Both the position numbers and the translations under genes were made by a program. Below the pieces are notes generated by a model. It searched no databases and was not told the DNA's origin. It was given only the letters and a program-made list of their open reading frames with translations. This document shows, one piece after another, positions 1-64,000 of a stretch of DNA of 64,000 nt; the first letter of the stretch is position 1, and every line of letters starts with the position of its first letter. Source of the stretch: Blattabacterium cuenoti (GTDB lineage: Bacteria > Bacteroidota > Bacteroidia > Flavobacteriales > Blattabacteriaceae); NCBI RefSeq assembly GCF_014251655.1, contig NZ_CP059225.1:542028-606027 (forward strand), read 5' to 3'.

Positions 1-1518
1 ATTATATCCAATAATTGTATCATATCCTTTTGGAAATCTTTTTATAAAACAATGAGCATTTGCAATTTTAGCCGCTTTTATAACAGAATTTAATGATATT
101 TTTTTTTCTACTCCCAGTACTATATTATTAAAAAAAGAATCATTAAAAAGAACTGGTTCTTGAGTTACCATTCCCAATAATTTTCTATAATCTTTAATTT
201 TTAAATATTTAATATTAATACCATCAACAATTATTTCTCCAGATGTTACATTATAGAAATTAGCTAATAAATTAGCGATAGTAGATTTACCACTTCCTGA
301 TTTTCCTACTAAAGCTATAGTTTTTCCTTTTTTTAAAGTAAAACTAAGATTTTTGATTAAAAAAAATTTATTATGATTAAATGATACATTACGAAATAAA
401 ATTTCATTTTTAAAACTAAAAATAGATTTAGATCGAATGATATTATTTCCATTTGAAATACATTTAGTATCCAATATTTCTACAATACGTTCCGCTGCAG
501 CTTTTCCTTTCTGAATACTGGATATGGAATTCACTAAATTTTTTGCAGGATTAATAATTTGAAAAAATAATCCTATAAAAGGAAAGAGTATTTCCGGAGC
601 CATTCCTTTTTTTTCTAGAAAAAGTTTTCCTCCATACCAAATAATTAAAATCATAGTAATAGAACCTAAAAGTTCACTGATTGGAGAAGCTAATTCCTTT
701 TTTCTATTTACACGAGAAGATAGTATTTTTTGATATTCAGATACGTTTTCAAAACGTTTTTGCATCTTTTTTTCAGCATTAAATATGCTAATAATTTTAG
801 TAGAATTTAAAGTTTCTTCTACAACAGAAAATAATTTTCCCAACTGATTTTGAGCTCCTCTAGCATCTTTTTTAAGACTATTTCCTATAATAGAAATAAA
901 AGCACCCATTAAAGGAAGTAATAAAAGTACGAATAATGCTAATTGATAACTCATAAAAAATAAGGTTAATAAATGAAATGAAAGCATAATAGGAGAACTA
1001 ATTAGATTAGCTAAAGCATTAACAATAGATAATTCTATTTCATTCACATCATTAGATAATCTAGACATCAAATCTCCATTTCTTTTGTTTGAGAAAAAAA
1101 TGATGGGAAAAGACAATATTTTTTTATGAAAATCGTTTCTAATATTTCTAACAATAGAAGTTCTTATTCCAATTAGAAAGTATTCCGCTAAATATCGAAA
1201 AATATTACGAATGAAAAAAAGTAAGATAATAAAAATACAAAATATGGATAGAGTATTTATTTTTCCATATTCCTCTGATAATATTTTTATGTATTCGTGA
1301 AAATATTTAATGAAACAATCAAAATAACCATTAAAATAATTTAAAGATATTGTTTTATTTTTTTTTTCGGAAACTTCTAATAAAATACTTAATATAGGGG
1401 AAATAGATATAATAGACACCACTGAAAATAAAGAATGTAAAAAATTACATGATATATTAATAATGTAATGATATTTATAAGGTTTTGAATAAGATAAAAT
1501 TTTTTCAAGTGCATTCAT
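1..1518 (-). CDS. MsbA-like ABC exporter, partial (C-terminus beyond window edge)
   Basis: This is an open frame from an ATG at 1516-1518 running leftward off the window (506 codons seen). It is a half-size ABC exporter: an N-terminal membrane domain (hydrophobic segments near residues 20-50, 85-110 and 165-215) fused to a nucleotide-binding domain. Walker A (GKSGSGKST) is seen near residue 405 and a Q-loop (VTQEP) about 60 residues later. The signature motif, Walker B and H-loop lie outside the window, so completeness cannot be judged. Family knowledge: such exporters act as homodimers that flip lipids (MsbA) or export drugs. LptC further right makes a lipid flippase plausible, but the substrate is inferred. 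It is divergent from secDF with only 29 bp between the starts. Confidence 0.85.
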   Translation of the reverse strand, partial: MNALEKILSYSKPYKYHYIINISCNFLHSLFSVVSIISISPILSILLEVSEKKNKTISLNYFNGYFDCFIKYFHEYIKILSEEYGKINTLSIFCIFIILLFFIRNIFRYLAEYFLIGIRTSIVRNIRNDFHKKILSFPIIFFSNKRNGDLMSRLSNDVNEIELSIVNALANLISSPIMLSFHLLTLFFMSYQLALFVLLLLPLMGAFISIIGNSLKKDARGAQNQLGKLFSVVEETLNSTKIISIFNAEKKMQKRFENVSEYQKILSSRVNRKKELASPISELLGSITMILIIWYGGKLFLEKKGMAPEILFPFIGLFFQIINPAKNLVNSISSIQKGKAAAERIVEILDTKCISNGNNIIRSKSIFSFKNEILFRNVSFNHNKFFLIKNLSFTLKKGKTIALVGKSGSGKSTIANLLANFYNVTSGEIIVDGINIKYLKIKDYRKLLGMVTQEPVLFNDSFFNNIVLGVEKKISLNSVIKAAKIANAHCFIKRFPKGYDTIIGYN

Positions 1519-1547
1519 TTAATCAAAGGTAGTTATAAAATTTTTTA

Positions 1548-4292
1548 ATGGAAATTTTTTATTTTTATAAAATGCGTATAAAAAATTTTTATATTATTTG
1601 TATAACTATTATACTAACTATAATTTGTTCATATTATATATTTCTTAGTATAATAAATAAAAAAAGAATTTTGAATCTAGGTTTAGATTTAAAAGGGGGA
1701 ATTAGTATGATTTTAGATATATCCGAAAAAGATGTATTAAAACAACTTTCTGAAAATTCTAAAAATGTTTCTGAAAATTCTAAAAATGAATTTTTTGAAA
1801 ATGCATTAAAAAATGCAGATCATAAAAAAAAAGAAAATCCAAATACAGATTATGTATCTTCTTTCATTAATTACTTTGAAAATAGAAAAATTGGGTTATC
1901 ATCTTTTTTTGAAAATAAAATAGAAAAAATTGATTCCAATACTTCAAATACAGAAGTAGAAAAATTTATCAGAAAAGAAATAGAATCATCTATTATTTCT
2001 ATTCAAAATATTTTAAGATCTAGAATAGACCAATTTGGAATTACACAACCAAACATACAAAGAATCCAAAATTCCAATAAAATTTTAATAGAATTATCTG
2101 AAATTAAAGATATAGATAGAATAAAAAATATTTTAGAAAAAAAAGCAGAATTACATTTTTTTGAAATTTTCAGTTTACAAGAAATCCTTCCATATTTTAA
2201 TACAATGAATCATCTTTTTTACAAAGAAAATTACGTAAAAAAAAAATCTTTTATAGATATTTTGAATCTTTCTTATATTAAAGATCCAAATACAGTAGGA
2301 CTGATTCATAAAAAATATAAGAAAATAATTTCCAAATTTTTAGAATTAAATAAAACCAAAGAAGCTTTACCATATCATTTACATGATATAAAATTTTTGT
2401 GGGGATACAAAAATTTGGGAAATTTTTTTCAACTATTTGCTGTAAAAAATACTAAAGAAGAAATGTCTCATTTAGAGGTAGAGGATATGGGGATTCGTGC
2501 TTATAAATCTTTTGGTCCTTTTAATGAAGTTTTTATAAACATAAAGATGAATGAAAAAGGAATGAATAAATGGAAAATATTTACTGAAAAAAATATAGGA
2601 AAATGCATAGCAATAGTACTTGATGATTATGTTTATACTAATCCTTTAGTAAAATCCGTTATTTCAAATGGAATGTCACAAATATCTGGACATTTCTCTA
2701 TACAAGAATCTAATGATTTAGTAAATATATTAAATACAGGAAAATTACCTACTTCCATAAAAATTGTTCAAACAGAAATAATAGGACCTTCTTTAGGAAA
2801 AGAATCTATTCAAAAAGGAATTCAATCTTTTTTAATAGCTTTATTTTTTGTATTTTTTTGGATGATTTTTTATTATAGAATTTTAGGTTTATATGCTAAT
2901 ATTCTTCTTATTTTTAATATAATATTTATTTTTGGTATTCTGATTTCTATAAATGCAGTATTAACTTTTCCTGGTATTGCAGGAATCATATTAACATTAG
3001 CAATATCTATGGATGCAAATATTTTAATTTTTGAAAAAATTAAAGAAAATATAAAAAATAAAATCCATTTTTTAGCTTCTATTAATAATAGTTATACTTT
3101 ACAAGGAGCTTTATCTTCTATCATAGATGGTCAATTAACTACTTTATTATGCGGAATTATTTTATTTTACTTTGGAATAGGCCCTATTAGAGGTTTTTCT
3201 ACTACCTTAATTATTGGAATTATCACATCTATGTTTACCTCTATTTGTATAGGAAGGTTATTTTTAGAGTCGCATTCAAAAAAATATCAAAAAATTACTT
3301 TTAGAAACAATAATCTACTTTCATATTTATTTCATAAAAGGGTCAATTTTTTATCTAAAAGAAAATTGGTTTATACCATCTCTTCTATTTTTTTAATCAC
3401 TAGTATATATTCTATGATTTTTAAAGGATTTAATTTTGGATTAGATTTTGTAGGAGGACGTTCCTACGTAATTCTTTTTGACCGTAAAATAGTCCCAGAA
3501 AAAATATATAAGATTTTATCAAAAACATTTGTAGAAAAAGGGATCCCTTCATTTCCAAATATTAAAAGATTTGGAAATGAAAAACAACTAAAAATAATAA
3601 CCAAATATAAAATAGGAGAAGAAAATATAAAAGTAGATGAAGAAATCATGAAAAAAATATTTTTTTCTTTAAGGAGTTATTTTTCTATCAGTTTTAAGGA
3701 TTTTAAAAATATAAAAAAAAATAAAAATTTAGGCATTTTATCTGCTGAAAAAATTGGCCCTTCAATAGCAAAAGATATAACTAATAGAGCCTTTATTTCT
3801 ATTATTATTTCTTTAATAGGAATATTTCTTTACATTTTTATCAGATTTAAAAAATGGCAATTTGGATTAGGAGCTGTAGGAGCCTTAATCCATGATATAA
3901 TTATTGTACTTGGAATATTTTCTTTTTTTCATAAAAAATTTCCTATTTTAGAAATAGATCAAAATTTCATAGCTGCATTATTAACCATAATAGGTTATTC
4001 TATTAATGATACCGTAATTATTTACGATAAAATCAGAAATATTTCTGGAAAAACAATATGTAAAAATTCTATTAATAACGGTATTATTCATTCTATAACT
4101 AGAACTATGAATACATCATTTATCACTTTATCAGTAATTTTTATCATTTTTTTATTTGGAGGAATAGTAATTCGTAGTTTTATGTTTGCTTTATTTATAG
4201 GAGTCATTGTAGGAACTTACTCTTCTATATTTATAGCCCCATCTATAGTATATGATACTTCTAAATTTTTAAAAAATAAAATAGAGAAATGA
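1548..4292 (+). CDS. secDF: SecDF, fused protein-export membrane protein
   Basis: This is the accessory Sec translocase subunit that uses the proton gradient to help pull proteins across the inner membrane. SecD and SecF are fused in one 914-residue chain, as is usual in Bacteroidetes. The SecD P1 motif GLDLKGG lies near residues 44-50, its transmembrane block at about 425-570, then the SecF half with FGLDFVGG near residue 630 and a second transmembrane block at about 755-905. The region around residues 60-130 is Lys/Glu/Asn-rich and looks low-complexity. An in-frame ATG at 1572 gives an N-terminus that begins almost at the first membrane helix and is an equally good start. It ends in TGA and overlaps tatA by 4 nt (ATGA), suggesting co-translation. 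Confidence 0.95.
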   Translation: MEIFYFYKMRIKNFYIICITIILTIICSYYIFLSIINKKRILNLGLDLKGGISMILDISEKDVLKQLSENSKNVSENSKNEFFENALKNADHKKKENPNTDYVSSFINYFENRKIGLSSFFENKIEKIDSNTSNTEVEKFIRKEIESSIISIQNILRSRIDQFGITQPNIQRIQNSNKILIELSEIKDIDRIKNILEKKAELHFFEIFSLQEILPYFNTMNHLFYKENYVKKKSFIDILNLSYIKDPNTVGLIHKKYKKIISKFLELNKTKEALPYHLHDIKFLWGYKNLGNFFQLFAVKNTKEEMSHLEVEDMGIRAYKSFGPFNEVFINIKMNEKGMNKWKIFTEKNIGKCIAIVLDDYVYTNPLVKSVISNGMSQISGHFSIQESNDLVNILNTGKLPTSIKIVQTEIIGPSLGKESIQKGIQSFLIALFFVFFWMIFYYRILGLYANILLIFNIIFIFGILISINAVLTFPGIAGIILTLAISMDANILIFEKIKENIKNKIHFLASINNSYTLQGALSSIIDGQLTTLLCGIILFYFGIGPIRGFSTTLIIGIITSMFTSICIGRLFLESHSKKYQKITFRNNNLLSYLFHKRVNFLSKRKLVYTISSIFLITSIYSMIFKGFNFGLDFVGGRSYVILFDRKIVPEKIYKILSKTFVEKGIPSFPNIKRFGNEKQLKIITKYKIGEENIKVDEEIMKKIFFSLRSYFSISFKDFKNIKKNKNLGILSAEKIGPSIAKDITNRAFISIIISLIGIFLYIFIRFKKWQFGLGAVGALIHDIIIVLGIFSFFHKKFPILEIDQNFIAALLTIIGYSINDTVIIYDKIRNISGKTICKNSINNGIIHSITRTMNTSFITLSVIFIIFLFGGIVIRSFMFALFIGVIVGTYSSIFIAPSIVYDTSKFLKNKIEK

Positions 4293-4531
4293 AAAATTTT
4301 TTATTTATTAGTATTGAAGAAAGTTTCTTTATCATTTTTGTAGCTATACTCATATTTGGACCAAAAAAAATAACAGATATAGCTCGTGAATTAGGGGAAG
4401 GGGTTCGATATCTGAAAAATGCTAAAAATAAAATTAAAGATGAAATTATGAGGACAAATAACATCAATAAACCTATTCAAGATAATAAAAAAATAAAAAA
4501 ACCTCCTTATTCTGTAAAACGAAATAATTAA
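4289..4531 (+). CDS. tatA: Sec-independent translocase TatA/B-like protein
   Basis: This 80-residue protein has one N-terminal membrane helix (about residues 8-25), then the FGPKK hinge and an amphipathic helix (IARELGEGVRYLK), and a charged tail. This is the TatA/Hcf106 layout; TatA forms the pore of the twin-arginine pathway that exports folded proteins. It overlaps secDF by 4 nt, so two export systems share a transcript. No tatC is present in this window. Its TAA stop overlaps the stop of the convergent PPIase gene by 4 nt in a TTAA. Confidence 0.85.
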   Translation: MKNFLFISIEESFFIIFVAILIFGPKKITDIARELGEGVRYLKNAKNKIKDEIMRTNNINKPIQDNKKIKKPPYSVKRNN

Positions 4532-6651
4532 ACATTTTTTCTAAAATCCTTTATTTTAGATTGTTTTATTAAAACATCTCCCAATTTTTCTAAAATGCTT
4601 TTTCTTAAAAAAGAATTTAAATATTCTATTTCATAAGAAAAATAAGAAGGATTTTTGTATGTGTAAAAACGTTTTAATGGTCTTATAAAAAAGATGCCTC
4701 TATTTCCTAATATAGGTTTGGAAGTTTCATATAATTTTGAGGAAAAAGCAGCCCCTACTACTTTTGGCTCTTGATAATTTTCAATCATAGAATAATAAAA
4801 ATTGATTTTACAATATTTATTTATTTTCTTTGAAAAAAATAAAGCGATATCTTCCAAATTTTTATGAAAAAACTTCTTTCTATTTTTAGAAAAAAAGTTC
4901 TCTATTTTTTTATTTATTAAAATAGGAATCAAATTATTTTTTAATTCTTCAATAGGAAATCCTTTTTTTTGAATTTTAGATAAAAACACTATAACATAAT
5001 CTTTATTTACAGTTGAAAATACTTTTATATCCCCTTTTTTTCTTTTTTTTTCGTAAGACCAATTGATGATTTCCTTATCTAATCCAGTATTTAATCCATG
5101 AATATTCCATTTCCATGGAACATTTTTTATTTCTTCTAAAAAGATAGTTTCGTACCTTTTTTTTCTTGCATTATTAATAAATGTATTTAAATTAGAAGTT
5201 TTATTTTCTTTTATGAATCTAATAACATTTCTATAAATAGATTCTTCCGTTTTTTTTGATGGAATCAGTTTTTTTATGATAATAGAAAATTGATAAACAG
5301 GTTGTAAATCTTTTTTATCATCTATTCTAATAATATGATAACCAAATTTAGTTTCAAATAAACCTACTTTTCCTATTTTATTCCTAAAAGAAAAAATATC
5401 AAAATTTCCAGTATTATTTTGTTCTCCATATTTTATCCAACCTAGACTTCCTCTATTTTTTTTTACATGAAAAAAATCATCTGATTTTTTCATAACAAAA
5501 GAATTAAATGTTTCAGGATTTTTTTTAACCGTATTATATATATTTTTAGCTATTCTTTCAGCTTCTTTTTTACTTCTTCGATTATAAAAACGTATAGATT
5601 TTTTATGACAAATTAAGATTTGTCTAGGTAAAACCAAATTATGTATTATTTTTTTTCCAGTTAATTTAGCTATGATATAAATATTGTTTTCTTTAACAGG
5701 ACCGAACATACTTCCAATCTGATTATTTTTTTCTATAAAATATTGTAGAGGAATTGGAAGATTCTTTTTTAAATAAAAGTTAGAATCAAAAGGTTTTTCT
5801 GATTCTCTAGAAACAATTATAGAATTATAATTAGAATGTTTAAATTCATGAAATAATTCTTTTATTTTAAGGTTCATATTTTTTTCATCATCTAAGGATG
5901 GATGAGAACGAATAATAACAAAACTTAAATTTCTTAAATCTTCTTTTTTATAGAGATACTTGTTGATTCCAATATAATTTCGAATATCATTACTTTTTAT
6001 ACAAAAATATTTGTTATCTATTTCTGAATAAGGAATAAAAATATAATCAATGATTGAAAAAGAATTTTTTTCTTTATAATTCAGTTCAGCTTCTATAGAA
6101 GAAGTATTCAATCCATACATTAACATTTCTACATATTTCTTAGAAAGAATACTTCTATTGATACTTCTTTTTTCAGAATCCCAAATATTTCTTTCTTCTT
6201 CTATTTGAGAATTTATATTATTATTCCTATATAAATTGCTCAAATATAATTTGAATTTATTTATATCCATTTTTCCTTTTTCATCTTGAAAATCTATAAT
6301 TTTACTATATATAGATTGTTTTTCCATAGTATCCCAAAAATCTTTTTCTGTTTTTTGTATTCCTAATCTTTCTGCTTGTTGGTTTAATACTTTTTCGTGT
6401 ACCAATAATTTCCAGGCATCATCTTTTAATAAATAATCTGGGGTTCCTTCACGAAATCGTTTTAAAAAACGAAAATAACTAAGATATTCTTCTAGATAAA
6501 TGTCATCTCCATTCACTTTTCCTATTACATTGGGATTTTTAGAAAAAAATTTTAAAATAATATTAGGATCTAATATAAAAAAAACCAAAGAAATACTTAT
6601 CAAAAAGAAAATTAACCATGTATTTTTTCTAATTTTTTCTAAAAAACTCAT
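4528..6651 (-). CDS. ppiD: PpiD/SurA-like peptidyl-prolyl isomerase
   Basis: This is a periplasmic folding chaperone of 707 residues, anchored by one N-terminal helix (about residues 13-30). A SurA_N-type region follows (residues 35-180), with the motif NGDDIYLEEY where the first chaperone helix begins. The parvulin domain is near residues 345-450, recognisable from RGSLGWIKYGE and FGYHIIRI. A long C-terminal chaperone-like region follows. The family assists folding of exported and outer-membrane proteins, which fits with BamA, OmpH and LptC in the same leftward run. The gene lies 1 nt after the CorC-like gene stop, so it is probably in one operon with it. Catalytic activity of the parvulin domain is inferred only. 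Confidence 0.85.
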   Translation of the reverse strand: MSFLEKIRKNTWLIFFLISISLVFFILDPNIILKFFSKNPNVIGKVNGDDIYLEEYLSYFRFLKRFREGTPDYLLKDDAWKLLVHEKVLNQQAERLGIQKTEKDFWDTMEKQSIYSKIIDFQDEKGKMDINKFKLYLSNLYRNNNINSQIEEERNIWDSEKRSINRSILSKKYVEMLMYGLNTSSIEAELNYKEKNSFSIIDYIFIPYSEIDNKYFCIKSNDIRNYIGINKYLYKKEDLRNLSFVIIRSHPSLDDEKNMNLKIKELFHEFKHSNYNSIIVSRESEKPFDSNFYLKKNLPIPLQYFIEKNNQIGSMFGPVKENNIYIIAKLTGKKIIHNLVLPRQILICHKKSIRFYNRRSKKEAERIAKNIYNTVKKNPETFNSFVMKKSDDFFHVKKNRGSLGWIKYGEQNNTGNFDIFSFRNKIGKVGLFETKFGYHIIRIDDKKDLQPVYQFSIIIKKLIPSKKTEESIYRNVIRFIKENKTSNLNTFINNARKKRYETIFLEEIKNVPWKWNIHGLNTGLDKEIINWSYEKKRKKGDIKVFSTVNKDYVIVFLSKIQKKGFPIEELKNNLIPILINKKIENFFSKNRKKFFHKNLEDIALFFSKKINKYCKINFYYSMIENYQEPKVVGAAFSSKLYETSKPILGNRGIFFIRPLKRFYTYKNPSYFSYEIEYLNSFLRKSILEKLGDVLIKQSKIKDFRKNV

Positions 6652-6652
6652 T

Positions 6653-7918
6653 TCAAAACTTTTTTTTAAGAAAGACTTCCTCTATTTTATTCTTAGATAC
6701 TTTTTTTATTTCAATAAACAAATTTTTATTGATAATTATTTTTTCTCCATATTTTGGTATATCTTTTGTGCAAGCAACTATTAATCCACCCAAAGTCTCG
6801 TATTTTTCAGATTTAGGAAGATCTAAATTATACTTCGTATTAATAAAATCAATTTCTAAACGTGCCGAAAATAAAAATTCATGAGAGTTTAATTTTTTAT
6901 TTAACAAAATATTTCCATCATGTTCATCCTTGATATCTCCAAGAAATTCTTCCAAAATATCTTCTATAGTAATTAATCCTGCTGTTCCTCCATATTCATC
7001 TAAAACTATAGCTATGCTTCTCTTTTTTCTAATTAAAAGATCCATTATTTCTCTAATAGGAGTAGTTGTATAAACTAACTCTACAGATCTAATGATGGAA
7101 TCAATATTTTTTGGTTTTTTTAATACTTCTAAATAATGAATATATCCTATAATATTATCTATATTGTCTTTATAAATTACAATTTTAGATAATCCACTTT
7201 TAGTCAATATATTACATATACTTTCCATAGAAGAAACCCTCATATTAGAAGAAATAATTTCTTTCCTAGGGACCATACATTCTCGCGCTTTTTTTTCATA
7301 AAAATCTAAAGCTTTATGAAAAATTTCAATTTCATGTTCTACAACATCTTTTTCTTTTACTTTTCCCTCCATATTTTTCGATAAAAAATCAATGAGATCT
7401 TCTTTATCAAAAAAATTTTTTTTATCATTTTCTTTTTCTCCTAAAATTTTTAGAAATACATCAGAAATCCAAATAAAAAAATTTGTAATAGGAGAAAAAA
7501 CCTTACATAATAAATATGCAGGAACAATAAATAAACTTAATAATTCATTAGAATATACACTAAATATTAGTTTAGGAATAAATTCCCCTACAATTAAAAT
7601 AATAGAAGCAGAAAAAACCGTTTCTAAAAAAATAATCCATAAAGAATTATTCAATAATCCTTTTGGTAAAAGAGAAAAAAATAATTTTCCCATATAAATT
7701 CCATATACAACTAAAGAGATAGTATTACCTATTAACATTGTTGTTATAAATTGTTTAGGATTATTAATACTTTTAGAAAGAAGTTTAGATCTGAATGATC
7801 CTTTTTTTTTATTTAGTTCTATCTGAAATAAACTAGAAGAAATTAAAGCCATTTCCATTCCAGAAAAAAAAGCGGAGATGAATATAGTAATAAAAACTAT
7901 ACTAATATGAACAATCAT
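6653..7918 (-). CDS. CorC/HlyC-type CBS-domain membrane protein (GldE-like)
   Basis: The protein has 421 residues. An N-terminal DUF21 (CNNM) membrane domain holds about four hydrophobic segments (residues 1-150). A CBS pair (about 205-330) follows, with MVPRKEI before it and DEYGGTAGLITIEDILEE at its end, then a small C-terminal CorC_HlyC domain. Relatives are linked to Mg/Co efflux. In flavobacteria the paralogue in this gene setting is called GldE and is associated with gliding, but no gliding machinery is visible here, so a housekeeping membrane role is more likely. It sits between lptC (9 nt) and the PPIase gene (1 nt), an order I recall as common in Bacteroidetes. Confidence 0.85.
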   Translation of the reverse strand: MIVHISIVFITIFISAFFSGMEMALISSSLFQIELNKKKGSFRSKLLSKSINNPKQFITTMLIGNTISLVVYGIYMGKLFFSLLPKGLLNNSLWIIFLETVFSASIILIVGEFIPKLIFSVYSNELLSLFIVPAYLLCKVFSPITNFFIWISDVFLKILGEKENDKKNFFDKEDLIDFLSKNMEGKVKEKDVVEHEIEIFHKALDFYEKKARECMVPRKEIISSNMRVSSMESICNILTKSGLSKIVIYKDNIDNIIGYIHYLEVLKKPKNIDSIIRSVELVYTTTPIREIMDLLIRKKRSIAIVLDEYGGTAGLITIEDILEEFLGDIKDEHDGNILLNKKLNSHEFLFSARLEIDFINTKYNLDLPKSEKYETLGGLIVACTKDIPKYGEKIIINKNLFIEIKKVSKNKIEEVFLKKKF

Positions 7919-7927
7919 ATGTTTTTA

Positions 7928-8494
7928 TTAAATAGATAAAGTTCCACTAATATTTTTCAATTTAATGCTTCTAAAATTTTCAGAAGCTTCAATCCCATTT
8001 ATTGCATATAATTTAGTCCCATTTTTTGGGTTATATATCATTGTGTATTTATCATTAAATATTTTTTTTTGTTTTCTATTCCAAAATATTTCTTTTGTTT
8101 TCAATAAATACCCTTGATCATTTATAATTCGAATGTTTCCTTTAATATGATAAAAAATTTTATTTCTTGATTTTACCCAATTAGCATGAATATATGTATA
8201 CTTATTTTTATTATTTTCATAAATAAATAGATCTAATCCTTTTGGAAAAAGAGTATAATAAGAGTCTTCTTTTATAAGAGGAGAATAAATTGAAAATTTC
8301 AATAAACCTTTTTCTTTATACAAAAGATTCGTTTTAATAAAAATTTTTTGAATAATCCTTCTTCTATTTGTTTTCATATACTTATACTTATCCTCTTTTT
8401 TACAGGAAAAAAGAAAAAGAACAAATAAAAAAAGTATGATAATAAAATTTTTCGATTTAATACTTATTATTTTATTGTACTTTTGTTTATTCAT
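7928..8494 (-). CDS. lptC: LptC-like LPS transport lipoprotein
   Basis: This is a 188-residue predicted lipoprotein with a basic N-terminus, a hydrophobic stretch (about residues 18-30) and a lipobox ending at LFSC. The rest is beta-rich and matches the layout of Bacteroidetes LptC: a YTLFPKGLDLF segment, then GNIRI and LLKTKEIFWNR repeats typical of the jellyroll. LptC is the periplasmic link between the LptBFG ABC pump and LptA, carrying LPS outward. Its start is 5 nt from the 5' end of the oppositely oriented tRNA-Phe, so its own promoter would have to lie within the tRNA or ompH; read-through from ompH is likely. Identification rests on overall pattern and context, not on a catalytic motif. 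Confidence 0.75.
   Translation of the reverse strand: MNKQKYNKIISIKSKNFIIILFLFVLFLFSCKKEDKYKYMKTNRRRIIQKIFIKTNLLYKEKGLLKFSIYSPLIKEDSYYTLFPKGLDLFIYENNKNKYTYIHANWVKSRNKIFYHIKGNIRIINDQGYLLKTKEIFWNRKQKKIFNDKYTMIYNPKNGTKLYAINGIEASENFRSIKLKNISGTLSI
8478..8485 (+). promoter_or_regulatory. Candidate -7 element of the tRNA-Phe promoter
   Basis: TACTTTTG matches the Bacteroidetes -7 consensus TAnnTTTG and lies 14 nt before the first tRNA base, a sensible spacing for a stable-RNA promoter. It sits inside codons 4-6 of lptC on the other strand. No clear TTG -33 box is found 17-23 nt upstream. Confidence 0.5.
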
Positions 8495-8499
8495 TTTAT

Positions 8500-8572
8500 G
8501 GTATCTTAGCTCAGTAGGTAGAGCAAAGGACTGAAAATCCTTGTGTCCCCGGTTCGATTCCGGGAGATACCA
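8500..8572 (+). tRNA. tRNA-Phe (GAA)
   Basis: This is a 73-nt cloverleaf. The acceptor arms GGTATCT and AGATACC pair fully, with discriminator A. The anticodon stem AAGGA/TCCTT closes the loop CTGAAAA (anticodon GAA), and the T-arm CCCGG-TTCGATT-CCGGG is perfect. CCA is not encoded. It lies head-on between ompH (stop 9 nt away) and lptC (start 5 nt away), both on the other strand. Confidence 0.97.
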
Positions 8573-8581
8573 TATTTATAA

Positions 8582-9085
8582 TTATAATCCTAACTCTTTC
8601 TTTACTTCTTCGGTAATATCCCCTCCTTTATTAAACAAAACTCCTTTTCCAGGACTACAATCATCAACTCTTATGATATTTTTATCTTTTTCTATTACTT
8701 TAATAATAGCATTTTCTATTTTTTTATAAATAGGATTTAACAATTTATTTTGATTTTTTGCTAAATCATCTGATGCTATTTTTTGATATGCATGTGCTCT
8801 TGCTTGTAAAGTTTCTAGTTCTTTTTTTAAAATAGGATTTTTATTCCTTTGAAATTTTTCCGCTTTTCTATGAAATTCTTTTGCTAATTTATCTAATATG
8901 TTTTCATGCATTTTGCTAATTTTAGACAGTTCTTTTTGAGCTGTATAAAAATCTGGCATTTTTTCTATAATAATCATACTATTCAGACAAACTATTCTTT
9001 GATTATTCTCTTTAGAAAAAGAATAAAATGAATATCCAAATAAAAAGAAAAATAACAAAAAATAAAAAATTGTATTTTTTTTCAT
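8582..9085 (-). CDS. ompH: OmpH/Skp family periplasmic chaperone
   Basis: This 167-residue protein has an N-terminal signal peptide (hydrophobic residues 5-22) followed by a long charged helical region (about 45-130) of the OmpH/Skp type. Skp trimers hold unfolded outer-membrane proteins and pass them to the BAM complex. The gene follows bamA by 26 nt on the same strand, the conserved Bacteroidetes order, so the two are probably co-transcribed. Flavobacteria often have two ompH copies here; only one is present, which suggests loss of the second. Confidence 0.88.
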   Translation of the reverse strand: MKKNTIFYFLLFFFLFGYSFYSFSKENNQRIVCLNSMIIIEKMPDFYTAQKELSKISKMHENILDKLAKEFHRKAEKFQRNKNPILKKELETLQARAHAYQKIASDDLAKNQNKLLNPIYKKIENAIIKVIEKDKNIIRVDDCSPGKGVLFNKGGDITEEVKKELGL

Positions 9086-9111
9086 AACGATTTTTTTTTG
9101 TATTTATTATA

Positions 9112-11601
9112 TTATAAATCTTTTCCTATCACAAAATGTGTTTTCCATTTGGATTTTTGACCAATTATATTATCTATAGGATATCCGAAATCTACTCCAA
9201 CTAATCCTATTAGGGTCCAAAAAAAACGAATTCCAATCCCAAAAGATTTATTCATCGTAAGTAAATGAAATTCTTTGTAAGAAGAATTTAGATTACCTCC
9301 TTCCAAAAAGAAATTTGTCCAAATTTTTAAGTTTGGAAAATCTTTAATTAAATAACGAGTTTCCAAAACCAATTTATCATAAATAACTCCTCCATTACTT
9401 GGAATGTTATATTTAAAATGAGTAGAATATCCTCTTAATGGAATAAAATCTTTATCTGATCCAAATGATCTATTCCTCATTCCTCCCATATAAAATTTTT
9501 GAAATGAATACAATTCATTGGAATAATCTAAATTTTTATAGAACCCCATATATCCAAATTCTCCTCCTAATCTTAGAACTACATTTGTTATAATTTTTTT
9601 ATACCAAGAAAAAATTATCTTGAATTTATAATATTCCATCCATTTGTTTTTTTCATTATTAAAAATAATAGAATATGGAAGAGTAAATATGCTATTTAAT
9701 TGTATTTTTGATCCTACAAATGGAAAGATGATATTTGGTTCTGTAGACATTCTTTCTAATGAAATCAAATAACTAAGATTGTTGAATTGACGTTGTTTAT
9801 GATATGAATTAGATGAAGTTTCTTTTTTATAAATAAATTTTTCGTAATCTATAGATGTTCTCATTATAGAATAAGGATCCAAAAAAGTTAAATACTTATT
9901 TAGTTGAAGGGATGTTCCTATTTTTTCCAAAAATTGTTTTTCATCAATTTTAGTAGTTTCTTTAGTAGTTTCATCATTTTTCATTTTATTGATAGAATAA
10001 AATCCTTTTAAAGTGATAGATATTGGATTTGTTTTCTCAATCCAAGGTTCTGTAAAAGAAAAACCATAAGACGAAAAATCTTTTCCTAATTGACTAAAAA
10101 TCATTAATTTTTGTCCATCTCCTTGAGGGATAGGGTTCCATCCCCTATAATTAAAAAGGTTAACTAAAGAAAAGTTCCCAAAATTTAATTTAAAATTTCC
10201 AATTATTTTTTTCATATTTTTACCACCAAAACCTCCATGAAATTGAAATTCATTAGTGTTTTTTTCTACAACATGCCATTCAATATCCAAGATACTATTT
10301 TTTTTATTTGGTATAATTTCTGGATATACTTTTTCAAAAATATTTAATCCAATTAAATGAGATAAACTTTCTTTTATCTTTTTAGGAGAAAATAGTTCTC
10401 CTGGATATGTTTCTAATTCTCTTCTAATAACATGATCTTTAGTGATTGAATTCCCTGATATATTCACTTTATTTATATACACAGGATTGTTTTCTTCTAC
10501 TTGTATTTCTAAATTTATTTTATGTTCGATGATTTTCTTTTCTATAAGTTTTATATTCACAAATAAATAACCTAAATTCAGGTAAGTAGATAGAATACTA
10601 GGAGAAGAATAATTGAAAACATTTTTTTTTATTTCAATTTTATTATAAATATCTCCTTTCTTATAAAAAAAAATTTTTTTTAAATCATCTGTTTCTATTT
10701 TTTTATTTCCTAAAATATTTATATCCCCTAAATGATACTCATTCCCCTCAAAAATCTTTATTTTTATTCCATAATTACCAGAACTTTTTTTCCACACAGA
10801 ATCTAAAAATACTTTTGCATCAAGAAATCCTTTTGATTCATATTTATCTGTAATATTTTTCAAATCTTTTATTATATTTTCCTGAACAAAATTAGGAGTT
10901 CCAATGATCGGTATATAAAAAATTTTTTTAGTTTGAACCATGAAATTCAATAATTCTTTTTTACTAAAAACTTGATTCCCTTCAAAAAATATTTCTTCTA
11001 TACCAATTTTCTTTCCTTTATCAACATCTATGTACAATAGATTTCCATTCTCATTTTTAATGATTTTATTTTTTATGTTAATTTCATTAAACCCCTTATT
11101 TTTATAATATTCTTGAATATCATTTTTAATATTTTGAATCATATTATCAGAAATATGATCTCCTGTTTTTATTTTTTTTATAGTCGTAAACTGATCTTTT
11201 TTAATCCCTTTTACTTTTACTTCATGAATTTGTACTAAATCTTCTAATTCAAAAAATAAATCAACTAAATTTCCATCTATATCTTTTTTATAGATAGATA
11301 TGTTTTTAAAAAGATTACTTTTCCATAATTTATGGATTACATTATCTATTTGTTTTCCACCAATATTTATTGATTCTCCAGGAAAAATTCCAGATAAATT
11401 GGAAATAAAATGGCTATCATATTTTGTTTTTCCTATTATATGAATTTTTCTTACAATTACAATTACATTCGACTGGTTAATATTTTTATTAATATCAATA
11501 GATTTATTATTATCAAATAATAAATCTATTTCTTTATTATTGGATGAATAAACTTGCTGTAATATTATTATTATTAAAATAATAAAGATATTTTTTTTCA
11601 T
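9112..11601 (-). CDS. bamA: BamA outer-membrane protein assembly factor
   Basis: This is the central outer-membrane insertase, 829 residues. It has an N-terminal signal peptide (about 1-19), about five POTRA modules (roughly residues 45-420, marked by repeated blocks such as EVKVKGIKK, EIFFEGNQVF and KVNISGNSI), then a 16-strand barrel. The conserved barrel-lumen motif is seen as PLRGYSTH near residue 730. It lies between uppS (12 nt) and ompH (26 nt), as expected for the clade. Its presence shows that an outer membrane with beta-barrel proteins is kept. Confidence 0.95.
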   Translation of the reverse strand: MKKNIFIILIIIILQQVYSSNNKEIDLLFDNNKSIDINKNINQSNVIVIVRKIHIIGKTKYDSHFISNLSGIFPGESINIGGKQIDNVIHKLWKSNLFKNISIYKKDIDGNLVDLFFELEDLVQIHEVKVKGIKKDQFTTIKKIKTGDHISDNMIQNIKNDIQEYYKNKGFNEINIKNKIIKNENGNLLYIDVDKGKKIGIEEIFFEGNQVFSKKELLNFMVQTKKIFYIPIIGTPNFVQENIIKDLKNITDKYESKGFLDAKVFLDSVWKKSSGNYGIKIKIFEGNEYHLGDINILGNKKIETDDLKKIFFYKKGDIYNKIEIKKNVFNYSSPSILSTYLNLGYLFVNIKLIEKKIIEHKINLEIQVEENNPVYINKVNISGNSITKDHVIRRELETYPGELFSPKKIKESLSHLIGLNIFEKVYPEIIPNKKNSILDIEWHVVEKNTNEFQFHGGFGGKNMKKIIGNFKLNFGNFSLVNLFNYRGWNPIPQGDGQKLMIFSQLGKDFSSYGFSFTEPWIEKTNPISITLKGFYSINKMKNDETTKETTKIDEKQFLEKIGTSLQLNKYLTFLDPYSIMRTSIDYEKFIYKKETSSNSYHKQRQFNNLSYLISLERMSTEPNIIFPFVGSKIQLNSIFTLPYSIIFNNEKNKWMEYYKFKIIFSWYKKIITNVVLRLGGEFGYMGFYKNLDYSNELYSFQKFYMGGMRNRSFGSDKDFIPLRGYSTHFKYNIPSNGGVIYDKLVLETRYLIKDFPNLKIWTNFFLEGGNLNSSYKEFHLLTMNKSFGIGIRFFWTLIGLVGVDFGYPIDNIIGQKSKWKTHFVIGKDL

Positions 11602-11613
11602 GAAATTTAAAAA

Positions 11614-12345
11614 TTATTTCACGTTTCCAAAACGACGTTTTCTATTTTGATAATTTATTATAGCTTCAAAAAAATCCTTTTTACGAAAGTCAGGCCATAA
11701 AATATTTGTAAAATATAATTCTGCATAAGCAGACTGCCAAAGCAAAAAATTACTAAGACGTTGCTCTCCACTAGTTCTAATAATTAAATCTACATATGGT
11801 AAATCTTTGGTATATAAATGATTATTAAAAAAAGAATTATCTATATCTTCTAATGATAATAAACCCTGATATACTTTTTTGGCTATATTCTTTGTTGCTC
11901 TTAAAATTTCTTCCCTTGCACTATAACTGAGTGCCAAAATCAAAGTTCCAGATGTATTATTTTTAGTTTTTTTCATGAAGAAAAATAATTCTTTCTGAAT
12001 AAGATTAGATAATCTTCCAATTTCTCCTATAGTAATAATTTTTAAATTTTTTTCATGAATTTCTTCTAAATGAATTTTTAAATTAGTATGAAATAAATGC
12101 ATTAAACTATCTATTTCTTTTTTAGGTCTACTCCAATTTTCCGAAGAAAATACAAATAATGTCATATAAGGAATTCCTAGTTCTTTGCATCCATTTATAG
12201 TATCTTTTACCGAATAGATTCCTCTTTCATGACCAAATGTTCTTAGTTTTCCTCTTTTTTCGGCCCAACGTCCATTTCCATCCATAATAATAGCTACATG
12301 ATTAGGTAAATTATTATAATCTATTTTATCCAGTAATTTTTTCAT
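11614..12345 (-). CDS. uppS: Undecaprenyl (isoprenyl) diphosphate synthase
   Basis: This cis-prenyltransferase makes C55 undecaprenyl diphosphate, the lipid carrier for peptidoglycan precursors. The catalytic block IIMDGNGRWAEKRG is seen near residues 19-32, with FSSENWSRP further on and the C-terminal LIIRTSGEQRLSNFLLWQ region. I choose the start MKKLL at 12345 over an in-frame ATG at 12360, because family members begin shortly before this block. It depends on isoprenoid precursors, so the nearby mevalonate kinase may feed it. Confidence 0.95.
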   Translation of the reverse strand: MKKLLDKIDYNNLPNHVAIIMDGNGRWAEKRGKLRTFGHERGIYSVKDTINGCKELGIPYMTLFVFSSENWSRPKKEIDSLMHLFHTNLKIHLEEIHEKNLKIITIGEIGRLSNLIQKELFFFMKKTKNNTSGTLILALSYSAREEILRATKNIAKKVYQGLLSLEDIDNSFFNNHLYTKDLPYVDLIIRTSGEQRLSNFLLWQSAYAELYFTNILWPDFRKKDFFEAIINYQNRKRRFGNVK

Positions 12346-12390
12346 AAAAATATACAACAAAGATAAAAATAAAAAAACAAAGATTTTTAT

Positions 12391-13275
12391 TCAATTTCTT
12401 TGATCCATTCCCCATAAAAGTTTTTCTCGTAATGTTTTATAATAAGTATTTTTTTCTTCTTGGAGAAGATATATATAAAAAGGAGCTTTTTGGATAGATA
12501 ATTCATTATCTTTATTCAAAGAAATAAGTCTGGTATCCATTGATAAAGAATAATATTTTACACGACTATGTACTTTTAAATGAACTGTTTGATGATCTGA
12601 TATAATTAATGGACGTGAAAATAAATTATGTGGAGAAATTGGAGTTAACACAAAATTATTATTTTCTGGACTAATAATAGGGCCTCCACAACTTAAAGAA
12701 TATCCAGTAGATCCAGTTGGAGTAGAAATAATTAATCCATCGGCCCAATAAGAAGTTAAAAATTCATTATCAATATAAACATCTATAGTAATCATAGAAA
12801 CCGTTTCTTTTCGTAGAATTACAATTTCATTCAATGCAAAGTTAAAAAACTTATGATCATATAGAATAGAAGTTTTTAACCACAATAAACTTCTAGGCAT
12901 TAAATAAAGTTTTCTATTGAAAATTTGATCTATTTTTTGAATAAAAACATCTTTATTGAAAGTAGCTAAGAATCCCAAATTACCTGTATTAACTCCAACT
13001 ATAGGAATCCCGGTATCTCTTATCAATGTAATGGCAGATAAAATGGTACCGTCTCCTCCAAAAGTAAACATGAGACTAAAATCTTTAGTTAATTCTTTGT
13101 AGTGAGAAATTACAGGAAAATCTAAATTTTCGAACTCTTTAAAAGAAGATAAAATATTAGAAAATGATTTTTCAATATAAATTTCTATGGAATGATCACA
13201 TGCATAACCTATGAACTTATTCAAATAATCAATATTTTTTTTTCCAATGTTTTGTCCATAAATGGCTATTTTCAT
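12391..13275 (-). CDS. nadK: NAD kinase
   Basis: It phosphorylates NAD to NADP. The GGDGT nucleotide motif is seen near residue 75 and the GSTGYSLSCGGPI motif near residue 193. I place the start at 13275, where the product begins MKIAIYGQ like other family members. A longer in-frame start at 13365 would add 30 residues of Phe-rich sequence translated from an A-rich spacer, which is unlikely. It is divergent from the mevalonate kinase and first in the leftward nadK-uppS-bamA-ompH series. Confidence 0.93.
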   Translation of the reverse strand: MKIAIYGQNIGKKNIDYLNKFIGYACDHSIEIYIEKSFSNILSSFKEFENLDFPVISHYKELTKDFSLMFTFGGDGTILSAITLIRDTGIPIVGVNTGNLGFLATFNKDVFIQKIDQIFNRKLYLMPRSLLWLKTSILYDHKFFNFALNEIVILRKETVSMITIDVYIDNEFLTSYWADGLIISTPTGSTGYSLSCGGPIISPENNNFVLTPISPHNLFSRPLIISDHQTVHLKVHSRVKYYSLSMDTRLISLNKDNELSIQKAPFYIYLLQEEKNTYYKTLREKLLWGMDQRN

Positions 13276-13329
13276 AAAAAAAAAAAAAAGAAAGATAAAT
13301 GTACAAAAAAAGATTAATTCAGTTTTTAT

Positions 13330-13337
13330 TAAATTTG
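13330..13337 (+). promoter_or_regulatory. Candidate -7 element upstream of mevalonate kinase
   Basis: TAAATTTG fits TAnnTTTG and lies 37 nt before the ATG at 13375, in the divergent spacer with nadK. No convincing -33 box is visible, and such matches occur by chance in AT-rich DNA. Confidence 0.3.
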
Positions 13338-13374
13338 TTTTCTTAGTATTTATATTTACAATCAATTAAAAAAA

Positions 13375-14300
13375 ATGAAAAAAACCTTTTTTCCTGCAAA
13401 AATATTATTGTTTGGAGAATATGGAATTTTAGAAAATTCTATAGGACTTTCTATTCCACATAATCTTTATAAAGGAACTTTGAAAAGTTATTACAAATTC
13501 AATAAGGATATATTATGGTCCCATTATGAAATAAAAAAATATTATAATTTCTTATCCCTATTAGAAAAAAAAAACAATTTTTAGTAAAATTAGATTTAAA
13601 AAAATTACATGAAGATATAAAAAACGGGATATTTTTTCATTCAAATATTCCTCAAAAATATGGAATAGGAAGTTCTGGAGCTTTAGTTGCTGCTGTTTAT
13701 GATAAATATGCAAAAAATAAATTAAAAGGAAGCTGGAATGAAAATACAATAATTTTAAAGAAAATATTCAGTCAAATGGAATCTTTTTTTCATGGAAAAA
13801 GTTCAGGGATCGATCCATTGATTTGCTATTTTAATTTGCCTTTACTTATACGTTCAGAACAAGATATTTCTACTGTAGGTATTCCAAAAAAAAAAGAAGG
13901 AAAAGGTGCTATATTTTTATTAAATACTGGAATCCCTAGTAAAACTCATTCTATGATACAAATTTTTTTCAGAAAATTAAAACATGATAAATTTAAAAAA
14001 ATTTTGAAAGAAGAATTCATTAAATACAATGAAATTTGTATCGAAGCTTTTTTAAAAGAAGACTTCCCTATTTTATTAAAAAATGTTAAAAAACTTTCTA
14101 TTTGGATTTTTCATCATTTTCGTCCTATGATTCCGAAAAATTTTTGGAAAATATGGAAAGAAGGTATATATAGCAATATCTATTATTTAAAATTATGCGG
14201 TTCTGGAGGAGGGGGTTTTATTTTAGGATTTACTACAAACTATGAATTATCTAAAAAAAAATTAAAAAAATATACGATGAAAGTGCTTTTTCATTTTTAA
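13375..14300 (+). CDS. Mevalonate kinase (GHMP family), frame broken at an A10 tract
   Basis: Two frames together give one complete flavobacterial-type mevalonate kinase. The first frame (13375-13584) holds the start KILLFGEYG. The second, one base back, holds the ATP-binding motif YGIGSSGALVAA, then ESFFHGKSSGIDP and the C-terminal LCGSGGGGFILGF. Translation runs into TAG just after ten A at 13565-13574. With eleven A the frame is open for 308 codons and every family motif is in place. No other disruption is seen, so the gene is either newly broken, a sequencing error, or expressed through slippage at the A tract. The enzyme phosphorylates mevalonate in the mevalonate route to isoprenoids. 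The neighbours rluB and aroQ match the flavobacterial order as I recall it. Confidence 0.8.
13565..13574 (+). other. A10 homopolymer, putative slippage site in mevalonate kinase
   Basis: Ten consecutive A mark the exact point where the two halves of the kinase frame meet. Adding one A (or removing two) restores a single frame through the ATP-binding motif. Poly(A) tracts in AT-rich endosymbionts are known to let RNA polymerase add or skip A residues. Confidence 0.65.
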
Positions 14301-14316
14301 TTTTCATAAACATAAA

Positions 14317-15042
14317 ATGGAACATAAAAAAATTAAATTAAATCGTTATTTATCTAATGCTGGAATTTCTTCCAGAAGAAAGGCCGATAAACTTATTCAA
14401 TATGGAGCTATAGAAGTTAATGGAAAACCTATTTTAAAATTAGGAAGTACAATTCATGTAGATGATACTGTCACATATTATGGATCTAAAGTTAAAATTA
14501 AAAATAAAATTTATATACTACTTAATAAACCTAGAGGTATTATTACTTCTACAAAGGATCAATTTAAACGAAAAACAGTGATGAATTTAATTCCAAATTA
14601 TTTTGGATACAAAATATTTCCTGTAGGTCGATTAGATTATTCTACTACAGGAGTTTTACTTCTGACAAATGATGGATTTTTATCTGAAAAATTAACTCAT
14701 CCAAAATATCACGTTAAAAAAATATATCATGTATCATTAAACAAAAAAATTAAAAATGAAGATTTAGAAAAAATTAGAAAAGGAAAAATATATTTGAGAG
14801 AAGGAAAAGTAAAAGTTATTTTTATAGAAAAGAGTAATATTAATAATCAAGTAAAAATTGGAATTTCTATAGGATGGAACAGAATTATTAAAAGAATTTT
14901 TAAAAAATTAGATTATAAAGTTATTCGATTAGACCGAATTAATTTTGGTGGATTATCCAAAAAAAATATGAAAACGGGATATTGGTGTTTATTAAAAAAA
15001 CAGGAAATTAAAAACATTTTTGGAAAAAAATTTGTTATATGA
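14317..15042 (+). CDS. rluB: RluB/RsuA-family rRNA pseudouridine synthase
   Basis: This 241-residue enzyme has an N-terminal S4 RNA-binding domain (LNRYLSNAGISSRRKAD, near residues 8-24) and a pseudouridine synthase domain with the catalytic Asp in GRLDYSTTGVLLLTNDG (near residues 103-119). By family it modifies a uridine in 23S (RluB) or 16S (RsuA) rRNA; the exact target cannot be fixed from sequence. It starts 16 nt after the mevalonate kinase stop, ends in TGA and overlaps aroQ by 4 nt, so it is probably in the same transcript. Confidence 0.9.
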   Translation: MEHKKIKLNRYLSNAGISSRRKADKLIQYGAIEVNGKPILKLGSTIHVDDTVTYYGSKVKIKNKIYILLNKPRGIITSTKDQFKRKTVMNLIPNYFGYKIFPVGRLDYSTTGVLLLTNDGFLSEKLTHPKYHVKKIYHVSLNKKIKNEDLEKIRKGKIYLREGKVKVIFIEKSNINNQVKIGISIGWNRIIKRIFKKLDYKVIRLDRINFGGLSKKNMKTGYWCLLKKQEIKNIFGKKFVI

Positions 15043-15464
15043 AAAAAATAATCATCATCAATGGTCCTAATTTAAACCTTTTAGGAAAAAGAGAACCAGA
15101 GTTGTACGGAAGTGAATCCTTTACTGAATTTCTTAAAAAATTAAAAATGAAAAGACCATTTTCTAATATGGATATTATTTATTATCAAAATAATAGTGAA
15201 GGAAAAATTATAGATATTTTACATTCCGTTGGATTTCAATCTAATGGAATTTTACTGAATGCTGGGGCTTATACTCACACTTCTATAGGAATTGCAGACG
15301 CTATCAAATCCATTTCTACTCCAGTTATAGAAGTCCACATTACTAATATTCATTCTAGAGAATCTTTTAGAAAAAAATCATTTCTTTCTTCTGTTTGTAA
15401 AGGAACTATTTTTGGATTTGGATTAAAATCTTATGAATTAGGAATCATTAGTTTTTGTTTGTAG
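15039..15464 (+). CDS. aroQ: 3-dehydroquinate dehydratase, type II
   Basis: This is the third step of the shikimate pathway, giving 3-dehydroshikimate. The 141-residue type II signature is clear: NGPNLNLLGKREPELYG with the catalytic Tyr, NAGAYTHTSIGIADA, and EVHITNIHSRESFR with the catalytic His. It implies continued aromatic amino-acid synthesis, as expected for a nutrient-supplying symbiont. It overlaps rluB by 4 nt and stops 6 nt from the convergent hydrolase gene. Confidence 0.96.
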   Translation: MKKIIIINGPNLNLLGKREPELYGSESFTEFLKKLKMKRPFSNMDIIYYQNNSEGKIIDILHSVGFQSNGILLNAGAYTHTSIGIADAIKSISTPVIEVHITNIHSRESFRKKSFLSSVCKGTIFGFGLKSYELGIISFCL

Positions 15465-15470
15465 TATTTT

Positions 15471-16253
15471 TTAAATACGATAAAGAAAATTTTTATGATT
15501 AAAATCAAATTTAGAAAGCCATTTTTTTAATATATCTATGAATTTTTTTGGATGTTCCATCATAGGAACGTGTCCACATTTATCTATCCAATATAATTCT
15601 GAATGAGGTAATAATCTATGAAATTCTTTTGCTATTTCTGGAGGAGTAACATGATCTTGTTTTCCCCATATTAAACAAATTGGTTGGTGAATAAAAGATA
15701 GATCTTGGGACATATTATATTTCATAGAACTTTTAGCAAGATATAAAGTTTTCATTCCCTTATTTTTATCATTCACGATACGGAAAACCTCATCTACTAA
15801 TTCTTTAGTAGCTATATTGGGATCATAAAATACTTCTTGTGATTTTTTTTTAATATATTCATAATTTTCTCTTTTAGGAAAAACATATCCAAAAGATTTT
15901 TCAAATAAACCTGAACTACCTGTTAAAACTACAGAATGAACTAAATCTTTCCTTTTTTTTGCTATAATTAAAGCAACATGTCCACCAAGAGAATTTCCTA
16001 CTAAAGTAGCCTTTTTAATATTCATTTCCATTATAAATTGAATGACATATTTAGATAAATGATAAATATTTGTAAGAAATAATGGCATTTTATAAAGTGG
16101 TAATGAAGGGATGATTACTTTATAACCTTTTTCTGAAAAAAAATCTAGAATAGATTGAAAATTACTTAATCCTCCCATTAATCCATGAAGTAAAATCAAA
16201 GGATGTCCTTTTCCCTTTTTTACATGAGGAAATTTTTTTTCTTTATTAAACAT
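15471..16253 (-). CDS. Alpha/beta-hydrolase fold protein
   Basis: This 260-residue protein has an oxyanion-hole motif (HPLILLHGLMGG, near residue 20), nucleophile elbow GNSLGGH with Ser near residue 90, a likely acid in WGKQDHVTPPE and a catalytic His in CGHVPMMEHP near residue 235. All parts of the triad are present, so it should be active. The substrate is unknown; relatives include esterases and MenH-like enzymes, and a menD gene is in this window, but the link is speculative. It lies 17 nt after rnc on the same strand. Confidence 0.85.
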   Translation of the reverse strand: MFNKEKKFPHVKKGKGHPLILLHGLMGGLSNFQSILDFFSEKGYKVIIPSLPLYKMPLFLTNIYHLSKYVIQFIMEMNIKKATLVGNSLGGHVALIIAKKRKDLVHSVVLTGSSGLFEKSFGYVFPKRENYEYIKKKSQEVFYDPNIATKELVDEVFRIVNDKNKGMKTLYLAKSSMKYNMSQDLSFIHQPICLIWGKQDHVTPPEIAKEFHRLLPHSELYWIDKCGHVPMMEHPKKFIDILKKWLSKFDFNHKNFLYRI

Positions 16254-16270
16254 AACAAATTTTCTTTCTA

Positions 16271-17023
16271 TTATTTTATTATTTCTTTATGTATGGATTT
16301 TATTTCTTTTTTAACAATAAAGTAAGCTTTTTTTGCCGCTATTTCTTCTGATTTTTTTTTTGAGGAACCTCTTCCTTTAGTTTGTATTCCATATTCTAAC
16401 ACTGTAAATTCAGATAAATAAGTGATCATATTTTGATCTTTATTTTCTACTTCTCGAAAAGTTTTAAAATTAATTATAAATTTATTTTTTTGAGACCATT
16501 CAATCATCCATACTTTATAACTAAAAATTTTATTTTGTAATTCCATAATATTTACATGAGTATGTAAAATTTTTTTATGGACAAAATCTTTACTACCTTG
16601 ATATCCTATTTCTAAATAAATAAATCCTATTAAAGCTTCCAGTGTATTTCCTAATATATTATCCGATATAATAGGTTTATTAGAAAAAATATCTGGGATA
16701 GTTAATTTTCTAGATATTTCATTTAAATTTTTTCTACATACTATTTTAGATCGTATTTGAGTTAACTCTCCTTCTTTTTTATCAGGAAATTTTTCACATA
16801 AAAAATGTGATATAATAGAATTCAAAATAGCGTCTCCTAAAAATTCTAGTCTTTGAAAATTAAGAGAATAACTTTGATTTGAATTTACTTTTTTTGTGGA
16901 GAAACTATAAATAAATACTTCCTTTAAAAATTTAGTATTTTTTGTACAATATCCTAATATTTTTATTAGTTTTTCTACTAAAATAGAATCTTCATCTTTT
17001 TTCAAAATGGTTCTAAATAACAT
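16271..17023 (-). CDS. rnc: Ribonuclease III
   Basis: It cleaves double-stranded RNA in rRNA precursor processing. The 250-residue protein has the nuclease domain (residues 1-165) and a dsRNA-binding domain (about 175-245, ending in GRGSSKKKSEEIAAKKAY). The signature helix reads QRLEFLGDA where ERLEFLGD is usual, and the second metal-site segment reads GNTLEAL where the Escherichia coli enzyme has ADTVEAL, so an Asp is replaced by Asn. I recall Asn there in other Bacteroidetes, so this may be normal for the clade. The start overlaps the end of fabF by 11 nt; fabF-rnc is a common Bacteroidetes pair. Confidence 0.92.
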   Translation of the reverse strand: MLFRTILKKDEDSILVEKLIKILGYCTKNTKFLKEVFIYSFSTKKVNSNQSYSLNFQRLEFLGDAILNSIISHFLCEKFPDKKEGELTQIRSKIVCRKNLNEISRKLTIPDIFSNKPIISDNILGNTLEALIGFIYLEIGYQGSKDFVHKKILHTHVNIMELQNKIFSYKVWMIEWSQKNKFIINFKTFREVENKDQNMITYLSEFTVLEYGIQTKGRGSSKKKSEEIAAKKAYFIVKKEIKSIHKEIIK

Positions 17024-18272
17024 TTATTTTTTTGAATAAAATACAAACATTGTGTCCTCCAAAACCAAAAGTATTACACATACTAATTTTAACTTCTCTT
17101 TTTATAGCTTTATTTGGAGTAAATTTAATTTTAGGATCTATGTTTTTATCTATATGAAATAAGTTAATAGTTGGAGGAATAATTCCCTTTGTTAAAGGTA
17201 GTATAGAAGCTACTGCTTCTATTGCTCCAGCAGCACCTAATAAATGTCCTGTCATAGATTTTGTAGAGTTAATATTTATATTATAAATGTTTTCATGAAA
17301 TACTTTTTGAATTGCTTTTATTTCTGCTAAATCTCCTAATATAGTAGAAGTTCCATGGGAATTGATATGATCCACGTCTTTATATTTCATTCCTGCATCT
17401 TGAATAGCAGCTTTCATTGCTAAAATAATTCCTTTTCCTTCTGGATGAGGTGCCGTCATATGGTAAGCATCTCCAGACATTCCTACTCCACCTATTTCAG
17501 CATACATATTTGCTCCTCTTTCCTTAGCATGTTTATATTCCTCAAGAATAAGACAACCAGCTCCTTCTCCCAATACAAATCCATCTCTATCTTTATCAAA
17601 AGGACGAGAAGCTGTTTGATAATTATCATTTCTAGTAGATAATGCATGTAAAGCATTAAAACCTCCTACTCCACTTTGTGTAATAGCAGCTTCAGAACCC
17701 CCTGTTACTATTATATCAGCTTTTCCTAAACATATTAAATGATATGCATCTACAATAGCATTAGAAGAGGAGGCACAAGCAGATACAGTAGCGTAATTTG
17801 GACCATGAATTCCATAATTCATAGAAATAAAACCAGCAGTAATATCTATAAGCATTTTAGGAATAAAAAATGGACTAAATCTAGGATATCTACCCCCATT
17901 TACATAATCTGAAATAGATTTTTCTAAATTGAGAAGGCCTCCAATTCCAGACGCCCAAATAACTCCAATTCTTTCCCTTCTTTCTTTAAAAAAATTAATT
18001 CCACTATTTCTTATAGCTTCTTCAGAAGCTATAATTCCATATTGTGCACAAGGATCCAATTTTCGTCTTTCTTTTTTACTAAAAAAAATACTCGGATCAT
18101 AATCTTTTAATTCACAAGCAAATTTTGTTTTATACTTATCGGTATTAAAATAAGTGATAGGAGCACACCCATTTTTACCGTTAACAAGAGAAATCCAGTA
18201 TTCATCTATATTATTTCCTATAGGAGTAAGAGTCCCCATTCCAGTAACTACTACTTTTTTCAATCTATCCAT
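17013..18272 (-). CDS. fabF: Beta-ketoacyl-ACP synthase II
   Basis: This is the condensing enzyme of fatty-acid elongation, 419 residues. The catalytic Cys lies in VSACASSSNAI (near residue 165), with the two His in NSHGTST and SMTGHLLGAAGAIEA and the C-terminal NTFGFGGHN loop. It lies 22 nt after acpP, the carrier of its substrates, and overlaps rnc downstream, so acpP-fabF-rnc looks like one operon. Confidence 0.97.
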   Translation of the reverse strand: MDRLKKVVVTGMGTLTPIGNNIDEYWISLVNGKNGCAPITYFNTDKYKTKFACELKDYDPSIFFSKKERRKLDPCAQYGIIASEEAIRNSGINFFKERRERIGVIWASGIGGLLNLEKSISDYVNGGRYPRFSPFFIPKMLIDITAGFISMNYGIHGPNYATVSACASSSNAIVDAYHLICLGKADIIVTGGSEAAITQSGVGGFNALHALSTRNDNYQTASRPFDKDRDGFVLGEGAGCLILEEYKHAKERGANMYAEIGGVGMSGDAYHMTAPHPEGKGIILAMKAAIQDAGMKYKDVDHINSHGTSTILGDLAEIKAIQKVFHENIYNININSTKSMTGHLLGAAGAIEAVASILPLTKGIIPPTINLFHIDKNIDPKIKFTPNKAIKREVKISMCNTFGFGGHNVCILFKKINVI

Positions 18273-18294
18273 ATCATGATACTAAAATGTCATC

Positions 18295-18564
18295 TTATTT
18301 TTCAGATTTTTGATCGAGATTTTTTTTCTCTATCAAAAGATCTTCTATGGCCTGTATGGCTTCTCCTACTGTTGTTATTTTTTCGGCTTTTTCATCAGAA
18401 ATACTAATATTAAATTCCTTTTCAAACTCCATAATTAATTCTACTATATCTAAGGAATCTGCTTCTAAATCATTGGTAAAACTAGCAGAAGGAATAATAT
18501 CTTTTTCATCTACACTTAGTTTTTCTACGATAAGAGCATTAACTCTAGATGCAATATCAGACAT
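18295..18564 (-). CDS. acpP: Acyl carrier protein
   Basis: This small acidic helical protein carries the growing acyl chain on a phosphopantetheine arm attached to the Ser of [11 protein letters not shown] place the start at 18564 (MSDIASRV), which gives the usual ACP length. A longer in-frame TTG at 18591 overlaps the candidate -7 promoter element and would add nine atypical residues. It is first gene of the acpP-fabF-rnc run and divergent from pckA. The C-terminal tail is Lys-rich. Confidence 0.95.
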
Positions 18565-18588
18565 AGGATCATAATTTTTTTTATGATA

Positions 18589-18596
18589 CAAAATTA
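18589..18596 (-). promoter_or_regulatory. Candidate -7 element for acpP
   Basis: Read on the minus strand this is TAATTTTG, matching TAnnTTTG, 25 nt before the preferred acpP start. It excludes the longer acpP start, which would lie in the promoter. A -33 box is not obvious. Confidence 0.4.
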
Positions 18597-18619
18597 GTAA
18601 ACTTTTATAAAATCATATA

Positions 18620-18627
18620 TAAATTTG
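18620..18627 (+). promoter_or_regulatory. Candidate -7 element for pckA
   Basis: TAAATTTG fits TAnnTTTG and lies 34 nt upstream of the pckA ATG, back-to-back with the acpP element. No clear -33 box is seen. Confidence 0.4.
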
Positions 18628-18661
18628 TCGTATTACAAAAAGTAGATAAAATAAATAATAT

Positions 18662-20242
18662 ATGATTCCTTTTTCTATAGAAAATTACGGTATATTTAAA
18701 TCATCCGAAAATTGGCAGTTAACTCCTAAGGAATTACAAAATATTATTATTCAGCAAGGAATGGGAGTAGAAACTAAATCAGGGGTATTAGCAATTAATA
18801 CAGGTTTATTTACTGGTAGATCTCCAGAGGATAGATTTATTGTTAAGGATTCTATTACGGAAAAAAAAGTTTGGTGGAACAAAAAATTTAATCAGTCTTT
18901 CAATCTAGAAAAATTTGATGATTTACATCAAAAAATAATTCGATATTTATCAGGAAAAAGATTGTACCTTAGAGATGGATATGTTTGCTCTGATAAACGT
19001 TATCAATTAAATATCCGTACTATCTGTGAATACCCATGGTCTGATCTATTTATACATAATCTATTTTTTAGATTTCAAAAAATTGTAAAAATTTTACCAG
19101 ATTGGTTATTGTTTTGTGCACCAGGATTTCAATCTAACCCAGAAAAAGACGGAACATCCCATAAGAATTTTTCTATTTTAAACTTTTCTAAAAAAATAAT
19201 TCTAATTGGAGGATCTGGATATACAGGAGAAATAAAAAAATCTATATTTTCCGTTTTAAACTTTATACTTCCTATATATAAAAATGTATTTCCAATGCAT
19301 TGTGCTGCAAATATAGGAAAAGATGAAAAGGATACAGCTCTTTTTTTTGGATTATCTGGAACTGGAAAGACCACAATTTCTAATGATCCTAATCGAAATT
19401 TGATAGGAGACGACGAACATGGTTGGACTGATGATAATATTATTTTTAATTTTGAAGGAGGATGTTATGCAAAAGTATGGGGGATTTCTAAAAAAAATGA
19501 ACCTATGATTTATAATGCTATCAAAAAAGGAGCTATGTTAGAGAATGTTTCTTTTAAAAAAGGAACTAGAGAAGTAAATTTTTTTGATGATTCTATTACT
19601 CAAAATATGAGGATCAGTTATCCTATTTACTTCGTAAAAAATATTGAAAATAAATTATCGTCTTCTAATATAAAAAACATTTTTTTTCTAACATATGATG
19701 TTTTTGGAGTTTTACCTCCTATAGCTAAATTAAATAAAGTTCAATCTTCTTATTATTTTTTATTAGGATATACCTCTAAAGTAGCCGGTACAGAACTTCA
19801 TATAAAAAGACCAATAGCTACTTTTTCTTCTTGTTTTGGAGCTCCATTTATGCCTTTACATCCGATTCAATATACTAATATGTTTACGAAAAAATTAGAT
19901 AATACAAAAATAAATGTTTGGATGATCAATACTGGATTAATATCAGGTAAATATGATTCAATATATCGTATAAAATTAACTGATACTAGAAAAATAGTAC
20001 AAAATGTTTTAGACGGAATTTTATTAAAAGTTCCTTATGAAAAATATCCAGTTTTCAATTTTCAAATACCAAAATATTGTCCAGGAATATCTTCTCGAAT
20101 TTTGAACCCAAAAAATTCATGGGAAAATGAAAAAAGATATCAAAATCAAGTAAAAATACTGGCAAAAAAATTTATTGATCATTTTGAAATATACAAAAAA
20201 TACGTTGATAACAATATTTCCTATGGAGGTCCTATTTTATAA
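18662..20242 (+). CDS. pckA: Phosphoenolpyruvate carboxykinase (ATP)
   Basis: It converts oxaloacetate and ATP to phosphoenolpyruvate, the entry to gluconeogenesis. The 526-residue protein shows the early arginine motif TGRSPEDRF, the ATP-form Walker A GLSGTGKTT near residue 225, and GDDEHGW for metal binding. This suggests carbon flow from amino or organic acids towards sugars, as expected for a symbiont fed on host nitrogen compounds. It is a single gene; its stop overlaps the convergent ribE by 6 nt. Confidence 0.97.
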   Translation: MIPFSIENYGIFKSSENWQLTPKELQNIIIQQGMGVETKSGVLAINTGLFTGRSPEDRFIVKDSITEKKVWWNKKFNQSFNLEKFDDLHQKIIRYLSGKRLYLRDGYVCSDKRYQLNIRTICEYPWSDLFIHNLFFRFQKIVKILPDWLLFCAPGFQSNPEKDGTSHKNFSILNFSKKIILIGGSGYTGEIKKSIFSVLNFILPIYKNVFPMHCAANIGKDEKDTALFFGLSGTGKTTISNDPNRNLIGDDEHGWTDDNIIFNFEGGCYAKVWGISKKNEPMIYNAIKKGAMLENVSFKKGTREVNFFDDSITQNMRISYPIYFVKNIENKLSSSNIKNIFFLTYDVFGVLPPIAKLNKVQSSYYFLLGYTSKVAGTELHIKRPIATFSSCFGAPFMPLHPIQYTNMFTKKLDNTKINVWMINTGLISGKYDSIYRIKLTDTRKIVQNVLDGILLKVPYEKYPVFNFQIPKYCPGISSRILNPKNSWENEKRYQNQVKILAKKFIDHFEIYKKYVDNNISYGGPIL

Positions 20243-20836
20243 AGAATAATTGTTATTAAGATATTTAGCAATATATTTTCCTATAATATCAAATTCTATA
20301 TTCACAACGTCTCCAATTTTCATAAAATGAAAATTGGTTTTTTCATAAGTATAAGGAATAATGGATATACTAATATTATATCTAGTACATGTTCTTATAG
20401 TGAGACTTATTCCATTGATAGCGATAGAACCTTTTTCTACAACTATATGATTTAGTTCTTTTTTAGATTTAAAGAAAAAAATCCAGCTTCCATCTCTACT
20501 TTCTATATTTTGAATTATAGCAGTTGTATCTACATGTCCTTGGACAAAGTGTCCATCAAATCTTTCCTTCATCATAATTAATCCTCTTTCTAAATTCACC
20601 TCATCCTTAAGTTTTAAATAATTTAAATTGGAACATAATAAAGTTTCTTCAGAGGCTATAACTGAATAAGTTTTTTCATTAACATCTATAATTGTTAAAC
20701 ATATTCCGTTATGACAAATACTTTGATGGATTTTTATTTTATATGAAAATGGATTGTAAAAGGTAATATAAAGATTTTTTCTATCACGGTTTAATTGTTG
20801 TACTTTTGTCATGCATTCTATGATACCAGTAAACAT
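20237..20836 (-). CDS. ribE: Riboflavin synthase, alpha subunit
   Basis: It performs the last step of riboflavin synthesis, dismutating two 6,7-dimethyl-8-ribityllumazine molecules. The 199-residue chain begins with the hallmark MFTGIIE and shows the duplicated lumazine-binding fold (GHFVQGHVDTTA in the first half; GSIAINGISLTI in the second). ribF in the same window would turn the product into FMN and FAD. It is divergent from pdxA with 28 bp between starts. Confidence 0.95.
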   Translation of the reverse strand: MFTGIIECMTKVQQLNRDRKNLYITFYNPFSYKIKIHQSICHNGICLTIIDVNEKTYSVIASEETLLCSNLNYLKLKDEVNLERGLIMMKERFDGHFVQGHVDTTAIIQNIESRDGSWIFFFKSKKELNHIVVEKGSIAINGISLTIRTCTRYNISISIIPYTYEKTNFHFMKIGDVVNIEFDIIGKYIAKYLNNNYSL

Positions 20837-20864
20837 AATTATTCTAATTTTCTTTTTAAATTAA

Positions 20865-21905
20865 ATGAATTACATAAAAAAAAAAATTAAGGTAGGTTTT
20901 ACTACAGGTGATATTAATGGAATAGGAATTGAAATATTTTTAAAAGTATGTATGAAAAAAAAGATTTTAGATTTTTTTACTCCAATATTATTTGGATCTG
21001 TTAAATTGTGCTATTATTATAAAAAAATTTTAAATCTAGAGTTCAATCATATTCGAGAAATTAAAAATTTTAAAGAAATTGTTGATCATAAAATTAATGT
21101 GTTCAATATTTGGAAAGAAGATACTCAATTTGAGTCTATAAAAATTAATCATCCAGATTCAGGAAAATACCCTATTACATCTTTAAAAAAAGCTGTAAAA
21201 TCTTTAAAAGAAGGAAAAATAGATGTATTAGTAACAGCTCCCGTAAACAAAAAATGTATGAATTTAAAAGGTTTTTCATTTTTTGGACATACTGAATATT
21301 TACAAAATGTTTTAGAAGGAGAATCATTAATGGTAATGATCCACGATTTATTAAAAATAGCTTTAGTCACCAATCATTTGCCTTTAAAGAAAATAAGTTC
21401 AGAATTAAACGTAAAAAAAATAATAAAGTCCATAAAAATTTTACGTAAATCTCTAATTATAGACTTTTTTATAGAAAAACCTAAAATTGCAGTTTTAGGA
21501 TGTAATCCTCATTCTGGAGATAATGGACTAATAGGAGATGAAGAAAAAACAAAGATTAAACCAGCTGTTGATAATTTATTTCAAAAAAAAGGATGGTTAA
21601 TTTTTGGACCTTATTCTTCAGACAGTTTTTTTGGGAATCACAGTTATCGAAATTTTGACGCAATTTTAGCTATGTATCATGACCAAGGGTTAATCCCTTT
21701 TAAAACCTTAACTTATAATCAAGGAGTTAATTTTACAGCTGGTCTTTCTCATATTAGAACTTCTCCAGCCCATGGAGTCGCTTATGATATAGCTAAAAAA
21801 GGAGTAGCAAATGAACATTCTTTTGAAGAGGCCATTTTTAATGCTATAAAAATATTTAAAAATAGAAAAGAATATATGAAACTATCTTCTTATAAACCAT
21901 CATAA
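20865..21905 (+). CDS. pdxA: 4-hydroxythreonine-4-phosphate dehydrogenase
   Basis: This enzyme is in the deoxyxylulose-5-phosphate-dependent vitamin B6 pathway. The 346-residue protein contains TTGDINGIG at the start, LVTAPVNK, GHTEYL with a metal-ligand His, GCNPHSGD and AMYHDQGLIPFK. With pdxH also in the window, de novo B6 synthesis appears to be kept. The stop overlaps the convergent atpC stop by 6 nt. Confidence 0.95.
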   Translation: MNYIKKKIKVGFTTGDINGIGIEIFLKVCMKKKILDFFTPILFGSVKLCYYYKKILNLEFNHIREIKNFKEIVDHKINVFNIWKEDTQFESIKINHPDSGKYPITSLKKAVKSLKEGKIDVLVTAPVNKKCMNLKGFSFFGHTEYLQNVLEGESLMVMIHDLLKIALVTNHLPLKKISSELNVKKIIKSIKILRKSLIIDFFIEKPKIAVLGCNPHSGDNGLIGDEEKTKIKPAVDNLFQKKGWLIFGPYSSDSFFGNHSYRNFDAILAMYHDQGLIPFKTLTYNQGVNFTAGLSHIRTSPAHGVAYDIAKKGVANEHSFEEAIFNAIKIFKNRKEYMKLSSYKPS

Positions 21906-22136
21906 AATCACTAAAATAAAATTTTTTTTCACTTGTAAAAATCCTCCCTCTATTTTAATTTCTTGAAATTGATCAATATTTTCTATATAAAATTTTATAA
22001 TTCCATTTCCCAATACAGAAATAAAAGGAGCATGATTTTTTAGTATTTGAAAATAACCATATAAGCCAGGAGCTATAATAGAAACTATATTTTTTTGATA
22101 TAAAATTTTATTGCAATAAACGATCTTAATTTTCAT
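21900..22136 (-). CDS. atpC: F1Fo ATP synthase epsilon subunit (short form)
   Basis: At 78 residues it contains only the N-terminal beta-sandwich (APGLYGYFQILKNHAPF is the recognisable core). The C-terminal helical hairpin that inhibits the enzyme in many bacteria is absent; short forms are usual in Bacteroidetes. It follows atpD by 3 nt. The other ATP synthase genes are not in the window, in keeping with the split atpDC arrangement of this phylum. Confidence 0.9.
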   Translation of the reverse strand: MKIKIVYCNKILYQKNIVSIIAPGLYGYFQILKNHAPFISVLGNGIIKFYIENIDQFQEIKIEGGFLQVKKNFILVIL

Positions 22137-22139
22137 AAA

Positions 22140-23678
<1,539 letters not shown>

Positions 23679-23688
23679 CTAAAAATTA

Positions 23689-23696
23689 TATCTTTG
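23689..23696 (+). promoter_or_regulatory. Candidate -7 element for ribF
   Basis: TATCTTTG matches TAnnTTTG and lies 36 nt before the preferred TTG start of ribF. It overlaps an alternative in-frame TTG at 23694, which argues against that longer start. A -33 box is not clear. Confidence 0.5.
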
Positions 23697-23732
23697 TATT
23701 ATGTAAATGTAAGAGAAAAAAAAGTAAAAATT

Positions 23733-24680
23733 TTGAAAATTTATTCACTTATTGATGAATTTTCGTCTATTTTTCCATGTTCATTAACACTAGGAGTTTT
23801 TGATGGAGTTCATATGGGACATCAAAAGATTATCAAAAACTTAATTTTTAAATCTGATAAAAAATATTCTACAGTTCTACTTACTTTCCATCCACATCCC
23901 AAAGAAATATTAAATCCTAAAGAAAATTTTTACTATTTAAATACTCTTTCAGAAAGAATATCTAATTTAAAAAAAACAGGAATCAAACATTTAATTATTC
24001 ATCCTTTTACTATAGACTTTTCTAGATTAAGTAAAAAAAATTTTTTTTCAAAAATTTTCCATTTAAAATGGAAAATTCAATTAATTATTATTGGATATGA
24101 TTTTCATGTAGGAAAAGATAAAAATGATTCTTATGAAGAATTGAAAAAGATAACCAATTATCATGGAATCAAAGTTCATCAATTAAAACCTTATAAAATA
24201 CAAAAACAAACGGTTAGTTCTACTAATATCCGTAAATCTCTTATATTGGGAGATATAGAATGGGCCAATAAAGCTCTTGGATATTTTTATCCGTTATCGG
24301 GTTATGTTATTAGAGGAAAAGGAATAGGAAGAGGGATTAATTTTCCAACGGCCAATATACAAGTAAATTCAAAAAAATTAATTCCAAAAAAAGGTGTTTA
24401 TGCAGTAAAAATTAATTATATAGATAAAACTTATCATGGTATGTTGAATATAGGAACCAATCCTACTATTAGTAATAATAAAACAATTAAAATAGAAGTA
24501 CATATTTTTGACTTTTTTGGAAATATTTATGGAAAAAAAATAGATATTTTTATAATTCATATAATTAGAAAAGAAAAAAAATTTAATACTCTTCAAGAAC
24601 TGAAAGATCAAATTCATAGAGATAAAATAAATATTAAAAAAATTTTTTCTTGTGAAAAAAAAAATAGATCATATAATTAA
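23733..24680 (+). CDS. ribF: Bifunctional riboflavin kinase / FAD synthetase
   Basis: It converts riboflavin to FMN and then FAD. The FAD-synthetase domain comes first (GVFDGVHMGHQKI near residue 20; later SSTNIRKSL), followed by the flavokinase domain (GKGIGRGINFPTANI, then GMLNIGTNPT). I choose the TTG at 23733 because the product then begins MKIY like its relatives, and because the upstream in-frame TTG at 23694 sits in a candidate promoter. The last 29 nt overlap the addB-like gene. Confidence 0.92.
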   Translation: MKIYSLIDEFSSIFPCSLTLGVFDGVHMGHQKIIKNLIFKSDKKYSTVLLTFHPHPKEILNPKENFYYLNTLSERISNLKKTGIKHLIIHPFTIDFSRLSKKNFFSKIFHLKWKIQLIIIGYDFHVGKDKNDSYEELKKITNYHGIKVHQLKPYKIQKQTVSSTNIRKSLILGDIEWANKALGYFYPLSGYVIRGKGIGRGINFPTANIQVNSKKLIPKKGVYAVKINYIDKTYHGMLNIGTNPTISNNKTIKIEVHIFDFFGNIYGKKIDIFIIHIIRKEKKFNTLQELKDQIHRDKINIKKIFSCEKKNRSYN

Positions 24681-27273
24681 ACATCTATTAAAAAAAATAG
24701 ATGTTAGTCATAAATATATATTTATATCAAAATATCCCACTACTATAGAATATATAAAAAACAAACATATATCAAAATTAGGATATGATACTAAATTTTT
24801 TACTATAGAAACATTTTTAGAGAAAATTTCTGGACTACAAATTTCGGATAATTATTCCATACTTCTTAACTTTTTTTCTTTATTCAAAGAAAATGATTTA
24901 TCAGAAAAAAAATGGAAAAATTTTTTTCATTGGGGTCCTAAAATATTAAATGATTTTCAAGATATAGATACCAGTATGGTAAATCCCGATATCTTTTTTT
25001 ATTCTGTGATTTCCGCAGAAAAAATAAAACAATGGGATCCTAATAATTCAAAAAAAACAAAATTTATTTTTTGGGAAAAAATACATAAATATTATTACAT
25101 TTTGCAATCCCAACTTTTAAAAAAAGGAATCACTTATCCAGGGATGCTTTTTAGAATCATTATTCCTCATTTAAATTTTTTTTTATCTAAAATTTCAAAT
25201 ACAAAAATTATTTTCATAAAAGAAATCATCTTAAATGAATATGAGAAAATATTTGTTAGAAAAATTGTTCAAAATCATCAAGGATTTTTTTATGATGTAT
25301 ATAATATAAAAAAAAATAAAAAAAAAGATTCTAAATGTATAAAAATAATTGAAGTTTCAAAAGAAATAGAACAACTAAGAATAGTAAAGGATATAATATT
25401 TCAATTAATTAAAAAAGGAGAAAAACCTCATAATATACTTCTTATTCCGGGAAACAATTCTTTGACGATTCCTTTATTAAATTACCTAAAAAGATTAAAA
25501 ATCAATCAATCTATAAATATTAATTATTCTTTTAAAGAAAATCCTATCTACTACACTTTTTATAACATTTTTCAATTTTTATTAAATAAAGAAAAACTAA
25601 ATAAATTCAATAGAAAAGATGTGATCAATATATTATCAAATGGATACATACAAAAATTTTTCTTGAAGAAAAATTCTTTATTAAAAAAATTAAAAATGGA
25701 AAATAATTCCAATTTTATTCCCGAAGAGGTTATGAAAAAACATTTATTAAAAAATGACTTATGGATTATTTTTCAAACTCCTACTAATAATATAAAACTT
25801 ATAATTTCAAGCATTATAAGTTTTATTAGAAAACTAAAAAAACTATTATTTGCAAACAGCAACAAACACTGTTTAGAATTAAAATTTCTTGTTAAGTTAG
25901 AAAATTATATACAAAAAATAAAAATAATAATTAGAAAAAAAGAAAAATGTTTCTACGGAGTTAATGATATCCTTTACATATATAAGCAATTTTCCAATAT
26001 GGAAAGTATACGATATATACGTAAAAATACAAGAGGTTTATATATAACTAACTTCTTAGATATTTATTTTAAAAATTTCGAATCAGTCATTATTACTTCT
26101 TTTAATGAAGGAGTTATTCCTCCAAATATGAAAAGTAATTCTTTCATTCCCTTTGATATTAGAGAAAAATTACATATCAATCATTTAAATAATGATTTTT
26201 ATTTTCAACATTTTTTAAGAATTTTTCAATCTTCAAAAAAAACGTTTTTAATATATAAAAATCAACCAGATGAAATAAATTCTGGAGAAAAAAGTCGTTT
26301 TATTCACCAAATAGAAATCGATTCAGAAATTCCAATAGAAAAAAAAATTCATAATATATATTCTAATATGAAGACCCATAAAAGGGTGGAGAATCCTATT
26401 GTTATCGAAAAAACACAATCTATTATTCATCATTTACATCAGTTAGTTAATAAAGGATTATCTCCTTCTTCTATCCATTTATATAATTATAATCCTCTCT
26501 TATTCTATTATAAAAAAATACTTAATATAAATCTAAATGATGTAGAAAATTTTTCTTTCAAAAAAGAAATAGGAAAAATAACTCATAAAACATTAAATAT
26601 TTTATATTCTCCCATAAAAAATAATTTTATAACCATAAATCGTATTCATGAGATGAAAAATATCTATGAATATATTATAAAAAAAAAACTTTTAGAAAAA
26701 AAAAAAATAATTAAGGAGAATCAAACATTATTTTATTATATCATAACAAATTATGTAAAAAATTTTATTTCATGGGATGAAAAATTGATTCAAAACGGAC
26801 ACAAAATTTTTTTAAGAGAAATAGAATGCAATCTTTCTACAAGATTAAATATTGGATCTATCCAAGTGAATTTACATGGAATTATTGATCGTATAGATGA
26901 GTGTGACAAAATTACTCGTATTCTAGATTATAAAATAGGATTTTCAAAAACAAAAGAGATGAACGTATCTTTAGAAAAAATTGAAAATATTTTTATAAAT
27001 CCAAATTATTCTAATATTATGCAATTACTTATTTACGTTTATTTATGGTTTAAATATTACGGGTTTATAGAAAAATCAAAAAAATTACCTATTTTAGGAA
27101 TCATTTCTCCTGATAAGAATGGAGATATATCACAAGTTTCTATAAATTTTTTTCAGGAAAAAAAAATAAACATCACATATGGAGACTACAAAAAATACTT
27201 TCTTCCATTCCTTATCAATAGAATTTCAGAAATTTTAAATTCAAAAATACCAATTATAGAAAAAATTTATTGA
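24652..27273 (+). CDS. AddB-like PD-(D/E)XK nuclease protein
   Basis: This 873-residue protein resembles the AddB-type subunit of Bacteroidetes AddAB/RecBCD-like recombinases. The N-terminal two-thirds look like a degenerate helicase region with no Walker A. The C-terminal third carries the RecB-family nuclease pattern: LSPSSIHLYNYNP, then GKITHKTLN, then GIIDRID and ILDYKIG near residues 743-763, supplying the D and D-x-K residues. It would trim DNA ends during double-strand break repair together with an AddA partner not seen here. It starts at GTG inside ribF (29-nt overlap). The sequence is very Lys/Ile/Asn-rich and divergent, so the subunit name is tentative, but the nuclease motif is clear. 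Confidence 0.75.
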   Translation: MKKKIDHIIKHLLKKIDVSHKYIFISKYPTTIEYIKNKHISKLGYDTKFFTIETFLEKISGLQISDNYSILLNFFSLFKENDLSEKKWKNFFHWGPKILNDFQDIDTSMVNPDIFFYSVISAEKIKQWDPNNSKKTKFIFWEKIHKYYYILQSQLLKKGITYPGMLFRIIIPHLNFFLSKISNTKIIFIKEIILNEYEKIFVRKIVQNHQGFFYDVYNIKKNKKKDSKCIKIIEVSKEIEQLRIVKDIIFQLIKKGEKPHNILLIPGNNSLTIPLLNYLKRLKINQSININYSFKENPIYYTFYNIFQFLLNKEKLNKFNRKDVINILSNGYIQKFFLKKNSLLKKLKMENNSNFIPEEVMKKHLLKNDLWIIFQTPTNNIKLIISSIISFIRKLKKLLFANSNKHCLELKFLVKLENYIQKIKIIIRKKEKCFYGVNDILYIYKQFSNMESIRYIRKNTRGLYITNFLDIYFKNFESVIITSFNEGVIPPNMKSNSFIPFDIREKLHINHLNNDFYFQHFLRIFQSSKKTFLIYKNQPDEINSGEKSRFIHQIEIDSEIPIEKKIHNIYSNMKTHKRVENPIVIEKTQSIIHHLHQLVNKGLSPSSIHLYNYNPLLFYYKKILNINLNDVENFSFKKEIGKITHKTLNILYSPIKNNFITINRIHEMKNIYEYIIKKKLLEKKKIIKENQTLFYYIITNYVKNFISWDEKLIQNGHKIFLREIECNLSTRLNIGSIQVNLHGIIDRIDECDKITRILDYKIGFSKTKEMNVSLEKIENIFINPNYSNIMQLLIYVYLWFKYYGFIEKSKKLPILGIISPDKNGDISQVSINFFQEKKINITYGDYKKYFLPFLINRISEILNSKIPIIEKIY

Positions 27274-28325
27274 TTTTTAATATATTTTTCTATATAATTT
27301 CCCACTTCTTCTGTTGTTGAACAGTTTTCCGAATCAATAATATCTGGAGTACATATTTTTTTATCTATAGAATCTTTAACAGCTTTTTCTACAATTTCTT
27401 TTTCTTCATACATTCCAAAATATTCTAACATCATAGCTCCTGAAAGGATACATCCTAAAGGGTTTGCAATATTCTTACCTGCTGCTTTAGGATAAGATCC
27501 GTGGATAGGTTCAAACATAGATTTATGATCTCCTATAGAAGCAGATGGTAGTAATCCTATCGAACTTGTAAGAACACTAGATTCATCCGAAAGAATATCT
27601 CCAAACATATTATCCGTTAAAATAACATCAAATCTATTAGGATTTAAAATCATTTGCATAGCGGCATGATCTATATATAAAAAATCTAGATAGACATCTG
27701 GATAATCCAATGCCATTTTTTGAATTACTTCTCTCCATAACCTAGATGTTTCCAAAACATTAGCTTTATCTACTAATGTTATTTTTTTCCTCCTAGTTAC
27801 AGCAGCTTTCAAAGCCATTTCTCCAATTCTTTCAATTTCATTTTTAGAATATATACAATAATCATAAGCCTTTTCTCCATCATCAAAACGACCTTTTTCT
27901 CCAAAATAAATACCTCCTGTTAATTCACGATAAATAACAAAATCTACCTTTTCTAATAATTCTTTTTTTATAGGAGACTTATTAATTTCAGAATAAAGGA
28001 CTACAGGACGTATATTACAATATACATTCATTATTTTTCTCAATTGTAACAATCCATCTTCGGGTCTCATCCCTCTCGGATTATGATCATGTTTGGGATC
28101 TCCTACACAACCAAATAAAACGGCATCTGATTTTAAACAAGTATTTATAGTTTCTTTTGAAATTGGATATCCAAATTTATCTATTGCTACAGATCCAGCT
28201 AAAATTTTTTTATATTGAAAATTATGACCATATTTTCTAGCTATAGAATTCAAAACTTTTATTGTTTGTTTCATGATCTCAGGGCCTATTCCATCTCCTT
28301 CTATTACAGATATTTTTTTTTTCAT
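27267..28325 (-). CDS. leuB: 3-isopropylmalate dehydrogenase
   Basis: It oxidises and decarboxylates 3-isopropylmalate to 2-ketoisocaproate with NAD. The 352-residue protein has GDGIGPEI at the start, [10 protein letters not shown] with the catalytic Tyr region, the lysine segment [12 protein letters not shown], and [11 protein letters not shown] with metal ligands. It overlaps leuD by 4 nt and is last gene of leuACDB. Its 3' end overlaps the convergent AddB-like gene by 7 nt. Confidence 0.97.
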
Positions 28326-28912
28326 ATTCTTTTATTTTTTTCGAAAATTTCCACTTCTTTTTTAAGAGAAACTAAAAAATCTATATCATCATATCCATTT
28401 AAAAAACAATTTTTTTTGTATGGATGTATCTCAAACTTTTCAAATTCTCCTGTTTTTAAAATGGTAACTATTTGATGAATTAAATCAATTTTTATTTCTA
28501 TTTTCGGATTATTTTCAGTTACAAAAAATAATTTTTTTAAGAAATATTCGGATACTTCTATAGGAAGTAATCTATTGTTTAATGCATTTTCTTTAAAAAT
28601 ATCAGCAAAAAAACTAGATATTATAACTCTAAATCCATAATACAAAAGAGCCCATGCAGCATGTTCTCTACTAGAACCACAACCAAAATTTCTTCCAGAT
28701 AAAAGAATTTTCCCACAAAAATTAGGATTATTTAAGACAAAATCTTCATTTATAGATCCATCTTTTTTATAACGCCAATCTATAAATAGATTATTTCCAC
28801 ATTCTTCTCTTTTAATTTCTTTTAAAAAACGAGCTGGAATAATTTGGTCTGTATCAATATCCTCTACAGATAATGGGATAGCTCTACTAATTAATGTTGT
28901 AAATTTTTTCAT
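28322..28912 (-). CDS. leuD: 3-isopropylmalate dehydratase, small subunit
   Basis: This 196-residue swivelling subunit pairs with LeuC to isomerise 2- to 3-isopropylmalate. [13 protein letters not shown] lies near residues 18-30 and the substrate-binding block [13 protein letters not shown] near residues 73-85. Its start overlaps leuC by 26 nt and its end overlaps leuB by 4 nt, so translation of the three is probably coupled. Confidence 0.96.
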
Positions 28913-30293
28913 GAATATATTGATTTACGTCTACAATTTTACCTTCAATAGCAACAATAGCTGCTGTTAAAGGACTAGCTAACATTGTACGAGATCCTGG
29001 CCCTTGTCTTCCTTTAAAATTTCTATTAGATGTAGATAAACAGTATTCACCAAAAGGTATTTTATCCTCATTCATTCCTAAACACGCAGAACATCCAGGT
29101 TGACGAAATTCGAATCCAGAATCTTTAAAGATTTTATCCAATCCTTCTTTTTTAGCTTGTTGAACTACCTGATTTGATCCAGGAACTATCATCACATGGA
29201 CATGATGAGCTTTTTTTTTCCCTTTGACAATAGAAGCTACTAATCTTAAATCTTCTATTCTAGAATTAGTACAACTTCCTATAAAAATATAATGAATTTT
29301 TTTACCTATTAAATATTCTCCTGGGATAAAACCCATATAATCCAAAGATTTATTGTATTCTGATGAATTATGTTTTGGAATAGGTTCATCTATCTTTATA
29401 GCCATTCCAGGATTTGTTCCATAAGTTATCATGGGATAGATCTCTTTAGTATTGAAGGTATATTCTTTATCAAAGAATGTATCATCATCTGTTTTTAAAT
29501 AATTCCAATACTCCATTATATCTTGTATATTAGATTGTTGAAATAAAGAATTTTTTCTTTTTTGAATATAATCAAAAGTGATTTTATCTGGAGCGATTAA
29601 TCCTCCTTTTGCTCCCATTTCAATACTCATATTACAAATAGTCATTCTTCCTTCCATACTCATTTTTTGAATAGAAGGACCAGTATATTCTATAAAATGA
29701 CCAATACCTGCATCTACTCCTAATTTTGATATCATATACAAAATAACATCTTTTGGAGTAACTCCTTTTCTCAAATTTCCATTTAAATGAATTTTCATTT
29801 GTTTAGGCTTGGATAATAATAGGCATTGACTAGCCATAACCATAGTTACCTGACTAGTTCCAATTCCAAATGCTATACATCCAAAAGCCCCGTGTGTTGA
29901 AGTATGGCTATCTCCACAAACTATTGTCATTCCTGGCAAAGTATAACCCAATTCAGGTCCTATAACATGAACTATTCCGTTATTTTTATGCCCTAATTGA
30001 TACAAAACAATTCCATATTTATTACAATTATTTGTTAATAAATTAATTTGTTTTCTAGATAAAGGATCTTTGATAGGTAAATGTTGATTCACTGTAGGAA
30101 CATTATGATCTACTGTAGCAATTATTTGTTTTGGTCTAAAAACGGATAAATTTTTTCTTTCCAATTCTAAAAAAGCTTGAGGGCTTGTCACTTCATGAAT
30201 GTAATGTCTATCTATATAAATCACATATACTCCACTTTCTAATTTTTTTACTATGTGATTATTCCAAATTTTATCAAATAATGATCTTGACAT
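28887..30293 (-). CDS. leuC: 3-isopropylmalate dehydratase, large subunit
   Basis: This is the iron-sulphur aconitase-family subunit, 468 residues. The three cluster Cys are seen in [11 protein letters not shown] (near residue 342) and in GCSACLGMN (near residue 402); [12 protein letters not shown] and the C-terminal [14 protein letters not shown] are also clear. It sits 12 nt after leuA in the leuACDB operon. Confidence 0.97.
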
Positions 30294-30305
30294 TTTTATG
30301 ACATT

Positions 30306-31511
30306 TTATACAACATTTATTCTTCTACTACTAGTATTAGAATGTAATATTTTTTTGTTATTATTAGCTTTTTTTAATATCGTTTTTAATTCTTTATCAG
30401 TAATTTCTTTCTTTTTATCTGCATATTTTAAAAAAATAGAATAAACCAAATCTAAAAATTTCTTACTCAAAGAATGACCTAATCGTTCATAACGATAAGC
30501 TAATGCTGCTCTTCCACTTCTAGCTGTTAGAATAATGGAAGATTGATTTATTCCAACATCTTCCGGATTAATACTTTCATAAGTCTCCCTTTTTTTTATA
30601 ATACCATCTTGATGTATTCCAGATGAATGAGAAAAAGCATTCAATCCTACAATAGCTTTATTAGATTGAACTTTCATTCCTGTACATTTGGATACCAAGT
30701 GACTTGTAGAAAAAATTAATTTTGTATTTATATTAGTAAATAAATTCAAATGAGAATTTTGTTTAATGATCATAACAATTTCTTCCAAAGAAGTATTTCC
30801 AGCTCTTTCTCCAATACCGTTTATTGTACATTCAACTTGTTTCGCCCCATTCATAATTCCATATAAAGAATTAGCTGTTGCTAATCCTAAATCATTATGA
30901 CAATGAGTAGATAATGTAACTTTATGAATCCCTTTTACATTTTCTTTTAAAAAACGTATTTTTTCTCCATATTCTTTTGGTAAACAGTATCCTGTTGTAT
31001 CAGGAACATTAATTACCGTGGCTCCATGTTTTATCACATTTTCACAAACTTTCGCAAGAAATTCATTTTCTGTACGTCCTGCATCTTCTGCATAAAATTC
31101 TACATCTTCTACAAATTTTTTAGCATATTTAACTGCACATATAGCTTTTTCTATAATTTTTTCTGGAGTACTATTAAATTTATATCGAATATGATAAGAA
31201 GATGTTCCTATTCCCGTATGAATTCTAGGTCTATTAGCATATTTTAGAGCTTCTCCTGCTATTTCTATATCTTTTTCTACAGCCCTAGATAATGCACAAA
31301 CTACAGTTTGTAAAACAGATTTACAAATATTTTGAACAGATTGATAATCTCCTGGACTTGAAGTAGGAAACCCTGCTTCAATTACATCTACTCCCAAAGA
31401 TTCTAATTGTTTAGCTATTTTTACTTTTTCTTTAGTATTTAATTTACATCCTGGAACTTGCTCTCCATCTCGTAAAGTTGTATCAAAAATTTGAATTTTT
31501 TTCTTTTTCAT
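30306..31511 (-). CDS. leuA: 2-isopropylmalate synthase
   Basis: This is the first committed step of leucine synthesis, condensing acetyl-CoA with 2-ketoisovalerate. The DRE-TIM motif [11 protein letters not shown] is at residues 12-22, with [15 protein letters not shown] supplying metal-binding His and NGIGERAGN after it. At 401 residues it is shorter than the usual 500 or more, so the C-terminal LeuA regulatory domain that binds leucine is missing or very reduced. The enzyme may therefore not be feedback-inhibited, which would suit a symbiont overproducing leucine, though short forms occur in other Bacteroidetes. It is first gene of leuACDB. Confidence 0.93.
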
Positions 31512-31534
31512 ATTCTTAGATCGTTTGATAATTT

Positions 31535-31542
31535 CAAAACTA
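31535..31542 (-). promoter_or_regulatory. Candidate -7 element for the leu operon
   Basis: Read on the minus strand this is TAGTTTTG, fitting TAnnTTTG, 24 nt before the leuA ATG. There is no visible leader peptide with Leu codons and no recognisable T-box. No -33 box is clear. Confidence 0.4.
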
Positions 31543-31572
31543 TTTTTTCCAAAAAGAAAATAGAAATAAATT

Positions 31573-31589
31573 ATTGTAATAGTTACAAT
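31573..31589. repeat. Perfect inverted repeat in the leuA/517-aa protein spacer
   Basis: ATTGTAA, a TAG loop, then TTACAAT gives a 7-bp perfect dyad. It lies about 30 bp upstream of the candidate leuA -7 element and about 65 bp upstream of the rightward gene. It could be an operator or a small hairpin; chance is possible in AT-rich DNA. Confidence 0.4.
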
Positions 31590-31601
31590 ATCTAATTATA
31601 A
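31583..31601 (+). repeat. Direct repeat copy 1 (duplicate of a start region)
   Basis: This 19-bp block differs from 31650-31668 at a single base: ATA here where the other copy has ATG, the start codon of the 517-residue protein. The two copies are 67 bp apart. Confidence 0.6.
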
Positions 31602-31649
31602 AAATTATTTTATATTTTTCTATTTTTCAAACAAAATATCATTATATAA

Positions 31650-31668
31650 TTACAATGTCTAATTATAA
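31650..31668 (+). repeat. Direct repeat copy 2, spanning the start codon at 31655
   Basis: This block matches 31583-31601 in 18 of 19 bases and covers the ATG and first codons of the 517-residue protein. It suggests a short local duplication of the translation start region. Confidence 0.6.
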
Positions 31669-33208
31669 TAATAAATCAGATCACCTTTTTTTATTAATTC
31701 AAACTTTATCAAGTTCCGAGAAAAGAAATTTTAAACTTTATACTCAACGAATAAAAAGAAATAAATGCTCTAAGTTTATGAACCTTTTTGAAATAATGAG
31801 CAAAATGAATCATTATAACGAAAAAAAAATATTAAAAAAAACTACCATAAGTAAAATACAGTTATCCAATATGAAGGCTCATTTATATAAACAAATATTG
31901 ATTAGTCTTAAATTTTTACATACTGAAAAAAATTATGATCTACAAATACGTGAATATTTAGATTTTTCTAAAATTTTATATAATAAAGGTTTATATATTC
32001 AAAGCTTGAAATTTTTAGGAAAAGCAAAAGTTATTGCTAGATATTATGAGTGTAATACTATTCTTTTAGAATTAGTTGAATTTGAAAAAATGATAGAATC
32101 TCAACATATAACCAGAAGTCTTTATTCTAGATCTGGAGAATTATCTGCAGAATCTAAAGAATTGATTGAAAAAATTAAATGTAATAATGCCTTATCTAGT
32201 CTTTCCTTAGAATTATATGGATTATATTTAAAAGTGGGATATGTAAGAAATGAAAAAGATAAAATATTTATAGAAACATATTTTCGTACAAATATTACAA
32301 AATTCGATATTGATAAACTTAGTTTTTATGAAAAATTGTTTCTATATCAAGCTCAAGTATGGTATCATTATATTAGGCAAGATTTTGTAATGTGCTATAG
32401 ATCATCTTATAAATGGGTTGAATTATTTCAAAATTATACAATAGCAAAAAAAATAGCACCTGTAAGTTATTTAAAAGGATATCATTATTTATTAGATACC
32501 TTATTTTACTTAAATCATTATTCAAAGTTTGTTAATGTATTTCAACAATTTGAAAAAGAAGTTAAAAATGGAGAAATACTGATCAATGGAAATACTAGAA
32601 TATTAATTTTTATGTATACATATACAAATCGTATAAACAAGCATTATATGGAAGGAAGTTTTTCGGAAGGAGTAAAAAAAGTAATTCCATCATTATTTAT
32701 TGATTTTGAAAAAATTTATACTCATTTAGATTCTCATTATATAATGATACTCTATTACAAAATAGCCTGTTTATACTTTGGAAGTGGGGATAACTCTAAT
32801 ACTATTTTTTATTTATCCAAAATTATGGAAAATAAAAAAAAAAATTTACGACAAGATTTACAATGTTTTGCTAGACTTTTACATTTAATCGCTTGTTATG
32901 AAAGTGGATTAGATGAAAATATGGATCAAAAAATTCAATCAACATATAGATTTTTTATCCAAATGGATGATTGGTATGTTGTACAAAAAAAAATTATTCA
33001 TTTTTTCAAAAAACTTGGAAATGTATATCCTCATCAAATAAAAAATCAATTTAAAAAATTAAGAGATAAATTAATTAAATATTATGATCATCCTTATGAA
33101 AAAAGAACTTTTCTATATTTAGATATTATTTCTTGGCTTAATTCTAAAATTCAAAATAAATCTGTAGAAGCAGTTATAAAAGAAAAATTTATAAAAACTA
33201 ATTTATAA
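31655..33208 (+). CDS. Conserved-looking helical protein of unknown function (517 aa)
   Basis: I do not recognise a named domain. It is a long intact frame with no signal peptide or membrane segment, basic at the N-terminus (SSSEKRNFKLYTQRIKR near residues 18-34), with repeated amphipathic helices of about 35 residues that look like TPR-type repeats across residues 80-450. The N-terminal pattern resembles a flavobacterial family of uncharacterised proteins I recall only by pattern. TPR-like solenoids bind proteins or peptides, so a scaffold or regulator is possible. It is monocistronic, divergent from leuA, and overlaps the convergent membrane gene by 6 nt. Its length and intactness in a compact genome argue that it is functional. 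Confidence 0.75.
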   Translation: MSNYNNKSDHLFLLIQTLSSSEKRNFKLYTQRIKRNKCSKFMNLFEIMSKMNHYNEKKILKKTTISKIQLSNMKAHLYKQILISLKFLHTEKNYDLQIREYLDFSKILYNKGLYIQSLKFLGKAKVIARYYECNTILLELVEFEKMIESQHITRSLYSRSGELSAESKELIEKIKCNNALSSLSLELYGLYLKVGYVRNEKDKIFIETYFRTNITKFDIDKLSFYEKLFLYQAQVWYHYIRQDFVMCYRSSYKWVELFQNYTIAKKIAPVSYLKGYHYLLDTLFYLNHYSKFVNVFQQFEKEVKNGEILINGNTRILIFMYTYTNRINKHYMEGSFSEGVKKVIPSLFIDFEKIYTHLDSHYIMILYYKIACLYFGSGDNSNTIFYLSKIMENKKKNLRQDLQCFARLLHLIACYESGLDENMDQKIQSTYRFFIQMDDWYVVQKKIIHFFKKLGNVYPHQIKNQFKKLRDKLIKYYDHPYEKRTFLYLDIISWLNSKIQNKSVEAVIKEKFIKTNL

Positions 33209-33568
33209 TAAAAACATAATTCTAAAAAATAGAATCATTAAATATGAGAAAACAAAATTTATAAAAAATCTTAATAAAGATAAATTATAGAAATGTTGAT
33301 TAGATTCAATTATTAAATAAAGAAAAATGAAGATGCTAAAAAATAACTTGATGATAATCAATATTATATATCTAGATATAGCTTTTTTATATTTTTTTTT
33401 TCTTATAAAAGAAGAAAAAAAGAAAAAACAACTACTGATAGGTAATAAGAAAATATATATTTTTAATACATAAAAAAAATCTTTTTCAAAAAAGAAATAC
33501 ACAAAAATTATATGAATTAAACTAAAAAAAAAAGTAAAAATATTATATCCTATAATTTTTTGTATCAT
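33203..33568 (-). CDS. Small four-helix membrane protein, unknown
   Basis: This 121-residue frame has four hydrophobic helices (about residues 5-25, 30-55, 65-90 and 97-120) separated by short basic loops (FIRKKKYKKAISRY between helices 2 and 3), the positive-inside pattern of a real membrane protein. It resembles short multi-helix proteins of flavobacteria annotated with DUF numbers, but I cannot assign one with confidence. It overlaps the 517-residue gene by 6 nt and is divergent from tyrS. It could be a chance AT-rich frame, but the clean helix spacing makes a gene more likely. Confidence 0.6.
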   Translation of the reverse strand: MIQKIIGYNIFTFFFSLIHIIFVYFFFEKDFFYVLKIYIFLLPISSCFFFFSSFIRKKKYKKAISRYIILIIIKLFFSIFIFLYLIIESNQHFYNLSLLRFFINFVFSYLMILFFRIMFLL

Positions 33569-33613
33569 TTATTTTTATTTAAACTTAACTTATTATATAG
33601 CTAAATTTTGTAT

Positions 33614-34888
33614 ATGCAAAATATTATGAAAGAACTCTCATGGAGAGGTTTAATAAAGAATAAAGTAACTGGAATAGAAAATCTATTAAAAAACCCAACT
33701 ACTATATACGTTGGGTTTGATCCAACATCGGATTCTCTTCATTTAGGAAACTTACTTCCTATTATCGTATCGATTCATTTTCATAAAATGGGACATAAAT
33801 CCTTAATTTTAATTGGTGGAGCAACCGGTTTTATAGGAGATCCTTCTGGAAAAAATGAGAGTAGAATTTTTATAAAAAAAAAAATACTACAGAAAAATAC
33901 GACTTCTATAAAAAATCAAATATACAATCTTTTAAAAATTTATTCAGGAAAAATAGAATTATTCAATAATTTTGATTGGATTCAAAATTTTTCTTTTTTA
34001 GAATTTATTCGTGAAGTAGGAAAATATTTTACTGTAAATTATATGATCTCTAAAGATTCTGTAAAAAAAAGAATTAACGATAAAAAAAACGGAATATCCT
34101 TTATGGAATTTTCCTATTCCCTGATCCAAGGATATGATTTCTTTTATATGAATCAAATAAAAAATTGTCAATTACAAATTGGAGGATCTGATCAATGGGG
34201 AAATATCATCACAGGGATAGAATTAATAAAAAAGAAAACAGGTAAAAAAGTATATGGAATAACTTTTCCTTTAATAACAAAATCTAATGGATCCAAATTT
34301 GGAAAAAGTGAAACAGGAGAAAACATATGGTTAGATAAAAATAAAACATCTCCATATAAATTTTATCAATTTTGGATGAATGTTTCCGATACGGAAATAG
34401 AAAAATATATAAAAATATATACTTTTTTATCTCAAGAAAAGATTAATAAGTTGATTTTACAACATAAAGTAAATCCAAGTCAAAGACTTTTACAAAAAAA
34501 ATTAGCTTATGAAATTACTAAATGGGTTCATGGAGATCATATTTCTAAAGAAATAAAAAAAATTACACATTTATTATTCGAAAAAAAAAATGAACCTATC
34601 CAATTATTAGATGAGAAGACTTTTGAAGTGATCTATGATCATATACCTCATATGTCTTTTTCTCGAGAAAAATTTGAAAAAGGAATTTTTTTATTAGATC
34701 TTCTAAAAAAAAGTGGTTTTTTTTCTTCTAAAAGTGAAGCAACCCGTGCTTTAAAAGCCAATTCTATTTCTTTTAATAAAATTATCGTAAAAGAAAATAT
34801 AGAAATCAAAAAAGAAAATGTGATAAAAAATAAGTTTATTCTATTCCAATTTGGAAAAAAAGAATTTTTTATGATAAAAATTATTTAA
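33614..34888 (+). CDS. tyrS: Tyrosyl-tRNA synthetase
   Basis: This is a class I synthetase charging tRNA-Tyr. HIGH-like PTSDSLHLGNL lies near residue 37, the GGSDQWGNI tyrosine-binding block follows, and the KMSKS equivalent is KFGKS. A C-terminal S4 domain is seen (SGFFSSKSEATRALK). Possible starts are TTG 33608, ATG 33614 and ATG 33626; I use 33614, though the third also gives a family-like N-terminus (MKELSWRGL). The stop overlaps convergent era by 4 nt. Confidence 0.96.
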   Translation: MQNIMKELSWRGLIKNKVTGIENLLKNPTTIYVGFDPTSDSLHLGNLLPIIVSIHFHKMGHKSLILIGGATGFIGDPSGKNESRIFIKKKILQKNTTSIKNQIYNLLKIYSGKIELFNNFDWIQNFSFLEFIREVGKYFTVNYMISKDSVKKRINDKKNGISFMEFSYSLIQGYDFFYMNQIKNCQLQIGGSDQWGNIITGIELIKKKTGKKVYGITFPLITKSNGSKFGKSETGENIWLDKNKTSPYKFYQFWMNVSDTEIEKYIKIYTFLSQEKINKLILQHKVNPSQRLLQKKLAYEITKWVHGDHISKEIKKITHLLFEKKNEPIQLLDEKTFEVIYDHIPHMSFSREKFEKGIFLLDLLKKSGFFSSKSEATRALKANSISFNKIIVKENIEIKKENVIKNKFILFQFGKKEFFMIKII

Positions 34889-35763
34889 TATCCAAAATGT
34901 TTCAATTTCTTGAAATCGTATCTCCAATTAAAACAAATTTTCACATGAAATTTAAGTTTTATTTTTTTTCTGAAAAAAGATTCCATACTCTTTACAGAAA
35001 AGAACTTCAATTTTTTAATAGTCAATCCTTTTTTTCCAATTAAAATTCCTTTTTGAGAATTCTTTTCTACATATATAGAAGAAAATATATATATAAAAGT
35101 TTTTTGTTCTTTAAATAATTCAGTTTGTATTTCTACGGAATATGGAATTTCTTGTTTATAAATAAAAAATATTTTTTCTCTAATAATTTCATTTACAAAA
35201 AAACGTTCTGATTTGTTACTTAAAAATTCTTTGGGATAATAAGGAGGATGTTCAGATAATAAAGTTATAATTTTGTGCATTAATAAATCTATATTTATTT
35301 TTTTTAATGCAGATATTGGTAATATTTCTGAATGAGGAAATAATTTATGCCAATAATTAATTGTATCATATAATAAATCTTCTTCTTTTTTGATTGATAT
35401 TTTATCAATTTTATTGATTAATATAATCATGGGTATATTATTATTAATATTATCAAACATAGAAAAGTATTCTAATTTTCCGATTTCTGTTGTAAACAGA
35501 ATAATATCAGCATCCTGTAATGATTTTCTAACATACTGCATCATAATTTTCTGCATCGGATAATAAGGATGAATTATTCCTGGAGTATCAGAAAAAATAA
35601 TTTGAAAATTAGATCGATTAACAATTCCAAATATTCTGTGACGAGTTGTTTGTGGTTTGTTTGTTATAATAGAAAGTTTTTTTTCCACAATAGAATTCAT
35701 TAAGGTAGATTTTCCTACATTAGGAAGTCCTATAATATTAACAAAACCAGACTTATGAAGCAT
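34885..35763 (-). CDS. era: GTPase Era
   Basis: This GTPase and KH-domain protein binds the 3' end of 16S rRNA and is needed for 30S assembly. G1 is GLPNVGKSTL near residues 12-21, G3 is DTPG, G4 is NKID, and the KH domain has GKKG. I choose the start at 35763 ([10 protein letters not shown]), matching relatives. A longer in-frame start at 35838 would extend 25 residues and run deep into clpB. Even so it overlaps the end of clpB by 11 nt. Confidence 0.95.
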   Translation of the reverse strand: MLHKSGFVNIIGLPNVGKSTLMNSIVEKKLSIITNKPQTTRHRIFGIVNRSNFQIIFSDTPGIIHPYYPMQKIMMQYVRKSLQDADIILFTTEIGKLEYFSMFDNINNNIPMIILINKIDKISIKKEEDLLYDTINYWHKLFPHSEILPISALKKINIDLLMHKIITLLSEHPPYYPKEFLSNKSERFFVNEIIREKIFFIYKQEIPYSVEIQTELFKEQKTFIYIFSSIYVEKNSQKGILIGKKGLTIKKLKFFSVKSMESFFRKKIKLKFHVKICFNWRYDFKKLKHFGY

Positions 35764-38398
35764 TATTTGATGGAATATTAACATGTTCCAATGTATTCGA
35801 TTTACGAAATACAATTCCTTTTTCTTTGAAAAAATCAATTAAAACATTATGATTTTTCTGTATTTTTCCTATCAATATTTCTTTGGAAAGATTATTTAAT
35901 ATATCATGTTGAATCACTCTTTTTAAAGGTCTAGCTCCAAAATGAGGATCATATCCTTTTTCTGATAAATATTCTATAGCTTCATGAGTATATTTTATAC
36001 AAATGTTTTTTTTATTTAATAATAATTCTCCTAATTTTTTCATTTGTAATTTTACAATATTTCTAATTTCTTTTCTAGAAAGAGGCTTAAATAAAATAAT
36101 TTCATCAATACGATTAATGAATTCAGGTTTTACAATATCTTTTAATAAATCTATTAAAACTTTTTTTGTAGTTTCCATTTTATTGGAAGATATTTCTTGG
36201 TATAAATGATCCTGAATAATGTCCGATCCAATATTAGAAGTCATAATAATAATAGTATTCGTAAAATTCACTGTTCTACCTTTATTATCTGTTAATCTTC
36301 CATCATCTAAAACTTGTAATAGTATATTAAATATATCTGAATGAGCTTTTTCTATTTCATCTAATAAAATAACACTATAAGGACGTCTACGTATAGATTC
36401 TGTCAATTGACCACTTTCATCATATCCTATGTATCCAGGAGGAGCTCCTATAAGTCTACTAATAGAATGTCGTTCTTGATATTCACTCATATCTATACGA
36501 ACCATATTATTTTCATCATCAAATAAATATTCCGCTAATGTTTTAGCAAGTTCGGTTTTTCCTACTCCTGTACTTCCCATAAAAAGGAAAGATCCTATAG
36601 GTCTTTTCTCATCTTGTAATCCAGCTCTGGAACGACGTATTGCATTTGCTACAGATTGAATAGCATCATTTTGTCCAATTACTCTTCTATGTAATTCTTG
36701 TTCTAAAAATAAGAGTTTTTCTTTTTCACTTTTCAACATTTTAGTAACAGGAATTCCAGTCCATTTAGATACTATTTGAGCTATATCTTCTCTAGAAACT
36801 TCCTCTTGAATCATTTTATTCCCTTTATATTCTTGTTTTTTTAATTCGTTTTCGAATTCTTTTACTTTATTTTCTTCTTCTTTTATTTTTCCATATCTTA
36901 ATTCTGCTACTTTACCATAATCTCCTAATCTTTCTGCTTGTTCTGATTCAAACTTAAAATTTTCTATTTTATCTTTAGATTTTTGAATCCCTTCTACTAA
37001 ATCTTTTTCGCTTTGCCATTGTATTTGTAATTGCATTTTTTTCTCATTTAATTTAGATAATTCTTTTTTTAAAGGAATCAATTGTTTTTCGTCATTTTCT
37101 CTTTTCAAAGCTTCTATCTGTATTTCCATATGCATTATTCTTCTATGTAGAACATCTAATTCTTCTGGCTTAGAGTTCATTTCCATTCTAAGTTTTGAAG
37201 CCGATTCATCTATAAGATCAATTGCTTTGTCTGGTAAAAAACGTTCATTAATATAACGTTTAGATAATTCTACAGCAGCTATAATAGATTCATCTTTGAT
37301 TCTAACTTTATGATGACTTTCATATTTTTCTTTAATTCCACGTAATATAGATATAGCATCCGTAAAAGATGGTTCATCAACAAATACCTGTTGAAATCTT
37401 CTTTCTAAAGCTTTATCTACCCTAAAATATTTTTGGTACTCATTTAAAGTTGTCGCTCCTATAGCTCTAAGTTCTCCTCTTGCTAATGCTGGTTTTAAAA
37501 TATTTGCGGCATCCATAGCCCCTTCTCCACCTCCAGCTCCAACTAAGGTATGGATTTCATCAATAAATAAAATAATTTCTCCATTTGAAGATAATACCTC
37601 CTTTACTACAGACTTAAGACGTTCTTCAAATTCTCCTTTGTATTTAGCTCCTGCAATTAAAGCAGCCATGTCTAAAGAAAAAACTTGTTTATTCTTTAAA
37701 TTTTCTGGAATATCTCCACTAATAATTCGATGAGCTAATCCTTCAGCTATAGCTGTTTTTCCTACTCCAGGTTCTCCAATCAAAATTGGATTATTTTTTG
37801 TTCTTCTAGATAAAATTTGTAAAACTCTACGTATTTCTTCATCACGTCCAATAACAGGATCTAATTTTCCTTTATAAGCCCATTCATTAAGATTTTTTGC
37901 ATATTTTTCTAAGGAATTATATGTATTTTCTGCCATAGGAGAAATTACATTTCCACTTTTTTTTCTAATAATTTCAATTACTTTTTTTATTCCATTTTCC
38001 GTAATTTTTTGATCAATTAACAATTGTGAAGTTTTATCATTACTCATAAAAATTCCATAAAAAATATGTTCTATAGAAATAAATTCATCTTTTAATGTTT
38101 TAGCATAATCTTCTGCTAGAATTAACATTTTTCTAACATGAGAACTAAAATGTTGTGATAGAGAAGAATCACTAAGTATTTTTGGATAAGAATAAATAAG
38201 ACGATCTAATTCAATTATTAATAATTTAGGATTAACTTTTAATTGTTTTAAAACAAAAGGTATTATATTTTCTTCGATGTCTAACATTGATTTCAAAATA
38301 TGAGCGTTTTCAATAGATTGTTGATTGTTTTTTAACGCAATATCTTGTGATTTTTGTATGACTTCTTGTGATTTTATTGTAAACTTATTAAAATTCAT
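35753..38398 (-). CDS. clpB: ClpB disaggregase
   Basis: This Hsp100 chaperone rescues aggregated proteins with DnaK. The 881-residue chain has the N-terminal repeat domain (1-150), the first AAA+ module ([15 protein letters not shown]), the coiled-coil middle domain (about 410-530, rich in Lys and Glu) and the second AAA+ module ([18 protein letters not shown]), ending with the C-terminal small domain. The middle domain distinguishes it from ClpA and ClpC. Retention is typical of endosymbionts, where protein folding load is high. It is divergent from prfB, 91 bp apart. Confidence 0.97.
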
Positions 38399-38489
38399 AT
38401 TATGAAATGAAATTTTTATTTTCCAATTTATAATAAATAAAAAAGATTACAAGTAGATAATTATTATAGAAAATATTTATTTTAGCGTT

Positions 38490-39568
38490 ATGGTAAAAAA
38501 AGAAGAAATTCAATCTATTTCTGAAAGAATAAAAAAAATTCATGATCTATTAAAAATAGATCATATTCGAGAATGTTTTGACAAAAAGAAAAAAGAAATA
38601 TCAGATCCCCATTTCTGGAAAAAAAAAAATCTAAAAATTTTATAGAACAGATGCATCAAATCAAAACATGCATCCAAGATTTTACAAAACTCAAAAATGC
38701 ATTAGAAGAATTAGAAATAATATACTCTCTTTCTAAGGAAGAAAATTTAGAAAAAGAATTCAAAATACAATTACATAAAACTAAAAATTTAGTTTCAAAT
38801 ATAGAATTAAAAAATCTTTTCTCAGAAAAAGAAGATTCCTTAAATGCTATCTTACAAATTTCTTCTGGAGCAGGAGGAACTGAAAGTTGTGAATGGGCTT
38901 CTATGTTAATGAGAATGTATTTCATGTGGGCTGAAAAAAACAATTTTTCCGTGAAAAAAATTCATTCAGTATATGGTGATATTACTGGAATAAAATCTGT
39001 AACTCTAGAAATAGATGGTATTTATGCTTTTGGATACTTGAAAGGAGAAAATGGAGTACATAGATTAATACGGATATCCCCATTTGACAGTAATTCCAAA
39101 CGTCATACTTCTTTTTCTTCTGTTTATGTTTATCCTATGATAAATTACAATATAAACATAAAGGTAAAAACATCTGATATTCAATGGGAAACTTTTCGTT
39201 CTAGTGGATCTGGAGGACAAAATGTAAATAAAGTAGAAACAGGGGTTCGTTTACGTCATAATCCTACAGGAATTACGATAGAAAATACAGAATCTCGTTC
39301 TCAAATACAAAATAGACAAAAAGCTTTACAACTTTTAAAGTCTAGATTATTTGATCTAGAAATCATGAAAAAAAACAAAGAAAAAGAAAAAATAGAATCC
39401 GGAAAAAAAAAGATAGAATGGGGTTCTCAAATAAGAAATTACATTATGCACCCTTATAAATTAGTAAAAGATTTAAGGACCGGTTATGAGACTACAAAAA
39501 TACAATCTGTAATGGATGGAGAAATAGATATTTTTTTAAAAAAGTTGTTAATTCAAAAAAAAATATAA
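38490..39568 (+). CDS. prfB: Peptide chain release factor 2, frame broken at an A11 tract
   Basis: RF2 ends translation at UGA and UAA. The SPF stop-recognition motif (RISPFDSN) and the catalytic GGQ ([12 protein letters not shown]) are intact. The first 42 or so codons from the ATG at 38490 match the RF2 start (ending DPHFW), but then hit TAG at 38643 after eleven A at 38619-38629. The rest of the protein is one base back; twelve A would give one open frame. The canonical RF2 feedback site (a UGA about codon 25 with +1 shift) is absent: that region is in frame. UGA stops are used in the window (secDF, rluB, speA), so RF2 should be needed. Expression through slippage is likely, or initiation at ATG 38651 for a truncated form. 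Next gene: speA, 45 nt on. Confidence 0.88.
38619..38629 (+). other. A11 homopolymer, putative slippage site in prfB
   Basis: Eleven consecutive A follow codon TGG exactly where the two RF2 frames meet. One added A (or two lost) restores the frame. The zero-frame stop reached after the tract is TAG, a codon read by RF1, not RF2, so this is not the classical RF2 self-control. Confidence 0.7.
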
Positions 39569-39613
39569 ATATTTGTTTGTCAATTTTTCTCTATTTATTT
39601 AGATAATAATTCA

Positions 39614-41005
39614 ATGAAAATTCGTTATGCTGATCTAATAGATCAAACTTTTGATTTTCCTACTGAGGAATTTACCATTAAAAATAATTTTCTAGAATTT
39701 CATGGAATTCCATTAATGGATCTTATCCAAAAATATGGAACTCCTTTAAAGTTTACATATTTACCAAAAATATCTCAAAACATAAAAAAAGCTAGAAAAT
39801 GGTTTGAAAAAGCCATTAATTATAATCAGTATAAAAATAAATATACTTATTGTTATTGTACAAAAAGTTCTCATTTCTCTTTTATATTAGAAGAAACTTT
39901 AAAAAATAATATTAGTATTGAAACTTCATATGCTTATGATATAGAAATTGTAAAAAATCTTTATAAAAAGGGGAAAATTAACAAAAGTCTTGAAATTATA
40001 TGCAATGGATTTAAAACTGAAAATTATATTAAAAACATATCAGAACTCATTAATAACGGTTTTTATAATACTATTCCTATATTAGATAATTCCGATGAAT
40101 TAGAAAAACTTAGTTCAATTATCCATTTCCCTTTCAAATTAGGAATACGTATAGCTTCTGAAGAAGAACCTAAATTTGAATTTTATACTTCTAGACTTGG
40201 AATAGGATATAAAGACATCATTATTTTTTATTTAGAAAAAATAAAAAATAATCCTCAAGTAGAATTAAAAATGTTACACTTTTTCATTAATACAGGAATA
40301 AAAGATACTTCTTATTATTGGAATGAACTTTTTAAATGTTTGCATATTTACGCAAAATTAAAGAAAATAGCCCAAGAATTAGACATTTTAAATATAGGAG
40401 GAGGGTTTCCGATAAAAACGTCTATGTCTTTCAAGTATGATTATGAATACATGACAAATGAAATTATTTACCAAATAAAAAAATTTTGTAAGGAAGAAAA
40501 TATATCAGAACCACACATATACACTGAATTTGGAGCTTATACTGTAGGAGAAAGTGGAGGAATTTTATATAGAATACTTAGTCAAAAACGTCAAAATGAT
40601 AGAGAAAAATGGAACATGATCGATAGTTCTTTTATGACAACACTTCCTGATACTTGGGCTATAAGTAAAAGATTTATTATGATGGCTATAAATCGTTGGA
40701 ATGATTTTTATGAAAGAGTTTTTTTAGGAGGATTAACATGTGATAGTGATGATTATTATAATTCAGAACAACATATGAATGCTATATATCTTCCTTGTTA
40801 TCGTGAACATACTCCACTTTATATTGGATTTTTCAATACTGGAGCTTATCAAGATACAATCAGTGGTTATGGGGGAGTTCACCATTGTTTAATTCCTCAA
40901 CCAATTCATATCTTAATAGATCATGATAATAATAATAATTTCGTATATAGAATATTTCGTAAATCACAAAGACCTAAAGAAATATTAAAAATATTAGGTT
41001 ATTGA
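39614..41005 (+). CDS. speA: Arginine decarboxylase (fold III type)
   Basis: This PLP enzyme makes agmatine from arginine. The 463-residue chain is the short Bacteroidetes form, not the 630-residue proteobacterial one. The PLP Lys region is YCTKSSHFSF near residue 90, the phosphate-binding glycines NIGGGFP near residue 263, and the C-terminal GLTCDSDDYY block near residue 378. It overlaps speB by 4 nt at a TTGA junction and ends in TGA. The pair would give putrescine by way of agmatine. Confidence 0.9.
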   Translation: MKIRYADLIDQTFDFPTEEFTIKNNFLEFHGIPLMDLIQKYGTPLKFTYLPKISQNIKKARKWFEKAINYNQYKNKYTYCYCTKSSHFSFILEETLKNNISIETSYAYDIEIVKNLYKKGKINKSLEIICNGFKTENYIKNISELINNGFYNTIPILDNSDELEKLSSIIHFPFKLGIRIASEEEPKFEFYTSRLGIGYKDIIIFYLEKIKNNPQVELKMLHFFINTGIKDTSYYWNELFKCLHIYAKLKKIAQELDILNIGGGFPIKTSMSFKYDYEYMTNEIIYQIKKFCKEENISEPHIYTEFGAYTVGESGGILYRILSQKRQNDREKWNMIDSSFMTTLPDTWAISKRFIMMAINRWNDFYERVFLGGLTCDSDDYYNSEQHMNAIYLPCYREHTPLYIGFFNTGAYQDTISGYGGVHHCLIPQPIHILIDHDNNNNFVYRIFRKSQRPKEILKILGY

Positions 41006-41877
41006 ATGCTTTTCATAAAAAAAAAACTTTTGCAGGAATATCTAAAAAATACGCTACACTAGAAAAATCTAAAATAGTACTTATTCCTGTTCCATATGAT
41101 TCTACTCAAACATGGAAAAAAGGATCTAAAAATGGACCTCAAGCTTTTTTATCTGCCTCAGAACATATAGAATTATATGATATTGAAACAGATTCAGAAG
41201 TATATAAAAGAGGGATTTACTTATCCGATCCTATTGTAAATTCTTCAATTTCATCAATAAAAATGGTTAATAAAGTATATCATGCTACAAAAAAATACCT
41301 TTTAAAAGAAAAATTTGTAACCCTTATTGGAGGAGATCATTCTATATCAATAGGTAGTATACGAGCTTTTGGAGAAAAATATACAAATTTAAGTATTCTT
41401 CACATGGATGCACACGCAGACTTACGTTCTAAATACAAAAATAATCCATATAATCATGCTTGTTCAATGCATGAAGCATCAATCAAATATCCTTTAATAC
41501 AAATAGGAATTCGAAGTATGGATAGTTCAGAAAAAAAATACCTTCAAAAAGGAAATGTTTTTTATATGCACGTAATTAAAAATAATGATTTTTGGATGCA
41601 AAGAGTTATTCATAGGCTATCTGAAAATGTATTTTTAAGTATAGATATAGATGTTTTTGATCCAAGTATAGCTCCTTCTACGGGAACTCCGGAACCAGGT
41701 GGGTTGCATTGGTATACAACTTTAGAATTTTTGAAAACAGTTTTTCAAGAAAAAAAAATTATAGGGTTTGACATCGTTGAACTTTTACCAAATAAAAAAG
41801 AATCTTCTACGGACTTTTTAGTAGTCAAACTTTACTATAAATTATTATCGTATAAATATGAATTAATCAATAAATAA
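41002..41877 (+). CDS. speB: Agmatinase / arginase-family ureohydrolase
   Basis: This manganese ureohydrolase of 291 residues has metal ligands in GGDHSIS, MDAHADLR and SIDIDVFDPSIAPSTGTPEPGG. In this position, directly after arginine decarboxylase, it most likely splits agmatine to putrescine and urea; arginase activity cannot be excluded by eye. It starts at TTG overlapping the speA stop by 4 nt, and no in-frame ATG lies near. If the organism has urease, as Blattabacterium does, the released urea could be recycled to ammonia. Confidence 0.9.
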   Translation: MNAFHKKKTFAGISKKYATLEKSKIVLIPVPYDSTQTWKKGSKNGPQAFLSASEHIELYDIETDSEVYKRGIYLSDPIVNSSISSIKMVNKVYHATKKYLLKEKFVTLIGGDHSISIGSIRAFGEKYTNLSILHMDAHADLRSKYKNNPYNHACSMHEASIKYPLIQIGIRSMDSSEKKYLQKGNVFYMHVIKNNDFWMQRVIHRLSENVFLSIDIDVFDPSIAPSTGTPEPGGLHWYTTLEFLKTVFQEKKIIGFDIVELLPNKKESSTDFLVVKLYYKLLSYKYELINK

Positions 41878-41886
41878 TAATAAAAG

Positions 41887-42579
41887 ATGAACCATAAAAT
41901 CATTATAGCTGTAGATGGATATTCTTCATCTGGAAAAAGTAGTTTAGCAGAAGCTATCTCTAAAAAATTAAAATATAAATATATAGACACCGGATCTATG
42001 TATAGAAGTATAGCCTTATTAGCTATAAGAAAAAAAATTTTTAATAGTGATTTGTGGAATACAAAAAATTTCATTCCTATTCTTAGGAATATAAATTTTA
42101 AATTTAAATGGAATAAAAAATATAAAAAAACGGATATTATTTTAAATAATGAAAATATACAATCTGAGATTAAAACCCTTCAAGTAACAAAAAAAGTGAG
42201 TTTAATCGCTCAAATACCAGAAATTCGTGAAAGATTAACGATTATACAGAGAAATATTGGAAAATACAAAGGAGTAGTGATGGATGGAAGAGATATAGCA
42301 AATTCTATTTTTCCTAAATCAGAATTGAAAATATTTATGAAAGGATCTATAGAAGTTCGTTCTTATAGAAGATACAAAGAACTTAAAAAAAGAGGAGTAG
42401 ACATTACATATGAAGAGGTTAAAAAAAATATTTCTCAAAGAGATTTTATGGATACTTCTCGTAAAATTTCTCCACTCAAAAAATCTATAGATTCTATAGA
42501 AATAGATAATACATTTCTCAGTATAGAAGAACAATTGAATTTTGTATTTAGACTAATAAATAATCAACATCTTTTATAA
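41887..42579 (+). CDS. cmk: Cytidylate kinase
   Basis: It phosphorylates CMP and dCMP. The P-loop DGYSSSGKSSLAE is at residues 9-21, followed by YIDTGSMYR with substrate contacts and VMDGRDIANSIFP further on; the length of 230 residues is typical. It is 10 nt after speB and 27 nt before fabG on the same strand, so it may be part of a prfB-speA-speB-cmk-fabG-menD transcript. Confidence 0.95.
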   Translation: MNHKIIIAVDGYSSSGKSSLAEAISKKLKYKYIDTGSMYRSIALLAIRKKIFNSDLWNTKNFIPILRNINFKFKWNKKYKKTDIILNNENIQSEIKTLQVTKKVSLIAQIPEIRERLTIIQRNIGKYKGVVMDGRDIANSIFPKSELKIFMKGSIEVRSYRRYKELKKRGVDITYEEVKKNISQRDFMDTSRKISPLKKSIDSIEIDNTFLSIEEQLNFVFRLINNQHLL

Positions 42580-42605
42580 AATAAAAAAATATAATGATCA
42601 ATCAT

Positions 42606-43340
42606 ATGAAATTATTAAATGGAAAAATAGCTATAGTTACAGGTGGATCTGGAGATATAGGAAGATCCATCGTAAAAACTTTTTATAAACATGGAGCCAA
42701 TATTATTTTTACATTTTTTTCATCTGAAAAAGAAGCAAAACAATTGGCTTTTGAACTAAAAAGTTCGGTAGAAGCATATCAAATTGATCTTTCAAATTTA
42801 AGTTCATCCGAAAATTTAGTAAAAAAAGTTATAAAAAAATATGGAAGTATAGATATATTGGTAAATAATGCCGGTATTATAAAAGATAATTTTTTACTAA
42901 AAATATCAAAAGAAGATTGGGATTCTGTAATAAAGACTAATTTATATTCTGTTTTTAATTTAACCAAATATGCTATTTATCCAATGATAAAACAAAAAAA
43001 AGGAAGTATCATAAATATGAGTTCTGTTATAGGAATAACAGGAAATATTGGACAATCTAATTATGCAGCATCTAAAGCAGGAATTATTGGGTTTACTAAA
43101 TCTATAGCTAGAGAATTAGGTAAAAAAAATATTCGTTGTAATGCTATAGCTCCTGGATATATTACTACAAAATTGAATTCTCATCTTCAATCTAAAATAA
43201 AAAAAAATTGGATAAAAAACATTCCATTAAAAAGACCAGGAACCCCTCAAGATATAGCTAATTGCACTTTATTTTTAGCTTCAGATTTATCTAATTATAT
43301 TACTGGTAGTGTTTTAAATGTGAATGGAGGACTCATTTAA
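42606..43340 (+). CDS. fabG: 3-oxoacyl-ACP reductase
   Basis: This short-chain dehydrogenase reduces 3-oxoacyl-ACP in fatty-acid elongation. The Rossmann motif is TGGSGDIGRS, NNAG follows, and the catalytic Ser, Tyr and Lys lie in NMSSVIG and YAASKAG. I use the start at MKLLNG; an upstream in-frame ATG at 42594 would add four residues. With FabF, FabZ and ACP in the window, three of the four elongation functions are represented. Confidence 0.93.
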   Translation: MKLLNGKIAIVTGGSGDIGRSIVKTFYKHGANIIFTFFSSEKEAKQLAFELKSSVEAYQIDLSNLSSSENLVKKVIKKYGSIDILVNNAGIIKDNFLLKISKEDWDSVIKTNLYSVFNLTKYAIYPMIKQKKGSIINMSSVIGITGNIGQSNYAASKAGIIGFTKSIARELGKKNIRCNAIAPGYITTKLNSHLQSKIKKNWIKNIPLKRPGTPQDIANCTLFLASDLSNYITGSVLNVNGGLI

Positions 43341-43356
43341 ATTATCATAATTAATA

Positions 43357-45048
43357 ATGTATTCAAATAAAAAAATTGTACAAAGTTTAGGTGAAATTTT
43401 AAAAGCAAAATCGATATTTAATATCGTAATATCTCCAGGATCTAGAAATGCCCCTATTATTATACATTTTACGCAATACAATATTTTTAATACCTATAGC
43501 ATTGTAGATGAACGTTGTGCTGCTTTTTTTGCCTTAGGAATTGCACAAAACATAAAAAAACCTGTAGTTCTTAGTTGTACATCTGGATCTGCTGTTGTTA
43601 ATTATTATCCAGCAGTTACAGAAGCCTTTTATCAAAGAATTCCACTTATTTTGATTACTGCAGATCGTCCAAAAGAAATCGTAAATGTATTTGAAGGACA
43701 ATCTATTCATCAGGAAAATATTTTTCATCATCATGTAGAAATATCTGTTCAACTTACAGAAAATGAATCTAAATCATCTTTATGGTACAATGATAGATTA
43801 ATTAATGAATCCATAAACAAATGTATTTTTAAAAAAAAACCTATACATATTAATATTCCTTTTTCAGAACCACTTTATAAAACTACAGATCGTTTACAAG
43901 TAAAACCTAAAATTATAAAAACTATTCCTATAAAAAATTATATTGAAAAACCTAAATATTATGAAAAAGAAAAATATCTATGGAATAAATATAAAAAAAA
44001 AATGATTTTATTAGGATTATTTTATCCAGAAAAAAATATGAAAAATATTTTAAGAAAATTAAGTATAGATCCTTCTATTGTTATTTTTACGGAAACTACT
44101 TCTCATATATATGGAAAACTTTTTTTCTCAAATATAGATCAACTTATTTTTAGTATGACCATTCAAGAATGGAAAAATCTAAAACCTCATATTTTACTAA
44201 CTATAGGAATAAATATTATATCCAAAAAAATAAAATTCTTTTTAAGAAAATTTCCACCAGTATATCATTGGCATATAGGAAGTAATTATGAAAATTATCC
44301 AGATACTTATTATAAATTAACCACTTATTGGCCTATAAATCCAGAATTATTTTTTAAAATTTTTTATAATAATTCTATTTATCAATGTACTTCAGACTAT
44401 AGATATAAGTGGGATCAGTTAAGAAAAAAAAGAATAAAAAAACATAAATTTTTTTTAAAAAAAGAAAAAAGTTTTTCAGATCTAAAAGTCCTTTTTTTTG
44501 TGTTTAAAACTATTCCTAATAATTCTATTCTTCAATTAGGAAATAGTATGATAATAAGATATTATCAACTTTTTGAAAAAAAAAAATGTACTATTCAATC
44601 TTATTGTAATCGTGGAACTTCAGGAATAGACGGATGTGTTTCAACTGCTATAGGTACTTCGGTAAGTAGTAAAAAAAGAGTTACATTAATTATTGGAGAT
44701 ATAAGTTTTTTTTATGATAGCAATGCTTTATGGAATAATTATATTCCAAAAAATTTCAGAATTATACTTATAAACAATAGAGGAGGGAATATTTTTCGAT
44801 TTATATCAACAAAAAAATTACCTAAAATAACATTGAATTTTTTCGAAACAAAACATATTTTTTCTGCAGAAAAAATATGTGAAATGTATAACTGGGAATA
44901 TGAAAAAGTATCCAATCAATCTTCATTAAAAAAAAGTTTATCTTCTTTTTGGAAAGAATCAGATTTTCCTTGTTTATTGGAAATAAATACTTATAAATAT
45001 AATAATTCAAAAATTTTGAAAAAATATTTATCTTATTTATCTTCTTAA
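43357..45048 (+). CDS. menD: SEPHCHC synthase (menaquinone pathway)
   Basis: This thiamine-diphosphate enzyme joins isochorismate and 2-oxoglutarate in menaquinone synthesis. The 563-residue chain has ISPGSRNAP, DERCAAFFALG with the cofactor-activating Glu, and the diphosphate/metal block IIGDISFFYDSN with NNRGGNIF. No other men gene is in the window. It implies a menaquinone-based respiratory chain. It follows fabG by 16 nt; its 3' end overlaps the sanA-like gene by 12 nt, the longest convergent overlap here. Confidence 0.93.
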   Translation: MYSNKKIVQSLGEILKAKSIFNIVISPGSRNAPIIIHFTQYNIFNTYSIVDERCAAFFALGIAQNIKKPVVLSCTSGSAVVNYYPAVTEAFYQRIPLILITADRPKEIVNVFEGQSIHQENIFHHHVEISVQLTENESKSSLWYNDRLINESINKCIFKKKPIHINIPFSEPLYKTTDRLQVKPKIIKTIPIKNYIEKPKYYEKEKYLWNKYKKKMILLGLFYPEKNMKNILRKLSIDPSIVIFTETTSHIYGKLFFSNIDQLIFSMTIQEWKNLKPHILLTIGINIISKKIKFFLRKFPPVYHWHIGSNYENYPDTYYKLTTYWPINPELFFKIFYNNSIYQCTSDYRYKWDQLRKKRIKKHKFFLKKEKSFSDLKVLFFVFKTIPNNSILQLGNSMIIRYYQLFEKKKCTIQSYCNRGTSGIDGCVSTAIGTSVSSKKRVTLIIGDISFFYDSNALWNNYIPKNFRIILINNRGGNIFRFISTKKLPKITLNFFETKHIFSAEKICEMYNWEYEKVSNQSSLKKSLSSFWKESDFPCLLEINTYKYNNSKILKKYLSYLSS

Positions 45049-45633
45049 TGTTATAAGAAAAATATCCCATAAAACTTTAATTCTAGAAAGAATTTCTCTT
45101 ATGTGCATTTTACTGTCAAAAGACAGACTTTTAGCATTAAATCCAATAACATCTAATCCTAAACAATTTCCAATAAAAATAGCTCTTTCATTATGAAATT
45201 TTTGAGATATAATCGTAAACTTTTTTTGATTAAAAATTTTATAAACTCTAAAAATTGAGTGTAAAGTGTTAATTCCATAAAAATCCTCATATATAAAATG
45301 AGAAGAAATTCCTTTTTTTATCAATTCATTTTTCATCATATTCGGTTCGTTATAATTTTTATCTATATTATCCCCGCTTACAATGATATAACGTATTTTT
45401 TTGTGATGAAAAAGAAATAAAACTGCATCCATTCTATACTTAAAATAAACATTTATCCCTCCTCCATGTAAATATTTTGAAGTACCAAGAACTACTCCAA
45501 ATGTATTATATGGAATATAATCTATATAATCGTAATTCTTTTTTACTGACCATAAGCTGATTCCAAAATAACAAAAAAGAATAGATGAAATTATAATAAA
45601 AAATATGCGTTTAATTTTTTCTAAAAAACACAA
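45037..45633 (-). CDS. sanA: SanA/YdcF-type DUF218 membrane protein
   Basis: This 198-residue protein has one N-terminal membrane helix (about residues 8-30) and a DUF218 domain: GVVLGTSKYLHGG, a YIIVSGDN strand near residue 90, and SQKFHNERA near residue 143. SanA affects envelope permeability to vancomycin in enterobacteria; the biochemical role of the family is not settled. It lies 12 nt after secA on the same strand. Confidence 0.85.
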   Translation of the reverse strand: MCFLEKIKRIFFIIISSILFCYFGISLWSVKKNYDYIDYIPYNTFGVVLGTSKYLHGGGINVYFKYRMDAVLFLFHHKKIRYIIVSGDNIDKNYNEPNMMKNELIKKGISSHFIYEDFYGINTLHSIFRVYKIFNQKKFTIISQKFHNERAIFIGNCLGLDVIGFNAKSLSFDSKMHIREILSRIKVLWDIFLITLRR

Positions 45634-45645
45634 TCATATTGTTGT

Positions 45646-48600
45646 CTAAATAGAATCATCCTCTATCACCCATTTTCCTTTCTCTAAAAAAGATTCTACT
45701 TGTTTGAATTTAATATTTTTAGTTTCTCCTGTAATTAAATGACGAATATTTATTCTATTATTTCTACCTAATTTTTTTCCATTTTTTCCTTTCATCATTA
45801 ATAAATAATTCATATTAATATGATTTTTTGGAATACATAAAATATTTCCTATTACTATAGTAGATTTTAATAAGAAGGAAATAATCGTCCTATTAATATC
45901 ATAAACTCTTTCTTGAAATAAATGGAAAGCATTTTGTTTATAAACAATAAGAGGATCTTTTTGTTCAAAAACTGCATTTTGCACAGTATATCGTAAATTA
46001 TCCATTTCTCGTAAATGTTCTTTCCATTTTTCATCCATAAAACACAATATAGTTTTTTTTTCAAATATTGATAATAAAGATTTTCCTTTAGTAGAATCAA
46101 ATCTTTTCATATCAGATATAGTAATAATATTTTGAAATCCATCTGTGAAAATAACCTGTATTTGATAATCTTCTTTATTTTTCATAAAAATATTAGATAT
46201 AATAGGGTTTATTTCTTGATGAATCATTTTTTCCTTTTTTTTATCATAAAAATTTACAATAATATCATGAAGTTTATTTATAATATCTCGTTCTTTGCAT
46301 GATAAAAAATTTCTTTCTTCAAAAGGAAATTGAATTCCAAAAATTTTTAAAAATTCATATTCTAAATTTTTAAAATCATTCATAGATTTATTGATACTGA
46401 TCATTACATCCAATAAAACATAAATCATGTTAGAAATATCTAAATTTAATTCTTCTCCACACAATGCATTTTTACGTTTTTTATAAATAAATTCTCTTTG
46501 TTTATTAATAACATCATCATAATTCAATAAACGTTTTCGTATGCTGAAATTATTATCTTCTATTCTTTTTTGTGCTTTTTCAATAGATTTTGTTAATAAA
46601 GGATGTTGGATAATATCTCCTTCTTTATGTCCAAAACGATCCATTAATTTTGAAAGTCTTTCTGAATCAATAAACAAACGAATTAAATTATCTTCTAATG
46701 ATACATAAAATTGAGAACAACCCGGATCTCCTTGACGTCCAGATCTCCCTCTTAATTGATTATCTACTCTTCTAGAATCATGTCTTTCTGTCCCTAAAAC
46801 TGCTAATCCTCCATTTTGTATAACTTCTTTAGACAATTTAATATCTGTTCCTCTACCTGCCATATTAGTTGCAATAGTTACAGATCCAGAAAGACCTGCT
46901 TTTGCTATTATATCCGCTTCTTTTTCATGTAATTTTGCATTCAAAACATTATGTTGTATTTTCCTAAATTTTAAAGCTCTACTTAAAAACTCTGAAACCT
47001 CTACAGAGGTTGTTCCAACAAGAACTGGTCGTTTTTTATGCAAAGATAAATGGATTATTTTTTCTATAATAGCATTGTATTTTTCTCGTTTAGTTCTAAA
47101 AACAAGATCTTGAAGATCTATCCTTTGAATAGGTTTATGTGTCGGTATTACTACTACATCTAATTTGTAAATATGCCAAAATTCTCCAGCCTCTGTTTCT
47201 GCTGTACCGGTCATTCCAGATATTTTCCTGTACATTCTGAAATAGTTTTGTAAAGTTATCGTTGCAAAAGTTTGACTTGAAGATTCTATTTGTACATTTT
47301 CTTTTGCTTCTATAGCTTGATGTAGTCCATCAGAATACCGTCTTCCTTCCATGATACGACCAGTTTGTTCATCTACTATTTTAACTTTACCCGTTAAAAC
47401 AACATAATCTACATCTCTTTCAAATAAAGTAAATGCTTTTAAAAGTTGATTGATAGTATGTATTCTTTGTGATTTAATAGAAAAATTTTTTAAAATTTTT
47501 TCTTTTTTTTCAATTTCTTTTTCTTTGGAAAAGTTTTTCTTTTCCAATTCTGCAAGTTCCAGATTTACATCTGGTAATACAAAAAAACCGATATCTTCTA
47601 CATTTATAGATAAAAATTCAATCCCTTTATCTGTTAATTCTACGGTATTATTTTTTTCATCAATAACAAAATAAAGATCTCTATCTACTTTATAAATATC
47701 TCTTCCATAATCTTGTAAATATTGACTCTCTGTTTTTTGTAAAATTACACGTACATTATCTTCACTTAAAAATTTAATTAAGGATTTTTTCTTCGGTAAC
47801 CCACGATATGCTTGAAATAATTTAAATCCACCAAGTTTTTTTTCTCCGTTTTTGATTAAATTTTTAGCATCTTGTAAAAGATGATTGACCACTATATTTT
47901 GTTTATTTACAATTGTTTCAACTTTTTTTTTAAATAATTTAAACTGATCTTTATTATCTTTTTTCATATCTACAGGACCAGATATAACTAAAGGGGTACG
48001 TGCTTCATCTATTAAAACAGAATCTATCTCATCTATAATAGCATAATTTAATTCCCTTTGAACTAATTCTTCTTCAGAAGAAGCCATATTATCTCGCAAG
48101 TAATCAAATCCAAATTCATTATTTGTTCCATAAGTAATATCCGCTTGATAAGCTTTTTTACGCATTATAACATCTGAAGATGAATAATTATCAATACAAT
48201 CCACTTGCAATTGATGAAATTCCATTAAAGGGGCCATCCAACTCATATCTCTTCTAGATAAATAATTGTTTACTGTTACAATATGAACTCCTCTTCCAGA
48301 TAAAGCATTCAAATAAGCAGATAAAGTGGCCACAAATGTTTTTCCTTCTCCTGTAGCCATTTCTGCTATTTTTCCTTGATGTAATACTATCCCTCCCATT
48401 AATTGTACATCATAATGAACCATATCCCAAACTATCGATTTTCCATATGCATCCCATTGATTTTTCCAAATAGTTTTTTTATTTTCAGATAAAAAAACAT
48501 AAGATTTCGTTTTTGACAATTTTTGATCAAAAATAGTAGATTTTACAACAAGTTTTTTCTTTTCTTTGAAACGTCTAGCCGTTTCCTTAATTATAACAAA

Positions 48601-48939
48601 AGCTTTAGGTAAAAGATGTATTAGTATTTTTTGTTCTGTTTTATAACATTGTTCTTCGATTTTTTCTATATTTGAGTATATATTCTCCAATATACTAATA
48701 GAACAAAATTTTTCTTTTATTTCTCTCAACAATGTTGTTTTTTCTTCATTAAATTCTTTAGTACTATCTTTTAGAACTTTTTTTAAATCCTTAGTTTGAT
48801 TTCTTAACTCATCATCAGATAATAAAGATATTTTTTTTTCTTCTTTTTTAATTTGAATTAAAAAACTTTTAACCTCTTTGAGGTCTCTATCATTTTTATT
48901 AACCAATAATTTATTTAATATTTTTCTTATAAAACTCAT
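45646..48939 (-). CDS. secA: Preprotein translocase ATPase SecA
   Basis: This motor drives proteins through SecYEG. At 1097 residues it is the long Bacteroidetes form with an insertion in the first nucleotide-binding domain region (about residues 340-500). Walker A is MATGEGKTFVATL near residue 197; DEIDSVLIDEARTPLVISG, ATNMAGRGTDI and GRSGRQGDPG are all present. The C-terminus ends in a short linker without the Cys-rich zinc motif, so the SecB-type docking tail is missing. With secDF in the same window, most of the Sec motor side is covered. Confidence 0.97.
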   Translation of the reverse strand: MSFIRKILNKLLVNKNDRDLKEVKSFLIQIKKEEKKISLLSDDELRNQTKDLKKVLKDSTKEFNEEKTTLLREIKEKFCSISILENIYSNIEKIEEQCYKTEQKILIHLLPKAFVIIKETARRFKEKKKLVVKSTIFDQKLSKTKSYVFLSENKKTIWKNQWDAYGKSIVWDMVHYDVQLMGGIVLHQGKIAEMATGEGKTFVATLSAYLNALSGRGVHIVTVNNYLSRRDMSWMAPLMEFHQLQVDCIDNYSSSDVIMRKKAYQADITYGTNNEFGFDYLRDNMASSEEELVQRELNYAIIDEIDSVLIDEARTPLVISGPVDMKKDNKDQFKLFKKKVETIVNKQNIVVNHLLQDAKNLIKNGEKKLGGFKLFQAYRGLPKKKSLIKFLSEDNVRVILQKTESQYLQDYGRDIYKVDRDLYFVIDEKNNTVELTDKGIEFLSINVEDIGFFVLPDVNLELAELEKKNFSKEKEIEKKEKILKNFSIKSQRIHTINQLLKAFTLFERDVDYVVLTGKVKIVDEQTGRIMEGRRYSDGLHQAIEAKENVQIESSSQTFATITLQNYFRMYRKISGMTGTAETEAGEFWHIYKLDVVVIPTHKPIQRIDLQDLVFRTKREKYNAIIEKIIHLSLHKKRPVLVGTTSVEVSEFLSRALKFRKIQHNVLNAKLHEKEADIIAKAGLSGSVTIATNMAGRGTDIKLSKEVIQNGGLAVLGTERHDSRRVDNQLRGRSGRQGDPGCSQFYVSLEDNLIRLFIDSERLSKLMDRFGHKEGDIIQHPLLTKSIEKAQKRIEDNNFSIRKRLLNYDDVINKQREFIYKKRKNALCGEELNLDISNMIYVLLDVMISINKSMNDFKNLEYEFLKIFGIQFPFEERNFLSCKERDIINKLHDIIVNFYDKKKEKMIHQEINPIISNIFMKNKEDYQIQVIFTDGFQNIITISDMKRFDSTKGKSLLSIFEKKTILCFMDEKWKEHLREMDNLRYTVQNAVFEQKDPLIVYKQNAFHLFQERVYDINRTIISFLLKSTIVIGNILCIPKNHINMNYLLMMKGKNGKKLGRNNRINIRHLITGETKNIKFKQVESFLEKGKWVIEDDSI

Positions 48940-48971
48940 TAAATTAAAAATACATACAAAAAATAAATAAT

Positions 48972-49205
48972 TTAAAGTTCATATTCATCTCTATTCCAAT
49001 AAAAATCCTCATCATCACGTGGATAATCAGCCCATATATCTTCTATAGATTCAAAAACCTCTCCTTCTCCATTTTCTAATTGTTGAAGATTTTCAACAAC
49101 CTCTAAAGGAGCTCCGGTACGAATAGCGAAATCAATCAATTCCTCTTTTGTTGCTGGCCAAGGGGCATCTTCTAAATGAGAAGCTAATTCTAAAGTCCAA
49201 TACAT
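48972..49205 (-). CDS. DUF2795 family small acidic protein
   Basis: This 77-residue, strongly acidic protein reads MYWTLELASHL at the start and has the DUF2795 core WPATKEELIDFAIRTG, with an Asp/Glu-rich C-terminal tail (PRDDEDFYWNRDEYEL). The function is unknown; in flavobacteria near-identical proteins lie beside secA, as here (32 nt upstream). It is better conserved and less Lys/Ile-biased than its neighbours, which points to strong selection. A role linked to SecA is only an inference from context. Confidence 0.85.
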   Translation of the reverse strand: MYWTLELASHLEDAPWPATKEELIDFAIRTGAPLEVVENLQQLENGEGEVFESIEDIWADYPRDDEDFYWNRDEYEL

Positions 49206-49345
49206 AACAACTTATTAATATTTTTTTCTGTTTTTTTATTCAAAAAAAATGATATTTTTATATATTTGATTTTCAAAAAATAAATGAACTTTTTCATTAA
49301 AAATTACAAGATAAAATTAGTGAATTTAAATTACAAATAAATTAC

Positions 49346-50290
49346 ATGAAAAAGTTTCCAAAAATTGTATTCATAGGTTCTTCTCTTTTTTCACTTTCTT
49401 CTTTAAAAGAACTGCATATTCAACAGTATAACATAGTAGGAATCGTGACAAACCCCGACAATCCCAAAGGAAAAAATTTTTCTCCTGTAAAGAGATATGC
49501 TTTAGAACAGAATATTCCTTTTTTACAACCCAAAAATCTTCTTGATCATTCCTTTTTCAAAAATTTAAAAATATGGAATCCTGATATACAAATTGTCGTT
49601 TCCTTTAGGATTTTACCTAAAAAAATATGGAGTTATCCAAAAATGGGATCTTTTAATTTACATCCATCTATTCTTCCACAATATCGAGGAGCAGCTCCTA
49701 TTAATTGGGTAATTATAAACGGAGAAAATAAAACTGGATTGACTACTTTTTTTATAGAAGAAGAAATAGATGAAGGAAAAATTCTTTTACAAAAACAAAT
49801 AACAATAGGAAAAGAAGAAACTGCAGGAGAATTAGAGAATAAACTAAAGAAAATTAGTGGATCCATAGTGATAAAAACTCTTGAAAAGATTTTAAATCAT
49901 AAAATAAAACCTGTAATACAAAAAAACATTCATTCTTTAAAATATGCTCCAAAAATATCTACTAGAGATTGTAGAATACAATGGGAAGATCCTTCTATTG
50001 AATCTATTTATAATAAAATAAGAGGGTTAATTCCTTATCCTTCTGCATGGACATTATTATTTTTTAACAAAAAAAAATTTGTTAGATTTAAAATTTTTAT
50101 GATCAAAAAAACATGTGAAATTCATTATCTACCAGTTGGTACTATATTGATTTTATCAAATGAAATGAAAATTTCCGTTAAGGGTGGTTTTATATCTATT
50201 CTTGAAGGACAAATAGAAGGAAAGAAAAAAATGAATATTAAAAACTTAATTAATGGTTTAAAAATTAGAAAAAATCTTTTTGTACGATAG
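49346..50290 (+). CDS. fmt: Methionyl-tRNA formyltransferase
   Basis: It formylates initiator Met-tRNA using 10-formyl-THF. The 314-residue chain shows the tetrahydrofolate-binding block LHPSILPQYRGAAPINW near residues 107-123 and the C-terminal tRNA-binding domain. Its retention suggests formyl-Met initiation and folate metabolism are kept. It ends in TAG. A 135-bp spacer separates it from the HU gene, and 140 bp from the divergent DUF2795 gene. Confidence 0.95.
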   Translation: MKKFPKIVFIGSSLFSLSSLKELHIQQYNIVGIVTNPDNPKGKNFSPVKRYALEQNIPFLQPKNLLDHSFFKNLKIWNPDIQIVVSFRILPKKIWSYPKMGSFNLHPSILPQYRGAAPINWVIINGENKTGLTTFFIEEEIDEGKILLQKQITIGKEETAGELENKLKKISGSIVIKTLEKILNHKIKPVIQKNIHSLKYAPKISTRDCRIQWEDPSIESIYNKIRGLIPYPSAWTLLFFNKKKFVRFKIFMIKKTCEIHYLPVGTILILSNEMKISVKGGFISILEGQIEGKKKMNIKNLINGLKIRKNLFVR

Positions 50291-50348
50291 ATAAAAAAAG
50301 GGGAGTATTAGATGATAGTTATTTATATTCTTATATTCTTTATTTTTT

Positions 50349-50356
50349 TATATTTG
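50349..50356 (+). promoter_or_regulatory. Candidate -7 element for the HU gene
   Basis: TATATTTG fits TAnnTTTG and lies 69 nt before the HU ATG, in a spacer with little else. No -33 box is visible, and the match could be chance. Confidence 0.3.
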
Positions 50357-50425
50357 CTTCATTAATTATAAGATTTTTTTATAGTTATTTTATAGATAAT
50401 TAATTAAAAATTAATATATAAATTC

Positions 50426-50692
50426 ATGAATAAAACAGAATTGGTTAATTCAATAGCTGAAAAAACTGGAATAACAAAAATAAAAGCTAAAAATGTTACA
50501 GATGCATTTATTGAAACAGTAATTGAATCTTTAAAAAAAGGAGATAAGGTAACTTTAGTAGGGTTCGGAACCTTTTCTGTTGTAGAAAGAAATCCTAGAA
50601 ATGGAGTAAATCCTAGAACTGGAAAAAAAATATATATTCCAGGAAAGAAAGTTGCTAAATTCAAAATAGGAGCAGAATTAACAAAGTTGTAA
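50426..50692 (+). CDS. hup: HU family DNA-binding protein
   Basis: This nucleoid protein bends DNA. The 88-residue chain carries the family signature GFGTFSVVERNPRNGVNPRTG and ends in KVAKFKIG. It is basic and intact. It is a single gene followed at once by a 16-A run and a strong hairpin terminator, which fits an abundant, separately controlled transcript. Confidence 0.96.
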   Translation: MNKTELVNSIAEKTGITKIKAKNVTDAFIETVIESLKKGDKVTLVGFGTFSVVERNPRNGVNPRTGKKIYIPGKKVAKFKIGAELTKL

Positions 50693-50699
50693 AAAAAAA

Positions 50700-50760
50700 A
50701 AAAAAATAGAATCGATAAAGTTTGTTTACGTGATAGCAAACTTTATCTAGTTCTATTTTT
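50700..50760. terminator. Bidirectional hairpin terminator between HU and pdxH
   Basis: An 11-bp perfect inverted repeat (GATAAAGTTTG at 50714-50724, CAAACTTTATC at 50737-50747) has a 12-nt loop, extended outside a small internal loop by AATAGAA (50705-50711) pairing with TTCTATT (50751-50757). A runs on the left and T runs on the right allow termination in both directions. It is the only clear factor-independent terminator I found in the window. Confidence 0.9.
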
Positions 50761-50762
50761 TA

Positions 50763-51416
50763 TCATGGAGATAATCTATATAAAGACCATTTGGTTTCTT
50801 TATCTAAACTATAAACAAGTCGATCATGAAGTCTTTTGTTTTGTCCTTGCCAAAACTCCATTTTATATGGTTTAATAATATATCCTCCCCAATAAAAAGG
50901 TCGTTTAATCGTTTGATCATAAAAAAAATTATTCCATTTTTTATATTGTTCTAGTAAATATTCTTTTGACGAAATTTTTGAACTTTGTTTCGAAGCCCAA
51001 CACCCTATTTGATTTTCTTTAGGTCTTTTATGAAAATATTTATCTGATTTTTCTTTTTTCGTTTTATATGTTATTCCCTTAATAATAATTTGTCTTTCTG
51101 TATTTTTCCAATAAAAAGAAATACATACTTTTGGCATATATTGAATAGACCTTCCTTTAAAACTATAATAGTTTGTATAAAAAATAAACCCTTCTTTAGA
51201 ATACTCTTTTAATAAAACTACTCTAGTTTCTGGACATCCATCTTTTCCTATAGTGGAAATAGACATAGCGTTAATTTCTTCATTGTTTTTTTTTGACAAA
51301 AATTTTTCTTGTTCAAACCATTCATGAAATAATTGAAAAGGTTCTTTTGGAACTTTAGATTCTAATAAAGAATTACTATGATAGTTTTTTCTATAATTAG
51401 TTAAATCAAAAATCAT
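50763..51416 (-). CDS. pdxH: Pyridoxamine 5'-phosphate oxidase
   Basis: This FMN enzyme forms pyridoxal phosphate, the last step of de novo B6 synthesis and salvage. The 217-residue protein has PETRVVLLKEYSKEGFIFYTN in the FMN site and ends in the family signature RLHDRLVYSLD then WSLYRLSP. It uses FMN supplied by RibF and follows PdxA in the pathway; both are in this window. The terminator at 50700-50760 lies just past its stop (TGA). Confidence 0.95.
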   Translation of the reverse strand: MIFDLTNYRKNYHSNSLLESKVPKEPFQLFHEWFEQEKFLSKKNNEEINAMSISTIGKDGCPETRVVLLKEYSKEGFIFYTNYYSFKGRSIQYMPKVCISFYWKNTERQIIIKGITYKTKKEKSDKYFHKRPKENQIGCWASKQSSKISSKEYLLEQYKKWNNFFYDQTIKRPFYWGGYIIKPYKMEFWQGQNKRLHDRLVYSLDKETKWSLYRLSP

Positions 51417-51514
51417 AATATTTTTATTTTTAAGATAAAATTACCACTTACTTAATAAATAAAAATATACTAACTTTATTTTTTCGGAAAAGATGATTTT
51501 TTAATTTTTAAAAA

Positions 51515-51588
51515 GGCGTGATAGCTCAGATGGTTAGAGCGTTGGATTCATAACCCAGAGGTCGGGGGTTCAAATCCCCCTCACGCTA
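51515..51588 (+). tRNA. tRNA with anticodon CAT (elongator Met or Ile2)
   Basis: This is a 74-nt cloverleaf with acceptor GGCGTGA/TCACGCT (first pair G-T), discriminator A, D-arm GCTC/GAGC, and perfect T-arm GGGGG-TTCAAAT-CCCCC. The anticodon loop is TTCATAA with CAT. The anticodon stem lacks the three G-C pairs of the initiator, so it is elongator Met or, if C34 becomes lysidine, Ile2. One anticodon-stem pair (A-C) is mismatched. CCA is not encoded. Confidence 0.93.
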
Positions 51589-51603
51589 TATATACTAAAT
51601 AAT

Positions 51604-52776
51604 ATGTATTTTTTTGTTTTTAGTTATTCTCTATTACAAAAATTACATTCATTATATGAAATCATAAGATACTCAAAATTGGATATTCTTACATTAGAAA
51701 TTATAAATAATAATCAATTAAAAATTACGGGATCATATGATTCATATAATAATATAATAAAGACATATGTAAAAATACATGTAAAAAAAAATACCCAAAA
51801 AAAAATAGTTATTTCTATTAAATTTATGATGGATATTCTAAGTACATTTCCAAATGAAATGCTTTCTATAGAGAAAAAAAATAATGTACTTAATATTTAT
51901 TCAAAACAAGGAATTTATTCAATTCCTATTTTGATTCAAAAAAATCTATTATCGAAAAATAGATTTATGTATGGTAATAATAATACTTCTTCTTTTATAA
52001 GAATTACTTTATTTTCAAATATACTTTCAAAAATATTAAATAAAACCTTATTTTCGGTTGAAGATGGATATGATTATGATAACAATATTATAAATGGAGT
52101 GTATTTTAAATTTTTACCTAATAGAGCATATTTTGTTGCTACAGATAATTTTCGTTTGGTAAAATATACCATCAAACACATTCTTAAATTAGATAAAAAT
52201 ATAGAGTTTATTATCCCAAAAAAATCTCTTGAAATAGTTAAAAGAATTTTGATCATCGAAAAGAAATGCAATGTGATTATTGAATATCATAAAGTAAATA
52301 TCATTTTTCGATTTGAACATCATACTTTTTCATGTAAATTAATCCGTGAACAATATCCAGATTATAATTCTTTTATTCCCAATTATAATGGAGATATAGC
52401 TTTTGTAATTAATAGACTTTTATTATTAAATACTATTAAAAGAATTTTACTTTTTTCTAATAAAAAAAATTTTTTTATTCATTTTCAATGGAATCATAAT
52501 AAATTAAAAATTTATGAACAAAATTCGATTAATAATCATTATTTTGATTCAAAAATTCAATGTAATCCTATTTTTTATGATGGAAAAAAAATAGAAAATA
52601 TTCAAATGGATTTTCATTCTCAATTCTTAATTGAAACTTTATTATCTATAAACGAAAAATTTATTCTTTTTGAACTATATTATTCAAATAAAATAGGTAT
52701 TTTAAAACCTTTTTATAAAAAAAAAAAAGAAGAATCAATTTTTATATTAATTATGTCTACAATCATAATATGTTAA
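51604..52776 (+). CDS. dnaN: DNA polymerase III sliding clamp (beta)
   Basis: This 390-residue protein reads as a very divergent DnaN: N-terminal SYSLLQKLHSLYEII, the middle-domain start block (TLFSVEDGYD), ATDNFRLVKY (the family's ATDGHRL position, with the Gly-His lost) near residue 182, and the C-terminal SIFILIMST strand that ends most clamps. It would hold the replicase on DNA. The sequence is extremely Asn/Ile/Lys-rich, an effect of mutation bias. It lies 16 nt after the CAT tRNA and overlaps pheT by 7 nt, so tRNA, dnaN and pheT may share a transcript. Confidence 0.85.
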   Translation: MYFFVFSYSLLQKLHSLYEIIRYSKLDILTLEIINNNQLKITGSYDSYNNIIKTYVKIHVKKNTQKKIVISIKFMMDILSTFPNEMLSIEKKNNVLNIYSKQGIYSIPILIQKNLLSKNRFMYGNNNTSSFIRITLFSNILSKILNKTLFSVEDGYDYDNNIINGVYFKFLPNRAYFVATDNFRLVKYTIKHILKLDKNIEFIIPKKSLEIVKRILIIEKKCNVIIEYHKVNIIFRFEHHTFSCKLIREQYPDYNSFIPNYNGDIAFVINRLLLLNTIKRILLFSNKKNFFIHFQWNHNKLKIYEQNSINNHYFDSKIQCNPIFYDGKKIENIQMDFHSQFLIETLLSINEKFILFELYYSNKIGILKPFYKKKKEESIFILIMSTIIIC

Positions 52777-54872
52777 TATCATACAATTGGCTTAAAGAAT
52801 ATATTTATATGGAAATAAATGTGGAAGAAGTAACCGATATATTGAGTGATATTGGATTACCGGTGAAAAGTATAAAAAAAATATTTCATAAAACAAAAAA
52901 AGAAGATTATGTTCTAGATGTGGAAATGACACCTAACCGTAAAGATGCTATGAGTCATTATGGAATTGCACGTGATTTATACGTAGTTTTAAAATTTCGT
53001 GGTAAAAAAGTTTATTTACAAAAACCTCCAATAATAGAAAATAATTCAAAAAATTATTATCATAATAACGAATATCAGATTAATATATTAGAAAATAAAA
53101 AATGTATAAGATATTCTGGAATATCTATTTGTAAAATAAAAATAGAAGCTTCTCCTAATTGGTTAGTTGATAGATTAAAATCTATAGGAATAAAATCAAC
53201 AAATAATATCATAGATATTATTAAGTTTGTTACCCATGAACTGGGTCAACCTATTCATGTTTTTGATATGGATCAAATAGAAGAAAATAAGATTATAATA
53301 AAAAATGCAGAAAAAAATATAGAAATCCAATCTTCAGATCATATTATAAGAAAATTTGATAAAGAAGATTTAATGATCTATGATCTTGAAAAGCCATTAT
53401 CTATAGCTGGAATTATTAATAATATTATTTCTAGCATTCATATCAATACAAAAAACATTTTTTTAGGAAGTGCATGTTTTGATCCTTTTATTATCCGTAT
53501 TATTGGAAACAAATACTTGATTCAAACAGAAGAAAAATATCTTATGGAAAGAGGAATGGATCCTACTCAAACCGTATACGCTTTACAAAGAGCCGCTTTT
53601 CTTATCAATAAAATCACTAATAAAAGAAGAAAAATATATTCTTCTAATATTATTGATGTTTATCCGAATCCTATCTACCCTCCTATAATTAAACTTCGTT
53701 ACAAAAAAATTATAAATATTATTGGAAAAAAAATTTCTCAAAAAAAAATTAAAAATATTTTATCACTACTGGAAATTTCTATTCATTCGGAAAACAGAAA
53801 ATATTTATGTGTGATTGTTCCTCTTTATCGAATAGATGTTAAAAGAGAAATCGATTTAATTGAAGAAATATTACGTATTTATAATATTAATAAAATTGAT
53901 AAAATATCTGAACAAGTAAAAATATCTCCACTCCCTTATTTTTTTTATAAAACAGAACATAAAATCAAAAAAATACTTTTTGAACAGCTAATCAATTATG
54001 GATTTCAAGAAATTATTTCTTATACAATTAGAAATAAAGACCAATTTTCATTTTTACTAAATTCTTTCTATCAAAGAGAAGAAATCAAGATTTTAAATCC
54101 GATTAATCAAAATTATAAATTCATGCGTTCTAGTTTATTATTTGGTATTTTAGATTGTATAAAATATAATTATAACAGAAAGAATACTAATGTAAAACTT
54201 TTTGAAATAGGAAAAATATATTATAAGGAAAATAATAAATTTTTGGAAAAAACATATCTTGGTATTGCTATAGGAATGACAAAAGAAAAAAAAATTGTAG
54301 AATCTACAAATTCTTATTTTTTTTACTTAAAAGGAATTATTGAACAAATTTTTCAAAAAAGTGGAATTTATAATTATACACAACAAGTATGTTATCTACA
54401 TCCTTTATTAGAAAATAGTATTTCTATATTGTACAATAATAAAATATTAGTTGAATTAGGAAAATTAAAAAATAATTTTTTAAAAAAGAAAGAAATATTT
54501 TATGCAGAAATAGATTGGAAATATTTGATTTCTATTATTAAAAATAAAAAAATAATTTATGTTCCATTTTCAAAATATCCTACTTCTAGAAGAGACTTAT
54601 CCTTACTAGTTGATAAAAGTATTTCTTTTGAAAGAATAAATCAATTATTGATAAAAGAAAAAAAAAATCATATGATTAAAAAAATTAAAATATATGATTA
54701 TTATAAAGGAAAAAATATACCCATATCAAAAATATCTTATACTGTTAGTTTTTTTTTTGAAAGTAAAAAGGAAACATTAAGTGATAAAATAATTAATCAT
54801 TCAATGAAAAAAATTGAATCTTTTCTAACAAAAAAATTGAAAGCTAAAGTGAGAGACTCTCTTATTCAATAA
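52770..54872 (+). CDS. pheT: Phenylalanyl-tRNA synthetase beta chain lacking the OB-fold domain
   Basis: PheT pairs with PheS to charge tRNA-Phe. The usual start MLISYNWLKEY (B1 domain) is present, but residue 37 or so runs within about ten residues into VEMTPNRKDAMSHYG, which normally lies near residue 155. The roughly 110-residue tRNA-binding OB-fold domain inserted in B1 is therefore deleted. The B3/B4 editing region, the B5 and catalytic-like domains and the C-terminal anticodon-binding domain (FSKYPTSRRDLSLLVD) remain, giving 700 residues instead of about 800. The frame is intact, so the shortened enzyme is probably functional. Its stop overlaps convergent glyS by 7 nt. Confidence 0.93.
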   Translation: MLISYNWLKEYIYMEINVEEVTDILSDIGLPVKSIKKIFHKTKKEDYVLDVEMTPNRKDAMSHYGIARDLYVVLKFRGKKVYLQKPPIIENNSKNYYHNNEYQINILENKKCIRYSGISICKIKIEASPNWLVDRLKSIGIKSTNNIIDIIKFVTHELGQPIHVFDMDQIEENKIIIKNAEKNIEIQSSDHIIRKFDKEDLMIYDLEKPLSIAGIINNIISSIHINTKNIFLGSACFDPFIIRIIGNKYLIQTEEKYLMERGMDPTQTVYALQRAAFLINKITNKRRKIYSSNIIDVYPNPIYPPIIKLRYKKIINIIGKKISQKKIKNILSLLEISIHSENRKYLCVIVPLYRIDVKREIDLIEEILRIYNINKIDKISEQVKISPLPYFFYKTEHKIKKILFEQLINYGFQEIISYTIRNKDQFSFLLNSFYQREEIKILNPINQNYKFMRSSLLFGILDCIKYNYNRKNTNVKLFEIGKIYYKENNKFLEKTYLGIAIGMTKEKKIVESTNSYFFYLKGIIEQIFQKSGIYNYTQQVCYLHPLLENSISILYNNKILVELGKLKNNFLKKKEIFYAEIDWKYLISIIKNKKIIYVPFSKYPTSRRDLSLLVDKSISFERINQLLIKEKKNHMIKKIKIYDYYKGKNIPISKISYTVSFFFESKKETLSDKIINHSMKKIESFLTKKLKAKVRDSLIQ

Positions 54873-56302
54873 GATAATTTTTTTAAAATTTTTTCAAATC
54901 CAGTTTCTTTTTCTATCATTTTAGATATTTCGTTTATATGAATTCTTTTTTGTTGCATAGTATCTCTGTCTCTCATAGTTACGGTATATGTTTTTGTAGT
55001 TTCGTAGTCTACAGTAAAACATAAAGGAGTTCCTATAGAATCTTGTCTTCGATATAATCGACCGATAGATTCTTTATGATCATAGATTAACTTGTGATAA
55101 ATTTTTATGTCATTAAATATATTTTTTGCTACTTCTGGCAATCCATCTTTTCTAACTAATGGAAAAATTGCTGCTTTTATAGGGGATAAATAATAAGGAA
55201 GTTTTAATAATACACGTATTTTTCCATTTTCTAATTTTTCTTCTTTTAAAGAAGAAGAAAATATAGCTAAAAAAAGACGGTCTAAACCTAAAGAAGTTTC
55301 TATGACATAAGGAGTATAATTTTTTTCTGATTCAAAAACTCTTAGTTTTTTTTTGGAAAACAATTCATGATTTTTTAAATCAAAATCTCTACGAGAATGG
55401 ATCCCTTCTATTTCTTGAAATCCAAAAGGAAAATGATATTCTATATCTGTACCAGCACTAGCATAGTGTGCTAAATGAGTATGATTACATAATCTATAAT
55501 CTTTTTTATTTTCAACATTTAATATTAAATGCCATTTAAATCGTAATTTTTTCCAATATTCATACCATTTCATTTCTTCTTCTGGTGCAATAAAAAATTG
55601 CATTTCCATTTGTTCAAACTCTCGAAGTCTAAATATAAATTTTCTTGCAATAATTTCATTTCTAAATGATTTTCCTATTTGAGCTATTCCAAATGGAATT
55701 TTCATTCTATTAGATTTTCTTATATTTTTAAAATTAGAAAATATACCTTGAGATGTTTCTGGTCTAAGAAATAAATCTTTTGTATGTTTTATTTTAAACA
55801 TCATATTAAAAAAACGTATTTTTGTCCAATTTTTTGTTTTATAAATAGGATCAAAAATATTCAGCTCATCGATTAAAGTTCTAATATCTAATAAATCCTT
55901 TTTTTTTAAAGATTTATATAATCTAGATAAGATTTCTTCTTTTTTTTTTGTATTTTTTGATAAATTTTTTTCTATATGTTTTTTAATTAAAACATCAGGA
56001 CGATATCTTTTTTTAGAATCTTTATTGTCTATTAATAATTCATTAAATTCATCAATATGGCCAGAAGCTTTCCAAACATCAGAATGCATAAGGATTGAAG
56101 AATCTATTCCTAGAATATTATCATGAAGTTGAGTCATAGACTTCCACCAAAAATTTTTTATATTATTTTTTAGTTCTACTCCATATGGTCCATAATCATA
56201 AACAGCTTTCAATCCTCCATAAATTTCACTAGAAGGAAAAATAAATCCACAAATTTTAGCGTGAGAAACTAAAAAATCAAAAAAATTACTAGTTTTTTTC
56301 AT
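54866..56302 (-). CDS. glyS: Glycyl-tRNA synthetase (single-chain type)
   Basis: This is a class II homodimeric GlyRS of the eukaryote/archaea-like type found in Bacteroidetes. The 478-residue chain shows motif 1 near YGPYGVELKNNIK, RPETSQGIF, motif 2 IAQIGKSFRNEI near residue 205, and motif 3 with SLGLDRLFLAIF near residue 325. The anticodon-binding domain follows. It is slightly shorter than relatives of about 510. It is 7 nt after trxB on the same strand. Confidence 0.95.
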   Translation of the reverse strand: MKKTSNFFDFLVSHAKICGFIFPSSEIYGGLKAVYDYGPYGVELKNNIKNFWWKSMTQLHDNILGIDSSILMHSDVWKASGHIDEFNELLIDNKDSKKRYRPDVLIKKHIEKNLSKNTKKKEEILSRLYKSLKKKDLLDIRTLIDELNIFDPIYKTKNWTKIRFFNMMFKIKHTKDLFLRPETSQGIFSNFKNIRKSNRMKIPFGIAQIGKSFRNEIIARKFIFRLREFEQMEMQFFIAPEEEMKWYEYWKKLRFKWHLILNVENKKDYRLCNHTHLAHYASAGTDIEYHFPFGFQEIEGIHSRRDFDLKNHELFSKKKLRVFESEKNYTPYVIETSLGLDRLFLAIFSSSLKEEKLENGKIRVLLKLPYYLSPIKAAIFPLVRKDGLPEVAKNIFNDIKIYHKLIYDHKESIGRLYRRQDSIGTPLCFTVDYETTKTYTVTMRDRDTMQQKRIHINEISKMIEKETGFEKILKKLSY

Positions 56303-56309
56303 AAATTTT

Positions 56310-57266
56310 TCACTTAAATAAAGATAAGTATCTTTCTAAATCTAATGCAGCCATGCATCCAGTACCAGCAGAAGTAATCGCTTGTCTGTAATGAGAATCT
56401 TGTACATCTCCAGCAGCAAATACTCCAGGTTTGTTAGTTATAGTACTTCCTCTTTTTACAACAATATATCCTTTTTCATTCAAATGAAGTTGATTACTAA
56501 AAATTTCTGTATTGGGAACATGCCCTATTGCAATAAACAACCCACTAACCGAAAAAATATTACTTGTTTTATACTTATGATTAAATACTTTAATACCTTT
56601 CAAAAAATTATCTCCAATAATTTCTGTTACATTGGAACAAAATAAAATATTTACATTACTTTTTTGGAATATATGATGTTGTAATATTTTGGATCCTTTT
56701 AAATGATCTTTTCTAATTATTAAATATATTTTTTTACAAATTTTAGACAAATAATTAGCTTCTTCTAAAGCTGTATCTCCACCACCTATGATTGCAACTT
56801 CTTTATCTTTATGAAAAAAACCATCACAAGTAGCACAAAAAGAAACTCCTAATCCAAGAAATTTTTTTTCTTTATTTATTCCTAAAAACTTAGGACTAGA
56901 ACCTGTAGCTATAATAAGACCTTTACTATCTATATATTCTTCTTTTTTTTCTAAAAAAATACGATGAACACCTCCTTGTTTATTGGATAAAAAAACATTA
57001 CTAACGATTTTATTTATAATTATAGTATTAAAACGTTCAGCTTGTTTCTTACAATTTTCCATAAGACAATTTCCACTAATCCCTAAAGGAAATCCAAGAT
57101 AATTATCTACATTTGTTGTAGTGGTTAGTTGCCCCCCTGGTTGATTTCCTAAAATTAGGATAGGATTTAAATCTGCTCTAGCCGCATATACTGCAGCAGA
57201 ATATCCAGCAGGACCAGATCCAATAATCACACAATTTTGTATTTTTTTTTTTAAAATATAAAGCAT
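56310..57266 (-). CDS. trxB: Thioredoxin reductase
   Basis: It reduces thioredoxin with NADPH. The 318-residue protein has the FAD-binding GSGPAGYSAAVYAARA at about residues 17-32, the redox pair in FCATCDGFF near residue 146, the NADPH motif IGGGDTALEEA and the C-terminal GVFAAGDVQD. It uses FAD from RibF. It is divergent from the orphan HsdR_N protein with only 23 bp between starts. Confidence 0.97.
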   Translation of the reverse strand: MLYILKKKIQNCVIIGSGPAGYSAAVYAARADLNPILILGNQPGGQLTTTTNVDNYLGFPLGISGNCLMENCKKQAERFNTIIINKIVSNVFLSNKQGGVHRIFLEKKEEYIDSKGLIIATGSSPKFLGINKEKKFLGLGVSFCATCDGFFHKDKEVAIIGGGDTALEEANYLSKICKKIYLIIRKDHLKGSKILQHHIFQKSNVNILFCSNVTEIIGDNFLKGIKVFNHKYKTSNIFSVSGLFIAIGHVPNTEIFSNQLHLNEKGYIVVKRGSTITNKPGVFAAGDVQDSHYRQAITSAGTGCMAALDLERYLSLFK

Positions 57267-57289
57267 TTTTATATTATTTTTTATTATTA

Positions 57290-57733
57290 ATGAAACTTCT
57301 TAAGTTATTTATCAGACAATATTTACATATAAACAAAATAAAAAATAAAACTTATATATTTTGTGAAATTAGAAAAAAATTTTATTTATTTAATAAAGAA
57401 GAAGTTATACGACAATATATAATATTTTTATTGAAGAAAAAAAAACACTATAAGAATTCTAATATATGGGTAGAATACTCTTTTCAAATCAATAAATTAA
57501 ATAAAAGATTAGATATTTTAGTTCAATTGAATCATCAACCACATATATTGATTGAATGTAAATCTCCAACAATTCCTATCACACAAAAAATATTTAATCA
57601 GATTGTTATATACAACTATGTTATTAAATCTCCTTTTTTAATGATAAGCAATGGAATAAAAAATATAATTTTTAAAATTGATAAACATCAAAAAAAATTC
57701 TCATTTTTAAAAAAAATTCCGGATCCTTATTAA
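57290..57733 (+). CDS. Orphan HsdR_N-like PD-(D/E)XK protein
   Basis: This 147-residue protein matches the N-terminal nuclease domain of type I restriction HsdR (HSDR_N_2 family). The catalytic pattern is visible: RLDILV near residue 75 supplies the Asp and ILIECKSP near residue 92 the E-x-K. No helicase part, HsdM or HsdS is present nearby, so it is not a restriction system. As I recall, solitary proteins of this type are widespread in Bacteroidetes with conserved flanking motifs (PITQKIFNQIV), which suggests a housekeeping role in DNA or RNA metabolism, still unknown. It overlaps convergent gap by 4 nt. Confidence 0.82.
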   Translation: MKLLKLFIRQYLHINKIKNKTYIFCEIRKKFYLFNKEEVIRQYIIFLLKKKKHYKNSNIWVEYSFQINKLNKRLDILVQLNHQPHILIECKSPTIPITQKIFNQIVIYNYVIKSPFLMISNGIKNIIFKIDKHQKKFSFLKKIPDPY

Positions 57734-58743
57734 GAAGATACAGAATCCATATATTCAATAAGATCTACTAATTTAGTAGAATACCCTACTTCGTTATCAT
57801 ACCATGATATTATTTTTAAAAAGTTTGGATTTAACATGATACTAGAATTCGCATCAAAAATTGAAATTCTTTCATCTCCTATGAAATCTGATGAAACAAC
57901 AGATTCTTCTGTGTATCCTAAAATTCCTCTATATGTAGTTTCAGAGGCTTTTTTCATACATAATTTAATTTGATTATAATTTGTTTTCTTTTTTAAAGAA
58001 AGAGTAAAATCTAAAACAGATACATCTGCAATAGGAACTCGAAAAGCTATACCGGTTAATTTTCCATTCAAACTGGGTATGATTTTCCCAACAGCATTAG
58101 CTGCTCCTGTAGATGCAGGAATAATATTAGTTAATGAAGATCTTCCAGATTTCCAATCTCTAGAAGAAACAGCATCAACCACTTTTTGAGTTGCAGTAGA
58201 AGCATGGATAGTAGTCATTAGACCTTCTAATATTCCGAAATGGTCATTTAATATTTTAACAATGGGAGATAAACAATTTGTAGTACAAGAAGCATTTGAT
58301 ACTATATCTTGATTTTTTTTCAATTGATGATGATTAACCCCCATAACAAACATAGGGATATCATCTTCTTTAGGAGGAGCCGATAAAATCACTTTTTTAG
58401 CTCCTGATTCTAAATGTGCATTAACTAAATTTTTTGTTAAGAAAAGACCAGTCGATTCTACTACATATTCTATATTTAATTTTCCCCAATTAAGTTTTTT
58501 AGGATCTTTTTCATTAGTTACTTGAATATGTTTGTCATTTAATACTAAACAATTATCCCCTTCGATACGAATATTTCCTTTAAAAGGTCCATGAACTGAA
58601 TCATATTTTAATATGTAAGCTAAATATTCTATAGATACTAAATCATTTATAGATAAAACTTCTATATTATCACGATTTAAAGCAGCTAACAAAACTAGTT
58701 TTCCTATTCTACCAATACCATTAATTCCTATTTTAATAGACAT
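57730..58743 (-). CDS. gap: Glyceraldehyde-3-phosphate dehydrogenase
   Basis: It interconverts glyceraldehyde-3-phosphate and 1,3-bisphosphoglycerate. The 337-residue chain has GINGIGRIGKL at the N-terminus, the catalytic Cys in SNASCTTNCLSPI near residue 153, and WYDNEVGYS at the end. With PckA this fits gluconeogenic flow. It is 32 nt after lepA on the same strand; the spacer is AT-rich without a hairpin. Confidence 0.97.
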   Translation of the reverse strand: MSIKIGINGIGRIGKLVLLAALNRDNIEVLSINDLVSIEYLAYILKYDSVHGPFKGNIRIEGDNCLVLNDKHIQVTNEKDPKKLNWGKLNIEYVVESTGLFLTKNLVNAHLESGAKKVILSAPPKEDDIPMFVMGVNHHQLKKNQDIVSNASCTTNCLSPIVKILNDHFGILEGLMTTIHASTATQKVVDAVSSRDWKSGRSSLTNIIPASTGAANAVGKIIPSLNGKLTGIAFRVPIADVSVLDFTLSLKKKTNYNQIKLCMKKASETTYRGILGYTEESVVSSDFIGDERISIFDANSSIMLNPNFLKIISWYDNEVGYSTKLVDLIEYMDSVSS

Positions 58744-58775
58744 ATAAATAATTTTTTTTTATCTTGTTCTAAAAA

Positions 58776-60575
58776 TTAATTTTTAACTTTTAAAAAAGTC
58801 ATAAAAGCAGATGACGGAATTTCAACCTTTCCAAGATGACGCATTTTTTTCTTTCCCTTTTTTTGTTTTTCTAAAAGTTTTTTTTTCCTAGATATATCTC
58901 CTCCATAACATTTATCAGTTACATTTTTTCTTAAAGCTTTAATAGTTTCTCTAGCTATGATTTTTCCAGATATAGAAACTTGAATAGGAATACTAAATTG
59001 ATGTTTTGGAATTAATAAAGCTAATTCTTTACATATTTTTTTTGCCAAAAAGAAAGATTTATTCTCATGAACTAAAATAGATAAAGATTCTATTTTTTCA
59101 TGATTAATCAATACTGAAATTTTTTTCAATTTTGAATCTCTATACCCGATAAAATTATAATCAAAAGATGCATACCCTTTAGAAACGGTTTTCAATTTAT
59201 CATAAAAATCAAATACTATTTCCGATAGTGGCATTTCAAATATAATTTTTATTTTTTCAGATGTCAAATAATTTTTATCACCGATCATGATTCCGCGTTT
59301 TTCTATACATAAAGAGATTATACTTCCCATATAAATTTCTTTAGTAAAAATGGAAACTAAAACATAAGGCTCTTCTACTTTTCTAAATTTTTCTATTTCT
59401 GGAAAATCAGATGGATTATTAACCAAAAGAATTAGATTATCTTTTTTCATATGTACTCTGTAAGAAACATTTGGAATAGTAATAATTATTGATACTCCAT
59501 ATTCTCTTTCCAAACGATCTCTGACTATTTCCATATGAAGTAATCCTAAAAAACCACAACGAAATCCAAAACCCAATGCAGGAGAAGATTCACTAATAAA
59601 AGAAAAAGAAGCATCATTCAAATGTAATTTTTCTATAGCAGCACTTAATTCTTCATATTTATCCGAATGAACTGGATAAATACTTGCAAAAACCATAGGT
59701 TTTACCTCTTCAAATTTTTCTACATTTTTTTTATCTACTGGATTATTAGCATCTGTCATTGTATCTCCAACCTTTACTTCACAAGTATTTTTTATTCCAG
59801 AAATCATATATCCAACATCTCCAGTTTCTATTTTATTTTTAGAAATACGTTTTAATTTCAACGTTCCTATTTCATTAGCAAATGAAACTTTTCCTGTAGA
59901 CATAAATTTTATTTTTTGTCCTTTTCTAATACAACCATTTTTTACTCTAAAAAAAACTTCAATTCCTGTAAATGGATTATATAAAGAATCAAAAATAATA
60001 GCTTGTAAAGGAGATTTTTCATCTCCTTTTGGAGCGGGAATACGTGTAATAATTTCTTTTAAAACATTAGAAATTCCTAATCCGTTTTTAGCACTAACAG
60101 GAATAATATCTTCCTTTTTACAATTTACCAATTCCATGATTTCTACAATCACTTCTTCAGGAATGGAATCCAATAAATCAACCTTATTTAAAACTGGTAT
60201 GATTACAAGATTTTTTTTTAAGGCTAAAGAAAGATTAGATATAGTTTGAGATTGCACACTTTTAGTACAGTCTATAATAAGTAACGCTCCTTCACAAGCA
60301 GCAATAGAACGCGATACTTCATAAGAAAAATCTACATGTCCAGGTGTATCTATTAAATTAAGAATATATACTTTATCTTGATATTTATATTCCATTTGAA
60401 CTGCATGACTTTTTATAGTTATTCCACGTTCTCTTTCCAACTCCATATCATCTAATAATTGATTTTTTTCTCCTTCAGAAACTGTTTTTGTCAATTCTAA
60501 TAAACGATCCGCTAATGTACTTTTTCCGTGATCAATATGTGCAATAATACAAAAATTACGAATATAATGAATCAT
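58776..60575 (-). CDS. lepA: Elongation factor 4 (LepA)
   Basis: This translational GTPase acts on stalled or assembling ribosomes. The 599-residue chain shows G1 AHIDHGKST at residues 12-20, switch RERGITIKSHAV, G3 DTPGHVDFSYEV and G4 NKVDL, followed by domains II-V and the LepA-specific C-terminal domain (KCYGGDISRKKKLLEKQKKGKKKM). It is complete and well conserved. The tRNA-Arg gene lies 33 nt upstream, same strand. Confidence 0.97.
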   Translation of the reverse strand: MIHYIRNFCIIAHIDHGKSTLADRLLELTKTVSEGEKNQLLDDMELERERGITIKSHAVQMEYKYQDKVYILNLIDTPGHVDFSYEVSRSIAACEGALLIIDCTKSVQSQTISNLSLALKKNLVIIPVLNKVDLLDSIPEEVIVEIMELVNCKKEDIIPVSAKNGLGISNVLKEIITRIPAPKGDEKSPLQAIIFDSLYNPFTGIEVFFRVKNGCIRKGQKIKFMSTGKVSFANEIGTLKLKRISKNKIETGDVGYMISGIKNTCEVKVGDTMTDANNPVDKKNVEKFEEVKPMVFASIYPVHSDKYEELSAAIEKLHLNDASFSFISESSPALGFGFRCGFLGLLHMEIVRDRLEREYGVSIIITIPNVSYRVHMKKDNLILLVNNPSDFPEIEKFRKVEEPYVLVSIFTKEIYMGSIISLCIEKRGIMIGDKNYLTSEKIKIIFEMPLSEIVFDFYDKLKTVSKGYASFDYNFIGYRDSKLKKISVLINHEKIESLSILVHENKSFFLAKKICKELALLIPKHQFSIPIQVSISGKIIARETIKALRKNVTDKCYGGDISRKKKLLEKQKKGKKKMRHLGKVEIPSSAFMTFLKVKN

Positions 60576-60607
60576 AAAAATTAACTTGATTTATATCTAA
60601 TAAAAAA

Positions 60608-60681
60608 TAACCTTGAAGGGGTTCGAACCCATACCATAGGAATCGGAATCCTATATTCTATCCTATTTAAACTACAAGGTT
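60608..60681 (-). tRNA. tRNA-Arg (CCG)
   Basis: Read on the minus strand: acceptor AACCTTG/CAAGGTT fully paired, discriminator A, T8-A9, weak D-arm GTTT/GAAT, anticodon stem TAGGA/TCCTA around loop TTCCGAT (anticodon CCG), and a T-arm with loop TTCGAAC and one mismatch. It reads codon CGG, which is rare here but used, for example in the SPF region of prfB. CCA is not encoded. It lies between pth and lepA. Confidence 0.9.
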
Positions 60682-60707
60682 TTCTAACAATAACAATTCT
60701 ATAAAAT

Positions 60708-61268
60708 TTATTTACTATTAAACAAATTCATCGTGCTTTTCAATCCATTTTCTACAAAAGAAAACACTATTTTAAGACCAACATCTAATTGATTAAGTAA
60801 ATAATCCATTTCTTGATCTGTCCAATTACTTAATACATAATCTATTTTATTTTCAAAATTATTTTTAATACCAAAACGAAGCCGTGCATAATGATAAGTT
60901 TCTATTTCTTTTTCTATACTTTTTAACCCATTATGTCCTCCACTTCCACCCTTCCCCTTTAATCGAAATTTTCCAAAATCAAGATAAATATCATCAGATA
61001 TCACAAGAATATTATTCAAAAAAACTTTTTCTTTTATCATCCAATATTTTACAGCTTTTCCACTATGATTAACATAAGTAGAAGGTTTTAAAAAAAAAAG
61101 TAATTTTTTATCATAATTTAGTTTTGAAATATAACCTAATTTTTTTTTTGAAAAAGAAAAAAAATACTTTTTTGCAATTTTATCCAAAATAAAAAAACCA
61201 AGATTATGTCTTGTTTTTTCGTATAAATTTCCTGGATTACCTAACCCTACTATCAAGAATTTTTCCAT
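60708..61268 (-). CDS. pth: Peptidyl-tRNA hydrolase
   Basis: It releases peptides from dropped-off peptidyl-tRNA. The 186-residue chain shows GLGNPGNLYEKTRHNLGF with the catalytic His (residues 8-25), and GKGGSGGHNGLKSI near residues 104-117. It is intact and typical in length. It sits 29 nt after sucD and 26 nt before the tRNA-Arg gene, all on the minus strand. Confidence 0.96.
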   Translation of the reverse strand: MEKFLIVGLGNPGNLYEKTRHNLGFFILDKIAKKYFFSFSKKKLGYISKLNYDKKLLFFLKPSTYVNHSGKAVKYWMIKEKVFLNNILVISDDIYLDFGKFRLKGKGGSGGHNGLKSIEKEIETYHYARLRFGIKNNFENKIDYVLSNWTDQEMDYLLNQLDVGLKIVFSFVENGLKSTMNLFNSK

Positions 61269-61297
61269 TTTTTTTTGAATAAAAATTTATTATTCAT

Positions 61298-62182
61298 TTA
61301 ATGAATAATTTCGGACACTGTCTTTCCTATATCTTCTAGAGATTTGACGATATGTATTCCATTATTTCTCAGAATATTCATTTTTGATTGTGCAGTTTCT
61401 ATTTTTTTTTCTATAATAGCTCCTGCATGTCCCATCGTTCTTCCTTTAGGAGCCGTTTGTCCTGCTATGAAACCTATTACTGGTTTTTTATTTTTCAATA
61501 TTTTTTTCATCCATTCGGAAGCTTCAATCTCTAATCTACCTCCTATCTCCCCGATCATCACAATACATTCCGTTTCTATATCTTCTAAAAACAATTCCAT
61601 AACTTCCCTTATATTCATTCCAATAATCGTATCTCCTCCAATTCCCATAGCTGTAGAAATTCCATGACCATTTTTTACAATTTGATCTGCAGCTTCATAA
61701 GTAAGGGTTCCGGATCTAGAAATTATTCCTACTCTTCCTTTTTTTTTAAAAACTGAATTAGGCATAATTCCTACTTTTGATTCTTTTGGAGATATAATTC
61801 CAGGACAATTAGGTCCAATTAATCTAGTAGATTTTTTGTTTGTTAATAAAAAATTTTTTACTTTTATCATATCTGAAACAGGAATTCCTTCCGTAATACA
61901 TACTATAATTTTCATATTCATTGAAATAGATTCTAGAATAGCATCTGAAGCAAAATAAGAAGGAACAAAAATAACACTAACATATCCTCCTGTTTTTTTA
62001 ACCGCTTCCTCAACAGTATTAAAAATAGGGACTCCTAAATAAATCTTTCCCCCTTTTCCTGGAGTGACTCCTCCTACTATAGAGGTTCCATAATTTATCA
62101 TCTGTTCAGTATGAAATAATCCTTCTTTTCCTGTTAATCCTTGCACAATAACCTTAGTATTTTTATCTATTAAAATGCTCAT
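61298..62182 (-). CDS. sucD: Succinyl-CoA synthetase alpha subunit
   Basis: It forms succinate and ATP (or GTP) from succinyl-CoA with SucB/SucC as partner. The 294-residue chain has GLTGKEGLFHTEQMI for CoA binding, GPNCPGIISP, SRSGTLTYEA, and the phosphorylated His in MGHAGAI near residue 252. sucC is not adjacent, which is normal in flavobacteria as far as I recall. Its 5' side faces the largest non-coding spacer of the window. Confidence 0.96.
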   Translation of the reverse strand: MSILIDKNTKVIVQGLTGKEGLFHTEQMINYGTSIVGGVTPGKGGKIYLGVPIFNTVEEAVKKTGGYVSVIFVPSYFASDAILESISMNMKIIVCITEGIPVSDMIKVKNFLLTNKKSTRLIGPNCPGIISPKESKVGIMPNSVFKKKGRVGIISRSGTLTYEAADQIVKNGHGISTAMGIGGDTIIGMNIREVMELFLEDIETECIVMIGEIGGRLEIEASEWMKKILKNKKPVIGFIAGQTAPKGRTMGHAGAIIEKKIETAQSKMNILRNNGIHIVKSLEDIGKTVSEIIH

Positions 62183-62579
62183 AAATAATTTTATTTTTTA
62201 TTGATTATCTAATTCTATATCTTTCTCTATTCTCTATTATTCTATTACTATATAGATAGTAGATAGAATATTTCTATTATTAGATATTAGATGTATTTAT
62301 TTTTTTACACGAATCTTACTAGTATTTTTTTTCATTTAGGAATAAAACAATAATCAATTCGATTTATTTTTCAATTATTTGTTGTACTTTCACAAATTTT
62401 ACTATATTATTCGGATAATGTTGAAAAAATAAAAAACAAGAAGAATTCTTTATAAATCAAAATTATTATTTTTGTAATAAATTGATTCATGATTTCTTTA
62501 CTTTTTCCTATGTTTTTTTTTAATAAAAACAACAATTCTTTTATTGAAATTTTTTCTAATATTTAATAGATTATGACTA
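62183..62579. other. 397-bp non-coding spacer between sucD and fabZ
   Basis: I see no gene, tRNA or conserved RNA here. It is very AT-rich, with a repetitive tract of TCTATT/TAGAT units on the left half. In flavobacteria lpxA and efp often lie between fabZ and sucD, so this may be the eroded remains of one or both, but no coding similarity is left that I can read by eye. Confidence 0.6.
62238..62270. repeat. Imperfect hairpin in the sucD upstream spacer
   Basis: TATTCTATTACTAT (62238-62251) pairs with ATAGTAGATAGAATA (62256-62270) across a 4-nt loop with one bulged G. It lies 56 bp before the sucD start. It might act in the 5' leader of sucD, or be low-complexity drift. Confidence 0.5.
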
Positions 62580-63104
62580 TTATTTATTTTTAACTATTTT
62601 TGCCATAACTTCTGCTTCTACCACAAGTTTATGATTCACGAATCCTTTTCCTTTCATATGAACAATTCCCCTTTTCATAGATTCTAATAAATTCACTTGA
62701 AAAATAATAATATCTCCAGGAATTATTTTATGTTTAAATTTAACGTTATCTATTTTTAAAAAATAAGTGGAATATAGTTTTGGATTATTTAATTTATTTA
62801 ATACAAGAATTCCTCCAACTTGAGCAATAGCTTCTATTTGCAAAACTCCAGGCATAATAGGTTCATTGGGAAAATGACCTATAAAAAAATATTCATTCAT
62901 AGTAACGTTCTTTACTCCTATGATCCTATTCTCTGTAATATCTATAATTTTATCCACAAAAAGAAATGGAGGTTTATGAGGTAAAATTTTCATAATATTT
63001 TTTATATCCAGAATAGGATTTTTTTCTAAGTCAAATTCAAAAACATTTTTTTTTTCTTCTTTTTTTTTATCAACTTTTTTGAATAATTCTTTTAAAAATT
63101 GCAT
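62580..63104 (-). CDS. fabZ: 3-hydroxyacyl-ACP dehydratase FabZ, probable remnant of an LpxC-FabZ fusion
   Basis: It dehydrates 3-hydroxyacyl-ACP in fatty-acid elongation. The hot-dog domain (residues 36-170) has the catalytic His in GHFPNEPIMPG and the Glu in QIEAIAQVGG. Residues 1-35 are a Lys-rich stretch ending FDLEKNPILDI, which resembles the linker joining LpxC to FabZ in the bifunctional Bacteroidetes enzyme. The LpxC domain itself is absent, so lipid A deacetylase function has been lost from this locus. The gene is divergent from the 31-codon ORF and rpmH. Confidence 0.9.
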   Translation of the reverse strand: MQFLKELFKKVDKKKEEKKNVFEFDLEKNPILDIKNIMKILPHKPPFLFVDKIIDITENRIIGVKNVTMNEYFFIGHFPNEPIMPGVLQIEAIAQVGGILVLNKLNNPKLYSTYFLKIDNVKFKHKIIPGDIIIFQVNLLESMKRGIVHMKGKGFVNHKLVVEAEVMAKIVKNK

Positions 63105-63203
63105 ATATTATAATTGATTCTTAATAAAAAAAACTAATATTTCTTATTTTTATTTGTATATTACAACAAAAATAAATACTTGTGTTTTTTATAAGTATAT
63201 TAA

Positions 63204-63211
63204 TAATTTTG
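63204..63211 (+). promoter_or_regulatory. Candidate promoter for the 31-codon ORF and rpmH
   Basis: TAATTTTG fits the -7 form TAnnTTTG, and a TTG at 63180-63182 gives a 21-nt gap, within the 17-23 range reported for flavobacteria. It lies 70 bp upstream of the small ORF. Confidence 0.45.
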
Positions 63212-63280
63212 TAGATAAAAATCTTTACTTAATACAAAATTAATTTTTGTTGGATATACTGAAATAAAATATATAAAACC

Positions 63281-63376
63281 ATGAATATTTCAAGACGTAT
63301 TATTTTTTTTTTCATAGGTTTTATGATGGGAATTTTGATCTTATTATTTTTTTCTTATTTTTTTCAAAATCATTGA
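63281..63376 (+). CDS. 31-residue single-helix membrane peptide (possible remnant)
   Basis: An ATG frame at 63281 ends in TGA at 63376. It encodes a basic start (MNISRR) and one hydrophobic helix (about residues 7-28). Flavobacteria carry a longer membrane-anchored DUF4258-type gene in this setting, beginning with a similar helix, so this may be its truncated descendant. It has a candidate promoter 70 bp upstream and lies 53 bp before rpmH. It may equally be a chance frame in AT-rich DNA. Confidence 0.4.
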   Translation: MNISRRIIFFFIGFMMGILILLFFSYFFQNH

Positions 63377-63429
63377 AAAAAAACAAAATAATAATAAGAA
63401 ATAAATAAGAAAAAATAAATTGTGTGTGT

Positions 63430-63579
63430 ATGAAAAGAACGTACCAACCTTCTAACAGAAAAAAAGTGAATGTTCATGGATTTATGAAACGAATGAGCAC
63501 CAAGAAAGGTCGTATGATTTTATCTAGAAGAAGAAAAAAGGGAAGAAAAAAATTGACGGTTTCCAATTTTAAAAAATAA
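63430..63579 (+). CDS. rpmH: 50S ribosomal protein L34
   Basis: This 49-residue, highly basic protein begins [12 protein letters not shown], followed by [13 protein letters not shown] and the Arg-rich RRRKKGRKK: the complete L34 pattern. It is a structural part of the large ribosomal subunit. The usual partner rnpA is not next to it (the next gene is convergent), and dnaA is not nearby, so the classical origin-linked rpmH cluster is not kept. Confidence 0.98.
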
Positions 63580-63581
63580 AA

Positions 63582-64000
63582 TCAAAAAATTCGAAAATGT
63601 TCCATATCCCCAATTTCTGGAAGATTTTTTCCATAAAATTTTTGACCAGGTATCATAATATCTTCATATGCAAATAAATTAGATAAATCTCCTATATCTA
63701 CAATTTTTGGAATAAAAGAAAGAGTATTTTTTTTCAAGTCAAATTTTTCAAAATTAATTAAACCTATATCTATCAAATACTTTTTTTTCCCTTTTAGGAT
63801 TTGAACTTTTCTATATATTTTATCTAATAAAATATCTTTATTTTTTGGAATAGTAAAATAATATCTATAATCTTTTTCAAGATATTTATATCGATAAGAA
63901 ATAAAATAAATTCCTGCAAGAATAGATAAAGTGTTGTATTTTCGAATTTTTTCTTTTTGAAAATCTTTTGGATAATTTCCAGCTTCAAGTAAAATACAAG
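63582..64000 (-). CDS. M14-family zinc carboxypeptidase, C-terminal part
   Basis: This is an open minus-strand frame entering from beyond the window and ending in TGA at 63582. The visible 138 residues include LLEAGNYPKD, which corresponds to the segment holding the catalytic Glu of M14 carboxypeptidases, and near the end IGDLSNLFAYEDI, a pattern I recall from the flavobacterial M14 proteins. The zinc ligands lie upstream, off the window, so activity cannot be judged. An internal TTG at 63776 is not a separate gene start. It is convergent with rpmH, 2 bp apart. Confidence 0.7.
   Translation of the reverse strand, partial: CILLEAGNYPKDFQKEKIRKYNTLSILAGIYFISYRYKYLEKDYRYYFTIPKNKDILLDKIYRKVQILKGKKKYLIDIGLINFEKFDLKKNTLSFIPKIVDIGDLSNLFAYEDIMIPGQKFYGKNLPEIGDMEHFRIF

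Follow-up and report, generated by a model that had tools for sequence, protein, structure and literature searches.

A prfB gene split at an A11 tract in Blattabacterium cuenoti, most likely tolerated through slippage

The prfB locus and its two reading frames

In the window, namely the whole stretch of 64,000 nucleotides analysed from contig NZ_CP059225.1 of Blattabacterium cuenoti, the gene for release factor RF2, prfB, lies on the forward strand and is divided between two reading frames. The zero frame (38490-38645, +) begins with the ATG at 38490 and reads MVKKEEIQ...DPHFW, which aligns with the RF2 N-terminus of relatives; it then enters a run of eleven As (A11, 38619-38629, +) and is closed by a TAG stop at 38643-38645, 13 nt past the tract, so that its product is a 51-aa peptide, for which no Pfam match was found. 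The body frame (38588-39568, +), one A away from the start frame, is open until the TAA at 39566-39568 and matches the profiles of the PCRF and RF-1 domains, with a score of 427.7 bits against the prfB model TIGR00020, whose cut-off is 370 bits. An in-frame ATG at 38651-38653, which aligns with relatives, is a candidate reinitiation start for a 305-aa RF2. When the ORFs of two relatives were compared with the window by tblastn, the match to prfB broke at positions 38621/38624 and passed from frame 3 to frame 2, and therefore the rescue amounts to one additional A (or two fewer), equivalent to a -1 ribosomal shift. The coordinates, the frames and the tblastn break thus bear out the earlier note on this DNA, which had described prfB as split at an A11 tract that lacks one A for an open frame, and the zero-frame stop is, as it said, a TAG, which is specific to RF1. 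In fact the gene carries a single indel inside a homopolymer of at least about nine nucleotides and is open elsewhere, the form looked for in endosymbiont frameshifts rescued by slippage.

Requirement for RF2 and condition of the gene

A search of the own genome (a single contig of 621,203 bp) finds one prfB, plus prfA, and a second RF2 copy elsewhere is rejected. Among the 58 genes of the window whose stop was scorable against relatives, 38 end with TAA, 14 with TGA and 6 with TAG. With no RF2 gene besides prfB and with TGA as the stop of 14 of these 58 genes, RF2 is needed, as had been claimed from the use of UGA as a stop in several genes; a reassignment of UGA is rejected on the same count. 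The body of the protein reveals neither decay nor acceleration: none of the 98 columns invariant in the other Blattabacterium genomes is altered here, and the ratio of the RF2 to the mvaK branch of this genome ranks 24th of 48, with an average branch length. In mean identity the N-terminus ranks lowest within its clade (0.59, versus 0.60-0.77), which on alignment could hint at a slight relaxation, though the margin is small and is given little weight.

prfB in related genomes and the origin of the tract

The gene is found in 49 of 49 Blattabacterium genomes, and in all 48 others the N-terminal region runs across the junction in the body frame. The comparison with relatives which the earlier note had proposed as a check thus finds the break unique (1 of 49 genomes), without conservation across species, which for a frameshift is a supporting criterion and not a required one; a split seen in one genome only offers no means of demonstrating that it is kept by selection. 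At the junction, relatives (for example at L014, L026 and L009) have TGG-A5-TTAT-A6-TCT, coding for W-KNYKK-S, and without the TTAT this becomes TGG-A11-TCT, as found in this genome. The A11 tract was thus probably made by one 4-bp deletion fusing A5 and A6, and as this single step from the state of the relatives yields exactly A11, this is the branch on which the break came about. In G027, which stands next to the present genome in the tree (support 93), prfB is intact and the tract is interrupted, and on this comparison the break is placed on the end branch leading to the present genome.

The classical UGA frameshift site of prfB is absent in all 49 Blattabacterium genomes: none has, near codon 25, an in-frame UGA that follows CUU and is accompanied by an SD-like sequence, the region being in one frame in 49 of 49, and therefore the site was lost before Blattabacterium radiated. 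In the flavobacterial symbionts Walczuchella, Karelsulcia, Bostrichicola and Shikimatogenerans prfB is in frame too, and in an even draw across the order Flavobacteriales it occupies a single frame in most genomes. In one family in particular (f3), and in a few other cases in the order, a stop lies next to where the programmed site is expected, and these bound where the classical frameshift was kept. The earlier note was correct that the usual UGA site is gone and that the region is in frame, while the link which it drew from there to the A11 tract fails, the situation being the same in 49 of 49 genomes. Accordingly the tract as a replacement for the classical site is rejected, the site being missing in the 48 unsplit relatives and in most of the Flavobacteriales sampled.

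Two further peculiarities of prfB were observed in the genus. In CHORISOsp (G029, NZ_CP059214; L050:1425-1604, also L062:2228-2407) the gene has, close to its C-terminal end, an A-rich insert containing runs of A20, A20 and A38 and in-frame TAA stops, across which another frame is open; it is either a true expansion or an assembly fault, and as the same event as the A11 split it is rejected and regarded as a separate oddity. In a genome with a chromosome of 605,745 bp (G041, locus L040), prfB ends about 10 residues early within the usual C-terminus at a stop reported as TGA, where RF2 may terminate its own synthesis.

A second split gene, mvaK

The tblastn comparison with ORFs from two relatives reveals only two split genes in the 64 kb: besides prfB there is a GHMP kinase gene (13375-14300), whose best match is mevalonate kinase (TIGR00549) with a score under the cut-off. 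According to tblastn and profile matches, the N-terminal frame of this mevalonate-kinase-like gene, mvaK, spans 13375-13584 (+) and ends with TAG, and by tblastn its body frame spans 13566-14300 (+). It is split by an A10 tract at 13565-13574 (+), in the same phase as prfB, with one additional A needed. Unlike the prfB break, this frameshift is conserved across species: of 48 Blattabacterium genomes 17 have mvaK split at this tract, in one phase throughout and with an uninterrupted A10-A11 in every case, whereas a run of at least A10 occurs in 13 of the 31 intact genes (Fisher p 3e-5); in one genome (G034) an A11 in the same context is in frame. The association of tract and split is partly mutational, as long runs break more often, or due to shared descent, the genomes being non-independent. 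About 10 changes between the split and the intact state are counted on the tree built from RF2 and mvaK proteins, at least 6 of them on well-supported branches, where reversals and new breaks are indistinguishable. Such switching is expected if the missing A costs little, being often supplied during expression.

That 17 of 48 genomes are split at this tract and in this phase indicates that +1-A frameshifts at A tracts are real and tolerated in Blattabacterium. In the symbiont of P. fuliginosa mvaK has been listed as a pseudogene (PMC6039017), and Blattabacterium genes listed in this way may be expressed. Moreover the break, present in 17 of 48 genomes and switching along the tree, provides a clean natural set for studying slippage rescue outside Gammaproteobacteria, and the finding in mvaK is probably more important than that in prfB.

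Explanations of the prfB split

The earlier note had named a sequencing error as the main alternative, according to which the true tract would be A12, in frame, and prfB an ordinary gene. This is possible, and several facts speak for it: the gene is in frame across the junction in 48 of 48 other genomes and the break is unique, the body is unaffected, a miscounted homopolymer would give exactly the observed sign, both breaks of the window need one more A as a systematic undercount would give, and a true A12 could also have been reached if, once the deletion had occurred, a +1 mutation was selected. Against this, A11 takes one 4-bp deletion from A5-TTAT-A6 while A12 takes two steps, and the split at the mvaK A10 is common to other species (17 of 48), from which it follows that the assembly is correct there. 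In the 621 kb of the genome 206 A tracts reach a length of at least 10, so that prfB stands out by its frame break and not by having such a tract. A/T tracts were surveyed in the 64-kb window and at 30 loci with tracts within the first 92 kb, and nearly all those lying in genes are in frame. In the window 20 A/T tracts of at least 10 lie inside one-frame gene matches and two lie at frame breaks (prfB and mvaK); in the first 92 kb about 26 further such tracts have no frame break at the tract. An apparent break at a T14 (L074) is non-coding, at a tRNA/tmRNA-like 3' end. With about 46 other unbroken tracts in these two regions of the same assembly, a systematic undercount at all runs of A10 or more is rejected, and with the deletion argument an error confined to prfB becomes less likely.

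The rescue might mainly occur through a -1 shift of the ribosome on A AAA AAA rather than in transcription. The zero-frame AAA AAA is indeed preceded by an A, so that a slippery heptamer is present with the TAG 13 nt after the tract, and the protein would be identical to that of the +1-A product. However, the downstream RNA folds weakly (z -1.2) and offers no clear stimulator, no Shine-Dalgarno-like sequence was found upstream of the tract, and the published rescue in endosymbionts is transcriptional (PMC5009743), which make it quite unlikely as the main route. It would be less probable still that the frame is not rescued at all, with translation stopping at the TAG and restarting at the ATG at 38651 to give a sufficiently active 305-aa RF2, or with prfB beginning to decay. 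This ATG is only 5 nt past the TAG, and the truncated protein, which would lack about 54 N-terminal residues, still scores above the prfB cut-off; however, Met is usual at this site in relatives, which explains the ATG without proving a start. Moreover the N-terminus is kept in 48 of 48 relatives and in those smaller-genome flavobacterial symbionts whose loci were read, among which no naturally N-terminally truncated RF2 was found, and the body shows no decay.

The comparisons favour, as the somewhat more probable account, a lineage-specific frameshift rescued by non-programmed slippage at A11; the split is most likely a real feature tolerated in this manner. The TTAT between A5 and A6 would have been deleted, breaking the frame just past the FW that is conserved in the RF2 N-terminal domain. 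RNA polymerase slippage, as the main route, would then add one A to a share of the prfB transcripts, and some ribosomes may slip by -1 on A AAA AAA in the tract, yielding the same protein, with the result of full-length RF2 at a lowered and unregulated level. Slippage at A11 is the best-supported route because mvaK, in the same window, has the same type of split conserved across many species. We infer here the slippage itself, its extent and the machine responsible; the transcriptional slippage proposed in the earlier note is thus supported as slippage, while polymerase and ribosome are not separable from sequence. In frameshifted endosymbiont genes 12-50% of transcripts are corrected by slippage (PMC5009743), and at A/T runs in Buchnera insertions predominate (PMC5574713). 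In B. vafer eight genes have breaks at polyA/T, with dnaX, dnaG and pth among them, and the frameshifts in dnaG, dxs, pth and ribF are confined to a single lineage (PMC3017870).

The suggestion that prfB is under a new kind of RF2 control sensing RNA polymerase slippage is not borne out. The split occurs in 1 of 49 genomes, all of which had already lost the classical site, one 4-bp deletion explains the tract, no stimulator is found, and the stop at the junction is TAG, which is unread by RF2 and thus gives no feedback; in surveyed prfB motifs the stop is TGA in >99% and TAA otherwise (PMC12421855). It is very doubtful that slippage at A11 sets the RF2 dosage at a fixed ratio in replacement of the lost feedback, and if the slipping is ribosomal, RF2 output would depend on Lys-tRNA supply and pausing and not on the RF2 level. 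If the split is real, an essential termination factor would be made only via errors of decoding or transcription, and prfB would illustrate to what extent a symbiont is able to rely on the infidelity of its polymerase.

Comparison with known systems

In the literature searched, which covered few subscription papers, no report of a prfB split at an A tract in this way was found. As in the classical +1 programmed ribosomal frameshift of prfB (CUU UGA C), RF2 comes here from two frames with the junction near the N-terminus; the site is another one, however, the direction is equivalent to -1, and the stop is TAG with neither UGA nor feedback. In dnaX, slippage on A/T runs or a -1 shift on A AAA AAG (PMC5009743, PMC6260861) likewise leads at an A run to an out-of-frame product, but both products are used there, whereas the short product of prfB is a peptide without Pfam match. 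The closest resemblance is to the frameshifts at poly(A) tracts rescued by transcriptional slippage in Buchnera and Blochmannia (Tamas 2008 and Wernegreen 2010, as reported in PMC3017870 and PMC5009743): here too an AT-rich obligate insect endosymbiont has, in a needed gene, a single indel at a run of about 10 As, the gene being otherwise intact and not evolving faster. It differs in the lineage, Bacteroidota, and in the gene, and its tract seems to stem from a 4-bp deletion joining two runs and not from a 1-nt slip. The split of prfB is thus most likely a known phenomenon of such bacteria, found here in an unusually important essential gene.
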